Assembly (NCBI RefSeq): GCF_001468225.1
Contig: NZ_LNRU01000004.1
Span: 372,001-436,000 of the forward strand
DNA from: Sphingopyxis sp. H053
GTDB taxonomy: Bacteria; Pseudomonadota; Alphaproteobacteria; Sphingomonadales; Sphingomonadaceae
Direction of reading: 5' to 3'
Length of the DNA stretch: 64,000 nucleotides
How positions within the stretch are numbered: position 1 is the first letter of the stretch; each line of letters begins with the position of its first letter. The notes beneath the pieces were generated by a model that saw only the letters and a program-made list of their open reading frames with translations, was not told the origin of the DNA and ran no database searches. Shown piece after piece: positions 1-64,000 of the stretch. Both the position numbers and the translations under genes were made by a program.

Positions 1-899
1 GGGATCAGGCCGAATTTCAGCAGATCCTCGGGCTCGATATTCTTCAGCACTTCGCCCATGCGGCGCTCGTCGGGGCCGGCGACATGCGCGCCGAAACCGA
101 TCGACTTGCCCTGCAGGCGGTCGCCGATGATCTTTTCGAGCCCGCTGAACGCGCCGCCCGCGATGAACAGGATGTTCGTCGTGTCGACCTGCAGGAATTC
201 CTGCTGCGGATGCTTGCGCCCGCCCTGCGGCGGAACGCTCGCGGTCGTGCCTTCCATCAGCTTGAGCAGCGCCTGCTGCACGCCTTCGCCCGACACGTCG
301 CGGGTGATCGACGGGTTTTCGGCCTTGCGCGAGATTTTGTCGATCTCGTCGATATAAACGATGCCGCGCTGCGCCTTTTCGACATTATAGTCGGACGACT
401 GCAGCAGCTTGAGGATGATATTCTCGACATCCTCGCCGACATAGCCCGCTTCGGTCAGCGTCGTTGCATCAGCCATGGTGAAGGGCACGTCGAGGAAGCG
501 CGCAAGCGTCTGCGCGAGCAAAGTCTTGCCGCTGCCGGTGGGGCCGACGAGCAGGATGTTCGACTTCGCGAGTTCGACATCATCGCCGCGGCCCGAGTTG
601 GCGAGGCGCTTGTAATGATTGTGCACCGCGACCGACAGCACGCGCTTGGCGGTGTTCTGGCCGATGACATAGGCGTCGAGATGCTGGCAGATTTCCAGCG
701 GAGTCGGCACCGCGCCATCCTTGCGCGCGGCGATCCCGCCCTTGATCTCTTCGCGGATGATGTCGTTGCACAGTTCAACGCATTCGTCGCAGATGAACAC
801 GGTCGGTCCTGCGATGAGCTTGCGAACTTCGTGCTGCGACTTGCCGCAGAAGGAGCAGTAAAGGGTGCTCTTGCTGTCCGAGCCGCTCAATTTCGTCAT
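1..899 (-). CDS. clpX: ATP-dependent Clp protease ATP-binding subunit ClpX (C-terminus cut by window edge)
   Basis: ClpX is the AAA+ unfoldase that delivers substrates to ClpP in the cytoplasm. The first 299 codons are present and the C-terminal third lies outside the window. The N-terminal zinc-binding domain has C15, C18, C37 and C40. Walker A (GPTGSGKT) is at residues 119-126, followed by a Walker B region (VYIDEIDKI). The ATG at 899 is preceded by an AGAGGAAGA ribosome site. clpP lies upstream on the same strand, 169 bases away, the usual clpP-clpX order. A long inverted repeat sits in the gap and may influence a clpX-specific promoter. The identification is secure; only the missing end is unseen. 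Confidence 0.97.
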
Positions 900-953
900 A
901 AATCTTCCTCTGGCAGCGCCAAAAGGGCACCGCCGCCTTTATCCTAGCCCGCG

Positions 954-985
954 GTCACCCAATTACAATATGGCAATTGGGTGAC
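954..985. promoter_or_regulatory. Perfect 11-bp inverted repeat between clpP and clpX
   Basis: GTCACCCAATT (954-964) pairs with AATTGGGTGAC (975-985) around a 10-base spacer. On the minus strand the repeat overlaps a possible -35 (TTGTAA) that is followed 16 bases later by TAGGAT, which would place it in a clpX promoter. It has no trailing T-run, so an intrinsic terminator is unlikely. An operator or a 5'-leader hairpin are the two readings; both are inference. Confidence 0.45.
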
Positions 986-1068
986 ATCGGTTCAATGTCC
1001 CGCGTAGCGCCAGAGGGCGAAGCGGGCGTCAAGAAACGCGGTTACTGGTTCGTTTCGGGACGTGGCAC

Positions 1069-1719
1069 TCAGGGCGTCGGGCCTTCGCTCACATCCTTCG
1101 GCGCGTCGTCGCCCGGCAAGCCCGGACGGCGGTCGAACACCTGGTCGACGAGTCCGAATGCCTTGGCCTCGTCGGCTTCGAGGAAGGTGTCGCGGTCCAT
1201 CGCTTTTTCGATCTCTTTCAGCGGCTTGCCGGTATATTTCACATACAGGTCGTTCATCCGCTTGCGGATGCGCAGAATCTCGCGCGCCTGGATTTCGATA
1301 TCCGATGCCATGCCGCGCGCACCGCCCGAGGGCTGATGGATCATCACGCGCGCGTTGGTCAGCGCGACGCGCATGCCGGGCTCACCCGCGGCGAGCAGAA
1401 AGCTGCCCATCGACGCGGCCTGACCGACGCACACCGTGCCGACGCGCGGGCGGATATATTGCATCGTGTCGTGGATCGCCATGCCCGCCGTGACGACTCC
1501 GCCCGGCGAGTTGATGTACATATAGATGTCCTTCTTCGGATTTTCCGATTCGAGGAACAAAAGCTGGGCGGTAATCAGCGAGGCCATATTGTCCTCGACC
1601 TCGCCGGTGACGAAGATGATCCGTTCGCGCAGCAGGCGCGAGAAAATGTCGAAGCTGCGTTCGCCGCGGCTCGTCTGCTCGACGACGACGGGAACAAGGG
1701 CTGCGAGCGGGTCGATCAT
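1069..1719 (-). CDS. clpP: ATP-dependent Clp protease proteolytic subunit ClpP
   Basis: Serine peptidase subunit that forms the tetradecameric proteolytic chamber used by ClpX and ClpA. At 216 aa it has normal ClpP length. The catalytic triad is visible as S103 (GQAASMGS), H128 (MIHQPSGG) and D177 (MDRDTF); the spacing S+25=H and H+49=D equals that of E. coli ClpP. The C-terminal tail ([19 protein letters not shown]) is a short acidic and proline-rich extension. It lies upstream of clpX on the same strand. Confidence 0.97.
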
Positions 1720-1822
1720 TGGGAATTCGTCCTTATGTTATCGGGATGCCGCGCCGGAGAATCCGGCGGGCTGCCCCTCCATGATCCTACATCGTCGCCA
1801 AGCGGAGGTCTTTCAAGGGGGC

Positions 1823-1853
1823 AAAAAGAAGGGGCGGGAAAGTCCCGCCCCTT
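1823..1853 (-). terminator. Rho-independent terminator after fdxA
   Basis: An 11-bp stem (1829-1839 with 1843-1853, GGGGCGGGA core) has a 3-base loop. Read on the minus strand it is followed by CTTTTTG, a typical intrinsic terminator. It lies just beyond the fdxA stop and separates fdxA from clpP. Confidence 0.85.
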
Positions 1854-1873
1854 CCGGATTATCTGGTTTCGCC

Positions 1874-2212
1874 TCAGTCGCCCTCGCCGGGTTCGGGCGA
1901 AAAGAGCGTCTCGAACTTGTTCTCGACGCCTTTGAACTCGTCGGCGTCGGCGGGGCTGTCCTTCTTGACCGTGATGTTCGGCCATTCGGCGCTGAACTTG
2001 CTGTTCACTTCGAGCCACTTTTCCAGGCCGCTCTCGGTGTCGGGCAGGATCGCCTCGGCCGGGCATTCGGGTTCGCACACGCCGCAGTCGATGCATTCGT
2101 TCGGATTGATGACGAGCATATTCTCGCCCTCATAGAAACAGTCGACGGGGCACACCTCGACACAGTCCATATATTTGCACCGGACGCAGGCATCGGTGAC
2201 GACATAGGTCAT
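1874..2212 (-). CDS. fdxA: Seven-iron ferredoxin FdxA
   Basis: Small cytoplasmic electron carrier of 112 aa. The N-terminal half carries two cysteine clusters typical of a 3Fe-4S plus 4Fe-4S ferredoxin: [17 protein letters not shown] followed by [12 protein letters not shown]. The C-terminal half is the acidic helical extension common in alphaproteobacterial FdxA. It opens with MTYVVTDAC, the standard start of the family. A strong terminator follows, and the S4-domain protein gene lies upstream 115 bases away. Confidence 0.95.
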
Positions 2213-2327
2213 GGGCTTTCGGCTCCCTCAGATGACGGCAATCGGGCCGTCAGGCTCTCAATATGGGCTCGCCTCTATGCCGCGTGAAGGCGGTGCGTCA
2301 ACGCTAAGCGACAGTTGCGAATCACTC

Positions 2328-2687
2328 TCACTGAATAGGACGATCGGGATGCCGCGGGTGCAAAGCATTTCCATCGGCGTCGATAGCCGATTGTGCGGGC
2401 GGCAACGCCCCGGGATCGAGCCGCTGGTAACAAGCCTGCGCCTCGGGCGCGGGGCCGCGGCGGAGCGGCAACGAAAGCAGGCGGATCACCTCGATCCGCT
2501 CGCCAACCGGCAGAACGAGCGTCGACCCGGCATGCACTGCGCATGATGAACGCGTGATGCGCCGCCCGTCGAGCCTGATATGCCCCGCTTCGACCATCGC
2601 CTGCGCCATGCTGCGCGAGCGGGCGAAGCGCAGGAACCACAGCAGCTTGTCCAGCCGGATGCTTCCCGCGGCGCCCGGACTTGCCAT
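2328..2687 (-). CDS. S4-domain RNA-binding protein (Hsp15/HslR-like)
   Basis: A 119-aa protein with an S4 RNA-binding fold at residues 10-60 (IRLDKLLWFLRFARSR, then GHIRLDGRRI). This is the signature of the Hsp15 family, which in E. coli binds stalled 50S subunits carrying nascent peptide. The C-terminal half is basic and proline-rich with no recognised domain. Its ATG overlaps the TGA of the upstream helicase gene by one base (TGATG), so the two are probably translationally coupled. A shared role in RNA or ribosome metabolism is inferred from this coupling. Confidence 0.85.
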   Translation of the reverse strand: MASPGAAGSIRLDKLLWFLRFARSRSMAQAMVEAGHIRLDGRRITRSSCAVHAGSTLVLPVGERIEVIRLLSLPLRRGPAPEAQACYQRLDPGALPPAQSAIDADGNALHPRHPDRPIQ

Positions 2688-5479
2688 CAGTCTTTGCGTG
2701 CGTCCGCGAGCAGCGCAGCGAGGCCGGCAAAAGGGCTGTTCGGAGACGGGCCGCGACGTGGCTGCCGGTCGGGGCGGTCGGGGCGGTCGGGGCGCGGCGG
2801 GCGCGGCGCGGCGACACGCACCTTGTCGGGCTTGCCGCGCTTGCCCTTCGCCTGATGCGCGGGCGGACGCCTTGCTTCGCCGTTCGCGGCGCGCGTCGGC
2901 GCGTCGGCATTCTTGCGATGCGGATGCGGTTTGCGGCGCGGGCGCTTTTCGGCCGCCTTGCGCAGCCCCGACCAGCGCCAGCGCTGCAATGCGGGTTCGC
3001 CGACGCTGCGGAAACCGAAGCTGCCGAGCAGCGCGCGGCGCGTCTCTTCGTCGAGCCCGAGCGAGGTCGCGAGCGCGGGGTCGATGATGAAGCCGGGCGG
3101 CGGCGCGGCGCTGACGCCCTCATGCTCGTCGTTCGCATGATCGTCATGATGCTCGTCGCGGCCGGCGAGCGGCGCGGTCGGCGGTGCCGCCGCCTGCATC
3201 CGCGCGGCATGCGCCTGACGCGCGAGCTTTTCGGCCATGTCGATGCGCAGCCAGCCCGACGCGCAGCGGCGGAACCCCGCGATCACCAGCCCGGCGTGGC
3301 TGCCCGCCTTTTGCAGCACCGCGCCGTGCGGCGGCAGCACGGGAACCGGCGCGCCCTGCTGCGCCGCCGTCAGCGCCGCGCGCCAGCGCACCGCCTCGGG
3401 CTTGAGCAGCAGCGGGTGGAAGAGATCGAGCGAGCCGATGGTGAAGCCGAGTTTGCGCAGCTGCGGACGCTCTTCGGGGGTCAGCGCGCTCAGTTGGTCC
3501 TCGACGACGGCGCGGCCGATCGTCCCGCTGTTGTCGGTGAGCGCGGCGAGCAGCGCACGGACGCGCGGCGGGGTGAAGAGGTCGCCCGCCGCCTCGCCCA
3601 TCGCGGCGAGCGGGCCCGCGTGGCGCGCGAGTTGGGCGGCAACAAAGCGCTGGAGTCGTTCGGAAATCGCCTGTACCTGATGCAGCTCGAGCCGCCGCAG
3701 CGACGGGTCGATCTGGATCGCCGGCTGGACGAGCGTCGGCCCGCGCGCGAGCGTCGCGATCGCGTGGCCGTGCCAGGCGAGGCGCGGCGCGGTCCCCGGT
3801 TCGGCGATCAGCGACAAGGCGCTGTCGTCGCCCTCGGCGAGCGCGGTCGCGCGGCGCGCGAGTTCGGCGCGCAGATGCTTTTCGGCCGCCGCGAGCAGCA
3901 TCCGGTGGTCGCTCGCTTTCGCCACCGGATCGACCTTGAACTGAAAGCCTTTCAGCGTGCCGATCGCCTCGCCGTCGACCGCGACGGTGCCGTCGGCGCC
4001 GACCGCGACGGGCAGCGCGGCGCCCCGCTGCCCCGCGTCGCGCAGCAGCAGCGCGAGCCGCCGGTCGACGAAACGCTGCGCGAGCGCGGCGTGCAGCGCA
4101 TCGGACAGGCGCGATTCGAGCGCCTGCGTTTGCTCGGTCCAACCCGCCGCGCCCGCGATCCAGTCGCCGCGCTGCGCGATGAAGCAGAGCGTGCGCACCG
4201 CGGCGATGCGGCTTGCGAGCTGGTCGATATCGCCCTCGACATCATTCAGCCGCGCGAGGCGGCGCGCGAACCAGTCGGGGTCGATCATCCCGTCGCCGTT
4301 CGTGCGCCATTGCCACAGCTTGAACACGGTGCGGCTGTGATGTTCGGCGCCCAATTGTTCGAAGTCGGGGAGGCCGCAGACGTCCCACAATCGCTGCACC
4401 GCGTCGAAATCGCCGCCGCGTGCGCGCACTTCCATATCGCCCGCCAGATGCTTGAGCACCGCGATGTCGACCGCCTCGGGCGCGGCGCGCAGCATCGGCT
4501 GGTTCGGCGGCTGCGCGAGGTCGGACAAAAGCTGGTCGAGCGAGCCGAAGCCCGGGGTCGGGTTGCGCCAGAACAGGCTGGCGAGCGGCGGGAAGTGATG
4601 CCCCTCGATCGCGTGGATTTCCTCGGGCGTGAAGCCGCCTTGCGGCAGCCCGACGGTGCCAAAGCCGCCATCCTGCTGGTGGCGCCCGGCGCGCCCCGCG
4701 ATCTGCGCCATTTCCGAAACTGTCAGGCGGCGGAGGCGGCGACCGTCGAATTTCTGCAGGCTCGCAAAGGCGACATGCTGGACGTCGAGGTTGAGCCCCA
4801 TGCCGATCGCGTCGGTCGCGACGAGATAATCGACTTCGCCCGCCTCGAACATCGCGACCTGCGCATTGCGCGTCTTGGGGCTGAGCGCGCCCATCACGAC
4901 CGCGGCGCCGCCCGAAAAGCGGCGCAGCATTTCGGCGATCGCGTAGACTTCCTCGGCCGAAAAGGCGACGATCGCCGAGCGTTTGGGAAGGCGCGAGAGC
5001 TTCGACGACCCGGCGTAGCTCAAGGTCGAGAAACGCGGCCGGGTGATGATCTCGGCCTCGGGCACCAGTCCCTTGACCAGCCCGCGAAGGCTCGCCGACC
5101 CCAGGATCATCGTTTCCTCGCGTCCGCGCGCGCGCAGCAGCCGGTCGGTGAAGACATGGCCGCGCTCGGGGTCGGCGCCGAGCTGCGCCTCGTCGATCCC
5201 GACAAAGGCAACGTCGCGTTCGACCGGCAGCGCTTCCATCGTGCCGAGCAGATAGCGCGCGTCGGGCGGCAGGATTCGCTCCTCGCCGGTGACGAGTCCG
5301 ACCTGCGCCGCGCCCTTGATCGCGACGACGCGGTCGTAAACCTCGCGCGCGAGCAGGCGCAGCGGAAAGCCGATCATGCCGCTCGAATGGGCGGTCAGGC
5401 GCTCGACCGCCAAATGGGTTTTGCCGGTGTTGGTGGGGCCAAGGACAGCCTTGACCGGCTGGGAGGAGGATGACGTCAT
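2687..5479 (-). CDS. Suv3-like DExH-family helicase
   Basis: A 930-aa superfamily 2 helicase. Walker A (GPTNTGKT) is at residues 14-21, the DEAQ box at 96-99, and motif VI (QIAGRAGR) ends the second RecA-like domain. The opening (VKAVLGPTNTGKTHLA) matches mitochondrial Suv3 and its alphaproteobacterial relatives, which act on RNA in degradation and turnover. The tail is very basic and includes a short RPD repeat encoded by a 9-bp tandem repeat. I chose the ATG at 5479 because the motif begins soon after it; the frame stays open to 5605, adding 42 unconserved residues, so an upstream start is possible. It is coupled to the S4-domain gene. Confidence 0.88.
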   Translation of the reverse strand: MTSSSSQPVKAVLGPTNTGKTHLAVERLTAHSSGMIGFPLRLLAREVYDRVVAIKGAAQVGLVTGEERILPPDARYLLGTMEALPVERDVAFVGIDEAQLGADPERGHVFTDRLLRARGREETMILGSASLRGLVKGLVPEAEIITRPRFSTLSYAGSSKLSRLPKRSAIVAFSAEEVYAIAEMLRRFSGGAAVVMGALSPKTRNAQVAMFEAGEVDYLVATDAIGMGLNLDVQHVAFASLQKFDGRRLRRLTVSEMAQIAGRAGRHQQDGGFGTVGLPQGGFTPEEIHAIEGHHFPPLASLFWRNPTPGFGSLDQLLSDLAQPPNQPMLRAAPEAVDIAVLKHLAGDMEVRARGGDFDAVQRLWDVCGLPDFEQLGAEHHSRTVFKLWQWRTNGDGMIDPDWFARRLARLNDVEGDIDQLASRIAAVRTLCFIAQRGDWIAGAAGWTEQTQALESRLSDALHAALAQRFVDRRLALLLRDAGQRGAALPVAVGADGTVAVDGEAIGTLKGFQFKVDPVAKASDHRMLLAAAEKHLRAELARRATALAEGDDSALSLIAEPGTAPRLAWHGHAIATLARGPTLVQPAIQIDPSLRRLELHQVQAISERLQRFVAAQLARHAGPLAAMGEAAGDLFTPPRVRALLAALTDNSGTIGRAVVEDQLSALTPEERPQLRKLGFTIGSLDLFHPLLLKPEAVRWRAALTAAQQGAPVPVLPPHGAVLQKAGSHAGLVIAGFRRCASGWLRIDMAEKLARQAHAARMQAAAPPTAPLAGRDEHHDDHANDEHEGVSAAPPPGFIIDPALATSLGLDEETRRALLGSFGFRSVGEPALQRWRWSGLRKAAEKRPRRKPHPHRKNADAPTRAANGEARRPPAHQAKGKRGKPDKVRVAAPRPPRPDRPDRPDRQPRRGPSPNSPFAGLAALLADARKD
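2767..2793. repeat. Three perfect 9-bp tandem units in the helicase gene
   Basis: GGTCGGGGC is repeated three times without a mismatch. It encodes the RPDRPDRPD stretch in the basic tail of the helicase. Because the unit is three codons long, copy-number change by slippage would keep the frame. Confidence 0.8.
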
Positions 5480-5626
5480 TTTCTTGGGAGCCAAGCTGGC
5501 ATGCGCAAGGTCCGCGCGCAACAGCCGATCGCGCAATGGCAGGACGGAGGCCGATTTTTTCCACACTGTTGCATAATATCCCGGCCCCGCCACGCCTTGC
5601 CGCAACGCGCCGCGGCAAATCCGCCA

Positions 5627-5642
5627 TTAAATTGACTTTAAC
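5627..5642 (+). promoter_or_regulatory. Full CtrA-type box upstream of the M23 peptidase gene
   Basis: The sequence is TTAA, seven bases (ATTGACT), then TTAAC. This exactly matches the TTAA-N7-TTAAC consensus known for the cell-cycle regulator CtrA in Caulobacter and relatives. It lies in the 181-base divergent gap between the helicase and the M23 peptidase gene, roughly 50 bases before the peptidase start codon. TTGACT inside the box could double as a -35 element. Regulation by CtrA is inferred from the motif. Confidence 0.65.
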
Positions 5643-5693
5643 GACCTTTCTTTACAGACAGTGCCTCGAAAACATCATTCGGCAGCCGGGGAT

Positions 5694-7298
5694 ATGCGAG
5701 GCTGGCCGAGCGGGGGTTGCAATTTGTTCCAGCGTCACGAACCCATCGCGGGGATGTCCGGCAACGCGGCCGCCCTCACGATGTCGCAAGCGATCCCGCT
5801 GCGGCGCGCCGTTGCCGACGCCGAACCGCATCTCGGATGGCGCGACCGGCTGGCGCAGCTCGACCTCGTTCCCGACCTCGGCGACAATATCGGTTCGGCC
5901 GAATGGTGGCGCGGCCTTGCGACATTAACCCTGCTGTGCGGAACCGCGATCGCGACCTTCCCCGGCATCCAGCCGCTTCAAGTCGGCGGAACCCCAGCGC
6001 TCGATGCCGCCGATTTTAACGAAGCGCGTGCGCAGATGATCGTGCCGCTGGCGTTCGGCGGCGACACCGGACGGCATATGGCGGCGACCGACGCGGTGCG
6101 CCCGCTGACCCAGACGCCCGAACGGCCGCAGATCGAACTCACCGCCACCTTGGGCAGCGGCGACAGCTTTGCCCGCCTGCTCGAACGCTCGGGCGTCGGC
6201 AGCAGCGAGGCGCAGGCGCTGGCGCGCCAGGTGTCGGGCGCGGTTCCGCTCGCCGACATCGCGCCGGGCACGCGGATCGACCTGATCCTCGGCCGCCGCG
6301 CCGCGCGCACGATGCCGCGCCCGGTCGAGGCGCTCGCGATGCGCGCGCGCTTTGACCTCCGCATCGAGATGGAGCGGCAGGGCGGACAGCTCGTGATGCG
6401 CCGCATCCCGATCGCGGTCGACGCAACCCCGCTGCGCATCCGCGGCCGGGTCGGCGACAGCCTCTATCGTTCGGCGCGCGCCGCCGGTGCGCCGCCCGCC
6501 GCGATCCAGTCCTATCTGCGCGTCGTCGGCAAGCAGATTTCGGTCGGCAGCGACATTCGCGCCGGCGACGAGTTCGACATCATCGTCGATTACCGCCGCG
6601 CCGAAACGGGCGAGACCGAAACGGGTAAATTGCTCTACGCCGGGCTGATCCGCGGCGGAAAAGCGAAACTCTCGATGCTCGAATGGAATGTCGACGGCCG
6701 GACCCAATGGTTCGAGGCGTCGGGCGTCGGCGAGCAGCGCGGCGGCATGACGCGGCCTACGAATGGCCGCGTAACCTCGACTTTCGGCATGCGCCGCCAC
6801 CCGATTCTCGGCTACAAGCGCATGCACAGCGGCATGGATTTCGGCGGCGGCTATGGCGCGCCGATCTATGCCGTCACCGACGGCGTCGTGACGATCGCGG
6901 GGCGCCACGGCGGTTTCGGCAATTATGTGAAGCTCAATCACGGCAATGGCCTCGGCACCGGTTATGGCCATATGAGCCGCATCGCGGTGCGCTCGGGCCA
7001 GCGCGTGCGCCGCGGGCAGGTGATCGGCTATATCGGCTCGACCGGCCTTTCGACCGGCCCGCACCTCCATTACGAACTCTATCGCAACGGCCGCGCGGTG
7101 AACCCGTCGTCGGTGACGTTCGTCACGCGCGCTTTGCTCGAAGGCAAGGCGCTCGCCGATTTCCGCGCCCGCATCCGGTCACTGACATCGATCGCGCCGG
7201 GCGCCGCGCTGACCCCGATCGCGGCGAAACAGGTCGAGGGGCCGAAGCTCGGTTCGCTCGCGGACGTCGCCTCGAAACGCGCGGGCGACGGGATCTGA
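5694..7298 (+). CDS. M23 (LytM/DipM-like) cell-wall endopeptidase, membrane-anchored
   Basis: Predicted periplasmic zinc peptidase that cuts peptidoglycan cross-links. From this start it has 534 aa: a cytoplasmic N-terminus, one membrane segment (ATLTLLCGTAIATFP), a long linker with an opacity-associated/LysM-like region, and a C-terminal M23 domain. Zinc and catalytic residues are intact: H378 and D382 (HSGMD), then H457 and H459 (HLH). The frame opens at GTG 5661, and TTG 5724 or ATG 5754 are also possible starts. The CtrA box just upstream suggests cell-cycle-timed expression, which fits a role in division or growth. Confidence 0.88.
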   Translation: MRGWPSGGCNLFQRHEPIAGMSGNAAALTMSQAIPLRRAVADAEPHLGWRDRLAQLDLVPDLGDNIGSAEWWRGLATLTLLCGTAIATFPGIQPLQVGGTPALDAADFNEARAQMIVPLAFGGDTGRHMAATDAVRPLTQTPERPQIELTATLGSGDSFARLLERSGVGSSEAQALARQVSGAVPLADIAPGTRIDLILGRRAARTMPRPVEALAMRARFDLRIEMERQGGQLVMRRIPIAVDATPLRIRGRVGDSLYRSARAAGAPPAAIQSYLRVVGKQISVGSDIRAGDEFDIIVDYRRAETGETETGKLLYAGLIRGGKAKLSMLEWNVDGRTQWFEASGVGEQRGGMTRPTNGRVTSTFGMRRHPILGYKRMHSGMDFGGGYGAPIYAVTDGVVTIAGRHGGFGNYVKLNHGNGLGTGYGHMSRIAVRSGQRVRRGQVIGYIGSTGLSTGPHLHYELYRNGRAVNPSSVTFVTRALLEGKALADFRARIRSLTSIAPGAALTPIAAKQVEGPKLGSLADVASKRAGDGI

Positions 7299-7323
7299 TT
7301 TAGCCTCTCCGCGCTTCTAAATT

Positions 7324-7405
7324 CCGTTCGCGTCGAGCGAAGTCGAGACGCCTCTCGGCCGTGCGCCTTGCCGATGTGCATCTCGACTTCGCTCGATGCA
7401 AGCGG
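7324..7405. repeat. Palindromic intergenic repeat, family A (GAGCGAAGTCGAG)
   Basis: The left arm (7324-7350) contains TCGAGCGAAGTCGAGA and the right arm (7379-7405) contains TCTCGACTTCGCTCGA, so a long hairpin can form. A second complete copy is at 11285-11368 and a half copy at 27620-27650. It lies between the M23 peptidase gene and hemB. No transposase is nearby. Confidence 0.85.
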
Positions 7406-7471
7406 AGAAGTTGGCACGCTGGCAGCCCAATATCCATTTGCCCCGCGCCCGCACGCCGCTATGCACCCCGC

Positions 7472-8470
7472 ATGACCCAAGCCGCTTTTCCCGACCTGCG
7501 CCTGCGCCGCACCCGCCGCACCGGCTGGAGCCGCGCGATGGTGCGCGAAACCCAGCTTTCGCCCGCGAACCTGATCTGGCCGCTGTTCGTCGCCGATGGG
7601 TCCAACACCGAGGAACCGATATCGAGCCTGCCCGGCGTGTCGCGCTGGTCGGTCGACCTGCTCGTCGAACGCGCGAAGGATGCGGTCGCCGCGGGCATTC
7701 CGTGCCTCGCGCTCTTTCCCTATACGCAGGCCGATCGCCGCAGCGCGGATGGCGGCGAGGCGCTCAATCCCGACAATCTGATGTGCCGTGCCACCGCCGC
7801 GATCAAGCAGGCGCTCGGCGACGAGATCGGCATCCTCACCGACGTCGCGCTCGACCCTTATACCAGCCACGGGCAGGACGGGCTGATCGACGATGCGGGC
7901 TATGTCCTCAACGACGAGACGGTCGAGGTCCTCGTCGGGCAGGCGCTCAACCAGGCGCGCGCTGGCGCCGACATCATCGCGCCCAGCGACATGATGGACG
8001 GCCGCATCGGCGCGATCCGGCAGGCGCTCGAGGCCGAGGGCTTCGGCCATGTCCAGATCATGAGCTATGCCGCCAAATATGCCTCGGCTTTCTATGGCCC
8101 GTTCCGCGACGCGGTCGGCTCGCGCGGGCTGCTCAAGGGCGACAAGAAGACCTATCAGATGGACCCCGCGAATGCCGAGGAAGCGCTGCGCGAAGTCGCA
8201 CAGGATCTCGCCGAGGGCGCCGACAGCGTGATGGTCAAGCCCGGGCTGCCCTATCTCGATATCGTGGCAGCGGTGAAGGCGAACTTCGCCGTGCCCGTCT
8301 ATGCGTATCAGGTGTCGGGCGAATATGCGATGATCGAGGCCGCCGCCGCCGCGGGCGCGGGCGACCGCGACGCGCTCGTTCTCGAAACGCTGCTCGCCTT
8401 CCGCCGCGCCGGCGCGTCGGGCGTGCTCAGCTATCATGCGCTCCATGCTGCACGGCTGCTCGGCGCCTGA
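7472..8470 (+). CDS. hemB: Porphobilinogen synthase (delta-aminolevulinic acid dehydratase)
   Basis: Condenses two 5-aminolevulinate molecules to porphobilinogen in haem synthesis, in the cytoplasm. The 332-aa length is normal. The two active-site lysines are visible: K202 (AAKYASAFYGPF) and the Schiff-base K256 (VMVKPGLPYLD). The ATG at 7472 (MTQAAFPDLRLRR) is the conserved start; the frame is open further upstream but that stretch includes the palindromic repeat and is not protein-like. The cysteine-rich zinc segment of eukaryotic-type enzymes is absent, suggesting the Mg-dependent type. The next gene follows closely. Confidence 0.96.
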   Translation: MTQAAFPDLRLRRTRRTGWSRAMVRETQLSPANLIWPLFVADGSNTEEPISSLPGVSRWSVDLLVERAKDAVAAGIPCLALFPYTQADRRSADGGEALNPDNLMCRATAAIKQALGDEIGILTDVALDPYTSHGQDGLIDDAGYVLNDETVEVLVGQALNQARAGADIIAPSDMMDGRIGAIRQALEAEGFGHVQIMSYAAKYASAFYGPFRDAVGSRGLLKGDKKTYQMDPANAEEALREVAQDLAEGADSVMVKPGLPYLDIVAAVKANFAVPVYAYQVSGEYAMIEAAAAAGAGDRDALVLETLLAFRRAGASGVLSYHALHAARLLGA

Positions 8471-8474
8471 CAGA

Positions 8475-10727
8475 GTGATCAGGTCCGCCTCGCCGCGCCG
8501 CTGGCTGTTCGTGCTGACGATCCTCGTCGGCAGCTTCCTGCTTTTCCTCGTCCAGCCGATGGTTGCGCGCATGGTGCTGCCCAAATTGGGCGGTGCGCCC
8601 GCGGTGTGGAACAGCGCGATGCTTGTCTACCAGGCGCTGCTGCTCGGCGGCTACGCCTATGCGCACTGGCTCGGGCGCTTCACCGTGCGGCGTCAGGCGG
8701 TCATCCACCTTGCGCTCTTCCTTGTCGCGGCGCTGTGGCTCCCGATCGGCATCGCGCAGATCGCGGCACCCGGTCCGGGGCAGGAGGCGCTGTGGGTGCC
8801 CTTGCTCCTGCTCGCGTCGATCGGCCCCGTCTTCTTCGTCGTCTCGGCGCAGGCGCCGTTGATGCAGCGCTGGTTCGCCGCCGATACGCGCGCGGGCGAT
8901 CCTTATTATCTCTATGCCGCCTCGAACCTCGGCAGCTTCGCGGGCCTCATCAGCTATCCGGCACTCGTCGAGCCGACGATGCCGCTCGCGGTGCAGAGCT
9001 GGGGCTGGACCGTGGGTTATGCGCTGCTCGTGCTGCTCGTCGCGGGGGCGGCCGCGGCGCGCTGGCACGGCGCCGCCGAAGCGCATGCCGCCGTCACCGA
9101 CGAACCGCGTCCGAGCCTGCGCCGCCAGCTTCACTGGCTGTTGATCGCCGCGGTGCCGTCGGGGCTGATGCTGTCGACGACGACGCACCTCACGACCGAC
9201 ATCGTCGCGATGCCCCTGCTGTGGGTGCTGCCGCTGGGCCTCTATCTCCTGAGCTTCGTGATCGCCTTTTCGACGATGGAGCGGCCGACACAGATCATCA
9301 CGCTGATCGCACCCGTCTTGCTGCTCGCGGTCGGCGGGCTCGGGCTGCTGAGCTCGGGCGGCGGCTCGATGATGGTCGCGCTCGCCAGCCTCGCGATGCT
9401 GTTCGTCGTCGCGACGGCGCTCCACGGCTATCTCTATCATCTCCGCCCGGCGGCGCAGCATCTGACGCTCTTTTACCTCATCATGTCGGCGGGCGGCGTG
9501 CTCGGCGGGCTGTTCGCGGCGCTGTTCGCGCCGCTGATCTTCGACTGGGTGTATGAGCATCCGCTGCTGATCCTCGCCGCCGCGATGCTGTTGCCGCTCC
9601 CCGCGCTGCTGCCGTGGGACAAATGGCTGGGGCTCGAAGCCAAGACCGCGCGGATCGTGGCCGCGGTATTCGTCGCGCTCGCCGCTTTCGGCGCCTGGCA
9701 TATGGTCGGCGACTGGACCGGCCGGCTCGACAGCGCGACGACCTCGTGGGGCATCGCGATCTTCGTCGTCGGCACGCTCGTCATCGGCTGGCGCTGGGCC
9801 TATGTGCCCGTGCTCGCGCTGCTGATGATCGGCGTCGGCGGCTGGGACACGATCCAGGAAAGCTTCACCGGTGCGCGCGTGCGCAGCTATTTCGGCGTCT
9901 ACACCGTCACCGATTATCCGGCATCGAACCAGCGCCGTCTCGCGCATGGCACCACGCTCCACGGACTTCAGCGTACTGACGCCGCGCACCGGCGCGATCC
10001 GACGACCTATTATGGCCATCAATCCGGCGTCGGGCTGACGCTCGATAAGGCCGCCGCGCTTGCCGGGCCGAATGCGTCGATCGGCATCGTCGGGCTGGGG
10101 GCAGGCACGCTCGCCTGCTATCGAAAGCCCGATCAGCACTGGACGATCTTCGAGATCGATCCGGTGATGGTCGACATCGCGCGCGATCCGTCGAAATTCA
10201 CCTTCCTCTCCGATTGTGCCGGCGACACGCCGATCGTCATCGGCGATGCGCGGCTCCAGCTTGCCAACCAGCCCGCGGGGCGCTTCGACGTCATCGTCAT
10301 CGACGCCTTCTCTTCCGACGCGATTCCGCTGCACCTGCTGACCAAGGAAGCGATCGGCATTTATGCGCGCGCGCTGAAGCCCGACGGGATCCTGCTCATC
10401 CACATCTCGAACCGCTTCTTCGATCTGGAGCCGGTGCTGGCGGCGGAGGCGAAGGCGCGCGGCTGGACGAGCGCGATCCGCATGGACCCGGGTCCGGTCG
10501 GCGACGAATATGGCGACCTCACCGGATCGAACTGGGTCGCGCTGACCGCGACGCCGCAGCGGATGCAGCAATTGACCGGCGGGATCAGGCCGCGCAAGGA
10601 TTCGCGCGACCTCGACGCCTGGGTGCCGCTCGAAGCGCGTCCGAACTTCGAACGCTGGACCGACGATTATGCCTCGACGCTGCCGGTCCTGATCTGGAAG
10701 AATCTCATTGGAGGCCGCGACGAATGA
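8475..10727 (+). CDS. Membrane-fused spermidine-synthase-like protein
   Basis: About 750 aa. Residues 1 to roughly 420 hold about 11-12 hydrophobic segments resembling an MFS-type membrane domain (FVLTILVGSFLLFLVQP onwards). The C-terminal 250 residues are a spermidine-synthase-type Rossmann methyltransferase fold with IVGLGAGTLACY as the nucleotide loop and VIDAFSSDAIPLHLLT after it. Such fusions are often annotated as fused MFS/spermidine synthase, but the reaction is not established. The frame is open from ATG 8436, overlapping hemB by 35 bases; GTG 8475, just after the hemB stop, is preferred, with low certainty. It overlaps the carbonic anhydrase gene by four bases. Confidence 0.85.
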   Translation: MIRSASPRRWLFVLTILVGSFLLFLVQPMVARMVLPKLGGAPAVWNSAMLVYQALLLGGYAYAHWLGRFTVRRQAVIHLALFLVAALWLPIGIAQIAAPGPGQEALWVPLLLLASIGPVFFVVSAQAPLMQRWFAADTRAGDPYYLYAASNLGSFAGLISYPALVEPTMPLAVQSWGWTVGYALLVLLVAGAAAARWHGAAEAHAAVTDEPRPSLRRQLHWLLIAAVPSGLMLSTTTHLTTDIVAMPLLWVLPLGLYLLSFVIAFSTMERPTQIITLIAPVLLLAVGGLGLLSSGGGSMMVALASLAMLFVVATALHGYLYHLRPAAQHLTLFYLIMSAGGVLGGLFAALFAPLIFDWVYEHPLLILAAAMLLPLPALLPWDKWLGLEAKTARIVAAVFVALAAFGAWHMVGDWTGRLDSATTSWGIAIFVVGTLVIGWRWAYVPVLALLMIGVGGWDTIQESFTGARVRSYFGVYTVTDYPASNQRRLAHGTTLHGLQRTDAAHRRDPTTYYGHQSGVGLTLDKAAALAGPNASIGIVGLGAGTLACYRKPDQHWTIFEIDPVMVDIARDPSKFTFLSDCAGDTPIVIGDARLQLANQPAGRFDVIVIDAFSSDAIPLHLLTKEAIGIYARALKPDGILLIHISNRFFDLEPVLAAEAKARGWTSAIRMDPGPVGDEYGDLTGSNWVALTATPQRMQQLTGGIRPRKDSRDLDAWVPLEARPNFERWTDDYASTLPVLIWKNLIGGRDE

Positions 10728-11275
10728 ACGACATCAGCATCATCAGCGTCAATGGCAAGACGCCGCAGATCGACCCCAGCGCCTTCATCGCGCCGGGATG
10801 CCGCATCATCGGCGACGTGACGATCGGGCCCGATGTCAGCATCTGGTATAATTGCGTGCTGCGCGCCGATGTCAGCAGCATCGTCGTCGGCGCGCGCTCG
10901 AACATCCAGGATGGCAGCATCGTCCATTGCGACGGCCCGATGCCGCACCGCCCCGAAGGCTTTCCGACGATCATCGGCGAGGATGTGCTGATCGGCCATC
11001 TTGCGATGGTGCACGGCTGCACGCTCGCCGACCGGGCGTTCGTGGGTTTGAAGGCGACGGTGATGAACGGGTGCCGCATCGGCAGCGACGCGATGCTCGC
11101 CGCGGGCGCACTGCTGACCGAGAACAAGGAAATCCCCGATCGCGAACTGTGGGCCGGATCGCCCGCGCGCCGCGTGCGCGAAATCGACGATGCGCAGGCC
11201 GTAGGGATGCAGCTGGGCGTCGCGCATTATGTGATGAACGGCCGCATGCACAAGGCGGCGATCGAGCAAGGCTAA
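10724..11275 (+). CDS. Gamma-class carbonic anhydrase family protein
   Basis: A 183-aa left-handed beta-helix protein built from hexapeptide repeats (IIGDVTIGPDVSIWYNCVLRAD and onward). Metal-binding histidines are in VHCDGPMPHR, GHLAMVHGC and neighbours, as in Cam/YrdA-type proteins. Members bind Zn or Fe, and many have weak or no measured carbonic anhydrase activity. The ATG overlaps the previous stop (ATGA), with GGAGG 10 bases upstream, so it is translationally coupled to the spermidine-synthase-like gene. Confidence 0.92.
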   Translation: MNDISIISVNGKTPQIDPSAFIAPGCRIIGDVTIGPDVSIWYNCVLRADVSSIVVGARSNIQDGSIVHCDGPMPHRPEGFPTIIGEDVLIGHLAMVHGCTLADRAFVGLKATVMNGCRIGSDAMLAAGALLTENKEIPDRELWAGSPARRVREIDDAQAVGMQLGVAHYVMNGRMHKAAIEQG

Positions 11276-11284
11276 AACCAGAAA

Positions 11285-11368
11285 CCCGTTCGCATCGAGC
11301 GAAGTCGAGATGCCCCTCGGCTTGGCGCTATGGCGATGGGTGTCTCGACTTCGCTCGACACGAACGGG
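11285..11368. repeat. Palindromic intergenic repeat, family A, second full copy
   Basis: Arms 11285-11314 and about 11339-11368 contain CGAGCGAAGTCGAG and its complement. It lies between convergent genes, right after the carbonic anhydrase stop and just before a minus-strand terminator. It shares both arms with the copy at 7324-7405, but the loop sequences differ. Confidence 0.85.
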
Positions 11369-11373
11369 AAACG

Positions 11374-11404
11374 AAAAAGGGCGCTCCGGTTTCCCGAAGC
11401 GCCC
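11374..11404 (-). terminator. Rho-independent terminator of the PuuD-like gene
   Basis: On the minus strand GGGCGCTTCGG pairs with CCGGAGCGCCC around a GAAA tetraloop (one G-T pair in the stem) and is followed by TTTTTCGTTT. This strong intrinsic terminator sits 25 bases after the stop of the PuuD-like gene. Confidence 0.9.
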
Positions 11405-11428
11405 CAATCAATGTACTGTTGCGGCGAC

Positions 11429-12001
11429 TTAGCTGAAGTTCACCATCGCATAGAGCATCGGGATCGACAGCAGGGTGTTGGTTCGCGAAAAGATCATCGC
11501 GGTCCGCGCGGCCTTCGCCTTGGTCGCATCGTCGGCTTCGACGATCCCCAGCGCCTTCTTCTGGTTCGGCCAGATCAGGAACCACACGTTGAACGCCATG
11601 ATCAGCCCCAGCCACATGCCGACGCCGATCAGCTTGTACGGGTCCTGAAGGCCCAATGCGGGCACCAGATATTTGGCGTGGCCGGCGATCGCGACGCCCA
11701 GCAGCACGGTGACCAGCGCCGCCCAGCGGAACCAGAACAGCGCGGCGGGCGCGATATGCTTGCCGACCGCGGGTTTCAGTTCGGCCGGGATCTTCGGCAT
11801 CGTCGGCATCTGGACGAAGTTGAAATAATAAAGCAGGCCGATCCACAGCACGCCGAAGAAGGTGTGCAGCCAGCGCATGATCGCGTTGCCCGCGGCGACC
11901 CCGTCCTCGAAATTCTGGCCGTTGAGGCACAGCATCAATATGATCGCAAGCACCAGGCCCGCGCCGAGCACGGCGTGCAGGTTTCCGAAAAATTTATCCA
12001 T
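11429..12001 (-). CDS. Urate hydroxylase PuuD-like integral membrane protein (Urate_ox_N)
   Basis: A 190-aa membrane protein with about five hydrophobic segments (LGAGLVLAIILMLCL, FFGVLWIGLLYYFNF, AALVTVLLGVAIAG and others). The spacing of WLHTFFGVLWIGLLYYFNF and FWFRWAALVTVLLGVAI resembles the membrane domain of bacterial urate hydroxylase PuuD. Full PuuD is longer and carries a cytochrome c domain; neither the domain nor a CxxCH motif is present, so urate oxidation is uncertain. An AGGGGGAA ribosome site precedes the ATG. No purine-degradation gene is adjacent. Confidence 0.7.
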   Translation of the reverse strand: MDKFFGNLHAVLGAGLVLAIILMLCLNGQNFEDGVAAGNAIMRWLHTFFGVLWIGLLYYFNFVQMPTMPKIPAELKPAVGKHIAPAALFWFRWAALVTVLLGVAIAGHAKYLVPALGLQDPYKLIGVGMWLGLIMAFNVWFLIWPNQKKALGIVEADDATKAKAARTAMIFSRTNTLLSIPMLYAMVNFS

Positions 12002-12082
12002 GGCAGTTCCCCCTGTTTATCGCGGCGCCGCGTGCGACCCGGTGCCGGTGACGCAGCTATGCCAGCGCGGTGGGGAAATGCA

Positions 12083-12754
12083 TCAACTTTTGTCGGTTGC
12101 GGCCTCTTCGGGAACGGCGAGGCCGTTCTTCAGCATCACCGGAACCTGGCTGAAAGTGAAGAGGAAGGAGAGGGCGGTGACGCCCCAGACCTTGATCGTC
12201 AGCCACAGGTCAAAGCTCATCTGCTTCGCCTGGATCATCTCGTACATCACATGGTTGGCGATGCCGAGCGTGGCAAAGAAAATCCCCCAGTTGCGCGACA
12301 GCAGCAGCCAGCCGCGGTCCGTGAGCCCCTCGAGCGCCGATTGCAGCAGATATTTGAGCATCGGCTTTTTGAACCAGTAGCCGCCGAGCAGCAGCGCGGC
12401 GAAGGCGCCATAGATAATCGTCGGCTTCATCACGATGAAGCGCTCGTCGTGGAACCAGATGGTCAGCGCGCCGAAGCCGAGGACGAGGATGCTCGACATC
12501 CACAGCATCGGCGAGATCTTGCCGAGCTTCCATTTCGACACGACCATCGCGATGACGATCGCGACCATGAAGGCCACGGTGCCCTTGATCGCCGCGGTCG
12601 TCGCGGCAAACGCGCCTTCGCCGCCCGACGAGAATTTATAGGCGAGGAAGAAGACGAGCAAAGGCCCGAAATCGATCACGAAGTTGAGCCAGCCATGCTT
12701 CGCCGGCGGCGGCGCCGGGACCGACTCGGGGCCAGTGGGAAGCACGTCGCTCAT
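12083..12754 (-). CDS. yciB: Septation protein A / inner-membrane protein YciB
   Basis: A 223-aa inner-membrane protein with five or six hydrophobic segments. NFVIDFGPLLVFFLAYK and SKWKLGKISPMLWMSSILV match the IspZ/YciB family, linked to cell-envelope organisation and septation. An N-terminal proline-rich extension of about 20 residues (PTGPESVPAPPPAKHG) precedes the domain. The ATG overlaps the ftsY stop by four bases, so it is the last gene of the dapF-mtaB-ftsY-yciB chain. Confidence 0.93.
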   Translation of the reverse strand: MSDVLPTGPESVPAPPPAKHGWLNFVIDFGPLLVFFLAYKFSSGGEGAFAATTAAIKGTVAFMVAIVIAMVVSKWKLGKISPMLWMSSILVLGFGALTIWFHDERFIVMKPTIIYGAFAALLLGGYWFKKPMLKYLLQSALEGLTDRGWLLLSRNWGIFFATLGIANHVMYEMIQAKQMSFDLWLTIKVWGVTALSFLFTFSQVPVMLKNGLAVPEEAATDKS

Positions 12755-13677
12755 CGGATATTTCCTGCAATAATTCCCGCGATTTCGTCCGCATCGAACG
12801 GGCGAAGGTCGTCGATGGTTTCGCCGATGCCGATCGCGTGGATCGGAAGCCCGTGGCGCTCGGCGGCGGAGACGAGCACGCCGCCGCGCGCCGTGCCGTC
12901 GAGCTTCGTCATCACCAGCCCGGTGACGCCCGCAACCTCACGGAACACGTCGATCTGCGACAGCGCATTCTGCCCCGTCGTCGCGTCGAGCACGAGCACG
13001 ACATCGTGCGGCGCCGCGGGGTTGAGGCGGCCGAGCACGCGCTTGATCTTGGCAAGCTCGTCCATCAGCTCGCGCTTGTTCTGGAGCCGCCCGGCGGTGT
13101 CGACGATCAGCACGTCGATGCCGGTCGCGGTCGCCTGCTTCACCGCGTCGAATACGATGCCCGCGCTGTCGCCGCCTTCGGGCCCCGCCATGATCGGCAC
13201 GCCGAGCCGCTCGGCCCAGACCTTCAATTGCCCGATCGCGGCGGCGCGGAAGGTGTCGCCTGCGACGAGCATCACGCCATAATCCTGTTCCTGGAACAGA
13301 TGCGCGAGCTTGGCGATCGTGGTGGTCTTGCCCGATCCGTTGACCCCGATCACCAAAATGACCTGTGGGCGCGGAAAGGCGTCGATGTCGAGCGGTTCGG
13401 CGACCGGGCGCAACACCGCGGCGATTTCCTCGGCGACGACCTTGCGGAGTTCCTCGGTGCCATTCGCGGCGATGTCGCGGCGTTCGGCGAGGCGGCTGCG
13501 GATACGGTCGGCCATCGCGGGGCCAAGGTCGGCGGTGATCAGCGCTTCCTCGATGCGGTCGAGATCATCCTCGTCGAGCCGCGCCTTGCCGGTCAGCCCT
13601 GCGAGATTTTCGCCGAGCCGCTCCGACGTGCGGCGAAATCCGCCGAGCAGCCGTTCGCTCCAGCTTTGGCCGGTCAT
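12751..13677 (-). CDS. ftsY: Signal recognition particle receptor FtsY
   Basis: SRP receptor GTPase that docks ribosome-Ffh complexes at the inner membrane. At 308 aa it is the short form, lacking the acidic A domain of E. coli FtsY. The four-helix N domain covers about residues 5-85. The G domain has P-loop GVNGSGKT at 111-118, DTAGRLQNK and TKLDGTARGG. It overlaps both mtaB and yciB by four bases. Its partner gene ffh is about 4 kb away on the opposite strand. Confidence 0.97.
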   Translation of the reverse strand: MTGQSWSERLLGGFRRTSERLGENLAGLTGKARLDEDDLDRIEEALITADLGPAMADRIRSRLAERRDIAANGTEELRKVVAEEIAAVLRPVAEPLDIDAFPRPQVILVIGVNGSGKTTTIAKLAHLFQEQDYGVMLVAGDTFRAAAIGQLKVWAERLGVPIMAGPEGGDSAGIVFDAVKQATATGIDVLIVDTAGRLQNKRELMDELAKIKRVLGRLNPAAPHDVVLVLDATTGQNALSQIDVFREVAGVTGLVMTKLDGTARGGVLVSAAERHGLPIHAIGIGETIDDLRPFDADEIAGIIAGNIR

Positions 13678-14987
13678 GCCGCGATATCCTTTGCTTCGAT
13701 TTGGGTGGCGATCATGCGGTCGCCGTCACGCGCGCCGAGGCGCACGTCGATGATGGTGCCGGGCGCCGCGGGTGCGGTCAGCGCCACGGCGGCGAAATTT
13801 TCGGCATGGCCGCTGACGCCGTCGCGCTCGACGAGCATCGATGCGGTTCGGCCGATCTGCGTTTCGAGCCAGTCCTGCCGCCGCCGCGCATTGGCGTCGC
13901 GCAGGATTGCGGCGCGCTCGCGGGCGATGGTGCGCCCGACCTGCGGCATCCGCGCGGCGGGCGTCCCGGCGCGCGGGCTGTACGGAAAGATGTGGCCAAA
14001 GACGATGTCGCAATCGTCGATCAGCGCCAGCGAGTTCGCGAACATCGCGTCATCCTCGGTCGGAAAGCCTGCGATCAGGTCGGCGCCGATCGCGATCTCG
14101 GCGCGCGCGGCCTTCAACCGCTCGATCAGTGCGAGGGCGTCGGTGCGGCGGTGGCGGCGCTTCATGCGCGTCAGCACCATGTCATCGCCCGCCTGCAGCG
14201 ACAGGTGGACATGCGGCATCACGCGCTTTTCCTGCGTCAGCAGCGCGAACAGCGCGTCGTCGATCCGGTCGGGGTCGAGCGACGAGAGGCGAAGCCGTTC
14301 GACCGGCAGCACCAGCAACGCCTCGACCAGCGCGGCCAAGGTCGTGTCGCTGTCGTCGCCATAGCTGGCAAGATCGACCCCGGTCAGGATGATCTCGCGC
14401 TGCCCGCGATCCAGCGCGGTTTGCGCGGACGCGACCACCGCATCGACGCTCGCCGATCGCGCCGTCCCGCGCGCCAGCACCGTCGCGCAAAAGGTGCAGC
14501 TGTGCGAGCAACCGGTCTGGACCCCGAGAAAAGCGCGCGCATGATCGGCGCCCGAGAGGGCGGGGGCGTAAGGCGTCGTGTCCCCGCGAAGGCGGGGACC
14601 CATCTCCGATGGGTTCGAATTTGCACCGGCGGGAGATGGACCCCCGCCTTCGCGGGGGAAGGGGACAGGATTTGAAAGGTAGCTCTGAGCCAAGCCCTTT
14701 GCATCATTGGATACCACCCGCGCGCCCATCGCGGTAAAAACATCGCGCTCCAGCTCCGCCGCGCACCCGGTCACCACAACCTCGGCGCCCGGCCGCTCGC
14801 GCAGCGCGCGGCGTACCGCCTGCCGCGCCTGCCGCACCGCTTCGTCGGTCACCGCGCAGCTGTTGAAGACGATCGTGTCGCGCGCGCCCGCAGCCTTGAC
14901 GGCCGCACGAACCCCTTCGCCCTCGGCGATGTTCAGCCGGCAACCGAAATTGACGACCTCTTGCCGGTCGGCGAGGGAAGCGCTCAT
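13674..14987 (-). CDS. mtaB: tRNA t6A37 methylthiotransferase MtaB, with a repeat-derived insert
   Basis: Radical-SAM enzyme that converts t6A37 of tRNA to ms2t6A. The 437-aa protein has an N-terminal UPF0004 domain with cluster cysteines C16, C44 and C75, the radical-SAM motif C160-x3-C164-x2-C167 (CSHSCTFC), and a C-terminal TRAM-like region. Residues about 110-136 (PREGGGPSPAG to MGPRLRGD) are encoded by a palindromic repeat present elsewhere only between genes; it is inserted in frame in the linker between the first two domains. All catalytic residues remain, so the enzyme is probably active. It overlaps dapF and ftsY by four bases each. Confidence 0.93.
   Translation of the reverse strand: MSASLADRQEVVNFGCRLNIAEGEGVRAAVKAAGARDTIVFNSCAVTDEAVRQARQAVRRALRERPGAEVVVTGCAAELERDVFTAMGARVVSNDAKGLAQSYLSNPVPFPREGGGPSPAGANSNPSEMGPRLRGDTTPYAPALSGADHARAFLGVQTGCSHSCTFCATVLARGTARSASVDAVVASAQTALDRGQREIILTGVDLASYGDDSDTTLAALVEALLVLPVERLRLSSLDPDRIDDALFALLTQEKRVMPHVHLSLQAGDDMVLTRMKRRHRRTDALALIERLKAARAEIAIGADLIAGFPTEDDAMFANSLALIDDCDIVFGHIFPYSPRAGTPAARMPQVGRTIARERAAILRDANARRRQDWLETQIGRTASMLVERDGVSGHAENFAAVALTAPAAPGTIIDVRLGARDGDRMIATQIEAKDIAA
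14581..14660. repeat. Palindromic repeat, family B, inside the mtaB coding sequence
   Basis: The left arm begins TCCCCGCGAAGGCGGGGACC and ends CATCTCC (14581-14607). The right arm is GGAGATGG followed by the complementary GC-rich core (14632-14658). The intergenic copy at 27507-27610 shares the GGGAGATGGACCCC flank and the same arm structure. The frame is open through the element, which adds about 27 residues to MtaB. Confidence 0.9.
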
Positions 14988-15790
14988 CCGAACTGCGCCC
15001 AGTCGGTCTCGCCCTCATAGACGCGCGTCGCGGCGCCGCTCATCACGATCGGCTCGCCGGGCGCCCAGCGGATGACGAGGTCGCCGCCGGGCAGCGACAC
15101 CGTCACCGGCGACTGGACAAGGCCGGCGCGGATTGCCGCGACCGCGGTCGCGCACGCGCCGGTTCCGCACGCCTGCGTCAGCCCGACGCCGCGTTCCCAG
15201 ACGCGCAGTTGGAGTTGATTTTCGCCGTCGAGGCTTGCGACATTGACGTTGACGCGCTCGGGGAACAGCGGGTCGGTCTCGATCCGCGGGCCGAGCTCGT
15301 CGAGCGCGACGGCGTCGGCCTCGGGCACGAAAAAGACGATATGCGGATTGCCGACATTGACCCCGGCGCCATGCTCCAGCTCGTCCCATGCGACGGGCAT
15401 GTCGCGCGTGTCCATCGGCATCGCGAGCGGGATATGCTCCCAGTCGAACATCGGCTCGCCGAGTACGACTTCGGCACCGCCGTCGGCGGGGGTGACGCGC
15501 AGCATCCCGCCCAGCGTCTCGATCACCGCGGGCTTGCCGATCAGCGTCGCGACGCAGCGCGTTGCATTGCCGCAGGCCTCGACCTCGCCGCCGTCGGCGT
15601 TGAAGATCCGCATCTTCACGTCTGCACTATTTGACGGTTCGAGCAGGATCAGCTGGTCGCACCCGATGCCATGGCGGCGGTCGGCGATCGCGTGCGCGCG
15701 CGCCGGCGTCATCTCGACGCCATGCTCGCGCGCGTCGATCACGACAAAGTCGTTGCCGAGGCCGTGCATCTTGGTGAAGCGGTCTGCCAT
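14984..15790 (-). CDS. dapF: Diaminopimelate epimerase
   Basis: Interconverts LL- and meso-diaminopimelate for lysine and peptidoglycan synthesis. The 268-aa length is normal. The two catalytic cysteines are present: C73 in EACGNATRC and C208 in QACGTGAC. N-terminal MHGLGNDFVVID is the family signature. It overlaps the mtaB start by four bases and appears to be the first gene of the dapF-mtaB-ftsY-yciB chain. Confidence 0.97.
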   Translation of the reverse strand: MADRFTKMHGLGNDFVVIDAREHGVEMTPARAHAIADRRHGIGCDQLILLEPSNSADVKMRIFNADGGEVEACGNATRCVATLIGKPAVIETLGGMLRVTPADGGAEVVLGEPMFDWEHIPLAMPMDTRDMPVAWDELEHGAGVNVGNPHIVFFVPEADAVALDELGPRIETDPLFPERVNVNVASLDGENQLQLRVWERGVGLTQACGTGACATAVAAIRAGLVQSPVTVSLPGGDLVIRWAPGEPIVMSGAATRVYEGETDWAQFG

Positions 15791-15841
15791 AGTCCGCGCA
15801 TGTAAGGGCGCGCGGGCGCGAAGTCTAGCGATGCGGCGGGA

Positions 15842-17488
15842 TCAGGCCGTCTTGCGCAGCGGCGCGTCTTCGCTGGTGTCGGGGCCGGCGGGCGGCGCCA
15901 TCGGCGTGCGCAGCAGGCCGCGGTCGGCGAGCAGCCGTTCGGTATCGGCGGCCGACGAGGCGCGGCCGAAATACCAGCCCTGCCCCTTCGAACAGCCGAG
16001 GCGTGTCAGCTCGATCGCGGTCGCCTCATCCTCGACCCCCTCGGCGGTGATCGGCATCGCGAGGCTTTCGCCCAGCCGCACGATCGCGACGACGATCGCC
16101 TGCGCATCGGGGCTGCCGCGCATCGCGGCGACAAAGCTGCGGTCGATCTTGATCCGGTCGAACGGCAGCGCGCGCAGGTGCGACAGCGAGCTGTAGCCGG
16201 TGCCGAAATCGTCGAGGCTCAAGGATACGCCCTGATTCTTGAGACTGGTTACGATCGAGCGCACCAGCGGCAGATTTTCGAACAGCGAGCTTTCGGTGAT
16301 CTCGACCTCGAGCTGGCTGGCAGGAAAACCGACCTCGATCAGCAATTTGGTGAGCTTCTGGCTGAACCACGGATCCTTCAGCTGCTGCGGCGAGATGTTG
16401 ACCGCGAGCATGATCGACGGGTCCCAGCGTTTGGCGGTCTCCATCGCCTCGCGGATCACCTGCAGCGACAATTCGCCGATCAGGCCGCTTTCCTCGGCGA
16501 CCGGGATGAAACGTTCGGGCGGGATCATGCCATATTCGGGCGATTCCCAGCGCATCAGCATTTCGAAGCCGATCAGGCGCCCGCTGGCGATGTCGACCTG
16601 CGGTTCGAAATGCGGGACGAACTCGCCGCGCGGCATGCCGTCGCGAATGCCGGTTTCGATCTGGTTGCGCACCTGCACCGCCATCTCCATCCCGGCTTCG
16701 AACCAGCAGAAGCGGTTCCGGCCCTCGTCCTTGCAATTATACATCGCGATGTCGGCCTGACGGACCATCGTTTCCATCGTCACGCTGGCATCGCTGGCGA
16801 GCGATATGCCGAGCGACGCGCCGACGCGGATCTGCTGCCCATCGTGCGTGACGCTATTGTCGAGCGCCATGACGAGTTCGGCGGCGAGTGCATCGACGTC
16901 GGCGCGCGCCGCGGGCTCGAACACCAGCATCGCGACGAACTCGTCGCCGCCGAGCCGCGCCTTGGTGGCATTGGGCGGCAGCACCGCCGAGATGCGCTCG
17001 GCGGCAACTTGCAGCACGCGGTCGCCCGCGGCATGGCCGTGAATGTCGTTGACGGTCTTGAAATGGTCGAGGTCGAGTAGGAACAGCGCGACCTGGCGCT
17101 TTTCGGCGATCGCGCCCGCGATCTGCCGCTGCCCGGTCGCGAGCAGCGCCCGGCGGTTGAGAAAGCCCGTCAGCGGGTCGGTATCGGCGAGGTAGCGCGC
17201 GCGCTGCTCGGCCTCGGTACGCTCGAGGATTTCGCGATTGAGATCCTTGTAGCGGCGCCAGCCGAACAGGATCAGCGCGACATTGAGGATGACCGCCGTC
17301 GCCAGCGCGCGGTCGGGGCCGCCGCCGATGCCGATGAGGGCGCGAACGGCCGCCTGCATCACATTGCTGCCCGTCCCCACGAACAACAGGATCGCGGCGA
17401 CGACGATGCCGCCGGCTATGATGTCGCGTTTGGCGCCCTCGCTGCGGTCGAATGGCTTCGGCGTCGATGTCATATGAATTTGTCCCAC
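15842..17488 (-). CDS. Membrane GGDEF-EAL protein (cyclic di-GMP turnover)
   Basis: A 548-aa protein with two N-terminal membrane segments (about residues 23-38 and 63-77), a GGDEF domain and an EAL domain. The GGDEF motif (180-184) is intact and no RxxD inhibitory site precedes it. In the phosphodiesterase domain the EAL signature reads EML (309-311), but the other metal and catalytic segments are present: NISPQQL, EITES, LDDFGTGYSS, IKIDRSFV and AEGVED. Both synthesis and hydrolysis of cyclic di-GMP are therefore possible. It lacks a sensory domain beyond the short membrane region. ATG 17473 is an alternative start. ffh is divergent. Confidence 0.92.
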   Translation of the reverse strand: MGQIHMTSTPKPFDRSEGAKRDIIAGGIVVAAILLFVGTGSNVMQAAVRALIGIGGGPDRALATAVILNVALILFGWRRYKDLNREILERTEAEQRARYLADTDPLTGFLNRRALLATGQRQIAGAIAEKRQVALFLLDLDHFKTVNDIHGHAAGDRVLQVAAERISAVLPPNATKARLGGDEFVAMLVFEPAARADVDALAAELVMALDNSVTHDGQQIRVGASLGISLASDASVTMETMVRQADIAMYNCKDEGRNRFCWFEAGMEMAVQVRNQIETGIRDGMPRGEFVPHFEPQVDIASGRLIGFEMLMRWESPEYGMIPPERFIPVAEESGLIGELSLQVIREAMETAKRWDPSIMLAVNISPQQLKDPWFSQKLTKLLIEVGFPASQLEVEITESSLFENLPLVRSIVTSLKNQGVSLSLDDFGTGYSSLSHLRALPFDRIKIDRSFVAAMRGSPDAQAIVVAIVRLGESLAMPITAEGVEDEATAIELTRLGCSKGQGWYFGRASSAADTERLLADRGLLRTPMAPPAGPDTSEDAPLRKTA

Positions 17489-17744
17489 CCTTAGGGGCTC
17501 TATGCGGGCAAAGCGGTGAAATTTGGGTTAAGTGCGCCGCGGCCGTGCCCTTCGCGCGCGCAGGGCGCCCCACCGCTTGCTTTCGGCGGGGCTTTTGCGT
17601 AAAGGCCGCCGCGTCCGCGCGCATTTTGCGTTCGGGCATATCGACATCCGCGACGGAAACTCTGTCCACGGATACCGCTGGTTGGCGAGGTTTCGCTCAC
17701 CGGCGTGTTTTGCGTTGCGGGCGTTGTAGGCAAGGATTTTGGCT

Positions 17745-19193
17745 GTGTTCGATAGTCTGAGCAACCGGCTTGGCGATGTTTTCGGGAAGCTCCGCGGCCG
17801 CGGCGCGCTGACCGAGGCCGACGTGCGCGCCGCGATGCGCGAAGTGCGAATCGCCTTGCTCGAGGCCGACGTCGCGCTGCCCGTCGTGCGCAGCTTCATC
17901 GATCAGGTCACCGACCTCGCGATCGGCGCCAATGTCCTGCGCTCGGTTACCCCGGGGCAGCAGGTCGTCAAGATCGTCAGCGACGCGCTGACCGAAATGC
18001 TCGGCTCCGAAACCGCCGAGCTCGACCTTGCCGTCACCCCGCCCGCCGTGATCATGATGGTCGGCCTGCAAGGGTCGGGTAAAACGACGACGACCGCGAA
18101 GATCGCGAAGCGGCTCAAGGAAAAAGAGCGCAAGAAGGTGCTGATGGCGTCGCTCGACGTCAATCGCCCCGCCGCGCAGGAACAGCTCGCCGTCCTCGGC
18201 ACGCAGATCGACGTCGCGACCTTGCCGATCGTCGCGGGGCAGGGCCCGGTCGAGATCGCGCAGCGCGCGCTCCAGGCGGCGAAGCTTCAGGGCTTCGACG
18301 TCCTGATGCTCGACACCGCGGGCCGCCTCCACGTCGACCAGCAGCTGATGGACGAGATGCAGGCGGTGTCGCGCACCGCCAATCCCGCCGAAACCCTGCT
18401 CGTCGTCGACAGCCTGACGGGTCAGGACGCGGTGCAGGTCGCGCAGCGCTTCACCGATCAGGTGCCGCTGACCGGCGTCGTGCTCACCCGCATGGACGGC
18501 GACGCGCGCGGCGGTGCCGCGCTCTCGATGCGCGCCGTCACCGGCAAGCCGATCAAATTCGCGGGTACGGGCGAAAAGCTCGACGGGCTCGAACTCTTCC
18601 AGCCCTCGCGCATCGCGGGCCGCATCCTCGGCATGGGCGACGTCGTCAGCCTCGTCGAACGCGCCGCCGAAACGATCCAGGCCGAAGAGGCCGAGGCGAT
18701 GGCGGCGAAGATGGCCAAGGGCATCTTCGACCTCAACGATTTGCGCACGCAGCTCAACCAGATGCGCCGCATGGGCGGCCTCGGCGCGCTCGCCGGCATG
18801 ATCCCGGGGATCAAGAAGGCGCAGGCGCAGATGGCGGCGGGCGCCGCCGACGACAAGATGCTCATCCACTTCGACGCGATCATGGGCTCGATGACCCCCA
18901 AGGAACGCGCGAAGCCCGAAATCCTGACCGCGAAGCGCAAGATCCGCATCGCCAACGGGTCGGGCACGACGGTGCAGCAGGTCAACAAGGTGCTGAAGAT
19001 GCATCAGGAAATGGCCAGCGCGATGAAGAAGATCCGCAAGATGGGCGGGCTCAAGGGGCTCGGCGCGCTGTTCGGCAAGGGCGGCGGCATTCCCGGAATG
19101 GGCGGTATGGGCGGCGGCGGTGGCCTCCCCGGCCTTGGCGGAGGTGGATCGATCCCGCCTGAACTCGCCAATTTGATGAATAAAAAGAAGTAA
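17745..19193 (+). CDS. ffh: Signal recognition particle protein Ffh
   Basis: SRP54 GTPase that binds signal sequences and 4.5S RNA. The N domain is followed by P-loop GLQGSGKT (107-114), DTAGRLHVD and TRMDGDARGG, then the methionine-rich M domain (MRRMGGLGALAGMIPG) and a glycine/methionine-rich tail. I chose GTG 17745 because AAGGA at 17732-17736 lies eight bases before it and the protein then begins MFDSLSNRL as in relatives. TTG 17739 is in frame but only two bases after that site. It heads the ffh-rpsP-rimM group. Confidence 0.96.
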   Translation: MFDSLSNRLGDVFGKLRGRGALTEADVRAAMREVRIALLEADVALPVVRSFIDQVTDLAIGANVLRSVTPGQQVVKIVSDALTEMLGSETAELDLAVTPPAVIMMVGLQGSGKTTTTAKIAKRLKEKERKKVLMASLDVNRPAAQEQLAVLGTQIDVATLPIVAGQGPVEIAQRALQAAKLQGFDVLMLDTAGRLHVDQQLMDEMQAVSRTANPAETLLVVDSLTGQDAVQVAQRFTDQVPLTGVVLTRMDGDARGGAALSMRAVTGKPIKFAGTGEKLDGLELFQPSRIAGRILGMGDVVSLVERAAETIQAEEAEAMAAKMAKGIFDLNDLRTQLNQMRRMGGLGALAGMIPGIKKAQAQMAAGAADDKMLIHFDAIMGSMTPKERAKPEILTAKRKIRIANGSGTTVQQVNKVLKMHQEMASAMKKIRKMGGLKGLGALFGKGGGIPGMGGMGGGGGLPGLGGGGSIPPELANLMNKKK

Positions 19194-19233
19194 TTAAACC
19201 CGAATTTCAGTTTAGAAGTAAAAGGAAAATATC

Positions 19234-19920
19234 ATGGCAACCTCCATTCGCCTCGCACGCGGCGGTTCGAAAAAGCGTCCTTATTACAAGATCGTCGTCG
19301 CCGATTCGCGCAGCCCGCGCGACGGCCGCTTCATCGAACGTATCGGCAGCTACAACCCGCTGCTCGCCAAGGACAATCCCGAGCGCATCAAGCTCGACGC
19401 CGACCGTGCGAAGCATTGGGTTTCGGTTGGCGCGCAGCCGACCGACCGCGTCGCCCGCTTCCTCGACGCCGCGGGTGTCCTCGAACGCGCTGCGCGCAAC
19501 AACCCGAACAAGGCTGTCCCGGGCGAAAAGGCCAAGGAACGCGCCGAAGAAAAGGCCCAGAAGCTGGCTGACGCCGAAGAAGCCGCAGCCGCCGCTGCCG
19601 CCGCTCCGGCACCCGAACCCGAAGTGGTCGAAGAAGCCGCTCCGGAAGTGGCCGCTGAAGAAGCGCCTGCTGCTGAAGAAGCTGCCGCTCCCGAAGCCGC
19701 TGAATCGGACGCAACCGGTTCGGTGAAGAGCGAAGCGACCGCCGAAGCGGTTGCCGAAGCCGTCGCCGACGAAACCCCGGCCGACGCGACCGCCGAAGAC
19801 GCGACCGCGATCGCCGAGGAAGTCGCCGAAGGCGGCCCGGTTGCCGAAGCCGCCGAAGAAGCTCCGGCTGCTGAAGAAGCGCCCGCTGAAGAAGCCGGCG
19901 AAGAAAAGGCCGAAGGCTAA
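19234..19920 (+). CDS. rpsP: 30S ribosomal protein S16 with long Ala/Glu-rich tail
   Basis: Residues 1-82 are a normal S16 ([24 protein letters not shown]...), a 16S-rRNA-binding protein of the 30S subunit. Residues about 83-228 form a low-complexity tail, first basic/acidic helix-like ([20 protein letters not shown]) and then rich in Ala, Glu and Pro. The full length of 228 aa is more than twice the usual S16. An AAAAGGAA site precedes the ATG. rimM starts three bases after the stop. Confidence 0.96.
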
Positions 19921-19923
19921 GCC

Positions 19924-20433
19924 TTGGCCGACGCGTCGCGCCCCGTCACCCTCGCCGCCATCGCCGGCGCGCATGGGGTACGGGGCGAGGTGCGCCTCAA
20001 ATTATTTGGCGAAGGCGCGGAGGCTCTCCGCGCCTTTTCCGTTTTTGAGGCGGGGGGTCGCAAGCTGACCCTCAAATCGGTGCGTCCCGCCAATCAGGGC
20101 GCGGTCGCGACCTTTGCCGAGGTCAATGACCGCAGCGCCGCCGAAGCGCTGCGCGGCACCCTCCTCACCGTCCCGCGCTCGGCGCTGCCGCCCTTGGGCG
20201 AGGGCGAATATTATCACCACGACCTGCTCGGCCTGCCGTGCGTGTCGACCGATGGCACGGCGATCGGCCATGTCGCCGCGATCGAGAATTTCGGCGCGGG
20301 TGACATCCTCGAAATCGAGAAGGCGGCCGAGCCCGGCAAAAAGGCCGCGCGCTTCATGGTGCCGATGACCGCACAGGCGGTGCCGGCATGGAACGACGAC
20401 GGCGTGACGATCGACGCGGCGTTCGTCGAGTAA
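19924..20433 (+). CDS. rimM: Ribosome maturation factor RimM
   Basis: Assists late assembly of the 30S head through contact with S19. The 169-aa protein has the N-terminal RimM barrel (VTLAAIAGAHGVRGEVRLKLF) and the PRC-barrel (EYYHHDLLGLPCVSTDG). The start is TTG, three bases after the rpsP stop, placing the conserved region near the N-terminus; no ATG exists in a suitable position. trmD, normally next, is about 4.2 kb downstream. Confidence 0.94.
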   Translation: MADASRPVTLAAIAGAHGVRGEVRLKLFGEGAEALRAFSVFEAGGRKLTLKSVRPANQGAVATFAEVNDRSAAEALRGTLLTVPRSALPPLGEGEYYHHDLLGLPCVSTDGTAIGHVAAIENFGAGDILEIEKAAEPGKKAARFMVPMTAQAVPAWNDDGVTIDAAFVE

Positions 20434-20454
20434 CGGATAGTCCCATCCTTCCAT

Positions 20455-20555
20455 CGTCACCCCGGGCTTGACCCGGGGTCCCGCTTCTTCGGCACATCGG
20501 TGACCGAAGCGGGTTGACCTCAAGAGCGGGACCCCGGATCAAGTCCGGGGTGACG
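20455..20555. repeat. Palindromic intergenic repeat, family C (CCGGACTTGATCCGG type)
   Basis: Arms 20455-20487 and 20524-20555 contain CACCCCGGGCTTGACCCGGG and the complementary CCCGGATCAAGTCCGGGGTG. Each arm is itself a small hairpin. Related copies are at 56829-56857 and 63536-63626. This copy sits exactly at the point where the rimM-trmD order is broken. Confidence 0.85.
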
Positions 20556-20596
20556 GACAAGGAAATGTCGCGTCAGCTTGTCCAGGGAGGATCGTC

Positions 20597-22114
20597 ATGC
20601 GCTTGAAATCGGGTCTCGTTTTTGCCGTCATTCTTGGCGTTTCCGTACCCTCCACCGCGCAAGAACCAACTCCCAAAACCCTCGACCAGCTCGCCCCCGA
20701 AATCGACGCGCTTTTCGCCAGATTCCAGGCCGATCAGCATGTCCCCGGGGTGGTCTATGGCGTCGTCCAGGACGGCAAGCTGGCCTATGTGAAGGGCCTT
20801 GGCGTCCAGAATGTCACCGACAAGCGCCCCGTCACCCCCGACAGCCTGTTCCGCATCGCCTCGATGACCAAGGCGTTCACCGCGCTCTCGATCCTCAAGC
20901 TGCGCGACGACGGCAAGCTCCGCCTCGACGACCTTGCCGAACAATATGTGCCCGAAATGAAGGGCTGGACCTATCCGACCAAGGACAGCCCGCGCATCCG
21001 CGTCCGCGACCTGCTCCAGCATGTCGGCGGTTTCGTCACCGACGATCCGTGGGGCGACCGCCAGCAGGTGCTGCCGCAGGAGGATTTCACCAGGATGATC
21101 GCGGCGGGCGTGCCGTTCAGCCGCGTGCCGCAGAGCAGCCACGAATATTCGAACTTCGGCTACGCGCTGCTTGGGCGGATCGTCGCCAACGCCTCGGGCA
21201 TGCCTTACACCGACTATGTCCAGCGGACGATCCTGACCCCGCTCGGCATGACGAGCAGCGGCTTCGACGCGCCCAAAGCGCCCAAGGCGCGCTACGCGCT
21301 CGGTTATCGCTGGGAGAATGAGCGCTGGACCGCCGAGCCCGAGATGGTCGACGGCGCGTTCAACAGCATGGGCGGGTTGCAGGTCAGCGCGAACGACTAT
21401 GCCAAATGGGTGGCCTTCCTGCTTTCTGCGTGGCCCGCGCGCGACGATGCGGACAATGGCCCGGTCAAGCGCGCTACCGTTCGCGAGATCGCACAGGGGT
21501 TGAACTTCGTTTCGGTCGTCAACCGCACCGGCGCGAGCGGTGCCGACGCGTGCAAGCTGTCGAGCGCCTATGGCATGGGCTGGCGCGTCGCGCAGGATTG
21601 CGATCTCGGCCTGACGCTCGCGCACGGCGGTGGTTATCCGGGTTATGGCAGCCATGTGATGCTGATGCCCGATCACGGCGTCGGGGTGTTCGCGCTGTCG
21701 AACCGCACTTACGCCGGCCCGTCGAGCCCCGCATGGGACACCGCGGTCGCAATGGACAAGGCGGGGCTGCTCGAAACGCGCGCCGTGCCGGTGTCGCCCG
21801 CGGTGGCGGACGCCTATGCGGCGGCAAGGGCGGCTTATGCCGCGGGCGATCTTGGCCCGCTGCAGGGCAAGCTCGCGATGAACTTCCTGCTCGACCGCTC
21901 GGCCGACAATTGGAGGGCCGAATTTGCGAAATTGAAGGCGGAGGTGGGCGCGTGCCCGACCGACGAACCGCCCGTGCCGACGGGCGCGATGTCGACCACC
22001 TTCCGCCTCAATTGCGCGAAGGGCAAGCTCGACGGAATTTTACTGCTCGCGCCCACGACGCCCACCACGATCCAGGCGCTGCGTTTTCGCGTGGTGCCGC
22101 CCGAGGCGCGCTGA
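20597..22114 (+). CDS. Exported serine hydrolase of the beta-lactamase / penicillin-binding fold
   Basis: A 505-aa protein with a signal peptide (KSGLVFAVILGVSVPSTAQ). The class C beta-lactamase-type triad motifs are present: SMTK at residues 89-92, YSN at 184-186, and an HGGG motif later (TLAHGGGYPGYG). The C-terminal 120 residues form a separate region seen in periplasmic members of this family. Such proteins include esterases and D-aminopeptidases; the substrate cannot be told from sequence. AGGGAGGA precedes the ATG. It interrupts the rimM-trmD order. Confidence 0.88.
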   Translation: MRLKSGLVFAVILGVSVPSTAQEPTPKTLDQLAPEIDALFARFQADQHVPGVVYGVVQDGKLAYVKGLGVQNVTDKRPVTPDSLFRIASMTKAFTALSILKLRDDGKLRLDDLAEQYVPEMKGWTYPTKDSPRIRVRDLLQHVGGFVTDDPWGDRQQVLPQEDFTRMIAAGVPFSRVPQSSHEYSNFGYALLGRIVANASGMPYTDYVQRTILTPLGMTSSGFDAPKAPKARYALGYRWENERWTAEPEMVDGAFNSMGGLQVSANDYAKWVAFLLSAWPARDDADNGPVKRATVREIAQGLNFVSVVNRTGASGADACKLSSAYGMGWRVAQDCDLGLTLAHGGGYPGYGSHVMLMPDHGVGVFALSNRTYAGPSSPAWDTAVAMDKAGLLETRAVPVSPAVADAYAAARAAYAAGDLGPLQGKLAMNFLLDRSADNWRAEFAKLKAEVGACPTDEPPVPTGAMSTTFRLNCAKGKLDGILLLAPTTPTTIQALRFRVVPPEAR

Positions 22115-22119
22115 TGTCG

Positions 22120-22158
22120 ACGGGGTGGGGCCTTTAGCAAGGGACGGCCCCACCCCGT
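22120..22158. terminator. Hairpin between convergent genes
   Basis: A perfect 13-bp stem (ACGGGGTGGGGCC at 22120-22132 with 22146-22158) with a 13-base loop lies six bases past the hydrolase stop and before the converging small gene. Only a short T-run (TTT) follows on the plus strand, so termination efficiency is uncertain. Confidence 0.55.
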
Positions 22159-22193
22159 TTCGCCCTGGACCTTGAGGGGAGGGGCAGGGATTC

Positions 22194-22394
22194 TTATCGC
22201 GCCCGGCGCGGACGCACGCCGCAGCGTGCGGCGACGCGGGTGAAGACGCTGTCTTCGCCCGGCGCGCTCGGCACCGCGATCCATTCGCCGAGGCGGCGGA
22301 ACGGGGTCGCGAGCCAGTGGAGGCCGCGGGCGATATCGGCGCTGAAATGATCATGACCGTCATTCCAAACGCGCATGAACTGCTCGTCTTTCAT
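22194..22394 (-). CDS. Small protein of unknown function (66 aa)
   Basis: I do not recognise a family. The 66-aa product starts MKDEQFMRVWNDGHDHFSAD and ends in a basic tail (CGVRPRRAR). A strong AAGGAGATG ribosome site precedes the ATG, which supports a real gene. It contains no signal peptide or membrane segment. It is divergent from the LysR regulator gene, and the palindrome at 22471-22489 in the shared 101-base gap could control both. Confidence 0.65.
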   Translation of the reverse strand: MKDEQFMRVWNDGHDHFSADIARGLHWLATPFRRLGEWIAVPSAPGEDSVFTRVAARCGVRPRRAR

Positions 22395-22470
22395 CGTTCA
22401 TCTCCTTTCGCTTGATGTTGCCTAGATGCACTTCCCGGCATCGCTCCGCCAACAAAAGGCGTAGACCATA

Positions 22471-22489
22471 TTATAAGCTGAGCTTATAA
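22471..22489. promoter_or_regulatory. 19-bp perfect palindrome upstream of the LysR regulator gene
   Basis: TTATAAGCTGAGCTTATAA has two 9-base arms around one central base. It ends six bases before the LysR start codon and lies in the divergent gap to the 66-aa gene. On the minus strand a TATAAT (22470-22475) overlaps its edge. Autoregulation by the adjacent LysR protein is the simplest reading, by inference. Confidence 0.6.
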
Positions 22490-22495
22490 GGTGGC

Positions 22496-23434
22496 ATGTC
22501 CCGCCTGCCGCCCCTCGCCGCCGTGCGCACCTTCGAAGCCGCCGGTCGGCTGCAGAATTTCTCGCGCGCCGCCGAGGAGCTGGGGCTGACGCAGGCCGCG
22601 GTGAGTTATCAAATCCGCCAATTGGAGGACCGCCTCGGCCGCGCGCTGTTCGTGCGCGAGAAAGGCCGCGTGCGGCTCTCCGAAACGGGCCAGCGGCTGC
22701 TCCCCGCGATCAGCAACGCCTTCGCGACGATGGGCGACGCCTTCGCCGCGCTCGGCAGCGACGAGGCGGACGTGCTGACGATCAACGCCGCGACCAGCTT
22801 CGGCGGCACCTGGCTCAGCGCGCGCATCGGCAGCTTTCAGCTCCAATATCCCGAACTCGCGGTGCGCATGGCGATGAGCAACGATCTGATCGATTTCGAT
22901 GCCTCGAACGTCGACGTCGCGATCCGCATCGGCAAGGGCGTCTGGCCCGGGCTGCGCAGCGACTTCCTGATGCGCCAATATCTCGCGCCGATCGCCTCGC
23001 CGGCCTTTATCGAAGAACATGACATTCGCGAGCCCGCCGACCTGCTGCGCGTCCAGCGGCTGGCGCCGAACGACAGCTGGTGGGCCGAATGGTTCGCCTT
23101 GGCCGGCGTGGCGAGGCCGCCGGCGTCGACACGGCGCGGGATCGAACTCGACAGCCAGTTGCAGGAAGGCAGCGCGGTGCAGGCGGGCTTCGGCGTCGCG
23201 ATGATGACCCCGCTCTATTGGCAGGGCGAACTCGCGAGCGGGCGGATGGTCCAGCCCTTCGACACGCTCTATGTCTCGGCATCGTCGGGCATGTGGCTCG
23301 TCCACCGCGACAATCGTGTCGGGGTGCGCAAGATCGAGCGCTTCCGCGAATGGCTGCACGCCGAAATCGAGAAGGATCGCCACCTGCTCACCGACGCGCT
23401 ATTGGAGCCGCCGTCGCCGCCCGAACTGCGCTAG
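22496..23434 (+). CDS. LysR-family transcriptional regulator (GcvA-like)
   Basis: A 312-aa LysR-type regulator. The N-terminal winged helix-turn-helix is at about residues 6-65 (FEAAGRLQNFSRAAEELGLTQ, then AAVSYQIRQLEDRLG). The remainder is a periplasmic-binding-protein-like effector domain. The opening SRLPPLAAVRTFEAAGR resembles GcvA and AmpR-type members. Its ligand and targets are unknown. Its end overlaps the converging Ada-like gene by four bases. Confidence 0.93.
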   Translation: MSRLPPLAAVRTFEAAGRLQNFSRAAEELGLTQAAVSYQIRQLEDRLGRALFVREKGRVRLSETGQRLLPAISNAFATMGDAFAALGSDEADVLTINAATSFGGTWLSARIGSFQLQYPELAVRMAMSNDLIDFDASNVDVAIRIGKGVWPGLRSDFLMRQYLAPIASPAFIEEHDIREPADLLRVQRLAPNDSWWAEWFALAGVARPPASTRRGIELDSQLQEGSAVQAGFGVAMMTPLYWQGELASGRMVQPFDTLYVSASSGMWLVHRDNRVGVRKIERFREWLHAEIEKDRHLLTDALLEPPSPPELR

Positions 23435-24015
23435 CGCCTCGCGCGGCGTTTCAACATGCTCGGCGCCCGGCGATAGACCTGCTGGAAAGCCGCGTTGAAC
23501 GACCGCACGCTGCCAAAACCCGCCGCCAGCGCGATGTCGGTCATGCCCAGGTCGGTGGTATCGATCAGTCGCTTCGCGCGCTGGATGCGCGCGGTGCGCG
23601 CGGCGGCCAGCGGTGTGGTGTCGAGATGGCGGCGGAACAGCCGCGTCAGGTGGCGGGCGCCGATGCCGAGCCGCCCGGCCAGCGCCTCGACGTCTGCTTC
23701 GTCGAGCGCGCCGTCCTCGATCAGCCGCAGCGCGCGATCGACGGTCGCGCGGGTGCCGTTCCACGCCGGCGAGCGCGGCGCCGTCTCCGGCCGGCAGCGA
23801 AGGCAGGGGCGAAAGCCCGCTCGCTCGGCCGCCGCAGCGCTGCGATAATAGCTGACGTTGCGCGAGAGCGGCTGGCGCACCGGGCAGACCGGGCGGCAAT
23901 AGATGCCGGTCGATTTGACCGCGATGAAGATAATTCCGTCATAGGCCGGATCGCGCGCATAGCGCACCCGTTCGCACAGCGCGAAATCGAGGTCGGGTTC
24001 GTCGGGCGGCGTCAT
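23431..24015 (-). CDS. AdaA-like methylphosphotriester-sensing AraC regulator
   Basis: A 194-aa protein that joins an Ada N-terminal zinc domain to an AraC-type DNA-binding domain. The zinc cysteines C40, C44, C71 and C74 are present (TGIYCRPVCP and FRPCLRC); in Ada the equivalent first cysteine takes a methyl group from DNA phosphotriesters and activates transcription. Residues 90-190 hold two helix-turn-helix units. The O6-methylguanine transferase domain of E. coli Ada is absent, as in AdaA of Bacillus. No alkB, ogt or alkA gene is adjacent. Confidence 0.92.
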   Translation of the reverse strand: MTPPDEPDLDFALCERVRYARDPAYDGIIFIAVKSTGIYCRPVCPVRQPLSRNVSYYRSAAAAERAGFRPCLRCRPETAPRSPAWNGTRATVDRALRLIEDGALDEADVEALAGRLGIGARHLTRLFRRHLDTTPLAAARTARIQRAKRLIDTTDLGMTDIALAAGFGSVRSFNAAFQQVYRRAPSMLKRRARR

Positions 24016-24140
24016 GCGCCCTTTATACGGAAATCGGCCGCGCTTGTCCGGGGGTGTCGGTGACCGCGTCCGATTCCTGCCAGCGATGGCGCGGCGACGC
24101 CGCTATCATCGGCGGCATATCCAGAGCAGGAGCAAGCCCG

Positions 24141-24551
24141 ATGGCCTCGATCCACCACGACATCTTCATTGCCGCCGACCCCGCCACGATCTGGGACGCC
24201 GCGCGCGACGTCGGCCGGCTCCACGACCGGCTCGTCCCCGGGTTCGTCGCTGCCACCGAAATGCTCGAAGGCGATGGCGCGCCGGTACGCCGTGTCACCT
24301 TTGCGAACGGCGCGGTGGCCGACGAAACGATCGTCTCGGTCGACGACGACCGCCGCCGCCTCGTCTGGGCGATCAAGGCGTTTGACCATCATAATGGCGT
24401 GCTCGAAGTCGCCGGGGCCGAAGGCGGCGCGCGCGTGCGCTGGACCGCCGACATCTTGCCCGATGCGCTCGTGCAGCAGGTCGCGCCGATGATGGCAGAG
24501 GGGCTCGCGCGCATGAAGGCGCATATGGAGCGCGTGCGCGTCGACAGCTGA
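24141..24551 (+). CDS. SRPBCC (START-like) family protein
   Basis: A 136-aa helix-grip fold protein ([19 protein letters not shown] at the start, [19 protein letters not shown] near the end). Members bind hydrophobic ligands or act as cyclase/dehydratase-like enzymes; the ligand is unknown. AGGAG eight bases before ATG 24141 sets the start, although the frame is open further upstream. trmD follows 38 bases later. Confidence 0.8.
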
Positions 24552-24589
24552 CGCTTGCCAAGCGGGGGCAGTGGGCGGCATGGGGTAGC

Positions 24590-25327
24590 ATGACCTTCAC
24601 CGCCGTCCCCCTGACGCTTTACCCCGACATGTTCCCCGGCCCGCTGGGGCACAGCATGGCGGGGCGCGCGCTCGAAAGCGGGACGTGGCACTGCGCGCCG
24701 GTGCAGATTCGTGACTTTGCGACCGACAAGCATCGCACCGTCGACGACACGCCCGCGGGCGGCGGCGCGGGAATGGTGCTCAAGGCCGATGTGCTCGGCG
24801 CCGCGATCGACCATGCGGTGGCGGCGCATCCGGACCTCCCGATCCTCGCGATGACCCCGCGCGGGGCGCCGATCACGCAGGCGCGCGTCCGCCAGCTTTC
24901 CGCCGGCCCGGGCGCAATCATCCTCTGCGGCCGCTTCGAGGGATTCGACGAGCGGATTTTCGACGCGCGGCCGATCGAAGAGGTGTCGATGGGCGACATC
25001 ATATTGTCGGGCGGCGAGATGGGGGCGCTGTTGCTGCTCGACGCTTGCATTCGGCTGCTTCCCGGCGTAATGGGCGCGGCTTCAAGCGGTGACGACGAAT
25101 CGTTCGAAAACGGTTTGCTCGAATATCCGCACTATACCCGGCCCGTAAATTGGGAAGGGCGCACGATCCCCGAAGTGCTGCGATCGGGGGATCATGCGAA
25201 GATCGCGGCCTGGCGGAAACAACAGGCGGAAGATCACACACGGTTACGCAGGCCGGACCTTTGGGAGCGTCATGTCGATGCTCGGGCCCGACCTGCCTCT
25301 GGCGCGCGGCGAAAAGAAAAGGACTAG
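24590..25327 (+). CDS. trmD: tRNA (guanine-37-N1)-methyltransferase TrmD
   Basis: Methylates G37 of tRNAs that read codons starting with C, preventing +1 frameshifting. The 245-aa SPOUT enzyme has the knot motifs [12 protein letters not shown] and [16 protein letters not shown]. The C-terminal domain ends in a short basic extension. rplS starts five bases after its stop. In most bacteria it directly follows rimM; here it does not. Confidence 0.97.
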
Positions 25328-25332
25328 AGGAC

Positions 25333-25710
25333 ATGAACCTCATCCAGACGATCGAAGCCGAAGAAATCGCCAAAGCGGCGAAGACCATTCCGACCTTCCG
25401 TCCCGGCGACACGCTGAAAGTCGGCGTGAAGGTGGTCGAAGGCGAACGCACCCGCGTCCAGAATTTCGAAGGCGTGTGCATCGCACGCTCGAACAAGGGC
25501 ATGGGCTCCAACTTCACCGTGCGCAAAATGTCGTTCGGCGAAGGTGTCGAGCGCGTGTTCCCGCTCTATTCGCCCAACATCGACTCGATTACCGTCATCC
25601 GCAAGGGTGCCGTGCGTCGTGCGAAGCTGTACTATCTTCGTGGCCGCACTGGTAAATCGGCGCGTATTGCGGAGCGCCGCGAATACCGGTCGGAAGCCGG
25701 CGAAGGCTAA
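25333..25710 (+). CDS. rplS: 50S ribosomal protein L19
   Basis: A 125-aa ribosomal protein at the 30S-50S interface. [20 protein letters not shown] followed by [14 protein letters not shown] is typical of L19. ATG 25333 is chosen because the conserved N-terminus begins there and the gap to trmD is five bases; the longer open frame reads back into trmD. A strong terminator follows. Confidence 0.97.
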
Positions 25711-25747
25711 GGAGAGCTTCTCTCACCCAAAGCCGAAACAGCTTTCA

Positions 25748-25792
25748 AAAACGACCGGTTCCGCCAACAGGCAGAGCCGGTCGTTTTCTTTT
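25748..25792 (+). terminator. Rho-independent terminator after rplS
   Basis: AAAACGACCGG (25748-25758) pairs with CCGGTCGTTTT (25777-25787) and is followed by CTTTT. It closes the trmD-rplS transcript and ends about 17 bases before the next start codon. Confidence 0.9.
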
Positions 25793-25808
25793 GGGCAAAG
25801 CGAATTTC

Positions 25809-26420
25809 ATGCAGCAGTCCGTCCTCCCGTTCCAGCCGACGCGGCGCGCCTTTCTTGGCGCGGTGCTCGCATTCGGCGTGTCGGGCGAGGCGGTGGCGCT
25901 CACCAATGCGCAGCGCATCGTCGCGGCGGCGCGGCGGCAGGTCGGCGTGACGCTGTCCTATGATCCGGCCTATACCGTGCTGCGCTTCCCGAACGGCGAT
26001 GTCGACCGCGCGAAGGGCGTTTGCACCGATGTCGTGATCCGCGCCTTCCGCGATGCGCTCGGCGCCGACCTGCAGGCGCTTGTAAATGCCGACATGCGCG
26101 CCAATTTTGCAGCCTATCCGAAGAATTGGGGATTGGGGCGCCCCGACCGCAACATCGACCATCGCCGGGTGCCCAACCTCGCGACCTATTGGCGGCGGCA
26201 GGGCGCCTCGCTGCCCGTAACGACCAATCCCGCCGACTGGCGCCCGGGCGACATCTTCACCGCGATGGTGGGTGGCCGTCTGCCGCACACCGGCATCGTG
26301 TCCGACCGCAAGGATACGACCGGCGTGCCGCTCGTCCTCCACAATATCGGTGGCGGGACGCGCGAGGAGGATGCGCTGTTCGACCACAAGCTGACCGGCC
26401 ATTTCCGCTGGAAAGTCTGA
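25809..26420 (+). CDS. DUF1287 family protein, probably exported
   Basis: A 203-aa protein with a short hydrophobic N-terminal region (AFLGAVLAFGVSGEAVA) after a TRRAFLG motif, which may be a Tat-type or ordinary signal. The body matches DUF1287, a papain-like amidase relative of YiiX/NlpC type: C in GVCTDVVIRAFRDAL and H in LPHTGIVSD are likely active-site residues. A cell-wall amidase role is inferred from that fold. ATG 25809 is favoured over TTG 25791, which lies in the terminator. Confidence 0.8.
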   Translation: MQQSVLPFQPTRRAFLGAVLAFGVSGEAVALTNAQRIVAAARRQVGVTLSYDPAYTVLRFPNGDVDRAKGVCTDVVIRAFRDALGADLQALVNADMRANFAAYPKNWGLGRPDRNIDHRRVPNLATYWRRQGASLPVTTNPADWRPGDIFTAMVGGRLPHTGIVSDRKDTTGVPLVLHNIGGGTREEDALFDHKLTGHFRWKV

Positions 26421-26467
26421 ATTATCGTAACGTTTTCAACCGAGTTCTTGCCTTGAGGAGTGAGTAA

Positions 26468-27493
26468 ATGGGTTATCGTATCGTTGTCGCCGGAGCCACG
26501 GGCAATGTCGGGCGCGAAGTGCTCGCCATTCTCGCCGAGCGCGAATTTCCGATCGACGAACTGGCAGCGGTTGCATCGTCGCGCAGCCAGGGCACCGACG
26601 TCGAAATCGGCGACAGCGGCCGCACCGTCAAATGCCAGAATATCGACAACTTCGACTGGGCCGGCTGGGACATGGCGATTTTCGCGATCGGCAGCGACGC
26701 GACCGCGATCCACGCGCCGAAGGCTGCCGCGGCGGGCTGCGTCGTGATCGACAACTCGTCGCTCTATCGCATGGACCCCGACGTGCCGCTGATCGTGCCC
26801 GAGGTGAACCCCGATGCGATCGACGGCTATACCAAGCGCAACATCATCGCGAACCCGAACTGCTCGACCGCGCAGATGGTCGTCGCGCTGAAGCCGCTGC
26901 ACGACGCTGCCAAGATCAAGCGCGTCGTCGTCTCGACCTATCAGTCGGTGTCGGGTGCGGGCAAGTCGGGCATGGACGAACTGTGGAACCAGACGCGCCA
27001 GATCTTCGTCGGCGACGAGAAGGACATCCAGAAGTTCACCAAGCAGATCGCCTTCAATGTCATCCCGCACATCGACAAATTCCTCGACGACGGCTCGACC
27101 AAGGAAGAGTGGAAGATGGTCGTCGAAACGAAGAAGATCCTCGATCCGAAGATCAAGGTCACCGCGACCTGCGTCCGCGTCCCCGTCTTCGTCGGCCACT
27201 CGGAAGCGATCAACATCGAGATGGAAGACGAGCTGTCGGCCGAGGATGCGCAGCGCATCCTGCGCGAAGCCCCCGGCGTCGTGCTCCACGACAAGCGCGA
27301 GGACGGCGGCTATATCACCCCCGTCGAATGCGTCGGCGATTTCGCGACCTTCGTGTCGCGCGTGCGTGAGGACCCGACGGTCGAAAACGGCCTCAACCTC
27401 TGGTGCGTCAGCGACAACCTCCGCAAGGGCGCGGCGCTGAACGCGGTGCAGATTGCTGAGCTGCTCGGCCGCCGGCACCTCAAGAAGGGCTGA
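26468..27493 (+). CDS. asd: Aspartate-semialdehyde dehydrogenase
   Basis: Reduces aspartyl phosphate to aspartate semialdehyde for lysine, threonine and methionine synthesis and for diaminopimelate. The 341-aa protein has the NADP-binding loop GATGNVGREVL and catalytic C132 in NPNCSTAQM. A GAGG ribosome site lies close to the ATG. A composite of two palindromic repeats follows it, with no classic terminator. Confidence 0.97.
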   Translation: MGYRIVVAGATGNVGREVLAILAEREFPIDELAAVASSRSQGTDVEIGDSGRTVKCQNIDNFDWAGWDMAIFAIGSDATAIHAPKAAAAGCVVIDNSSLYRMDPDVPLIVPEVNPDAIDGYTKRNIIANPNCSTAQMVVALKPLHDAAKIKRVVVSTYQSVSGAGKSGMDELWNQTRQIFVGDEKDIQKFTKQIAFNVIPHIDKFLDDGSTKEEWKMVVETKKILDPKIKVTATCVRVPVFVGHSEAINIEMEDELSAEDAQRILREAPGVVLHDKREDGGYITPVECVGDFATFVSRVREDPTVENGLNLWCVSDNLRKGAALNAVQIAELLGRRHLKKG

Positions 27494-27506
27494 AAGTAGA
27501 GTTGGT

Positions 27507-27610
27507 GTGCCCCTGCGAAGGCAGGGGCCCATCACCTAAGGTTCCGGCACCATGCCGCGGTTCTTTTGAGTCGCGACGGCGGGAGATGGACCCCTGCCTT
27601 CGCAGGGGTA
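27507..27610. repeat. Palindromic intergenic repeat, family B, intergenic copy
   Basis: Left arm CCCCTGCGAAGGCAGGGGCC (from about 27510) and right arm GGGAGATGGACCCC plus the complementary core (27581-27608). The same family is found inside mtaB at 14581-14660. A half copy of family A follows directly, making a composite element between asd and the DDAH-like gene. Confidence 0.88.
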
Positions 27611-27619
27611 CGGCTTCGC

Positions 27620-27650
27620 GGCATCTCGACTTCGCTCGATGCGAACGGAT
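27620..27650. repeat. Half copy of palindromic repeat family A
   Basis: GCATCTCGACTTCGCTCGAT followed by GCGAACGGAT matches the right arm of the full family A copies at 7324-7405 and 11285-11368. No partner left arm is present here. Confidence 0.85.
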
Positions 27651-27661
27651 AAGAGGGGCGG

Positions 27662-28441
27662 ATGACCAGCCCCTACGCCTTCACCCACGCCCTCTGCCGC
27701 GCCCCCGCCCGTTCGGCGGTCAAGGGCATCCGCGCCAACGGCGGTCCCGACCCCGACTTCGCCGTCCTCGCCGCCGAACATGAATCCTATGCCGGCGCGC
27801 TCCGCGACCTCGGCCTCGCCGTCGAAGTCCTGCCGCCGCTCGACGATTTCCCCGACGCGCTGTTCACCGAAGACGTCGCGCTGACCTTTCCCGAGGGCGC
27901 GATCTTGCTTCGCCCCGGCGCACCGAGCCGCGCGGGCGAAGTGGCGCATATCCGCGAGGCGCTCGCGGCGCGCCACGCCACTGTGCTCGAAATGACCGGC
28001 CCCGGCCATGTCGACGGCGGCGATGTGCTGCGCCTTGCCGACCGCGTGATTATCGGCCTGTCCGACCGCACCGACCGCGCGGGCGCCATCGAACTCGCGG
28101 CTTTGCTCGATCGGCTCGGTTATCGCGCCCAGATCGCGGTCACGCCCGCGGGCGTGCTCCATTTCAAGACCGGCTGCAGCCTGATCGACGAAAGCACGAT
28201 CCTCGCCGTACCCGCGATGCGTGACTGTCCCGAGTTTGCCGGTCTCGAGGTCGTGCTGACTCCGCCCGGCGAAGAGGGGGCGGCGAATATCCTGCGCGTG
28301 CGCGATACCGTCCTCATCGGCGCGCGCTGGCTGGCGACGCAGGCGATGCTGGCGGCGCGCGACGTATCTTTCCGCCCGCTGCCGACCGACCAGATCGCGC
28401 GCATCGACGCCGGGCTCAGCTGCATGTCGCTGCGCTGGTGA
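27662..28441 (+). CDS. Dimethylarginine dimethylaminohydrolase (DDAH)-like enzyme
   Basis: A 259-aa guanidino-group-modifying enzyme. Residues expected for DDAH are visible: HVDGGDVLR (about 116-124), H167 in GVLHFKTGC, and the C-terminal nucleophile C254 in GLSCMSLRW. DDAH hydrolyses methylated arginine to citrulline and methylamines; related enzymes act on free arginine or peptidyl arginine. The length favours DDAH. It has no signal peptide, so it is probably cytoplasmic. Confidence 0.85.
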   Translation: MTSPYAFTHALCRAPARSAVKGIRANGGPDPDFAVLAAEHESYAGALRDLGLAVEVLPPLDDFPDALFTEDVALTFPEGAILLRPGAPSRAGEVAHIREALAARHATVLEMTGPGHVDGGDVLRLADRVIIGLSDRTDRAGAIELAALLDRLGYRAQIAVTPAGVLHFKTGCSLIDESTILAVPAMRDCPEFAGLEVVLTPPGEEGAANILRVRDTVLIGARWLATQAMLAARDVSFRPLPTDQIARIDAGLSCMSLRW

Positions 28442-28583
28442 CGCATCGAAAATCGCTGTCCTACAATATCTTGCTGCATTAGGTCTTCGGCATGATGAAA
28501 GCCCTGACGCCGCGCCCGATACATGCATTTGCGAGTGAAGTTAGGCAGTTTTCCGCCATTTCTGTCTCGGCGGATTTCGATCG

Positions 28584-29213
28584 ATGACGGCCGGTTCGGC
28601 GCCCCCCAAAACGCAAAGGCCGCTGATCGGCCTGCTCCTTGCGCTCCTCCTCCTCGCGCAGATCGACCAGCCCTATCCCGAGGTCGCGCTGCTCCAGCAT
28701 ATCCCGACGATGCTGCTGATCGTTGCGGCGCCCTGGCTGCTCCGCCGCTGGCCGCTATCGACGCCCGCCGTCGCGTGCATCGTCGCCTTCATGGCGCTCC
28801 ACACGCTCGGCGGGCGCTACGCCTACAGCAATGTCCCCTATGACGACTGGGCGCGCGCGCTGACCGGCACCAGCCTCTCCGACACCTTCGGGTGGACGCG
28901 CAACCATTATGACCGGCTCGTCCATTTCGCCTTCGGCGCGCTGTCGGTCATCCCCGTCGCCGAAGTCGCACGGCGCTGGGGTGGTCTCGGCCCGCGCGGT
29001 GCGGCCTTAACCGTGCTTGGTTGGGTCTTGGCGATCTCAAGCCTCTACGAAATCTTCGAATGGCTGCTCACCATCGTCGCGGCGGGCGAAACCGCCGATC
29101 GCTACAACGGGCAGCAAGGCGATATCTGGGACGCGCAAAAGGATATGGCGCTGGCAACGCTCGGTGCGATATTGGGGATGGCGATGGGGCCGATCGTCGG
29201 AAACAGGAGATAG
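28584..29213 (+). CDS. DUF2238 integral membrane protein (YjdF-like)
   Basis: A 209-aa membrane protein with about six hydrophobic segments (LIGLLLALLLLAQI, TPAVACIVAFMALHTLGGRY, VLGWVLAISSLYEIFEWLL and others). The RNHYDRLVHFAFG and QGDIWDAQKDM motifs are characteristic of DUF2238. Function is unknown. It is followed after two bases by a lipoprotein gene, so the two probably share a transcript. Confidence 0.82.
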   Translation: MTAGSAPPKTQRPLIGLLLALLLLAQIDQPYPEVALLQHIPTMLLIVAAPWLLRRWPLSTPAVACIVAFMALHTLGGRYAYSNVPYDDWARALTGTSLSDTFGWTRNHYDRLVHFAFGALSVIPVAEVARRWGGLGPRGAALTVLGWVLAISSLYEIFEWLLTIVAAGETADRYNGQQGDIWDAQKDMALATLGAILGMAMGPIVGNRR

Positions 29214-29215
29214 GC

Positions 29216-29821
29216 ATGCGCAAGTTCACGACCCTCGCGATGGTAGCGCTGCTCGCCGCGTGCAAACCCGCCGCCGAAAAGGCCCCCGTCGACGCCGATC
29301 CCGTCGCTCCCACGGTGCCCGAGGCGAAGGCCGACGGGCCGAACGCGGCGACCACCGCGGTCAGCCTCGACGGCGAGGGGCTGCGCTTCGTCGACACGAA
29401 CAGCGGCAAGACCAGCCTGCTCGCCTTCGGCGTCCCGCGCGCACAGGCGGAGGCCGCGCTCGCCAATGTCGCGGGCAAGGAGGACGATCGCAGCACCAAC
29501 GCCGAATGCGGCGCGGGATCGATGGAATTCACGCGCTACGACGCGATGACGCTCAACTTCCAGGACGGCAAATTCGCCGGCTGGTTCCTCGGCAACGAAC
29601 CCGGCGCCGACAGCTATTCGACGATGAGCGGCATCGCCATCGGCACGACGCGCGCCAAGGCGAAGGAATCGGTGACGATCGTCGACCTCGAGGACAGCAC
29701 GCTCGGCGAGGAATTCAGCATCGGCACCGGCGACAAGGTCATCGGCGGCATGTTCGCCGCGCCCGGCGACGCGGCAAAGATCGACGCGTTGTTCGCCGGC
29801 ACCAACTGCTTCTTCCGCTGA
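29216..29821 (+). CDS. Predicted lipoprotein of unknown function
   Basis: A 201-aa protein with a lipoprotein signal (ATG, FTTLAMVALLAAC) and the lipid-bearing cysteine at residue 16. The mature part starts with a Pro/Ala/Glu linker and then a domain with cysteines in NAECGAGSM and NCFFR that could form a disulphide. I recognise no family. It starts two bases after the DUF2238 stop and ends one base before the GFA gene. Confidence 0.78.
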   Translation: MRKFTTLAMVALLAACKPAAEKAPVDADPVAPTVPEAKADGPNAATTAVSLDGEGLRFVDTNSGKTSLLAFGVPRAQAEAALANVAGKEDDRSTNAECGAGSMEFTRYDAMTLNFQDGKFAGWFLGNEPGADSYSTMSGIAIGTTRAKAKESVTIVDLEDSTLGEEFSIGTGDKVIGGMFAAPGDAAKIDALFAGTNCFFR

Positions 29822-29822
29822 T

Positions 29823-30278
29823 ATGGCGCGGGAAATCACCGGTGGCTGCCGCTGCGGCCAACTGCGTTACAGCTTCGAGCAGGACGGGCCGCTCCTCAAC
29901 TATTGCTGCCATTGCCTCGATTGCCAGAAATCGACCGCGAGCGCCTTTGCCGATCAGCTGATCGTATCGACCGACGCTTTGACACTGACCGGGCGAAGCG
30001 TGACCTTTTCGACCGAGCGCCCGTCGGGCGGGACGACGAACAACCAGCATTACCCCGACTGTTTCAGCCGCGTGTGCAACGCGAACACCGTCTATCCCGC
30101 GATGACGATCGTGCGCGCCGGCACACTCGACGATCCGTCGGGGCTGGAGCCTTTCGCGCACATCTGGGTCAAGCGAAAGCGTGGATGGATCACAATCGCT
30201 GAAGGCGTGCCGACCTTCGACAAAAGCCCCGATCCGATGGAGTTCATGCGCTTTGCAACGGAGCGACGCGGCGCCTGA
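29823..30278 (+). CDS. GFA/CENP-V zinc domain protein with a non-canonical zinc pair
   Basis: A 151-aa protein of the glutathione-dependent formaldehyde-activating (GFA) family. Structural cysteines C9 and C11 (GGCRCG) and the active-site-type C29, C31, C34 (CHCLDC) are present. The second structural pair, usually CxxC, reads C80-x4-C85 (PDCFSRVC), so zinc binding there may differ. The enzymatic role is uncertain for most family members. It is part of the DUF2238-lipoprotein-GFA group. Confidence 0.82.
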   Translation: MAREITGGCRCGQLRYSFEQDGPLLNYCCHCLDCQKSTASAFADQLIVSTDALTLTGRSVTFSTERPSGGTTNNQHYPDCFSRVCNANTVYPAMTIVRAGTLDDPSGLEPFAHIWVKRKRGWITIAEGVPTFDKSPDPMEFMRFATERRGA

Positions 30279-30282
30279 TGCG

Positions 30283-31872
30283 TCAGTGCCCCATATCCGC
30301 CGCCGACGCCTTCGGCCCGCCCGGCTTCGGCGGGCGTAGCAGCAGCACCAGCGGCACCGACGCGAGCGTCACCCACATCATCGCCCAGAAATCGTCGATA
30401 TAGGCGATCATCGCCGCCTGCCGGTTGATCTCCGCATTGACCATCGCCAGCGCCGCGTCGCCCGCGATGCCGAAGCGGTCCGCGGTCGACGGATCGAGCA
30501 GGGCGACCGAGCTGTTGGTGACATGCGCCGCCAGATCCGCGTGGCTCCGCTGGATGTTCGACCCGAGCAGGGTGGTGACGATCGAGATGCCGACCGACGC
30601 GCCGAGGCTGCGGAACAGGTTGAGCAGGCTCGACCCGTCGGTGCGATATTGCGGCTGGATCGTCGCGAACGCCATGGTGTTCAAGGGAATGAAGATCAGC
30701 CCCATGCCGAGACCCTGCACCAGCCCGCTGATGATCACCGGCTGCATCCCCATCGCGAGCGACCAGTGGCTCATCTGCCATAACGAATAGGCCGCGGTGA
30801 GGAGCCCGGTGCCGACCAGCCAGCGCGCGTCGATCTTGCCGAGCAACTGCCCCGCGACCCACATGCTCGCAAGGATGCCGATCCCGCGCAGCGCGAGCGC
30901 GACCCCGGTATCGATCACCGGCCAGCCGAACAGATTCTGCAGCATCGGCGGCAGCAACGCCATCGACGCGAACATCACGACGCCGATCACGACCATGAAC
31001 CCCATCGCGGTGACGAGGTTGCGGTCGGCGAGCATCTTGCGGCTGAACAGCGGCGCGCGCGCGGTGAACATATGGACGATGAACATCCACAGGCAGGAGA
31101 CGGCGACGCCGAGCTCGATCCAGATTTCGATGCTGTCGAACCAGTCCTGATGCGCGCCGCGGTCGAGCATCAGTTGGAGCGCGGCGAGACCGAGCGCGAG
31201 CATCGAAAAACCGAACAGGTCGAAGCGCCGTGTGACGCTTCGCGTCTTGGGCAGCAGCGCCCACATCATCGCGAGCGTGATGAGCCCGACGGGCAGGTTG
31301 ACGTAAAAGACCCAGCGCCAGTTGACGCTTTCGGTCAGCCAGCCGCCCAATATCGGGCCCAGGATCGGCCCGATCATAATCCCCATGCCCCAGATCGACA
31401 TCGCGCGCGCGTGGCGTTCGGGCGGATTGATGTCGAGCATCACCGACTGCGACAGCGGTCCGATGAAGGCCGCGCTGACCCCCTGAAGGAAACGGAAGGC
31501 GACCATCTGCTCGAGCGTCTGCGCGGCGCCGCACGCCATCGACGCGACGATGAAGCCCGCGACCGCGGCCATGAACAATTCGCGCCGCCCGATCCGGTCG
31601 GCGAGCCAGCCGGTGATCGGCATCGCGACCGCCGATGCGAGGATATAGCTCGTCAGCACCCACGTCACCGTCTCGCTCGTCGCGCCCAATGCCGACTGCA
31701 TATGCGGGATCGCGACGTTGGCGATCGTCGTGTCGAGGATCTGCATGATCGACGCGCCCATGACGGCGACGGTCAGCAGCCCGCGATAGCGCACGCGTTC
31801 GTGCAGCGGGATCGACTCGTCGTCGGGGAGCGCCGCGGCCGACGGCCGGCGGGGGAGGGCATTGCTCGCCAC
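30283..31872 (-). CDS. emrB: EmrB-type DHA2 drug efflux transporter
   Basis: Inner-membrane MFS transporter of the 14-helix DHA2 family, 529 aa. ADRIGRRELFM is the cytoplasmic loop 2-3 motif and GPILGPILGGWL the antiporter motif in helix 5. EmrB works with a periplasmic adaptor to export hydrophobic compounds. The start is GTG (VASNALPRR). It lies six bases downstream of the adaptor gene. No outer-membrane channel gene is in the operon. Confidence 0.92.
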   Translation of the reverse strand: MASNALPRRPSAAALPDDESIPLHERVRYRGLLTVAVMGASIMQILDTTIANVAIPHMQSALGATSETVTWVLTSYILASAVAMPITGWLADRIGRRELFMAAVAGFIVASMACGAAQTLEQMVAFRFLQGVSAAFIGPLSQSVMLDINPPERHARAMSIWGMGIMIGPILGPILGGWLTESVNWRWVFYVNLPVGLITLAMMWALLPKTRSVTRRFDLFGFSMLALGLAALQLMLDRGAHQDWFDSIEIWIELGVAVSCLWMFIVHMFTARAPLFSRKMLADRNLVTAMGFMVVIGVVMFASMALLPPMLQNLFGWPVIDTGVALALRGIGILASMWVAGQLLGKIDARWLVGTGLLTAAYSLWQMSHWSLAMGMQPVIISGLVQGLGMGLIFIPLNTMAFATIQPQYRTDGSSLLNLFRSLGASVGISIVTTLLGSNIQRSHADLAAHVTNSSVALLDPSTADRFGIAGDAALAMVNAEINRQAAMIAYIDDFWAMMWVTLASVPLVLLLRPPKPGGPKASAADMGH

Positions 31873-31878
31873 GGGACC

Positions 31879-32979
31879 TTACTTCGTAATCACCCGCACA
31901 TCGGCCGACAGCCCCGCGATCATGTCGCGCGCGGGCTTTTCGTCGAAGGCGATGCGCACCGGCACGCGCTGTGTCACCTTGACCCAGTTGCCGGTGGCGT
32001 TCTGCGCGGGCAGCACCGAAAACTCGCTGCCGGTGCCCGCGCCGATCGTCAGCACATGGCCGCGCACCTTCACGCCGGGATAGGCGTCGAAGCTGATTTC
32101 GGCGCGCTGGCCGACGCGCATGTCGGCGAGGTCGGTTTCCTTGAAATTGGCCTCGACCCACGGATGCGCGGTATCGACGAGCGTCACCGCGGGAAGCCCG
32201 GCGACCATCATCTGGCCGACCTGCAGCCGGTCCGACTGCGCGATACGGCCGGCGCTCGGCGCGCGAACCGTCGTGCGGCCCATGTTCACCTCGGCCTGCG
32301 ACCGCTGGACGCGCGCCGCCTCGACCTGCGGGTTGATCCCGCTCGATGGGCCGGCGGCGAGCTTGGTGCGGGCTTCCGCGGCGGCGGCTTCGGCTTGACG
32401 TACGCTCTCGCGCGCCTGCTGGAGCGCGTGGCGCGACGCGTCATAGGCGGCTTTGGTCGTGAAGCCCTTTTCCATCAACGCCGCCTGCCGCTCGAAAGTG
32501 ACCTGCGCGAACTTCACATCCTCACGTGCCGCGGCGATGTCGACGCTCGACGTGTTCGCGCTCGCCGAGAGGTTGCCGACCTCGACCTCGGCGGCGTCGA
32601 TCGCCGCGGTCGCCTGCGCGACGGTCAGCGCATAGGGTTCACCGTCGATGCGGAACAGCAGCTGGCCTTTCGCGACCTGCTGGCCGTCGCGCACCGCGAC
32701 TTCGGTGATCCGTCCGCCGACTTCGGCGGCGACCGACACCTTGTCCATCTGGACATAGGCGTTGTCGGTCGACACCGACCCGCCGCTCGTCAGCCACCAG
32801 CCGGCGCCGCCCGCGATCAGAGCGAAGGGCAGGCCGAACATCAGGATGCGCGTGCGCCAGCTTGCCTTGGGCGCGGCCTCGTTTTCGAGTGCCGGGTTCG
32901 GCAAGGGGTCGGCCTTTGGCGCGGCCTTGGGCGGCGTCACCTTTTCGGCCTTCGGGCGGGATGGGGAGAGCTGGTCCAT
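31879..32979 (-). CDS. emrA: EmrA/HlyD-type membrane-fusion adaptor
   Basis: A 366-aa periplasmic adaptor with a single membrane anchor (ILMFGLPFALIAGGAGWWL at about residues 45-63). It continues with SVSTDNAYVQMDKVSVAAEV and GRITEVAVRDGQQVAKGQ, the lipoyl-like half-motifs, a coiled-coil hairpin (VRQAEAAAAEARTKL) and the beta-barrel. ATG 32979 overlaps the marR stop by one base, so it is coupled to the regulator gene. It would link EmrB to an outer-membrane channel. Confidence 0.93.
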   Translation of the reverse strand: MDQLSPSRPKAEKVTPPKAAPKADPLPNPALENEAAPKASWRTRILMFGLPFALIAGGAGWWLTSGGSVSTDNAYVQMDKVSVAAEVGGRITEVAVRDGQQVAKGQLLFRIDGEPYALTVAQATAAIDAAEVEVGNLSASANTSSVDIAAAREDVKFAQVTFERQAALMEKGFTTKAAYDASRHALQQARESVRQAEAAAAEARTKLAAGPSSGINPQVEAARVQRSQAEVNMGRTTVRAPSAGRIAQSDRLQVGQMMVAGLPAVTLVDTAHPWVEANFKETDLADMRVGQRAEISFDAYPGVKVRGHVLTIGAGTGSEFSVLPAQNATGNWVKVTQRVPVRIAFDEKPARDMIAGLSADVRVITK

Positions 32980-33425
32980 CAAACGGTCTCTTCTTCTTTT
33001 TGGCATATACGGCGGGACAAATTGGCGCGAACGCGTTCGACAAGATCGATCAGCTGGTCGCGCTCGGCGTCGCTCAGCCCTTCGGTGGCTTCGGCGGTCA
33101 GCGCGTCGGCCATCTCGCGCATTCCGCCGAGCAGGTCGCCCGCGCGGGGGGTCAGATAGAGGCGCCACGCGCGGCGGTCGGCGGGGTCGGCGCGGCGTTC
33201 GACCAGCTCGCTTTCGACCAACCGGTCAACCATGCGCGACAAGGTAATCGGCTCGACCTCGATCAGCTCGGCGAGCGGCCCCTGACGGATGCCTTCGTGG
33301 CGCTTGAGATAGGTAATCAGCCGCCATTGCAGCGCGGTAATGCCGCTGCCCTTCGTGCGCGCGTTGAACGAACGGCGAAACAGCCGCGCCGTGTCGTTCA
33401 GCAGGAATCCGATGGTTTCACTCAT
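32979..33425 (-). CDS. MarR-family regulator of the emrAB operon
   Basis: A 148-aa winged helix regulator. ALQWRLITYLKRHEGIRQG, PLAELIEVEPITLSRMVD and RRADPADRRAWRLYLTP are the recognition helix and wing. It heads the marR-emrA-emrB operon and is followed directly by emrA. A palindrome lies between the -35 and -10 of its own promoter, so it probably represses the operon and is released by substrate drugs. Confidence 0.93.
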   Translation of the reverse strand: MSETIGFLLNDTARLFRRSFNARTKGSGITALQWRLITYLKRHEGIRQGPLAELIEVEPITLSRMVDRLVESELVERRADPADRRAWRLYLTPRAGDLLGGMREMADALTAEATEGLSDAERDQLIDLVERVRANLSRRICQKEEETV

Positions 33426-33432
33426 GGACTAG

Positions 33433-33461
33433 GATATAATAGCAATTGCTACTATTTTCAA
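33433..33461 (-). promoter_or_regulatory. Promoter and MarR-type operator of the marR-emrAB operon
   Basis: On the minus strand the -35 TTGAAA (33461-33456) and -10 TATATC (33438-33433) are 17 bases apart. The palindrome TAGCAATTGCTA (33440-33451) fills the spacer, where a bound repressor would block polymerase. A TATAAT on the plus strand (33435-33440) could serve the divergent isomerase gene. Regulation is inferred from position. Confidence 0.65.
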
Positions 33462-33551
33462 CATCCGGATGTTGCGGCCAACAATCTCGAATCTGGTGTA
33501 AATTTTCTTTACATTGCTTGCGTCGGCCGCGTTTTTTGGCAGGATGACGTC

Positions 33552-34199
33552 ATGAGTTTGACCGCAGACCTCTTCTGGTCCTTTCGCTCGCCGTACAGCT
33601 ATCTCGCTATCGGCCGTTATCGTGCGCTCGCCGCCAGCCACGATGTGACGATCAACCTGCGCCCCGTTTATCCGCTCGCGATCCGCCAGCCCGACTTTTT
33701 CGAGCGCAACCATCCCAACTGGCTAAGCTATACGGTGCGCGACATGATCCGTGTCGCGCAATTTCATGGCATTCCCTTCGGTCCGCCGCGTCCCGACCCG
33801 ATCGTGCAGGACATGGCGACGCGCACGATCGCGGCCGAGCAGCCCTATATCTATCGCCTGACGCGGCTCGGGCAGGCGGCATCGCGGCGCGGCAAGAGCC
33901 TTGCCTTCGCGCATGAGGCGGCGCAGCTGATCTGGGGCGGCGCGCAGGACTGGCATCTGGGCGATCATCTCGCGGGCGCCGCGAAGCGCGCCGGGCTCGA
34001 CCTTGCCGAACTCGATGCGGAGGCGGTGAGCGAGGCCGAGGTGCTTGATAACGAGATTGCCGGCAACCAGGTCGCGCTCGAAATCGCTGGCCATTGGGGC
34101 GTGCCGACGCTGGTGTTCGATGGTGAGCCCTTTTTCGGGCAGGATCGTATCGAAATGGCGAAGTGGCGCATGGAACAAAAGGGCCTGCGCCCGCGCTGA
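33552..34199 (+). CDS. DsbA-fold 2-hydroxychromene-2-carboxylate isomerase-like protein
   Basis: A 215-aa thioredoxin-fold protein of the HCCA isomerase/kappa-class GST group. DLFWSFRSPYSYLA at the N-terminus and GVPTLVFDGEPFFGQDRIE near the C-terminus are characteristic. HCCA isomerase acts in naphthalene degradation with glutathione, but many relatives have other or unknown substrates. The active-site CxxC of DsbA is absent, replaced by SPYS. AGGA lies eight bases before the ATG. The alpha/beta hydrolase follows 44 bases later. Confidence 0.8.
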   Translation: MSLTADLFWSFRSPYSYLAIGRYRALAASHDVTINLRPVYPLAIRQPDFFERNHPNWLSYTVRDMIRVAQFHGIPFGPPRPDPIVQDMATRTIAAEQPYIYRLTRLGQAASRRGKSLAFAHEAAQLIWGGAQDWHLGDHLAGAAKRAGLDLAELDAEAVSEAEVLDNEIAGNQVALEIAGHWGVPTLVFDGEPFFGQDRIEMAKWRMEQKGLRPR

Positions 34200-34243
34200 T
34201 CGGCGCTTGCCGAACCGGGCGTGAAGAGCGCATAGCGCGGCAC

Positions 34244-34996
34244 ATGACGATCGAACCCCAATTTTTCGAGGCGCGCGACGGCGTGCGACTGGCGTGGCGC
34301 GAAATGGGCGAAGGCCAGCCGCTGTTGCTACTCCACGGCCTGTTTTCGAGCGGCGAGGTCAACTGGATCAAGTTCGGCACTGCCGCGCGCGTCGCATCCG
34401 AGGGCTATCGCGTGATCATGCCCGACCTGCGCGTCCACGGGTCGAGCGACGCGTCGCACGCGGAGGAATATTATCCGCCCGATGTGCTCGTGCGCGACCT
34501 TGAGGATCTGGTGGCACATCTGGGCCTGACCGATTTCGACCTCGGCGGCTTTTCGCTCGGCGCGCGCACCAGCGTCCGCGCGGTCGTCGCGGGGATGAAG
34601 CCCAAACGGCTGATCCTCGGCGGCATGGGGCTCGCGGGCCTCGCCGGCTGGCAGCGGCGCGGGCAATTCTTCAAGCGGGTCATCGCCGAATATGAAACGG
34701 CAAAGCGCGGCGACGACACATGGCTGTCGATCCAGTTCATGAAAACGATGAAGGTCGATCGCATCGCGGCGGGGCATCTGCTCGACAGCTTCACCGACAC
34801 GGCGCCCGCGATGCTGGCGGCGATCACGATGCCGACGCTCGTCGTGTGCGGTGCTGACGATCAGGACAATGGTTTGGCGCCCGAACTCGTCGCCGCGCTC
34901 GCCGACGCGCGGCTCGCGACGATCCCGGGCACGCATATGTCGAGCGTCACCCAACCCGAGCTGGGCGATGCGATCGCCGCCTTTCTCGCGGCTTGA
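34244..34996 (+). CDS. Alpha/beta hydrolase
   Basis: A 250-aa cytoplasmic hydrolase. The oxyanion region (LLLLHGLFSSG), nucleophile S104 in GGFSLGA, and later acid and base residues (VCGADDQDNG and PGTHMSS) are visible. The substrate is unknown. ATG 34244 is chosen because the hydrolase fold starts just after it; the open frame extends 27 codons upstream into the preceding gene. It probably shares a transcript with the isomerase-like gene. Confidence 0.85.
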   Translation: MTIEPQFFEARDGVRLAWREMGEGQPLLLLHGLFSSGEVNWIKFGTAARVASEGYRVIMPDLRVHGSSDASHAEEYYPPDVLVRDLEDLVAHLGLTDFDLGGFSLGARTSVRAVVAGMKPKRLILGGMGLAGLAGWQRRGQFFKRVIAEYETAKRGDDTWLSIQFMKTMKVDRIAAGHLLDSFTDTAPAMLAAITMPTLVVCGADDQDNGLAPELVAALADARLATIPGTHMSSVTQPELGDAIAAFLAA

Positions 34997-35071
34997 CCGG
35001 ACTCGCGCGAAGCGCCTACCTGTTGCCATGTGCCGCAGAGCGCTGACAAAATATTCCAGAGGACGCACCCC

Positions 35072-36898
35072 ATGAAAGCCATGATTTCGACGCTGTCGCT
35101 TGCCTTGTCGCTCGCGGTGGCAACCCCCGCTTTTGCCCAAACCGCGCCGACGGCGGCCCCCACCGCCGCTGACGCCGATGCCTTTATCGCGTCGGTCGAA
35201 AAGGACCTGTTCGACTATACGGTCGAGGCGAGCCAGGTGAACTGGGTCAACAGCACCTATTTGACCGAAGATACCGATGCGATGGCGTCGCGGATCAACG
35301 CCGTCGGCACCGAAAAATCGGTCAAATATGCGCTCGAAGCCGCCAAATATAAGGATGTCGGGGGGCTCAGCGCCGACACCAAGCGCAAGCTCGATATTTT
35401 GCGCACCGGGATCGTGCTGCCCGCGCCGACGACGCCGGGCGCCGCGACCGAGCTCAACACGATCGCGACCGACCTGCAGTCGCAGTACGGCAAGGGCCGC
35501 GGCACGCTGAATGGCAAGGAAATCTCGGGCTCGGACATCGAGGCCGCGATGGGCGACCTCAAGCACACGCCGGCGCAATTCGCCGAGATGTGGACGAGCT
35601 GGCACGACAAGGTCGGCGCGCCGATGAAGGACGATTATGCCAAGCTGGTCGGCATCGCGAACGCCGGCGCGAAGGAACTCGGCTTCGCCGACACCGGCGC
35701 GATGTGGCGTTCGGGTTACGACATGCCGCCCGAGGAATTCGCCAAGGTCACCGAGAAGATCTGGCAGGATATGAAGCCGCTCTATGTCGCGCTCCACACC
35801 TATGTCCGCTGGAAGCTGAACGAGAAATATGGCGACGCGGTGCAGGCCAAGACCGGTCCGATCCGTGCCGACCTGCTCGGCAATATGTGGGCGCAGGAAT
35901 GGGGCAATATCTACCCGCTCGTCGCGCCCGCGGGAACCGGCGACCTCGGCTATGACATCGGCGACCTCTTGACCGCGCAGGGCAAGACCCCGCTCGACAT
36001 GGTCAAGGCGGGCGAGAATTTCTATTCGTCGCTCGGCATGGCGCCGCTGCCCGAAACCTTCTGGAAGCGCAGCCAGTTCCTGAAGCCCGCCGACCGCGAG
36101 GTCGTGTGCCATGCATCGGCATGGGATATCGACAACAAGGACGATATCCGCATCAAGATGTGCATCAAGGTGAATGCCGACGACTTCATCACGATCCACC
36201 ACGAACTCGGCCACAATTATTACCAGCGCGCGTATAACAAGCAGCCATTCCTGTACCTCAACGGTGCCAACGACGGCTTCCACGAGGCGATCGGCGACTT
36301 CGTCGCGCTGTCGATCACGCCGCAATATCTTGTCGACATCGGCCTGCTCGACAAGGCGAAGGTGCCCGCCGCCGACAAGGACATCGGCCTGCTGCTCCGC
36401 CAGGCGATGGACAAGGTCGCTTTCCTGCCCTTCGGCCTGCTCGTCGATCGCTGGCGCTGGGGCGTCTTCGACGGGTCGATCCAGCCCGCCGACTACAACA
36501 AGAAATGGACCGAGCTGCGCACGCAATATCAGGGTATCGTCCCGCCGGGCGCGCGGCCGGCGAACGCGTTCGATGCGGGCGCAAAATTCCACATCCCGGG
36601 CAACACGCCCTACACGCGCTATTTCCTCGCGCGCGTGCTGCAGTTCCAATTCTATCAGGCGGCGTGCAAGCAGGCCGGCTGGAAGGGGCCGCTCCACCGC
36701 TGCTCCTTCTATGGCAACAAACAGGTCGGCGCGAAGCTGAACGCGATGCTCGAAATGGGCGCGTCGAAGCCGTGGCCCGACGCGCTGCAGGCCTTCACCG
36801 GCAGCCGCGAGATGTCGGGCAAGGCGATGGCCGATTATTTCGCGCCGCTGAAGACGTGGCTCGACCAGCAGAACAAGGGCAAGCCGCAGGGCTGGTGA
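35072..36898 (+). CDS. Periplasmic M2-family (ACE-like) zinc dipeptidyl carboxypeptidase
   Basis: A 608-aa exported peptidase with a signal peptide (STLSLALSLAVATPAFAQ). The gluzincin motif H377-E378-L-G-H381 and third ligand E405 (FHEAIGD) have the exact spacing of human angiotensin-converting enzyme (H+28=E). GNMWAQEWGNIYPLV and FLARVLQFQFYQAAC are also family features. It would release dipeptides from the C-terminus of peptides. ATG 35072 follows an AGAGGA site. A strong terminator follows. Confidence 0.93.
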   Translation: MKAMISTLSLALSLAVATPAFAQTAPTAAPTAADADAFIASVEKDLFDYTVEASQVNWVNSTYLTEDTDAMASRINAVGTEKSVKYALEAAKYKDVGGLSADTKRKLDILRTGIVLPAPTTPGAATELNTIATDLQSQYGKGRGTLNGKEISGSDIEAAMGDLKHTPAQFAEMWTSWHDKVGAPMKDDYAKLVGIANAGAKELGFADTGAMWRSGYDMPPEEFAKVTEKIWQDMKPLYVALHTYVRWKLNEKYGDAVQAKTGPIRADLLGNMWAQEWGNIYPLVAPAGTGDLGYDIGDLLTAQGKTPLDMVKAGENFYSSLGMAPLPETFWKRSQFLKPADREVVCHASAWDIDNKDDIRIKMCIKVNADDFITIHHELGHNYYQRAYNKQPFLYLNGANDGFHEAIGDFVALSITPQYLVDIGLLDKAKVPAADKDIGLLLRQAMDKVAFLPFGLLVDRWRWGVFDGSIQPADYNKKWTELRTQYQGIVPPGARPANAFDAGAKFHIPGNTPYTRYFLARVLQFQFYQAACKQAGWKGPLHRCSFYGNKQVGAKLNAMLEMGASKPWPDALQAFTGSREMSGKAMADYFAPLKTWLDQQNKGKPQGW

Positions 36899-36924
36899 GC
36901 CGGGCGATCGACGACAAGCAGAAG

Positions 36925-36953
36925 GGCCGGGGCGTCGCCGCCCCGGCCTTTTT
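36925..36953 (+). terminator. Rho-independent terminator after the M2 peptidase gene
   Basis: GGCCGGGGCG (36925-36934) pairs with CGCCCCGGCC (36939-36948) around a 4-base loop and is followed by TTTTT. Its T-run reaches the stop codon of the converging arsR-like gene. Confidence 0.9.
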
Positions 36954-37279
36954 CATTGCGCCTCGACCGCCTGTTTGAAGCGGGCCAGCCGCGCGCTCGC
37001 GGCGGCGGCGTGCGGACCGATCCAGCGGTCGTGGATGTCCTGGATCGGCACCGCGTTGAGGTGGTTCCAGCGTTCGCGGCCGCGGCGCTCGGCGATCACC
37101 AGCCCCGCATCCTCCAGCACCTTCAGATGTTGCATCACCGTGCAGCGGTCGATGTCGGCAAAATGGGCGCACAGCGCGCCCGTGGTCAGCGGCTGGTCCT
37201 TCAGATCGTCGAGAATCTGGCGCCGGATCGGCGAGGCGAGCGCCTTGAAGGTCGCGTCGAACTGGTCGTGAATTGACAT
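36953..37279 (-). CDS. ArsR-family regulator
   Basis: A 108-aa winged helix repressor. FKALASPIRRQILDDLKDQP and CTVMQHLKVLEDAGLVIAER are the helices and DNA-recognition helix. The CxC metal site of ArsR/SmtB sensors is absent, so it may not sense metals. It is divergent from an SRPBCC gene, a pairing common in bacteria, in which the ArsR protein controls the SRPBCC gene. An inverted repeat covers its own start codon. A long frame reading upstream (to 37933) is not the gene. Confidence 0.9.
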   Translation of the reverse strand: MSIHDQFDATFKALASPIRRQILDDLKDQPLTTGALCAHFADIDRCTVMQHLKVLEDAGLVIAERRGRERWNHLNAVPIQDIHDRWIGPHAAAASARLARFKQAVEAQ

Positions 37280-37297
37280 GTTACATAAATATAACAT
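37278..37297. promoter_or_regulatory. Inverted repeat in the arsR/SRPBCC divergent gap
   Basis: ATGTTA and TAACAT are separated by eight AT-rich bases (CATAAATA). The left arm overlaps the ArsR start codon and the right arm lies about 30 bases before the SRPBCC start. It is a plausible ArsR operator controlling both genes, by inference. Confidence 0.55.
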
Positions 37298-37327
37298 AAA
37301 AGAGTGCGACTCAAGCGGAGAATGGAC

Positions 37328-37810
37328 ATGGAACTGAAATTCAGGGTCGCGGCGCGGATCGCGAAGCCGGTGCACGAGGTGTTCGAGGCGGTCGCAGACC
37401 CCGCGAAGCTGTCGAACTATTTCACCACGGGCGGCGCCAAGGGCCGGCTCGAGACCGGCGCCACGGTCGAATGGGACTTTCACGACTTTCCCGGCGCCTT
37501 TCCGGTCTGGGTGATCGAGGTGGTGCCCGACGAGAAAATCGTCCTCGAATGGCAGGCGAACGAAGGCGAGCCGCCCAATGTGGAAGGCGGCGCGCACAAG
37601 GACGCCGATTACCGGACGCGGGTGACGATGAGCTTCAAGGGGCTCGACGACGGGCGCACGATGGTCGAGATCGCCGAGGAAGGCTGGCGCGAAAATCAGG
37701 GTGCGCTCGGCGCCTCCTATGGCAATTGCCAGGGGTGGGCGCAGATGCTCTGCGCGCTCAAGGCGTGGACCGAGCATGGGATCAACCTGCGCGAGGGCAT
37801 GTATATCTAG
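37328..37810 (+). CDS. SRPBCC (AHSA1-like) family protein
   Basis: A 160-aa AHSA1/START-like protein (ELKFRVAARIAKPVHEVFEA, then GRLETGATVEWDFHDFPG and a C-terminal GWAQMLCALKAW helix). Members bind small hydrophobic ligands; the function here is unknown. ATG 37328 is chosen because GGAG lies eight bases upstream; ATG 37322 and GTG 37304 are in frame but poorly spaced. It is paired divergently with the ArsR regulator gene. Confidence 0.85.
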   Translation: MELKFRVAARIAKPVHEVFEAVADPAKLSNYFTTGGAKGRLETGATVEWDFHDFPGAFPVWVIEVVPDEKIVLEWQANEGEPPNVEGGAHKDADYRTRVTMSFKGLDDGRTMVEIAEEGWRENQGALGASYGNCQGWAQMLCALKAWTEHGINLREGMYI

Positions 37811-37883
37811 CCGCGCGATCGCCGACAGAACGGCCATTGCGGGCGGCGTTGCGAACGGCGCGGCCGGGCGATAGGCTGGCCGC

Positions 37884-38618
37884 ATGACAAGCGCACCGCC
37901 GGTGATGGTCCTCGGTTGCGGCCGAAGCGGCACCTCGATCTTTGGCGAGCTGTTCGACGGCCTCGATCGCTACATCTATCAAAGCGAACCGGCGTTCGAG
38001 GCGGTGTTGGCGGCCGACTACAGCACGCCGCAGGCGTTCAAGGTGCCGCGCGAAAGCGACCTTCATCCGGCAAGGCCGGGCCTGTCCTTTCCGCTCGACC
38101 GCTTTCTGGAGGTGGCGCCCCGCGCCCGCCTGTTCTGGATCGTGCGGAATCCGCTCGACGCCGTCTGTTCGTTGCGGGTCGGAATCGCGAAGCAATGGGG
38201 GCATCACCCGAGGCCGCCCGACTGGCGGGACTGGCTTGGGGAGGCGCTGATCGCGCAATGCGCGCATCATTGGGCTTTCCTCAATCTCGCGGGATATGCG
38301 CAGGTCGAACATTGCGCCACGCTTGTCCGGTTCGAGGATATGATCGCCGATCCGGTGCAGTTTTGGGCCCGGATATGCGAGGTTCTGGCGATCGATCCCG
38401 CCGCCAATGCCCCGCATCTCGCGAGGTGGGCGAAGCGGGTGCAGAACAGCAACAACAAGGACTTTATCGAAGCGCAGACCTCGCGGAGCTACTCACGGCC
38501 GGACCATAGGGTCCGCGTCGACCGCTGGCGCGAGAATCTGACCGACGAAGAGGCCGCCGCGATCTGGGATATCGTCGGCGAGACCGCTCAGGCGCTGGGC
38601 TACCGCGCCCCGGCTTGA
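37884..38618 (+). CDS. Sulfotransferase family protein
   Basis: A 244-aa PAPS-dependent sulfotransferase fold. The 5'-phosphosulfate loop GCGRSGTS is at residues 11-18, and the 3'-phosphate segment (FWIVRNPLDAVCSLR) follows near residue 85. The acceptor is unknown. It has no signal peptide. The codon use looks like its neighbours, and the HxlR gene converges from the right. It is not part of a visible polysaccharide operon. Confidence 0.82.
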   Translation: MTSAPPVMVLGCGRSGTSIFGELFDGLDRYIYQSEPAFEAVLAADYSTPQAFKVPRESDLHPARPGLSFPLDRFLEVAPRARLFWIVRNPLDAVCSLRVGIAKQWGHHPRPPDWRDWLGEALIAQCAHHWAFLNLAGYAQVEHCATLVRFEDMIADPVQFWARICEVLAIDPAANAPHLARWAKRVQNSNNKDFIEAQTSRSYSRPDHRVRVDRWRENLTDEEAAAIWDIVGETAQALGYRAPA

Positions 38619-38639
38619 AATCGGCGCTGAGGACGGGCG

Positions 38640-39077
38640 TCAGCCCGGAATTTCCAAGTGCAGTGGCCGCGAGCCGATCGGGGCGCCGGTGTTGGCGTCA
38701 ACCACCACCGGGCGCACGACCTCGCCCGTCGCGGCGTCGAGGTGACGGCTGAGCGCGCCGGCGCCGTTATATTTGCGCCCCCACGCGCCGATCGCCATCA
38801 GGATCGGCAGGAAGTCGCGCCCCCCCTCGGTGAGCAGATATTCGTCGCGCGGCGGGCGCTGACTGTAGCGCCTCTTCTCGATCAAACCAGCATCGGCAAG
38901 CGCCGACAAACGCCGCGACAAGATGTTCGGCGCGATGCCGAGGCTGGTGCGCAATTGCTCGTACCGCGTCAGCCCGCGCTCGATATCGCGGAGCACCAAC
39001 ATGCTCCAGCGGTCGCCGACGCGCATCAACCCGCGATCGACGGGGCAGGTGCCCAAATTATTTTCGTCGCTGCTCAT
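38640..39077 (-). CDS. HxlR-family regulator
   Basis: A 145-aa winged helix regulator with the HxlR signature (CPVDRGLMRVGDRWSMLVLR, then RTSLGIAPNILSRRLSAL). ATG 39077 is preferred to GTG 39086 as the more usual start. It is divergent from the SDR gene, and members of this family often control such a neighbour in response to electrophiles or aldehydes. The inducer is unknown. Confidence 0.88.
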   Translation of the reverse strand: MSSDENNLGTCPVDRGLMRVGDRWSMLVLRDIERGLTRYEQLRTSLGIAPNILSRRLSALADAGLIEKRRYSQRPPRDEYLLTEGGRDFLPILMAIGAWGRKYNGAGALSRHLDAATGEVVRPVVVDANTGAPIGSRPLHLEIPG

Positions 39078-39080
39078 TGA

Positions 39081-39100
39081 AGTCACATAAGGCAGTAACT
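39081..39100. promoter_or_regulatory. Possible HxlR operator in the HxlR/SDR divergent gap
   Basis: AGTCAC and GTAACT form an inverted repeat with one mismatch across eight bases (ATAAGGCA). It sits between the HxlR start and the SDR ribosome site. An inference from position only. Confidence 0.4.
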
Positions 39101-39167
39101 ATCATTTTGCAAGCGACTCGCGGCGGGCTTTTCTCGTCCTGGGGGCCGCCTCACAAGGAGCAATGAT

Positions 39168-39971
39168 TTGACTATCCCGAGTGGAACGGCCCTGATCACG
39201 GGCGCTTCGACCGGCCTGGGCGCCGTCTATGCCGACCGCCTCGCCAAGCGCGGGCACGACCTGATCCTCGTCGCACGCAACGGCGCGCAGATGGAAGAAC
39301 TCGCCGCAAAGCTGCGCGCCGAAACCGGCGCCCAGGTCGATGTGATCGCCGCCGACCTTACCCACAGCGACGATGTGACGCGGATCGAGCAGCGGCTGGC
39401 GGGCGATGCCGCGATTACGCTCTTCGTCAACAATGCCGGCATGTCGCTGAACGGCGGCACGCTGGAGAATAGCCCCGCCGAGATCGAGACGATCATCGCC
39501 CTCAACATCACCGCCGCCGCGCGGCTCGCGATTGCGGCGGGCAAGGCGTTCGGCGCGCGCGGCAAGGGGGCGATCGTCAACATCGCCTCGGTCCTTGCGC
39601 TCGCTCCCGAAGCCTATGAAGGCGTCTACAGCGGTTCGAAGGCGTTCCTGCTCAACCTCAGCCTTTCGCTCGCGAACAGCCTGCGCGAACAGGGCGTGAC
39701 GGTGCAGGCCGTGTTGCCCGGTGCAACGCGCACCGAAATCTGGGAACGCTCGGGCAAGGACATCGACGCCTTCCCGGCCGAGATGGTGATGGGTGCCGGC
39801 GACCTCGTCGATGCTGCACTGCTCGGACTCGATAGCGGCGAGGACGTGACGATTCCGCCGCTTGCCGATGAAAGCCAGTGGGGTGCCTATCACGCGGCGC
39901 GGCTGGCGATGGGGCCGGGACTGTCGCGGCGTGACGTCGCCGAGCGCTATCGGGCAACAGAAGCGGTTTGA
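39168..39971 (+). CDS. Short-chain dehydrogenase/reductase (SDR)
   Basis: A 267-aa NAD(P)-dependent oxidoreductase. The cofactor loop GASTGLG, NNAG and the catalytic Ser and YxxxK (NIASVLALAP and YSGSKAF) are intact. The start is TTG 39168, set by AAGGAG ending seven bases before; the earlier ATG 39163 is followed at once by a stop in its frame. The substrate is unknown. It is probably regulated by the divergent HxlR protein. Confidence 0.9.
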   Translation: MTIPSGTALITGASTGLGAVYADRLAKRGHDLILVARNGAQMEELAAKLRAETGAQVDVIAADLTHSDDVTRIEQRLAGDAAITLFVNNAGMSLNGGTLENSPAEIETIIALNITAAARLAIAAGKAFGARGKGAIVNIASVLALAPEAYEGVYSGSKAFLLNLSLSLANSLREQGVTVQAVLPGATRTEIWERSGKDIDAFPAEMVMGAGDLVDAALLGLDSGEDVTIPPLADESQWGAYHAARLAMGPGLSRRDVAERYRATEAV

Positions 39972-40002
39972 AACCCCGTTGGGTCAGTGACGTTCCCAAC
40001 AT

Positions 40003-40076
40003 TCGTCATTCCCGCGAAAGCGCGAACCCAGTGGCTATGGCAGCTCGCTGGGTCCGCTTTCGCGAGGATGACGAAG
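40003..40076. repeat. Palindromic intergenic repeat (GTCATTCCCGCGAAAGCG type)
   Basis: TTCGTCATTCCCGCGAAAGC (40003-40022) faces CGCTTTCGCGAGGATGACGA (40056-40075) with near-perfect pairing and a roughly 33-base loop. It mixes a GTCAT end like family C with a GCGAAAGCG core like family B, so it may be a related variant. It lies between the SDR and AMP nucleosidase genes. Confidence 0.8.
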
Positions 40077-40114
40077 TAGGAAATTGAGCGGCAACTACGG
40101 GTCGAAAGCCGCCG

Positions 40115-41596
40115 TCAGCGGAACGGCGGCTCGTTGAACGCGCGGAGTTTGCGGCTATGGAGCTTGGCGCCCTCGTCGCGCATCGTCTCGCACGCGCGGA
40201 TGCCGATCTGGAGATGCGCGGCGATCGCTTCCTCGTAGAAGCGGTTCGCCTGTCCGGGGAGCTTGAGTTCGCCGTGGAGCGGCTTGTCGCTGACGCAGAG
40301 CAGCGTCCCGTAAGGCACGCGGAAGCGATAGCCCTGCGCGGCGATCGTCGCCGACTCCATGTCGATGCCGATCGCACGCGACTGCGAGAAGCGCAGCGCG
40401 CTGTCGGTGTAGCGCAGCTCCCAATTACGGTCGTCGGTGGTGACGACGGTGCCGGTGCGCATGCGTTTCTTGAGGTCGGCGCCGGTGGCGCCGGACACCG
40501 TTTCGGCGGCGGTCGCGAGCGCGACCTGCACCTCGGCGATCGGCGGGATCGGGATGGCGACCGGCAGCACCGTGTCGAGGATATGATCGTCGCGGAGGTA
40601 CGCGTGGGCGAGCACATAATCGCCGATGCGCTGGCTGGGGCGGAGGCCGCCGCAATGGCCGATCATCAGCCACGCCTCGGGGCGCAGCACCGCGAGATGG
40701 TCGCAGATCGTCTTCGCGTTCGAGGGACCGACGCCGATGTTGACGAGCGTGATGCCGCCGCCGTCGGGGGCAATGAGGTGATAGGCGGGCATCTGGTGCC
40801 GCCGCCATGCGCTGTCGGCGACGAGCGCGCTGGCGTTGACGCCGGGCTGGTCGACGTAGAGGCCGGCGGCGCCCGCGAGCGCGGTGTAGCGGCCCTGGCC
40901 GACCTGCGCCCCGGCCCAGGCGACGAATTCGTCGACATAGCGGTGGTAGTTGGTGAACAGGATGTAACGCTGGAAATGCTCGGGCGCGGTGCCGGTGTAA
41001 TGGCGGAGGCGCGCGAGCGAAAAGTCGGTGCGCAGCGCATCGAACAGTGCGAGCGGCTGCGCCGCCGAGGGATCCTGTCCGAACAGCCCGTCGGCGAGTT
41101 CGTCGCCGATGTCGGCCAATTCCGTGGTCGGGAAATGGCGTGCGAGTTCGAGCGGGGTGACCCCGCCCATGTCCGACCCGTCGCTGGCGTCGAGCACGTA
41201 AGGGAAGGGGATCTGCTGTCCGGTGCGCGTGACTTCGAGCGTGATGTCATAGTGGCGCGCGAGGAGCATGAGCTGGTCGCGCAGATAGTCGGCGAACAGG
41301 TCGGGGCGCGTCACCGTGGTTTCGAAGGTGCCCGCGCGTTCGAAGCGGCCGAAGGAGAGATTATGCCCCTTCTGTCCCTGGCGCTGTTCGCCGGTGGTGA
41401 CGAGGCGGATCGCGGGATAGTCGAACAGGCCCTTCGCCGCGGCGTCGGCCGGCGGCAGCGTGCGATCGCGGACATAGGCGGCGATGGCCGATTTGAGATT
41501 GGAGACCGACGTGCGGAACGCGGTTTGAAGTTCGGCGATGATGTCGTCGACGAGCGCGGTGGGGTCGGTGGTGTCTTGCGATGAGTTGGATGTCAT
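40115..41596 (-). CDS. amn: AMP nucleosidase
   Basis: Splits AMP into adenine and ribose 5-phosphate in purine salvage. The 493-aa protein has an N-terminal regulatory domain and a C-terminal nucleoside-phosphorylase fold; GVGPSNAKTICDHLAVLRPE, MIGHCGGLRPSQRIGDYVL and GIDMESATIAAQGYRFRVP are family motifs. Length and order agree with bacterial Amn. It lies downstream of the peroxiredoxin gene behind a hairpin. Confidence 0.94.
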   Translation of the reverse strand: MTSNSSQDTTDPTALVDDIIAELQTAFRTSVSNLKSAIAAYVRDRTLPPADAAAKGLFDYPAIRLVTTGEQRQGQKGHNLSFGRFERAGTFETTVTRPDLFADYLRDQLMLLARHYDITLEVTRTGQQIPFPYVLDASDGSDMGGVTPLELARHFPTTELADIGDELADGLFGQDPSAAQPLALFDALRTDFSLARLRHYTGTAPEHFQRYILFTNYHRYVDEFVAWAGAQVGQGRYTALAGAAGLYVDQPGVNASALVADSAWRRHQMPAYHLIAPDGGGITLVNIGVGPSNAKTICDHLAVLRPEAWLMIGHCGGLRPSQRIGDYVLAHAYLRDDHILDTVLPVAIPIPPIAEVQVALATAAETVSGATGADLKKRMRTGTVVTTDDRNWELRYTDSALRFSQSRAIGIDMESATIAAQGYRFRVPYGTLLCVSDKPLHGELKLPGQANRFYEEAIAAHLQIGIRACETMRDEGAKLHSRKLRAFNEPPFR

Positions 41597-41634
41597 CGCG
41601 TCGCTGTTGCATGAAAATGTGACAAAAGGGAAGG

Positions 41635-41656
41635 GGGGCAGCCCGATGGCTGCCCC
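41635..41656 (-). terminator. Hairpin terminator after the peroxiredoxin gene
   Basis: On the minus strand GGGGCAGCC pairs with GGCTGCCCC around four bases and is followed by a T-rich stretch (TTCCCTTTTG). It lies 12 bases past the peroxiredoxin stop and before amn. Confidence 0.6.
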
Positions 41657-41668
41657 GCCCCGGATTGC

Positions 41669-42151
41669 TTACAGCTGTTCGAGCATATGGTCGGCGCTCG
41701 ACACCTTGAACTCGCCGGGGGCTTCGACGTTGAGCTGTTCGACGACGCCGTCGTTGACGATCATCGAAAAGCGCTGGCCGCGCTTGCCCATGCCGAACGC
41801 CTTGCCGTCCATGGTCAGGCCCACGGCTTCGGCGAAATCGCCATTGCCGTCGGCGAGCATCGTGACGCTGTCGCCGGCATTCGCATTCTTGCCCCACGCG
41901 CCCATCACGAAAGCGTCGTTGACCGCGGTGCAGACGATTTCGTCGACGCCCTTGGCCTTCAGTTCGCCCGCCTTGTCGACATAGCCCGGCAGGTGCTTGG
42001 CCGAGCAGGTCGGGGTGAAGGCGCCGGGAACCGAGAAGAGCGCGACGCGGCGGCCCTTGAAATAATCGGCGGTGTTGACCTGTTCGGGGCCGCTTTCGGT
42101 AACCTTTACGAAAGTGGCGTCGGGCAGCTTGTCTCCGGTCTGGATCGTCAT
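41669..42151 (-). CDS. Peroxiredoxin (Prx5-type)
   Basis: A 160-aa thiol peroxidase that reduces hydroperoxides. The peroxidatic C49 is in the PxxxTxxC motif (PGAFTPTC), and C74 (EIVCTAVNDAFVMGAWG) could be a resolving cysteine. The sequence resembles Prx5 more than AhpC. ATG 42151 is chosen because GAAAGG lies eight bases upstream; ATG 42160 has no spacing to that site. Confidence 0.93.
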   Translation of the reverse strand: MTIQTGDKLPDATFVKVTESGPEQVNTADYFKGRRVALFSVPGAFTPTCSAKHLPGYVDKAGELKAKGVDEIVCTAVNDAFVMGAWGKNANAGDSVTMLADGNGDFAEAVGLTMDGKAFGMGKRGQRFSMIVNDGVVEQLNVEAPGEFKVSSADHMLEQL

Positions 42152-42282
42152 GGTCGGCATCCTTTCACTCGAGGGGATTTTGATGGCGGTGACATCGGGT
42201 GCGCCGGTCGCCAAGTCAAGCGCGGCGCGGCGGTTGATCGAAAAGCTGGACCGCGCCGCCGCGACGCGGCATGGTGGCGCTT

Positions 42283-42846
42283 ATGAGCACAGACCCCACC
42301 TGGTTCACCGGCCAGCTGCTGCTTGCGCTGCCGGGCATCGGCGATCCCCGTTTCGAACATTCGGTGATCGCGATGATCAGCCATGACGAAGAGGGTGCGA
42401 TGGGGATCGGCATCGACGATCCGATCGAGGGCATGACCGTCGGGGCGGTGCTCGACCAGCTCGAAATCGCGCACGAAGTGCCGCTCGACCAGCCGGTGTT
42501 TCTCGGCGGACCGGTCGAGCCGTCGCGGGGCTTCGTCCTCCATAGCCTCGACTGGGGCGGGCAGGAGGCGGTGCAGGTCGGCGATCGCTGGATGGTGTCG
42601 AGTTCGCACGATATCCTGCGCGCGATCGGCGAGGGGCGCGGCCCGTCGCGCTGGCTGGTCGCACTCGGTTATGCCGGATGGTCGCCGGGGCAGCTCGAAG
42701 GCGAAATGGTTCGCCACGGCTGGCATGTCACGCCGGGCAGCGACGGCCTGTTATTCGAAACGCCGCCCGCCGAACGATGGCAGGCGGCGTTTGCCGAAGC
42801 GGGAGTGGACGCCCGCTTGCTGACGACCGAGGGCGGCGAGGCTTAG
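42283..42846 (+). CDS. YqgE/AlgH family protein
   Basis: A 187-aa UPF0301 protein (WFTGQLLLALPGIGDPRFEH, then GPVEPSRGFVLHS and ALGYAGWSPGQLEGEM). Its molecular function is unsettled; AlgH was linked to alginate control in Pseudomonas. ATG 42271 is in frame and gives four more residues. Its end overlaps the converging TPR gene by four bases. Confidence 0.9.
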   Translation: MSTDPTWFTGQLLLALPGIGDPRFEHSVIAMISHDEEGAMGIGIDDPIEGMTVGAVLDQLEIAHEVPLDQPVFLGGPVEPSRGFVLHSLDWGGQEAVQVGDRWMVSSSHDILRAIGEGRGPSRWLVALGYAGWSPGQLEGEMVRHGWHVTPGSDGLLFETPPAERWQAAFAEAGVDARLLTTEGGEA

Positions 42847-43241
42847 CGCGCGAGCGCGAGCAGCGGGCGGCCAGTGTCGAGATTGGCGCGCGCGGTGCGT
42901 GCGGCCCAGCGCGAATCGACATAGCGGCCGTCGGCGAGTTCGAGATCGTAGCGGATTGGGCTGCCGATTGCGTAGTCATAGGCGGCGGCGGCTTCGGCGG
43001 TGCGACCCAGACGAGCGTAAGCGGTGCCAAGATTGATCAGCCGCGACGGGTCGCGGGCATCGAGGCCGGTGTCGCCGGTCAGCTTTTCGACAGCAGCCCG
43101 ATTTTCGCCGGCCTTCAGCTCGGCATAAGCGACCGGAAGAACCTCCGAATCAGCTTGCGGCGCGGTAACAACGACGATCGATTGCGCCGCAGCGGGGTTC
43201 GCGAAAGCCAGTGCGAAGAGCGGCAGCAGAATTTTTTTCAT
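42843..43241 (-). CDS. Exported TPR-type small protein
   Basis: A 132-aa protein with a signal peptide (KKILLPLFALAFANPAAAQ). Residues about 65-95 (PSRLINLGTAYARLGRTAEA, then AAAYDYAI) form a tetratricopeptide repeat, likely a protein-interaction surface. GGGGAG precedes the ATG. Function is unknown. Its promoter must lie in the 404-base gap shared with ahcY. Confidence 0.8.
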   Translation of the reverse strand: MKKILLPLFALAFANPAAAQSIVVVTAPQADSEVLPVAYAELKAGENRAAVEKLTGDTGLDARDPSRLINLGTAYARLGRTAEAAAAYDYAIGSPIRYDLELADGRYVDSRWAARTARANLDTGRPLLALAR

Positions 43242-43645
43242 CTTTCGTATCTCCCCGAAAACTTTCGCCGATTTTCTCGCGCGCCGGGCAAAAAGTCAAT
43301 ATTTTCGGGGGTTTGTAACACTGTTGTCACAATAGCGAATTAAGCTGAACGAAAGGCGCATTATAAGTCAGGATTTTCAGAATCTTGGCGATAGCGACTC
43401 GTTGTCACAAAGTCGTGGCAGCGATTGTCACAATTGCGTCCGCTAAAAATTATTTTCGTGAGGCCGGTGCATTTTGCGCCGCCGATTCGTGCGTCCGGCA
43501 TCCGGGCGGGCGGTGTCGATATTGCGATATAAAGAAAAGTTTATATTTGATCGGCGGCGACGTTTCGGCTAGGGCGCCGGGCATAATTACCTGACTTTTC
43601 GTGGCCGCTCGCCTGCGGCCGAACTCGCCTACAGGAGACTTAACC
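43242..43645. promoter_or_regulatory. 404-base AT-rich divergent gap before ahcY with three TTGTCACAA sites
   Basis: This is the longest gene-free stretch here and is noticeably more AT-rich than the genes. TTGTCACAA (an interrupted palindrome, TTGT-C-ACAA) occurs three times, at 43324-43332, 43402-43410 and 43425-43433. The last is extended to ATTGTCACAAT. A GGCCGC-GCGGCC hairpin (43603-43620) lies just before the ahcY ribosome site (AGGAGA, 43632-43637). I could not match it to a known SAH or SAM riboswitch. The sites may bind a regulator of ahcY or the TPR gene. Confidence 0.5.
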
Positions 43646-45061
<1,416 letters not shown>

Positions 45062-45232
45062 CCGGTCGAGGGCCTCGCCCTCTTCGCAACGATAAAAAAC
45101 TGTGGACGGCGCGCCCATCGGACGATGCGGCGCGCCGATCCGTATGACATGCGATTGAAACATGACTCCATCGCCTTTAGGGCTGGCGAGAATGGCACCG
45201 AAGACAGCCGAAGCGTGGAAGATTGAAGCGGG

Positions 45233-47596
45233 ATGAGCGGATCGCTTTCCCCGACCTTTTTGTTCGCCATCGGTCTGTTCGCCGCACTCTGGCTGCTCGC
45301 CGGATTTTGGGCGACCGTGCGTGGGATCGCGATGCAGCGGCGCGCGGCGTTCGTTGCGGGGCAGGCTGAAAGGCTTGCAAGCCTTGTCGAAGCGTCGCCC
45401 CAGCTTCCCGTCATCGTCCGCGCCGACTGGCGGATCGAGGCGAGCGAGCGGCTCGGCCGCTGGTTGGGGCTCAGCCAAGGCCCGCGCAATTTCGACGAGC
45501 TGCGGGGGTTGGGCAGCGGGCTCGACGCGGCGGGCCATGATGCGCTGCGGCAGGCGATCCTCGGCGCGCAGCGCGGCGCGAAGCCCTTTACGCTCAGCCT
45601 GAAGCCCGAGGGCGGCGACAGGGCGATCATCATCCATGGCGCCGCGGCGCCGAACGCGGTCGGCGGATCGGGCGGGGTGCTGCTCTGGCTGAGCGACGCG
45701 ACCGACGGGCAGCGCGCGCTGGCGCATGCGCGCAGCGAGCGCGACGAGGCGATGGCGGCGTTCGAGGCTTTGTCGGGACTGATCGAGGCAGCGCCCTTTC
45801 CGATGTGGTTCCGCGACACCGATCTCCATCTCGCGCTCGTCAACACCGCCTATGTCCGCGCGGTCGAGGCAAAGAGCGCGGTCGCGGTGATCGATGGCGG
45901 GGTCGAGCTGTGCGAGACCGTGGCCGGCGTGAGCGCCGCTGAAGCCGCCGACGAAGCGCGCATTGCGGGATCGGCGCAGGTCCGCACGATTCCGGTGACG
46001 ATCGAAGGCGAACGCCGCATCATGCGCGTCGTCGACGTGCCGCTGGCACCGCAGGGCGGCCGCGTGATCGGGATTGCGGGCTATGCGATCGACATTCAGG
46101 AACTCGAAACCGAGCGCGGCGCGCACCGCCGCTTCGTTGACACGCAGCGCGAGCTGCTCGACCGTTTGTCGGCGGCGGTGGCGCAATTCGGCCCCGATCA
46201 GGGGCTCAATTTTGCCAATCTGCCGTTCCGCCGCCTGTTCGGGATCGAGTCCGACGATGTCGCGGAGGCGCTGCCGTTCGCGCGGCTGCTCGATGCGTGG
46301 CGCGAACGCGGGCGGACGCCCGAGGTGCGCAACTATCCCGAATGGCGGCAGGTCCATGTCGACTGGTTCGCGCAGCCGGGTGCGAGCGAAGAGGATTGGC
46401 TGCTGCGCGACGGCACGCACCTCCATGTCGTTGCGCAGCCGACCCCCGATGGCGGGCTGCTGCTGATCGCCGAGGACAAGACCGAGCAGGTGCAGCTTGC
46501 GGGCGCGCGCGACACGCTGCTGCGCGTGCGCACCGCGACCTTCGACAATCTGTTCGAGGCGGTGGCGGTTTTCGCGCCCGACGGACGGCTGCATCTGTGG
46601 AACCAGCGTTTCCGTCGCCTGTGGGGCATCGACGAGGGGACGCTCGCGGCGCATCCGCGTGTCGATGCGTTGATGAGCGGGCTGGCCGACCGACTCGCGA
46701 AGCCGAACCAGATCAGCATCGTGCAGGAAGTCATCCGTGCCGCGACGCTCGAACGCCAGCAGCGCGTGGGCGAGGTTCGCTTCGCCGACGGGCGCCATTT
46801 CGATTTCGCGTCGATCCCGCTGCCCGACGGCAATGCACTGCTCATCATGCTCGACATCACCGCGAGCCGGAAGATGGAGGGCGCGCTCCGCGAACGCAAC
46901 GAAGCGCTCGAAGCCGCCGACAAGGCCAAGACCGCCTTCCTGTCGCGGATGAGTTATGAACTCCGCACGCCGCTGACCTCGATCGGCGGCTTCGGCGAGA
47001 TGCTGCAGGCGGGCTATGCCGGCAAGCTCGGCGATCAGCAGCGCGCCTATATCGATGCGATCATGGATTCGGTGGCGGTGCTCTCCCGCCAGATCGACAA
47101 TGTGCTCGACCTTGCGCAGGGCGAGGCGGGGACGCTCGCGGTCGAGCGTGCGTCGGTCGATATCCGCGCGCTGCTCGAAGGCGCGCTCGCCGACGCCAAG
47201 CCCCTTGCCGACAGCGAGAAGGTCGAACTCGTCGGCAATATCTCGGCGAACCTCGGCAGCATCGACGGCGACGCGCCGCGGCTGTCCCGCCTCGTCGCGG
47301 GGCTGCTCGACAATGCGGTGCGCTTCACATCGCCGTCGCGCAAGTCGGGCGCGCGCGTGCTGCTCCACGCCGATGGCGATGCGCGCGGCGTCGATATCAT
47401 CGTCTCCGATAACGGTCCGGGCATGCCCGAGGCCGCCGTCGCGGTCGCCAAGGGGCAGCAGGCGGGGACCGCGACGGGCGGCATCGGCCTCGCGCTCGCG
47501 CGCCAGCTCGTCGCGGCGCACGGCGGGACGATGGAAGTCGTGAGCGAGCAAGGCCAGGGCACGCTCGTGCGGATCAGTCTGCCGCGCGGCGCATGA
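45233..47596 (+). CDS. divL: DivL-type sensor kinase with Tyr in place of the phosphoacceptor His
   Basis: A 787-aa membrane protein with an N-terminal segment (about residues 9-28), several PAS-like domains (about 175-290, 310-415, 430-545) and a histidine-kinase-like core. The dimerisation motif reads FLSRMSYELRTPLTSI, with Y575 where normal kinases have His. The ATP-binding domain is otherwise complete: LLDNAVRF (N box), DNGPGMP (G1) and GGIGLALARQLVAAHGG (G2). A Tyr at this point is the defining feature of Caulobacter DivL (Y550), which steers CckA and thereby CtrA. tsaE overlaps the end by four bases. Confidence 0.9.
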   Translation: MSGSLSPTFLFAIGLFAALWLLAGFWATVRGIAMQRRAAFVAGQAERLASLVEASPQLPVIVRADWRIEASERLGRWLGLSQGPRNFDELRGLGSGLDAAGHDALRQAILGAQRGAKPFTLSLKPEGGDRAIIIHGAAAPNAVGGSGGVLLWLSDATDGQRALAHARSERDEAMAAFEALSGLIEAAPFPMWFRDTDLHLALVNTAYVRAVEAKSAVAVIDGGVELCETVAGVSAAEAADEARIAGSAQVRTIPVTIEGERRIMRVVDVPLAPQGGRVIGIAGYAIDIQELETERGAHRRFVDTQRELLDRLSAAVAQFGPDQGLNFANLPFRRLFGIESDDVAEALPFARLLDAWRERGRTPEVRNYPEWRQVHVDWFAQPGASEEDWLLRDGTHLHVVAQPTPDGGLLLIAEDKTEQVQLAGARDTLLRVRTATFDNLFEAVAVFAPDGRLHLWNQRFRRLWGIDEGTLAAHPRVDALMSGLADRLAKPNQISIVQEVIRAATLERQQRVGEVRFADGRHFDFASIPLPDGNALLIMLDITASRKMEGALRERNEALEAADKAKTAFLSRMSYELRTPLTSIGGFGEMLQAGYAGKLGDQQRAYIDAIMDSVAVLSRQIDNVLDLAQGEAGTLAVERASVDIRALLEGALADAKPLADSEKVELVGNISANLGSIDGDAPRLSRLVAGLLDNAVRFTSPSRKSGARVLLHADGDARGVDIIVSDNGPGMPEAAVAVAKGQQAGTATGGIGLALARQLVAAHGGTMEVVSEQGQGTLVRISLPRGA

Positions 47597-48045
47597 CCGT
47601 TTTTACCTGCAACTATGGCTTGGACGATGCCGGGCGGATCGGCGCTGCGATCGGGACGGCGCTGATCGCGGGCGACGTCGTTTTATTGTCGGGCGGCCTT
47701 GGCGCGGGCAAGACGACGCTGGCGCGCGCGATGCTGAAGGCACGCGGGCTCGCGGGAGAGGCGCCGAGCCCGACCTTTGCAATCGTGCAGCCCTATGCGC
47801 CGCCCGAGGTCGATCTGCCCATCGCGCATGTCGACCTCTATCGCATCGAAGATAGTGAAGAGCTGATCGAGCTGGGGCTCGACGATTATCTTTATGACGG
47901 CGCACTGCTGATCGAATGGCCCGAACGGCTGGGCGACGAAGGCTGGCCGGACGCGCTGCTGCTCACGATTTCGGGTGAGGGCGGCGCGCGCGTCTTGACA
48001 GCCGATGTGCCTGCCGCTTGGGGAGCAAGATGGCCGCTCCGATGA
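47593..48045 (+). CDS. tsaE: tRNA t6A synthesis ATPase TsaE
   Basis: ATPase subunit of the TsaBDE complex that makes t6A37 in tRNA; MtaB, also in this window, acts on the same modified base. The 150-aa protein has Walker A GGLGAGKTT near residues 34-42 and LIEWPERLGDEGWPDALLL, the family's C-terminal motif. It overlaps divL by four bases and the following kinase gene by 16. Confidence 0.94.
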   Translation: MTVFTCNYGLDDAGRIGAAIGTALIAGDVVLLSGGLGAGKTTLARAMLKARGLAGEAPSPTFAIVQPYAPPEVDLPIAHVDLYRIEDSEELIELGLDDYLYDGALLIEWPERLGDEGWPDALLLTISGEGGARVLTADVPAAWGARWPLR

Positions 48046-49013
48046 TTCCGCCCGCCCATGCCCCGGCGTTCCTTGCCGCGCATGGTTGGGGCGACGCCCA
48101 GATTTTGCCGCTCGCCGGCGACGCGTCTTTCCGCCGCTATTTCCGGATCGTCGACGGCGACCGGCAGGCGGTGCTGATGGATGCGCCGCCGCCGCACGAG
48201 GACCCGCGGCCGTTTATCGCGGTCGCCGAGTTTCTGTGCGAGCAAGGGCTGACCGCGCCGACGATCCTCGCGCGCGACCTCGAACGGGGCCTGCTGCTGA
48301 TCGACGATTTCGGCGACGTGCGGCTGCGCGAAACGGTCGACGCGGCGCCGCATACCGAGGCCGGTTATTATGCCGGGGTCACCGACCTGCTCGTCCACCT
48401 CCACGCGCGGCCGCCGATGGAGGGGCTGCCGGTGCACGGGCTCGATCAATGGCTCGACGAGGTGATGCTGTTCAGCGACTGGTATTGCCCGGCCTTCGAC
48501 ATCGACGTCGACCGCGACGCGTTTCGCGCCGCGTGGGCCGAAGTGCTGACGCCGGTCGAAACCGACGGTCTGCCGCGCGTCACGGTGCTGCGCGACTATC
48601 ATGCCGAAAATATCATGCTCGTGCCCGGCAAGGACGGCATCACGCATTATGGCTTGCTCGACTTTCAGGACGCGCTCGTCGGCCATCCTGCCTATGACCT
48701 CGCCTCGGTGCTTGAGGATGCGCGGCGCGACGTCAGCCCGGCGGTCGAAGCCGCGATGCTCGCGCGTTATCAGTCGGCGACCGGACAGGACATCGAGGCC
48801 GCCTATTGGGCGCTCGCGGCGCAGCGTAATACGCGCATCCTCGGCGTATTCGTCCGCCTGTGGAAGCGCGACAACAAGCCGCATTACAAGAGCTTCCAGC
48901 CGCGCATGTGGGGGCTGCTCGAACGCGATCTGACGCATCCGGCGCTTGTCCCCGTTCGGCAATGGTTCGACGCCAATGTCCCGCTCGAGAAACGGGCGGA
49001 GATTTGGTTGTGA
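48030..49013 (+). CDS. amgK: N-acetylmuramate/N-acetylglucosamine kinase AmgK-like
   Basis: A 327-aa aminoglycoside-phosphotransferase-fold kinase. PLAGDASFRRYFRIV is the glycine loop, RDYHAENIML the catalytic loop and LLDFQDALVGHPAYDLASVL the metal loop. In Pseudomonas AmgK phosphorylates recovered MurNAc for MurU. The next gene looks like murU, which makes the recycling role likely. ATG 48030 has GGAG four bases before it; ATG 48042, which overlaps the tsaE stop as ATGA, is an alternative. Confidence 0.85.
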   Translation: MAAPMIPPAHAPAFLAAHGWGDAQILPLAGDASFRRYFRIVDGDRQAVLMDAPPPHEDPRPFIAVAEFLCEQGLTAPTILARDLERGLLLIDDFGDVRLRETVDAAPHTEAGYYAGVTDLLVHLHARPPMEGLPVHGLDQWLDEVMLFSDWYCPAFDIDVDRDAFRAAWAEVLTPVETDGLPRVTVLRDYHAENIMLVPGKDGITHYGLLDFQDALVGHPAYDLASVLEDARRDVSPAVEAAMLARYQSATGQDIEAAYWALAAQRNTRILGVFVRLWKRDNKPHYKSFQPRMWGLLERDLTHPALVPVRQWFDANVPLEKRAEIWL

Positions 49014-49729
49014 GCGTGAAGATCGAAAGCGCGATGGTGATGGCGGCGGGGATCGGCAAGCGCATGCGCCCGCTCACCGCGACGCGGCCCAAGCCGCTGG
49101 TGCGCGTCGCGGGCAAGGCGTTGATCGACCATAGCCTCGACCGGATCGAGGCAGCGGGCGTCGAGCATGTCGTCGTCAACGTCCATTATCTCGCCGACGC
49201 GCTCGAAGCGCATCTCGCGGCGCAGAAGCGCCGCTTCAGCATCGCGATTTCGGACGAGCGCGACCTGCTGCTCGAAACCGGCGGCGGGATGGTCAAGGCG
49301 CTGCCGCAGCTTCGCGGCGACCCGATCCTGATCGTCAACAGCGACAATATCTGGACCGACGGGCCGCAGGACAGCATCCGGCACCTCGCGCGTCACTGGG
49401 ACGGTGAGCGGATGGACGCGCTGCTGCTGCTGATCCGTCAGGCGAGCGCGACGGGGCATAGCGGTCGCGGCGATTTCCATATGGACGGCGACGGCAAGCT
49501 CAGCCGCCGCAAGCCGGGGCGGATCGCACCCTTTGTCTACACCGGCATCCAGCTCATTTCGCCGCGCCTGCTCGACGATGCCCCCGAGGGGGCGTTTTCG
49601 ACCAACATATTGTGGGACCGCGCGATTGCGGCGGGGCGGCTTTACGGTCTGTCGCACATGGGGCAGTGGTTCGACGTTGGCACCCCGGCGAGCATCGCGC
49701 CGACCGAAGCCGCACTGACGGATGGCTGA
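49010..49729 (+). CDS. murU: N-acetylmuramate 1-phosphate uridylyltransferase MurU-like
   Basis: A 239-aa sugar nucleotidyltransferase. The substrate loop AAGIGKRMRPLTATRPKPLV is typical, with DERDLLLETGGGMVKALPQL and VYTGIQLISPRLLDD later in the fold. With AmgK it would return MurNAc to UDP-MurNAc, bypassing de novo synthesis and the fosfomycin-sensitive step. The start is GTG 49010, overlapping the amgK stop (GTGA). It ends before a long palindromic element. Confidence 0.85.
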   Translation: MSVKIESAMVMAAGIGKRMRPLTATRPKPLVRVAGKALIDHSLDRIEAAGVEHVVVNVHYLADALEAHLAAQKRRFSIAISDERDLLLETGGGMVKALPQLRGDPILIVNSDNIWTDGPQDSIRHLARHWDGERMDALLLLIRQASATGHSGRGDFHMDGDGKLSRRKPGRIAPFVYTGIQLISPRLLDDAPEGAFSTNILWDRAIAAGRLYGLSHMGQWFDVGTPASIAPTEAALTDG

Positions 49730-49734
49730 TCGCT

Positions 49735-49871
49735 CGATCCTCCCTGTGCCGAAGGCATGGGGAGGTGGCAGCGGCGGAGCCGCTGACGGAGGGGCGATGA
49801 CGCGACGTCGCAGCCCCTCCACCACCCTTCGGATGGTCCCCCTCCCCACGGCTGCGCCGCAGGGAGGATCG
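49735..49871. repeat. Long palindromic intergenic repeat, family D (GAGGGGC type)
   Basis: The outer arms are CGATCCTCCCTG (49735-49746) and CAGGGAGGATCG (49860-49871). Inside, GGGGAGGTGGCAGCGGCGGA and CGGAGGGGC are complementary to a second block ending CCCTCCCCACGGCTGCGCCG. It sits between murU and addB and interrupts an otherwise tightly packed gene run. No copy elsewhere in the window was seen. Confidence 0.8.
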
Positions 49872-49908
49872 GCTTGCGTATCGAAGCCCTGCTCTAGATA
49901 GGGAGAGG

Positions 49909-52900
49909 ATGACCCCGCATCCCACCGTCTTTTCCATTCCCGTCCAGCGGGCCTTCGCCGACGCGCTCGCCGCCGGATTGATCGCCCGCTACGCCGACGG
50001 TGCGCTGGGGCTGGCGCAGGGCCTGATCATACTGCCAAGCAATCGGGCGCGGAGCGCGGTGCAGGCCGCGTTCGTGCGCGCGGGCGGCAACGGGCTGCTG
50101 ATGCCGCGGCTCGCGGTGATCGGCGACGCCGACCTCGATGAAAGCGTCGCGCTCGCGCTCGACCCGATCGACGAGAGCGATGCGATCCCGCCCGCGATCG
50201 ATGCGCTCAAGCGGCGGCTGATGCTCGCGGGGTTGATCGAGAAGCATAATCCGGCGGGCGAGGAACCGATCACCGGCGCCGCGGCGTTCCAGCTCGCCGA
50301 GGGGCTGGGGCGCGTGATCGACCAGCTCCATTATGAAGAGATCGCGCCCGCGCGGCTCGCCGATATCGAAAGCGCGCTCGGCGACCTTGCCGGGCATTGG
50401 CAGGCGTCGTGGCGGCGGTTGTCGCTGCTCGTCGATCAGTGGCCGAAGCGGCTCGCCGCGACGGGGCATATCGACCGCGCCGATCGCCGCAACCGTCTGC
50501 TCGGCCGCGTGACCGCGGGATGGCGCGTCGCACCGCCCGCGCGGTTCGTGGTGGCGGCCGGTGTCACGACGGCCGCGCCCGCAATCGCGCGACTGCTGCG
50601 TACTGTCGCCGACCTCGCTGAAGGCATGGTCGTTCTGCCGGGGCTCGACCTCGGCATGGCGGGCGAGGAATGGGACGCGCTGGGGCCGGTGAAGGCGGAT
50701 CCCGACAAGGCCGGTGCCGAACAGTTTGGGGAGCGTCCGCTCGAAACGCACCCGCAATATCATTTGAAGCTGCTGCTCGGCCGCATGGGCGTGGCGCGCG
50801 ATGAGGTACAGCCGTGGGACGCGACGTCGCCCTTCGATGGCCCCGATGCGCGCGCGCCTTTCACCTCGCTGCTCTTCGCGCCCGCCGCCTACACCGCACG
50901 CTGGCAGCGGGCGGGCGACCTCGGCCCGGGCATCGCCGGGGTCACCGCGGCGGTGTTCGCCGACGACGGGCAGGAGGCGCAGGGCATCGCGCTGTTGATG
51001 CGCCACGCGCTCGAAACGCCGACGCGCACCGCCGCGCTTGTGACCCCCGACCGCGCGCTTGCCACCAGGGTCGCGGCGGCACTCGCGCGCTGGGATATTT
51101 CGGTCGACGACAGCGCGGGGCAGCCGCTCGGGCAGACGCCGCCGGGGGCGCTGCTGCTCGCGCTCGCCGAATTCGCCGCGGCCTTCGATCCGGTGCGATT
51201 GATCGCGCTTCTGGGCCATCCGCTCGTGCGCGCGGGCGCGGCGCGGCTTGGCTGGCTTGATCAGGTGCGGCGGCTCGATCTTGTGCTGCGCGGGCCAGGG
51301 CTGGTGCCGGGCTGGGGCGGTGTGACTGCGCGGATCGCCGAACGCACCGCCGATTCCAAAGGGCGCGGCCATGCCGAAGCTGAGGCGATCGGCGACTGGT
51401 GGGGCGATGTCGCGGCCGGACTGGGCACCGCGCTTGCGCCCTTCGCGGCGGGCGTTCCCGCGCCGCCGTCAGTCCTGCTCGGTGCATTGCAGGCGGCGCT
51501 TGGCTGGTTGACCGGCGAGGGCGCGTGGACGGGCCATGCCGGGCGCGCGCTGTCCGAATTGTTCGACCGCTGGGCGCTCGCGAAGGGCGACGGCCCGGCG
51601 CTTGTCGCGCCCGCCGATTTCCCCGCGATGCTCGCTGACCTGTTGTCGGGGGAGAGCGTGCGGCCGCCCTATGGCGGGCATCCGCGCCTGTTCATCTGGG
51701 GCTTGCTCGAAGCGCGCCTGCAGCGCGCCGATGTGATGATCCTCGGCGGGCTCGACGAGGGCCGCTGGCCGCAGCAGCAAAGCCCCGACCCTTGGCTCGC
51801 GCCGGGCATCCGCCGGATGCTCGGCCTCGCCGCGCCCGAGCGTCAGCAGGGCGCGGCGGCGCATGATTTCGCGGGCGCCTTTGCAGCGCGCGAGGTGGTG
51901 GTGACGCGCGCGCAGCGCAGCGGCGGTGACCCGGCGGTGGCGTCGCGCTTCTGGCTGCGGCTCGCGGCGCTTGCAGGCGAATTGCCCGAGGCGCGGCTGG
52001 GCGAGCAATCGGTGGTGGCGCTTGCTGCGATGCTCGACGTGCCGCCGGGCGTCAGCGCGCCGGCCGAAAAGCCGCATCCGGCGCCGCCGCTCGCGGCACG
52101 CCCCGACCGGATCAGCGTGACCGGGGTCGACCAGCTCGCGCGCGATCCCTTTGCCTTTTATGCGGCAAAGATATTGGGGCTGAGCGAGCTCGATCCGCTG
52201 AGCAGCGGCCCCGACGCGAAGTGGTTCGGCATTCGCGTCCATAAATTCCTGCAGGATTGGCAGTCGGCCGGACTGACCGAGGCCGCATTCGATATCGAAC
52301 TGGCGGCGCTGCGTGCCGACCCGGCGCTCGATTCGCTGGCCAGCGCTTTCTGGTTGCCGCGGATCGAGCCGTCGCTGCGCTGGGCGGCCGAGCGCGTCTG
52401 GGCATCGCGCGACGAACGCTGGCCGGTCGCCAATGAGGTGCGCGGCGAACGGATCGTCGACGGCATCCGGCTCCATGGGACCGCCGACCGCGTTGACCAG
52501 ACCGCCGACGGCACCTTGGCGATCGTCGATTACAAGACGGGTGCGGCGCCGTCGGCTAAATCGACGGGCGAAGGGCTCAACAGCCAGCTTGGTCTTCTGG
52601 GCTTGCTGGCGCAGGAGGCGGGCCTTGGCGACCTCGCGCCCGAAATCGTCGATGCGTTCGAATATTGGGAGTTGAAGCGCGACCGGAAAAAGGATGTCGA
52701 TGGCGCCGTGAAAGCGATCCGCGGGCAAAAACCCAAACCCGCGACGGCCGCGGCGGTCGTCGAGCGCGCGTGCGAAGTATTCGGCGATCTGATCGCGCGT
52801 TACCTGTTGGGGCAGGAGCCCTTTGTTCCGGGCGATACGGGCAAGCGCTATGCCGATTTCGACCATTTGATGCGCCGCGACGAATGGTTCGGGCGCGGCG

Positions 52901-52938
52901 ACGCCGACGATCGCGGAATGGAAGCGGGGGCGGTATGA
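49909..52938 (+). CDS. addB: Double-strand break repair protein AddB
   Basis: Partner of AddA in the helicase-nuclease that processes double-strand breaks for RecA. The 1009-aa protein has an inactivated helicase-like part, GLDEGRWPQQQSPDPWL in the centre and the RecB-type nuclease motif IVDYKTG near residue 868. There is no Walker A and only one cysteine (ERACEVFG), so it lacks the Fe-S cluster and ATPase of Gram-positive AddB. This is the alphaproteobacterial form. addA overlaps its stop as ATGA. Confidence 0.94.
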   Translation: MTPHPTVFSIPVQRAFADALAAGLIARYADGALGLAQGLIILPSNRARSAVQAAFVRAGGNGLLMPRLAVIGDADLDESVALALDPIDESDAIPPAIDALKRRLMLAGLIEKHNPAGEEPITGAAAFQLAEGLGRVIDQLHYEEIAPARLADIESALGDLAGHWQASWRRLSLLVDQWPKRLAATGHIDRADRRNRLLGRVTAGWRVAPPARFVVAAGVTTAAPAIARLLRTVADLAEGMVVLPGLDLGMAGEEWDALGPVKADPDKAGAEQFGERPLETHPQYHLKLLLGRMGVARDEVQPWDATSPFDGPDARAPFTSLLFAPAAYTARWQRAGDLGPGIAGVTAAVFADDGQEAQGIALLMRHALETPTRTAALVTPDRALATRVAAALARWDISVDDSAGQPLGQTPPGALLLALAEFAAAFDPVRLIALLGHPLVRAGAARLGWLDQVRRLDLVLRGPGLVPGWGGVTARIAERTADSKGRGHAEAEAIGDWWGDVAAGLGTALAPFAAGVPAPPSVLLGALQAALGWLTGEGAWTGHAGRALSELFDRWALAKGDGPALVAPADFPAMLADLLSGESVRPPYGGHPRLFIWGLLEARLQRADVMILGGLDEGRWPQQQSPDPWLAPGIRRMLGLAAPERQQGAAAHDFAGAFAAREVVVTRAQRSGGDPAVASRFWLRLAALAGELPEARLGEQSVVALAAMLDVPPGVSAPAEKPHPAPPLAARPDRISVTGVDQLARDPFAFYAAKILGLSELDPLSSGPDAKWFGIRVHKFLQDWQSAGLTEAAFDIELAALRADPALDSLASAFWLPRIEPSLRWAAERVWASRDERWPVANEVRGERIVDGIRLHGTADRVDQTADGTLAIVDYKTGAAPSAKSTGEGLNSQLGLLGLLAQEAGLGDLAPEIVDAFEYWELKRDRKKDVDGAVKAIRGQKPKPATAAAVVERACEVFGDLIARYLLGQEPFVPGDTGKRYADFDHLMRRDEWFGRGDADDRGMEAGAV

Positions 52939-55900
52939 TCGACCCCGACAAGCTGCTGAAGATGCTCGACAACGGGCAGCGCGCGGCGGCGCAGCCCGAC
53001 GATCATGTCTGGCTGGGCGCGTCGGCGGGGACGGGCAAGACGCAGGTGCTGTCGGCGCGCGTCTTGCGCCTGATGCTCGAAGGCGTATCGCCCGAGGCGA
53101 TCCTGTGTATCACCTTCACCAAGGCGGGCGCGGCCGAAATGGCGCATCGCATCCACGAGCGGCTCGCGATGTGGGTGCGGATGGACGACGGCGACCTGCG
53201 CACAGAACTGGGGGCGCTGGGACTGGACCTTGAATTCATCGGCTATGACCGCGGCGTCCCAGCGCTGATCGAACGCGCGCGATCCTTGTTCGCGACGGTG
53301 ATCGACAGCCCCGGCGGCGCGGTTCGCGTCCAGACGATCCACAGCTTTTGCCAGACCTTGCTCGCCAGCTTCCCGCTCGAGGCCCGGATACTGCCGGGAT
53401 TCCGCGCGCTCGAAGATAGCGAGGCGCGCGCGCTGCAACGCGAGGTGCTGGGCAAACTCCTGTCGCAGCAGGGGGGCGACGGCGATCATATGCGAAGCAT
53501 CGCCGCGATGCTGTCGCGGCGGCTGGGGCAGGATGCCGCCATCGCGTTCCTCGCGCGCTGTGCGAGCAGCTTTACCGCGGCGAATGCTCCGCGCCTCGCG
53601 CCGCGGGCGACCGACCTGCGAACCGCGCTCGGCTTGCCGCAGGGCGACCCCGCCGACTGGCGGGCGGCGGCGATTGCGGGCGGTGCCGTCGCCGATGCCG
53701 ATATCGCGGCCGTGGCGCTCAGTGGCCGCGACTGGGCGACCAAGACCGGCGATGCGCGCGCCGATATCATGGACGACTGGAACCGCGCCGATTCGTATGG
53801 ACGTGCGGCGATGTTGGCAGCGGTGCGCGGCTGTTTCCTGACCGGAACGGGCGACCTGCGCGCCGACTATACCAAGGAAAAGGGCGCGATGCGCGGCTGC
53901 GTTGGCGCTGCCGAACGGATCGTTGCCGCCACCGGCGATCTTTTGGCAACCGCCACCGCGATGCAGGTCGCCGACGATCTGGCGGCGGCGTGGGACCTCG
54001 GTAGCCGCTTTGCCGAAGCCTACGCCCTCGCCAAGCGCGACAAGGGTTATGCCGATTTCGACGACCTGATCAGCATCGCCGGTCACCTGCTCGCCACCGG
54101 CGATTTCGGCGACTGGGTGCGCTTCAAGCTCGACCAGCGCACCGATCATATATTGGTCGACGAGGCGCAGGACACCAACGCGCGGCAATGGGCGATCATT
54201 CTGTCGCTCGCGGCGGAGTTTTTCGCCGGGCTGGGCGCGAAGGACGACCGCGTCCGCACGATGTTCACCGTTGGCGACCGCAAGCAGGCGATCTTCGGCT
54301 TTCAGGGCACCGAGCCCGCGGCGTTCGAGGCGGCGCGAATCCGCTTTGGCGAGCGTGCGGCGGCGGGCGGAAGGCCGTTCGAGGATGTCGATCTCGACAC
54401 CAATTACCGCTCGAGCCCCGCCGTGCTCGACGTCGTCGATGCGTGGATCGCGGCGGGCGCGCCCGAACTGATGGGGCTGGAAAGCGACGAGCCGCCGCAC
54501 ATCCCCGCCGATTTCAACCGCGACCGCGCGGGCCGCGTCGAGCTGTGGGAACCGCTGCCGGTCGGAAAAGCGCTCGATGCCGCCGCCGACGACGAGGGCG
54601 ATCGCGACGACGGCGAAGAAGACGCCGCACCGGGCGACTCCTCCGCGGCGGCGAGCGACCCCGCGAGCCTGCGCCTGTCGCGCGCGATTGCCGACGAGGT
54701 GCAGGACTGGATCGAACATGGCAAGGACGGGCGGAGCGTCGCGCCGGGCGATATATTGATCCTCGTCCGGCGCCGCCGCGACCTCGCGGCGCGAATCGTC
54801 GCGCGGCTGCAATCGCGGCACGTGCCGGTCGCGGGGGTCGATCGTTTTTCGCTGACGCAGTCGCTTGCGGTGCAGGATCTGCTCGCCGCGATGCGCTTCG
54901 CGGTCCAGCCGCTCGACGACCTCAACCTCGCCGGCTTGCTGGTCTCGCCGCTGCTCGGCTGGACGCAGGACGATCTGTTCGGCTTTGCCCATGGCCGCAA
55001 GGGCCGCGCCTTGTGGGAGCAGCTCCGCGCACGCGAAAGCGATGCGCCGCCCGAAACACTGGCGGCCTTGCGCGGATTGCTCGGCATGGCCGATTTCACC
55101 ACGCCCTTTCGTTTCCTCGACGCCATCCTGTCGGGGCCACTCGACGGGCGGCGCAAGCTGTACCGCCGGCTGGGCCGCGAAGCGCGCGATCCGATCGACG
55201 AATTGCTCGGACAGGCGCTCGCCTTCGAACGGCGGGAAGCACCATCGCTGCTCGGCTTCCTCGCCCACATCGCCGCCAGCACCGCCGAGATCAAACGCCA
55301 AACCGAGGCGCGCAGCGACGTTGTGCGGGTGATGACCGTCCACGGGTCCAAGGGGCTGCAGGCGCCGATCGTCATCCTCGCCGATGCGACCGACGATCCG
55401 CGGCCGCGGCGCCTGACCTTCGACCTGTCGATGGACGCGTGGGAAAAGCTGCCGGTATTCGGGCTGGCCAAGGACGAACGGCACGGCGCGATCGCCAAGG
55501 CGCATGACGACAAGGAAGCGGCCGAGCGCGAGGAGCATTGGCGATTGCTCTATGTCGCGATGACGCGCGCCGAGGAATTGCTGGTGGTCACCGGGATCAC
55601 CAAGACCGCCGATCGCAGCCTGCCCGACCATAATTGGCACAGCGCGGTCGATGCGGTGATGGCCGACATGGGCGCCGATTGGCAGGATGCCGGGCCGCGC
55701 TGGGGCCGCAAGCGGGTTTATGCGGTGCAACCGAAGAAATGGGCGCGTCCGCCGAAGGACAGGATGAGGCAGGTGGCGCCGCCCGTTGTTGTGCCGCCCT
55801 GGGCGACGAAGCCCGCCCCCGAGGAAGCGCGGCCGTCGCGCCCGCTCGCGCCGTCGGCGCTGGGCGAGGACGATGTCGCGTCGCCGCCGCAGGGCGGCGA

Positions 55901-56465
55901 GCGTGCGGTCGCGGTCGAGCGCGGGTTGCTGCTCCACGCTTTGTTCGAGCGATTGCCGCCGGTCTTGCCCGCGCGCCGCCGCGCGGCCGCTTTGCACTGG
56001 CTGTCGGTACAGGCGGCGGCGCTCGACGAGGGCGCGCGCGCGGCGATGGTCGACGAAGTGCTCGCGGTGATCGAGAATCCGGCGCACGCAGCGCTTTTCG
56101 GTCCCGGGTCGCTGGGTGAAGTGCCGCTGTCGGCGGTCGTCGACGGCGTGGTCGTGGCGGGGATCGTCGACAGGCTGCTCGTCACACCCGACACGGTGAC
56201 GGTGATCGACTATAAGACCGGGCGGCATGTGCCGGCGCATGCGGCCGATGTCGCGCCCGCATACCTGCGGCAGATGGCGGCCTATCGCGATGCGCTGCGG
56301 GTGATCTTTCCCGGCCGGCGCGTCGAGGCGGCGTTGCTCTACACGGCCGGGCCCCGGCTGATCTTGCTCGGAGACAACCTGCTCGACGCTTACAAGCCGG
56401 GCTTGCCCGCAACCAAGGCGAATTTGCCGGGTTCCACCCTTGAGCCGGACGCGCCGACGCCTTAG
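52935..56465 (+). CDS. addA: Double-strand break repair helicase-nuclease AddA
   Basis: A 1176-aa UvrD-type helicase with a C-terminal nuclease. Walker A (GASAGTGKT) is at residues 28-36, ILVDEAQDTNARQW is motif II, VMTVHGSKGLQAPIVIL is motif V, and the RecB-like nuclease motif is VIDYKTGRHVP. It unwinds and digests broken ends as an AddAB complex. ATG 52935 overlaps the addB stop. An Ala/Asp-rich low-complexity loop (about residues 557-575) is inserted in the helicase region. Confidence 0.96.
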   Translation: MIDPDKLLKMLDNGQRAAAQPDDHVWLGASAGTGKTQVLSARVLRLMLEGVSPEAILCITFTKAGAAEMAHRIHERLAMWVRMDDGDLRTELGALGLDLEFIGYDRGVPALIERARSLFATVIDSPGGAVRVQTIHSFCQTLLASFPLEARILPGFRALEDSEARALQREVLGKLLSQQGGDGDHMRSIAAMLSRRLGQDAAIAFLARCASSFTAANAPRLAPRATDLRTALGLPQGDPADWRAAAIAGGAVADADIAAVALSGRDWATKTGDARADIMDDWNRADSYGRAAMLAAVRGCFLTGTGDLRADYTKEKGAMRGCVGAAERIVAATGDLLATATAMQVADDLAAAWDLGSRFAEAYALAKRDKGYADFDDLISIAGHLLATGDFGDWVRFKLDQRTDHILVDEAQDTNARQWAIILSLAAEFFAGLGAKDDRVRTMFTVGDRKQAIFGFQGTEPAAFEAARIRFGERAAAGGRPFEDVDLDTNYRSSPAVLDVVDAWIAAGAPELMGLESDEPPHIPADFNRDRAGRVELWEPLPVGKALDAAADDEGDRDDGEEDAAPGDSSAAASDPASLRLSRAIADEVQDWIEHGKDGRSVAPGDILILVRRRRDLAARIVARLQSRHVPVAGVDRFSLTQSLAVQDLLAAMRFAVQPLDDLNLAGLLVSPLLGWTQDDLFGFAHGRKGRALWEQLRARESDAPPETLAALRGLLGMADFTTPFRFLDAILSGPLDGRRKLYRRLGREARDPIDELLGQALAFERREAPSLLGFLAHIAASTAEIKRQTEARSDVVRVMTVHGSKGLQAPIVILADATDDPRPRRLTFDLSMDAWEKLPVFGLAKDERHGAIAKAHDDKEAAEREEHWRLLYVAMTRAEELLVVTGITKTADRSLPDHNWHSAVDAVMADMGADWQDAGPRWGRKRVYAVQPKKWARPPKDRMRQVAPPVVVPPWATKPAPEEARPSRPLAPSALGEDDVASPPQGGERAVAVERGLLLHALFERLPPVLPARRRAAALHWLSVQAAALDEGARAAMVDEVLAVIENPAHAALFGPGSLGEVPLSAVVDGVVVAGIVDRLLVTPDTVTVIDYKTGRHVPAHAADVAPAYLRQMAAYRDALRVIFPGRRVEAALLYTAGPRLILLGDNLLDAYKPGLPATKANLPGSTLEPDAPTP

Positions 56466-56498
56466 CTTGGCGGCAACGATATTTCAGGAGTTCAGACT

Positions 56499-56819
56499 AT
56501 GAGTACCAAAGCGATCACCGATGCGAGCTTCCAGTCGGACGTGCTCGACAGCGATACCCCCGTGCTTGTCGATTTCTGGGCCGAATGGTGCGGTCCGTGC
56601 AAGATGATCGGCCCGTCGCTCGAGGAAATCTCGGACGAACTCGCGGGCAAGGTGGTGATTGCCAAGATCAACATCGACGAAAATCCCGATGCGCCGGGCA
56701 AATATGGCGTGCGCGGAATCCCGACGATGATCCTGTTCAAAAATGGCGAGATCGCCGACACCAAGGTCGGCGCGGCGCCGAAGAGCGCGCTCAAGGGCTG
56801 GCTCGAAGGCGCGCTCTGA
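56499..56819 (+). CDS. trxA: Thioredoxin
   Basis: A 106-aa thiol-disulphide reductant. The active site is C31-G-P-C34 ([10 protein letters not shown]), and [14 protein letters not shown] carries the cis-proline. CAGGAGTTCAG precedes the ATG. It lies 33 bases after addA, the usual alphaproteobacterial order, and is followed by a family C repeat that may act as its terminator. Confidence 0.97.
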
Positions 56820-56828
56820 CCCTATTTT

Positions 56829-56857
56829 CGTCATCCCGGACCAAGTCCGGGATGACG
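56829..56857. repeat. Palindromic repeat, family C, short copy (possible trxA terminator)
   Basis: CGTCATCCCGG and its complement CCGGGATGACG (56829-56839 and 56847-56857) form a hairpin followed by ATATTATTTG. It lies 10 bases past the trxA stop, so it could double as an attenuating terminator. Related copies are at 20455-20555 and 63536-63626. Confidence 0.8.
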
Positions 56858-56943
56858 ATATTATTTGAGCTCGTCTGGCAACAAAAACTTTGTGAATTGC
56901 AGCAGTTTGACGGTCTTTAGGGCGCTTGGAGAAGCCATCGAGC

Positions 56944-57639
56944 TTACACCCGGTCGATCTGGAGATGCAGGACTTTCGTGACAAGCGCTAGCTCCGCAGC
57001 ACCGATTGCCGACCAGCCCATGGCCTTTTGCGCGACGATCCTCCGGGTATGGAACGACGGGATGCTCGATACGAGCAATATCGATTGCACGCGCGATTCG
57101 GCCGACACGTCGGGCTCCGACTTGATCCGCGATATCAGCCGCGCGTTGCGTTCGATGCCGGGCAGCCACAGGCGATCGTAAAAGATATCGAAAGCCGGGC
57201 CCGGTTCGGCGAGTTCGCGGGCGATGATTCCGCTGCCGAGCCCATAGGTCGCGTTGCCCAATATCAGTTCCACCGATGCGGCCATCAGCTTTTTGAGCGC
57301 GTCGCGCGCCTCTTCCGGGCCCGATGCCGCCTCGATGGTCCGCCTTGCCCCGGCCACGGCATCATGGTTCGCGCGTTCGAAACGCGTCACGATCTCCTCC
57401 GCGCACGCGCGGTATAGCCCTTCCTTGCTGCCGAAATAATAGTTTAGCGGCGGAAGCGTCGTTTTCGCCCGTTCGGCGATGCGGCGCGTCGTCGCGGATT
57501 TGAATCCCGCCGCCCCGAATTCGATCAGCGCCGCCTCCAATATGCGCTGGCGCGATTGGTCGCCCTTGCGCGACGCGTTCGACACCGCGTCTCTTCCGGG
57601 CTGCGCAACGGGCCCTTCGTCCGTATCTCCCATCGTCAT
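56944..57639 (-). CDS. TetR-family regulator
   Basis: A 231-aa TetR regulator. The helix-turn-helix is at about residues 30-75 (RQRILEAALIEFGAAGFKSA, then TTRRIAERAKTTLPPLNYYF). The C-terminal ligand domain is of the CerR type often found near receptor or efflux genes. ATG 57639 is chosen for its GAGGT site five bases upstream; the frame stays open to 57711. It is divergent from the TonB-dependent receptor gene and is the best candidate for its control. Confidence 0.88.
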   Translation of the reverse strand: MTMGDTDEGPVAQPGRDAVSNASRKGDQSRQRILEAALIEFGAAGFKSATTRRIAERAKTTLPPLNYYFGSKEGLYRACAEEIVTRFERANHDAVAGARRTIEAASGPEEARDALKKLMAASVELILGNATYGLGSGIIARELAEPGPAFDIFYDRLWLPGIERNARLISRIKSEPDVSAESRVQSILLVSSIPSFHTRRIVAQKAMGWSAIGAAELALVTKVLHLQIDRV

Positions 57640-57770
57640 TATCAACCTCAAAGCTCTTCGCCGCAATCGATCTGCCATGCGTAAAGCAAATGCCCGCAGG
57701 TTGGCAAACATCCGATTTCCGGCGGAATATGGAGCTTTTGGCGGCCTTCTAAAAAATACTTAGAATGCTA

Positions 57771-57805
57771 TTGATTTTGGTCATTCAGAAATATATCATT
57801 TGATA
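57771..57805 (+). promoter_or_regulatory. Promoter and operator of the TonB-dependent receptor gene
   Basis: A -35 TTGATT (57771-57776) and -10 TATCAT (57794-57799) are 17 bases apart. The inverted repeat TATCA-TT-TGATA (57794-57805) overlaps the -10. It lies about 80 bases before the receptor start codon, in the divergent gap to tetR. TetR binding is inferred. Confidence 0.55.
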
Positions 57806-57886
57806 CATAATATGGGAGGCCGCGGAGTCGAGGGCGCTGGGAACGCGTCTGCGGGGGCGTTGGCCGTGAACATGGGAGAGAGATGG

Positions 57887-60151
57887 ATGACACGCCACCA
57901 CCGGGCCTTGACGGCGCTCGCCACCGGAAGCTTGATGATCGCGGTTGCCCATCCCGCGGCGGCGCAGGAGGCCGAAGCGGCCGCGACGACAGGGACGGCG
58001 GGCAGCGAAGACATCATCGTCACCGCCTCGCGCCGTCCGCAAACGCTTCAGGAAGTGCCGATTTCGGTGGGCGTTGTGACGGGCGACGCGATCGAGCAGC
58101 AGGGCCAGCGCCTGTTCACCGACCTCCAGTCGTCGGTTCCCAACCTCCAGATCGACAACACCAACGGCAATTACGCGATCACGATCCGCGGGCTCGGGTC
58201 GGGCGCGAACAATCTGGCGTTCGAGCAATCGGTCGGGCTGTTCGTCGACGGCGTCTATTCCAGCCGCGCGCGGTCGTTGCAGGTGCCGTTCCTCGACGTC
58301 GAACGCATCGAGGTCGTTCGCGGACCGCAGGGCGCGCTGTTCGGAAAGAACACCAATGCCGGTGCGATCAGCATGATAACGCGCCGCCCGACGCGCGATT
58401 TCGAGGCCGAGTTCCGCGCCGGCACCGAACTGGCCGAAGGCGGCATGAATTTCAGCGGCTATCTGTCCGGGCCGATCAGCGACACGCTGAGCGTCCGGCT
58501 GAGCGGCGGTGCAGGGCAGGCCGACGGCTATATCGAAAACCGGCTGACGGGTTTCGACGACAATGGGTCGAAATACCGCTCGGGGCGCGCCCAATTGCTG
58601 TGGGAGCCGAGCGAGGATTTCGAAATCCTGCTCAAGGCCGAGGGGTTCCGAAACGAAATCAACGGGTCGAACGCCGTCTACAACAATATCGGCAATCCGA
58701 ACTGCAACCTCTGCAACATCGTCCGTAATGCCAGCGGCGGTGCCGACGCGCAGGACAAGCCCGGTTTCTGGCGGTTCAGCCGCGGTTTTCCGGAGGAATA
58801 TGACGTCACCAAGTCGCGCACCGGCGCGATGACGATGAACTGGACCCCGGGCGACTGGTCGGTCACCTCGATCACCGCCTATCAGGCGGTGGATTCGGAG
58901 CGCACGTTCAACACCATTCCCGGCCCGATCAACCTGCTCAACACGCTGCAGGCCGAAGAGAGCAGCCAGTTCTTCCAGGAACTGCGCGTCTCGCGCGACG
59001 TCGCCGCCGGGATCAACCTCGCGTTCGGCGCGACTTACACCGACGCCGACCTCGATATCCTGCAGCTCATCAGCTACAACGGCAATCTGGTGGGGACGAC
59101 GCTGCCGCAGGCCGAGGGGAAGCGCGGCTTCACCCAGTCGTCCTGGTCGCTATCGCCCTTTGCGATCGTCGAGGCGGAACTGACCGACGCGCTGACCTTC
59201 AGCGGCAGCCTGCGTTACAGCCATGAAAAGAAGGAAGCGCGCGGGACGAGCACCAACGTCGGGCCGCGTATCCCCGCGAACAACCTCGATTTCGACATCA
59301 GCGGCAACCGGACCGAGAAACTTTGGGATTATTCGCTCCGCCTCCGCTACGAATTCAGCCCGGCGGTGTCGGCCTATGTCAGCTATGCGACGGGAACGAA
59401 GGGCGGGGGCTTCCTGTCGAACGATGGACTGCTCCTCTATAATATCCGCAACAACAACGGCCGTTTCGACTTCGACGACGAACGCGCGCGCGCGTGGGAA
59501 CTCGGCACGAAGATGCGCCTGTTCGACCGCAAGCTCGACCTCGACATCGCACTGTTCCGCACGCGCTTCGCCAATCTCCAGGTGTCGTCGTACAATGGCA
59601 CCGCCTTCATCACCGGCAACGCTGCCAAGGCAACCGCGCAGGGCGTCGAGGTCGAGGCGCGCTACCGGCCGAGTCGGGTCGTCAGCCTCGGCGCTACGGG
59701 GGCGTATCTGGACGCGAAATATAACGATTATCCGGGCGGCCCCTGCCTGTACAACGCGCCGGCCGGCTGCACGCCCGCGACGAACAATCTGTCCGGCGTG
59801 CGCCTGACCCGCGCGCCCGAATGGAAGGCATCGGGCTATGTGCAGTTCGATGTGCCGGTGAGCGATGACCTGATCGTCAGCGCTCGCGGCGCCGCCGACT
59901 ACACGTCGAAATCCTATTTGCAGGGCGACCTGAACCCGCTCAATACGCAGCCGGGTTACGCGAAGTTCGACGCGCGCCTGGCGATCCGCAAGGAAGATGG
60001 CGCGTGGGAACTTGCGCTCGTCGGACGGAACCTGACGAATGAGGTAACGTTCAGCCAGGCGATCAACACGCCGCTGCTCGGCGGCAACAGCCATGTCGTG
60101 ATGATCAACGCGCCGCGGACGGTCAATCTGGAAGCCGTGTTGCGCTTCTAG
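57887..60151 (+). CDS. TonB-dependent outer-membrane receptor
   Basis: A 754-aa receptor with a signal peptide (ALATGSLMIAVAHPAAAQ). The plug domain follows (EDIIVTASRRPQTLQEVPIS, then RIEVVRGPQGALFGKNTNAG). The barrel ends with NLEAVLRF, the terminal phenylalanine signal for outer-membrane insertion. Such receptors import large or scarce nutrients using TonB energy. ATG 57887 follows GGGAGAGAG; the frame extends upstream without protein-like sequence. The sulfatase gene follows 34 bases later. The substrate is unknown. Confidence 0.93.
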   Translation: MTRHHRALTALATGSLMIAVAHPAAAQEAEAAATTGTAGSEDIIVTASRRPQTLQEVPISVGVVTGDAIEQQGQRLFTDLQSSVPNLQIDNTNGNYAITIRGLGSGANNLAFEQSVGLFVDGVYSSRARSLQVPFLDVERIEVVRGPQGALFGKNTNAGAISMITRRPTRDFEAEFRAGTELAEGGMNFSGYLSGPISDTLSVRLSGGAGQADGYIENRLTGFDDNGSKYRSGRAQLLWEPSEDFEILLKAEGFRNEINGSNAVYNNIGNPNCNLCNIVRNASGGADAQDKPGFWRFSRGFPEEYDVTKSRTGAMTMNWTPGDWSVTSITAYQAVDSERTFNTIPGPINLLNTLQAEESSQFFQELRVSRDVAAGINLAFGATYTDADLDILQLISYNGNLVGTTLPQAEGKRGFTQSSWSLSPFAIVEAELTDALTFSGSLRYSHEKKEARGTSTNVGPRIPANNLDFDISGNRTEKLWDYSLRLRYEFSPAVSAYVSYATGTKGGGFLSNDGLLLYNIRNNNGRFDFDDERARAWELGTKMRLFDRKLDLDIALFRTRFANLQVSSYNGTAFITGNAAKATAQGVEVEARYRPSRVVSLGATGAYLDAKYNDYPGGPCLYNAPAGCTPATNNLSGVRLTRAPEWKASGYVQFDVPVSDDLIVSARGAADYTSKSYLQGDLNPLNTQPGYAKFDARLAIRKEDGAWELALVGRNLTNEVTFSQAINTPLLGGNSHVVMINAPRTVNLEAVLRF

Positions 60152-60185
60152 GCACGGTATCGATTGGACAAGGAAAGGCCCCGAG

Positions 60186-61886
60186 ATGGTTTGGACTGTT
60201 GGCCGCCGGACATTCGTAGGCGGGCTGGGCGGCGCCGGGGCGCTCGCGGCGTCGGGCGCGCGGGCCAGCGTGTCCGCGGCGGACGGGCGCAAGCTCAACA
60301 TCCTGATGATCGTCACCGATCAGGAGCAGAGTATCGCGAGCTTCCCGAAAGGGCTGCTCGAAAAGCTGCCGGGGCACCGCGAACTGATGGCGCGCGGGCT
60401 GCTCGTCGAAAATTACCATGTCCAGACGACGCCGTGCAGCCCGTCGCGCTCGACGATCTTCACCGGGCATCACACGCAGCGCACGGGCATCTATCTGAAC
60501 TCGAGCGGCGCCGAGGATCCGGTGCTGCCGACCGACCTGCCGACGCTGGGCCATATGATGCGGTCGGCGGGCTATTACACCAGCTACAAGGGCAAATGGC
60601 ACCTTTCGCCGATCAACGAGAAGCGGAACTGGAACCAGGTGTCGGGCATGATCTATCCGGCCACCGAACCTGCGATGGAAGAATATGGCTTCGACGATTA
60701 CGGGTTCGACGGTGAAGCGGTCGGCCTGACGTGGGACGGATACCGGCACGACCAGTATATCGCCGCCGACGCCTCGCGCAGCATCCTCGATTTCAAGGAA
60801 CGCGACAAGGCGGCTGGAAAACCCTGGTTCATGGTCGTCGGCCTGCTCAATCCGCACGACATCATGTTCTATGATGCGACGGGCAAGCAGACCGAAACGC
60901 GCGCGCATCCCTATCTTCTGGGGCCGCTCCGCCGCGAACCGGGCGACTCGCTCTATGCCGAGGACAATGGTTTCGAGTTGCCCGAGAGCTTCTATCGCGA
61001 CGATCTCAGCGGAAAGCCCGAGGCGCATCGCGGCATCGCCGCGTCGAACGTCCGCACCTATGGCGCGCTGGAACTCGCCGACGAAGCGTCGTGGCGCCGC
61101 TTCCGCAACTATTACTACAATTGCATCCGCGACGTCGACCGGCGGATCGGCCAGTTGCTGTGGGCGCTCGAGACGAGCGGCCAGCTCGAGAACACGATCA
61201 TCGTCTATACCGCCGACCATGGCGAACGCGCGGGCGCACACGGCATGCGGCAAAAGGGCGGCACGATCTACCGCGAAGAGACCAATGTGCCGATGATCAT
61301 CGTCCATCCCGATGCCGCGGGCGGGCGCCGCTCGCGCCGCCTGATGAGCGCGGTGGACATCGCGCCGACCCTGCTCGCGCTGGGCGGGAAGGATGTCGGC
61401 TGGCGGAAGGAGCATTATCCCGATCTGCCCGGCGTCGACGTGACGCCGTTATTGACCGACGCCAATGCGCGCACCGAACGCGACATCAGGGGGCATTTGT
61501 TCAACTATGCGGTGGCCTATGGCTGGGCGCCGAAGGCGGGACAGCCCGCGACGGCTCCCTTCGCCGACCGTTTCGACCTGTCGCGACGCCGGCTGCACCG
61601 CGGCGTGCATGACGGCCGCTGGAAGTTCGCGCGCTATTTCGCGCCTGCGCATCACCAGCACCCGCAAAACTGGGCCGAATTGTCGGCGAACAACGACCTC
61701 GAACTCTACGACACGCAAGCCGATCCCGACGAGATCGTCAATCTCGCCGCGCGGCCCGAGCAGCGACGCAACATGGCGCGGCTCAATGCGATGGTGAACG
61801 CGCTGATCGCGCGCGAGGTCGGGACGGACGACGGCAGCGAATATCCGGGGCCTACCGAGATCTATAATCGGCCATGGCCGGGATGA
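60186..61886 (+). CDS. Tat-exported sulfatase
   Basis: A 566-aa sulfatase. A twin-arginine signal (GRRTFVGGLGGAGALAASGA) sends it folded to the periplasm. C84 in C-S-P-S-R (TTPCSPSRSTIFTG) is the residue converted to formylglycine. Metal ligands include D45 (VTDQEQS) and TADHGERAGAHGM; the first Asp pair of typical arylsulfatases reads DQ. The substrate is unknown; a sulfated nutrient imported by the preceding receptor is the simplest guess. No sulfatase-maturase gene is in the window. Confidence 0.92.
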   Translation: MVWTVGRRTFVGGLGGAGALAASGARASVSAADGRKLNILMIVTDQEQSIASFPKGLLEKLPGHRELMARGLLVENYHVQTTPCSPSRSTIFTGHHTQRTGIYLNSSGAEDPVLPTDLPTLGHMMRSAGYYTSYKGKWHLSPINEKRNWNQVSGMIYPATEPAMEEYGFDDYGFDGEAVGLTWDGYRHDQYIAADASRSILDFKERDKAAGKPWFMVVGLLNPHDIMFYDATGKQTETRAHPYLLGPLRREPGDSLYAEDNGFELPESFYRDDLSGKPEAHRGIAASNVRTYGALELADEASWRRFRNYYYNCIRDVDRRIGQLLWALETSGQLENTIIVYTADHGERAGAHGMRQKGGTIYREETNVPMIIVHPDAAGGRRSRRLMSAVDIAPTLLALGGKDVGWRKEHYPDLPGVDVTPLLTDANARTERDIRGHLFNYAVAYGWAPKAGQPATAPFADRFDLSRRRLHRGVHDGRWKFARYFAPAHHQHPQNWAELSANNDLELYDTQADPDEIVNLAARPEQRRNMARLNAMVNALIAREVGTDDGSEYPGPTEIYNRPWPG

Positions 61887-61896
61887 GGGCGGACGG

Positions 61897-63393
61897 TCAG
61901 CCCTGGCTGGTTTTGGCGTCGACGCGCGTCATCGCAGCCATCGCAAGCAGCAAGGCGAATGCCGCGAATGCCATCGTATAGATGGGCTCCCCCGGAAACA
62001 GCGCTTTCATGATCGAGCCCATCACCGTCGCCACGAGCAATTGCGGGACGACGACGAAGACGTTGAAAAGCCCCATATAGATGCCGAGCTTCGCTTGCGG
62101 CAGGCTGGAGGCGAGGATCGCATAGGGCATGGCGAGGACTGAAGCCCAGAAAATGCCGATGAAGATTTCGCTGACGATCAGCTGCATGGGATCGCGCAGC
62201 AGGAAGAAGCTGGCATATCCCGCCGCGCCGCACGCGAGGCCGACCATGTGCGTCCGCGCCTGCCCAAGACGCCGCGCGAGCCAGGGGAGCAGGGTCAGCG
62301 CCGCGACCGCGGCGACGCCATTATAGATCGCGAACAATTGGCCGACCCAGTTGCCCGCGTCCTGATAGGCGGCGCTGGCGGCATCGGTCGTTCCGAAATG
62401 ATATTGGGCGACGATCGGGGTCGTGTTGATCCACATGATGAACAGCGCCGACCAGCTGAAAAACTGGACGAGCGCCAGCCGTTTCATCAGCGGCGGCATG
62501 CCCGAGAAATCGCCGACGATGCTCGACAGCATATTTTTGTCGCTGCCGCGGCGCGCCAGCGCGATCGCGGCGATGCTCGCGAGGCCGTAGCCGATGAGCA
62601 GCGCGCCGAGCAGCAGCACTTCGCGGAGCAGCGCGAAATTATGCTGGATGAGGAGGACGAGCAGCCCGGCGCCGATCCAACCCCCGCTGGCGGCATAGCT
62701 GTGCGATGCGAGCGCGCGGACCGGGGGCGTGTCGCCGGGCGATCCGGCTTCAAATGCCGCCATCTGTTCGGGGCTATATTCGTCGGTGGTGATGACGGTC
62801 CACAGCACCGCGAGGAATAGCGCGATCCCGCCGAACCAGAAGGCGTAGCGAACCGTGTCGGGTATCTGCCCCGGCGGCGCGACATTGGCGACCCCCATCG
62901 CTTCCATCAGGGTCGGGAAGAGCGAGCCGACGACGGCGCCCGCGCCGATGAAGGCGGTCTGCACCGCATAGCCGACGCTGTGCTGGTCCTTGCGCAGCAT
63001 ATCGCCAACGAAGGCGCGGAACGGTTCCATCGAGATGTTGAGCGACGCGTCGAGAATCCACAGCATCATCGCGGCGAACCAGATTGCGGGGCTTTCGGGC
63101 ATGACGAACAGCGCGATCGCGGCGAGGATTGCGCCGGCGAGAAAGTAAGGACGGCGGCGCCCGAGCCGGCCGAGCCATGTCCGGTCGCTCATATGCCCGA
63201 CGATCGGCTGCACGAGCAGCCCGGTCAGCGGCGCGGCGACCCACAGGCCGGGCAGGCGTTCGATATCCTCGCCCAGCGACTGGAATATCCGGCTCATATT
63301 CGCATTTTGCAGCGCGAAGCCGATCTGGATGCCGAAAAAGCCGAAGCTGATATTCCACAGGCCGGCGAAGCCCTGCTTCGGTTTTTCCATCAT
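61897..63393 (-). CDS. MFS transporter of the GPH/SLC45 (sugar) type
   Basis: A 498-aa inner-membrane transporter with about 12 helices. FGFFGIQIGFALQNANMSRI and the DRTWLGRLGRRRPYF loop resemble sugar transporters of the SUT/SLC45-like group found in Sphingomonas and Xanthomonas. It converges on the sulfatase gene 10 bases away. It could take up the product released by the sulfatase. The nearest regulator is the LacI protein upstream on the same strand, with an operator-like palindrome between them. Confidence 0.85.
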   Translation of the reverse strand: MMEKPKQGFAGLWNISFGFFGIQIGFALQNANMSRIFQSLGEDIERLPGLWVAAPLTGLLVQPIVGHMSDRTWLGRLGRRRPYFLAGAILAAIALFVMPESPAIWFAAMMLWILDASLNISMEPFRAFVGDMLRKDQHSVGYAVQTAFIGAGAVVGSLFPTLMEAMGVANVAPPGQIPDTVRYAFWFGGIALFLAVLWTVITTDEYSPEQMAAFEAGSPGDTPPVRALASHSYAASGGWIGAGLLVLLIQHNFALLREVLLLGALLIGYGLASIAAIALARRGSDKNMLSSIVGDFSGMPPLMKRLALVQFFSWSALFIMWINTTPIVAQYHFGTTDAASAAYQDAGNWVGQLFAIYNGVAAVAALTLLPWLARRLGQARTHMVGLACGAAGYASFFLLRDPMQLIVSEIFIGIFWASVLAMPYAILASSLPQAKLGIYMGLFNVFVVVPQLLVATVMGSIMKALFPGEPIYTMAFAAFALLLAMAAMTRVDAKTSQG

Positions 63394-63477
63394 GCTTCTC
63401 CCGTCGGGGCCGTCGGTCGCGGCTTCCGTTGCGTCGGGGTGTTGCAGCGAGCGGGGAAGAGAGCAAGCGCGGGGCGG

Positions 63478-63498
63478 TTACGTATACGAATACGTGAA
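63478..63498. promoter_or_regulatory. LacI-type palindrome upstream of the sugar transporter gene
   Basis: ACGTAT (63480-63485) and ATACGT (63490-63495) flank ACGA, with outer bases TT and GAA roughly continuing the symmetry. It lies about 85 bases before the transporter start, between it and the lacI-like gene. Binding by that regulator is inferred. Confidence 0.55.
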
Positions 63499-63535
63499 GA
63501 GGCGGCGTTCGGCGGATTGCGGACTCCAGCACTAT

Positions 63536-63626
63536 CGTCACCCCGGACTTGATCCGGGGTCCCGCTTGAGGTCGGAGCCAGCCGATGCCTCAAAACGCGG
63601 GATCCCGGATCAAGTCCGGGATGACG
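63536..63626. repeat. Palindromic intergenic repeat, family C, third copy
   Basis: CGTCACCCCGGACTTGATCC (63536-63555) faces CGGATCAAGTCCGGGATGAC (63606-63625); each arm also contains its own small hairpin. It separates the LacI gene from the transporter gene. Confidence 0.85.
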
Positions 63627-63635
63627 AAGGGTAAG

Positions 63636-64000
63636 CTAGACGGCCGTGCTCTGGCGCCGGATCAGCCGGGCCGGCAATATCCGCTGTTCGACCGGGCGGT
63701 CGTCGATGCGTGCGAGCAGCGCGTCGACGAGCAAGCTTCCCGCGCCCTTCATATCCTGCATCAGCGTGGTCAGCGTCGGTGTGGTCAGGCTGGCGGCGGG
63801 GATGTCGTCGAAGCCGATGACCGCGACGTCGTGCGGCAGCCGTAGTCCTGCTTCGGTCAGCGCGCGCATCGCGCCGATCGCGATCAGGTCGCTCGCGGCG
63901 AAAACGGCGTCGAAAGTCTGGCCGCTTTCGATCAGCGACCGCGCGGCAGCATAGCCCGAATCCTCCGACGACACCGCATCGCGTTGCAGCGCCGGATCGG
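63636..64000 (-). CDS. LacI-family regulator (N-terminus cut by window edge)
   Basis: The last 120 or so residues of a LacI-type repressor. The visible part is the C-terminal half of the periplasmic-binding-like core: FDAVFAASDLIAIGAMRALT, then HDVAVIGFDDIPAASLTTP and LLARIDDRPVEQRILPARLI. The DNA-binding domain lies outside the window. It is upstream of the sugar transporter gene on the same strand and is its likely regulator. Confidence 0.92.
   Translation of the reverse strand, partial: DPALQRDAVSSEDSGYAAARSLIESGQTFDAVFAASDLIAIGAMRALTEAGLRLPHDVAVIGFDDIPAASLTTPTLTTLMQDMKGAGSLLVDALLARIDDRPVEQRILPARLIRRQSTAV

Follow-up and report, generated by a model that had tools for sequence, protein, structure and literature searches.

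How does a mobile palindrome come to form part of the reading frame of a tRNA-modifying enzyme, and has this happened once or many times? The question arises at mtaB (13674..14987, minus strand) in the window, a stretch of 64,000 nucleotides from a genome of 5.13 Mb in 26 contigs that its relatives place in Sphingopyxis. The gene encodes a tRNA t6A37 methylthiotransferase of 437 amino acids. A preliminary description of this DNA had reported a palindromic repeat lying in frame within mtaB, and the minus-strand frame indeed continues unbroken through the repeat, a REP dimer at 14578-14661. That description called the gene essential-looking; MtaB (YqeV) is dispensable in B. subtilis. We examined the element, its relatives elsewhere in the genome, and the state of the same site across the genus and the family.

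Results

The top NCBIfam model for the product is TIGR01579, at 347.6 bits against the model's cut-off of 357. The protein has both the UPF0004 domain (residues 11-85; 14733..14957, minus strand) and the Radical_SAM domain (residues 156-322; 14022..14522, minus strand), each by domain profile match, together with the cluster cysteines expected of MtaB. The insert, at about residues 106-138, sits between the two domains, so that the proposed location at a domain linker is correct. Likewise, the iron-sulphur cysteines are retained as claimed, with Cys 44, 75, 160, 164 and 167 invariant among 48 MtaB proteins compared and Cys 16 present in at least 90% of them. On both flanks of mtaB the intergenic space is zero, as the gene overlaps dapF (14984..15790, minus strand; TIGR00652, 255 bits) by 4 bp at 14984-14987 and ftsY (12751..13677, minus strand; TIGR00064, 310 bits) by 4 bp at 13674-13677.

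The linker, from ...AKGLAQSY to PALSG (14565..14678, minus strand), comprises 38 codons. Close relatives (G021, G027, G047 and G061) do lack the insert, as had been suggested for checking, and have only 12-13 linker residues. The earlier figure of about 27 added residues (110-136) was thus right about the insertion and wrong about its size, the net gain being 25-26. The dimer itself spans 84 bp (14578..14661) and consists of two facing 25-base arms, GTGTCCCCGCGAAGGCGGGGACCCA (14578..14602, plus strand) and, inverted, TGGACCCCCGCCTTCGCGGGGGAAG (14637..14661, minus strand), with a 34-base spacer between them (14603..14636) that by eye resembles the spacer of the inverted (A2) copies of other species. 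In mtaB the dimer, in the orientation that we call class A1, would be translated as PREGGGPSPAG..MGPRLRGDT. The segment 14570-14672 folds at -34.9 kcal/mol (z -4.7), and one of 200 shuffles was equally stable.

Repeats of this kind do disturb assembly, and in another genome of the genus, G022, the assembly is broken exactly at the mtaB linker (L152/L153), the L153 piece bearing a REP-B insert. An error of annotation or assembly is nonetheless barely credible as the source of the arrangement, and is largely refuted for the genus. The domains on either side of the insert are in one frame, there is no sign of a frameshift, and similar in-frame inserts recur in many assemblies, including the single-contig genomes G004 and G071.

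The arms resemble CGTC REPs, which are dispersed, repeated and mostly inverted dimers with a stem of 8-9 bp, a loop of 4-5 bases and an unpaired CCA tail. In mtaB, GTCCCCGC and GCGGGGAC pair around GAAG (8 bp and 4 bases), the arms terminate in CCCA and TCCA, and the mtaB-type REP is also dispersed, repeated and mostly found as inverted dimers. According to the structural description in PMC3733652, however, the first two stem pairs of CGTC REPs are "almost invariably" A-T, and the terminal unpaired motif is CGTC (or TGTC, CCTC). The mtaB copy has G-C and then T-A, which makes it at best a variant subfamily of CGTC REPs. As to the terminal motif, it begins with GTGTCCCC on one side, where GTC is pairable with the tail GAC, and lacks the motif on the other. 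A second REP subfamily, which opens with plain CGTC (CGTCACCCCCGCGAAGGCGGGGGTCC and similar; L010-L014), is co-resident in the same genome.

The mtaB-type subfamily has 14 arm matches in the window's genome, at eight or nine places. Among these places is an intergenic relative within the window (27505..27612) that had been described as matching the mtaB element; the match holds for the arm (32 bp, two mismatches) and fails for the spacer, which is different. Among all these places mtaB is the only one inside a recognizable gene, by a test (an ORF spanning the match by 60 amino acids on each side, then Pfam) that insertions near gene ends would escape. The idea that such repeats spread into genes generally is therefore not borne out in this genome. 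We scanned ten ORFs that span copies of REP-A, the family of classes A1 to A3, in this genome and among the copies of G008, G064 and G071. Nine matched nothing in Pfam, and the tenth (L215) has a domain to one side of the repeat but not to the other. Among the plain-CGTC REPs L008-L014 and the L007 copy, an ORF spans L012 alone.

We found no match to the tyrosine transposase profile PF01797 (Y1_Tnp) in the window's genome, while 15 of 80 genomes of the genus have matches. Among the five genomes richest in REP-A, G062, G064, G071 and G073 have none; the fifth, G008 (L310), which has the most REP-A matches of all, shows a partial Y1_Tnp match with an internal stop. Mobilization by a RAYT is therefore rejected for the window's genome, although a helper may act in some others, such as G008. 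The pattern agrees with the report that CGTC REPs seem to be without a dedicated transposase (Di Nocera et al. 2013, PMC3733652), and the mtaB-type elements, too, would move without one.

We looked for MtaB in 80 genomes of the genus and read 72 mtaB linkers. Left out were G065, G067 and G075 (orthologue not found), G012, G044, G058 and G074 (divergent MtaB, REP not seen by eye) and G022, whose linker is split between contigs. A REP, a remnant or, in two cases (G005, G025), an uncertain remnant was present at the linker in 46 of the 72, the strict arm pattern being positive in 40. The remaining 26 genomes have short linkers, with 12-18 residues between ...AKGL.xSY and Y.PALSG. The single isolated insertion pictured in the preliminary description is thus ruled out.

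Text patterns assigned the inserts to five classes. Class A1, the window's orientation, was found in 7 genomes, class A2, of opposite orientation and read as VSPRRRGPISG...GDGPLPSQG, in 16, and class A3, with a longer spacer, in 5; by eye, A2 is the reverse complement of A1, spacer included. Class B (13 genomes) is an unrelated REP dimer (CTTCGACAAGCTCAG..., read as STSSARTE...FALSLSKG). Class D (5 genomes) is decayed or uncertain, and includes G005 and G025 on length, since these are only vaguely REP-B-like. Linkers with an insert or remnant are 18 to 51 residues long. In G029 and G038, A1-like flanks enclose a dimer reduced to one arm, still in frame; by eye, these forms are scars of deletion between the arms. 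The linker of G070 (L021) contains a small palindrome (GTGTCGGGAGTCACGTGCCTCCCGACAC) in frame within one REP arm, a repeat inside a repeat. Inspection by eye revealed no target duplication at the mtaB inserts.

These states are scattered over the tree of the locus. On a FastTree of the locus minus the linker (75 tips), the classes required 35 changes, REP family 27 and insert versus short linker 16, against means of 41.9, 34.6 and 22.7 with shuffled labels; 0, 2 and 1 of 1000 shuffles, respectively, were as low. Because the changes are fewer than under shuffled labels, linker class is inherited, yet its turnover is fast. Sister pairs differed in class in 12 of 23 cases; where FastTree support was at least 0.94, they did so in 5 of 13. 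The differing pairs include G062/G064, in which the orientation changes, and G046/G038, in which the REP family does. Within the window's own clade, A1, A2 and short states occur side by side.

Genomes with REP-A in mtaB have more REP-A elsewhere than short-linker genomes (p = 0.0026), and the same is true of REP-B (p = 0.0004); REP-B counts are also higher in B-class than in A-class genomes (p = 0.019). For these comparisons counts were entered by hand, with up to two arm matches deducted for the mtaB copy. On average, the mtaB insert was nearest to its own genome's copies in all three genomes tested (26 copies), with mean similarities of 0.860, 0.865 and 0.860 versus 0.826-0.846 for the copies of the other two genomes. 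The inserts would thus appear to be drawn from local repeats. Several results speak against the explanation that we favour below, among them the inheritance of linker class and the want of a visible target duplication noted above and, further on, the bases common to A1 and A3, the excess over an even spread and the slow change of the inserts. Three more belong here. The A or B state is not significantly set by the genomic A/B ratio (p = 0.33), median REP-A is higher in B-class genomes (15) than in A-class genomes (7), and the single closest sequence to the G071 insert is the mtaB insert of G042 (0.919; best own copy 0.895).

The last of these bears on a different reading of the scatter, in which few insertions occurred and linker alleles were then exchanged between species by homologous recombination. 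A1 and A3 alleles of distant clades have bases in common adjoining the element inside the linker, which leaves room for short-tract exchange, and over the 90 bp immediately upstream the flanks differ somewhat little within classes A3, A1 and B. Over all classes, however, the nearest 90 bp gave no significant similarity (123 and 85 of 500 permutations as low on the two sides), and no class effect extends past 90 bp (159 and 500 of 500). Since the flanks of same-class species are not more similar, transfer of mtaB in long tracts is disfavoured; from 90 to 900 nt downstream, same-class pairs were less alike than in 500 of 500 permutations. Moreover, the different repeat families of other genera, described below, must be separate arrivals. 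Given how closely the G071 insert matches that of G042, and given the partial Y1_Tnp match of G008, we trust the favoured explanation slightly less and exchange slightly more, though we still regard exchange as an unlikely cause of the scatter as a whole. Part of that scatter may go back to a single old insertion that some lineages retained and others lost, or to the exchange of short tracts.

Whatever the number of events, the linker is a hotspot. With all REP-A dimers, as counted by one pattern, spread evenly over 10% of each genome, 0.04 would be expected in the 72 linkers; REP-A was observed there in 28 genomes. Shared descent cuts the number of events but leaves this contrast standing. 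Near-neutrality alone is insufficient for such an excess, which calls in addition for a preference for this target or for selective keeping.

Insertions gather on this one linker across the family. We searched 298 family genomes, 291 of them outside the genus, and examined 90 linkers from outside the genus, namely 30 loci plus 60 picked by hand, mostly, though not strictly, as the best-scoring against L093. Most MtaB proteins of this sample have a segment in the linker region that we call V.DIM. REP-like inserts were present in 12 of 25 linkers without V.DIM and in none of 65 with it (Fisher p = 2e-8; p = 0.0003 for stems of at least 12 bp only, 6/25 versus 0/65; both values are inexact, as the species compared are related). 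Six of the 12 inserts have stems of 12-21 bp, reached by no shuffle of 100; in L218, L219, L220, L278, L293 and L305 the stems are short (6-9 bp), and these inserts were classed as REP-like by eye. The 65 V.DIM linkers contain no palindrome beyond chance. Their longest stem is 9 bp (L243 and L269, with 5 and 10 of 100 shuffles as long), and a REP-arm pattern match in the V.DIM gene L238 is part of no palindrome.

The inserts outside the genus belong to several REP-like families. That of L090/L222 opens with plain CGTC, the L222 linker containing a plain CGTCATTCCCGCGAAGGCGGGAATC dimer, and B-like inserts occur in L218, L219, L220, L235, L252 and L305. A CCCAGCGAACGCTGGG family is represented in L258, and also in L278 and L303, a CCCCTCCCTGGAAGGGAGGGG family in L290 and a CCCCGGATCAAGTCCGGGG arm in L293; part of the L278 insert matches the L258 element. 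The L258 and L290 elements are repeats, matching their home genomes 70 and 63 times. Counting each family once per genus gives, by eye, ten combinations in six genera. In one genus, g29, three REP families are found at the mtaB linker in four species (L258, L278, L290 and L293). The linkers of L103 and L297 are expanded without an evident palindrome, and the latter has an AEAEAE..PAPAP run.

What the insert does as protein can be judged from structure prediction and substitution rates. AlphaFold2 gave the window's MtaB a mean pLDDT of 85, with values below 50 at residues 1-6, 113-135 (the insert) and 267-276; the insert peptide is thus predicted to be disordered. For the V.DIM protein L094, block means over residues 91-130 were 88, 85, 59 and 82. 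Summed by hand over five species pairs, pN/pS is about 0.75 in the insert (27.2/456.3 over 13.8/173.7) and about 0.14 in the radical-SAM part (66/2742 over 172/1008); the pair G016/G056 was dropped from the sums, both members already being in other pairs. Given this difference, the peptide appears little constrained, and the insertion would be nearly neutral for the protein.

It could instead be that a longer linker is selected as protein, restoring length or contacts gone with the V.DIM segment. Inserts are indeed seen only in MtaB without V.DIM, and each orientation of REP-A is translated in a single frame though most alternatives are open too (as judged with an imperfect sorting of the copies into orientations). 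A single frame per orientation is, however, equally compatible with a fixed insertion phase, shared descent or selection. The peptide sequences differ, the linkers vary in length over the range given above, and with the relaxed pN/pS and predicted disorder of the insert we find protein-level selection highly improbable.

As a whole the insert changes slowly, at about 0.065 per site, below the adjoining synonymous rate of 0.171, which hints at youth, homogenization or constraint at the DNA level. The last of these would follow if the REP were kept as nucleic acid, as a message hairpin (for processing, stability or ribosome slowing) or a gyrase site, where the overlaps of mtaB with dapF and ftsY leave room. 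The arms remain strongly paired, and in 5 of 75 loci another REP-like arm lies outside the linker, about 1.2 kb upstream. REP-A matches number just two, three and two in the whole of G003, G004 and G010, and in each of these genomes one of them lies in mtaB. On the other side, 26 of 72 species have no REP at the linker, and a substitute elsewhere in their loci was sought and none seen in about 1.5 kb on each side (less at contig ends). Unrelated REP sequences in both orientations occupy the site, and REPs are absent from all 65 V.DIM genes. We therefore consider a role as nucleic acid rather unlikely.

Discussion

On balance, and with some reserve, we favour the following explanation. A CGTC-like REP dimer, drawn from the host genome's own REP pool, would land in the UPF0004/radical-SAM linker of MtaB and be translated there as a disordered, nearly neutral peptide. 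In MtaB lineages without V.DIM the linker would be free of structure and so form a recurrent landing site; it may be the one stretch of the overlapping dapF-mtaB-ftsY cluster that accepts DNA with no damage to a protein. REPs of different families and of either orientation would arrive, replace each other and decay, and removal would proceed in frame through deletion between the arms.

A stronger version, which we hold only tentatively, makes the MtaB linker a harbour that is targeted or maintained by an active process, where unrelated REP families form a replaceable RNA-plus-peptide module across the family. Equally tentative is what this would entail: such families, for which no dedicated transposase is known, would be guided to a single codon interval or selectively preserved in it, and would exchange with one another there.

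In whichever form, recurrent landing in the V.DIM-less linker would make mtaB a case of a mobile palindrome turned protein sequence outside Rickettsia, and it suggests a rule, that losing an ordered linker segment opens the way for REPs. For the study of how CGTC REPs move, sister species that differ in REP content, orientation or family provide natural before-and-after pairs, and with the reading frame as a filter these offer a route to the ends, targets and helpers of the elements.

In-frame REPs within genes are not in themselves new. The preliminary description had held them to be unusual outside Rickettsiales, a view that PMC3733652 contradicts: it reports REPs within genes of many bacteria, naming genes of S. 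alaskensis, and hence of Sphingopyxis itself. It also describes in-frame REPs at presumed linkers, and two Xanthomonas species with different REPs at about one recB site. We found no paper on REPs in mtaB, although Additional file 3 of PMC3733652 may already list S. alaskensis mtaB. The mtaB hotspot is thus an apparently new and unusually strong case of in-gene REPs.

The mtaB elements can be compared with three known systems. With the RAYT-mobilized GTAG REPs (REPtrons) they share the form of short, palindromic, non-autonomous elements and dimers, but unlike in the RAYT-REP system the window's genome has no tyrosine transposase match. Like the palindromic elements of Rickettsia (RPEs), they lie in frame in a gene whose homologues include insert-free ones, and the resemblance noted in the preliminary description is reinforced by PMC3733652, which identifies RPE-6 and RPE-4 of R. 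conorii with the CGTC-1 and CGTC-4 REPs. RPEs, however, are about 150 bp long and occur in many unrelated genes of one genome (PMC10969869), whereas here several repeat families occur at one linker of one gene in many species. The likeness to CGTC REPs as presented in PMC3733652 extends to short palindromes, inverted dimers, the CCA tail, the lack of a dedicated transposase and in-frame copies encoding 20-30 residues, in a group that is mostly alphaproteobacterial. What sets the present case apart is the gene, as mtaB is absent from the main text of that paper, and, from our analysis, a hotspot that is shared by several REP families across genera and linked to a missing protein segment.
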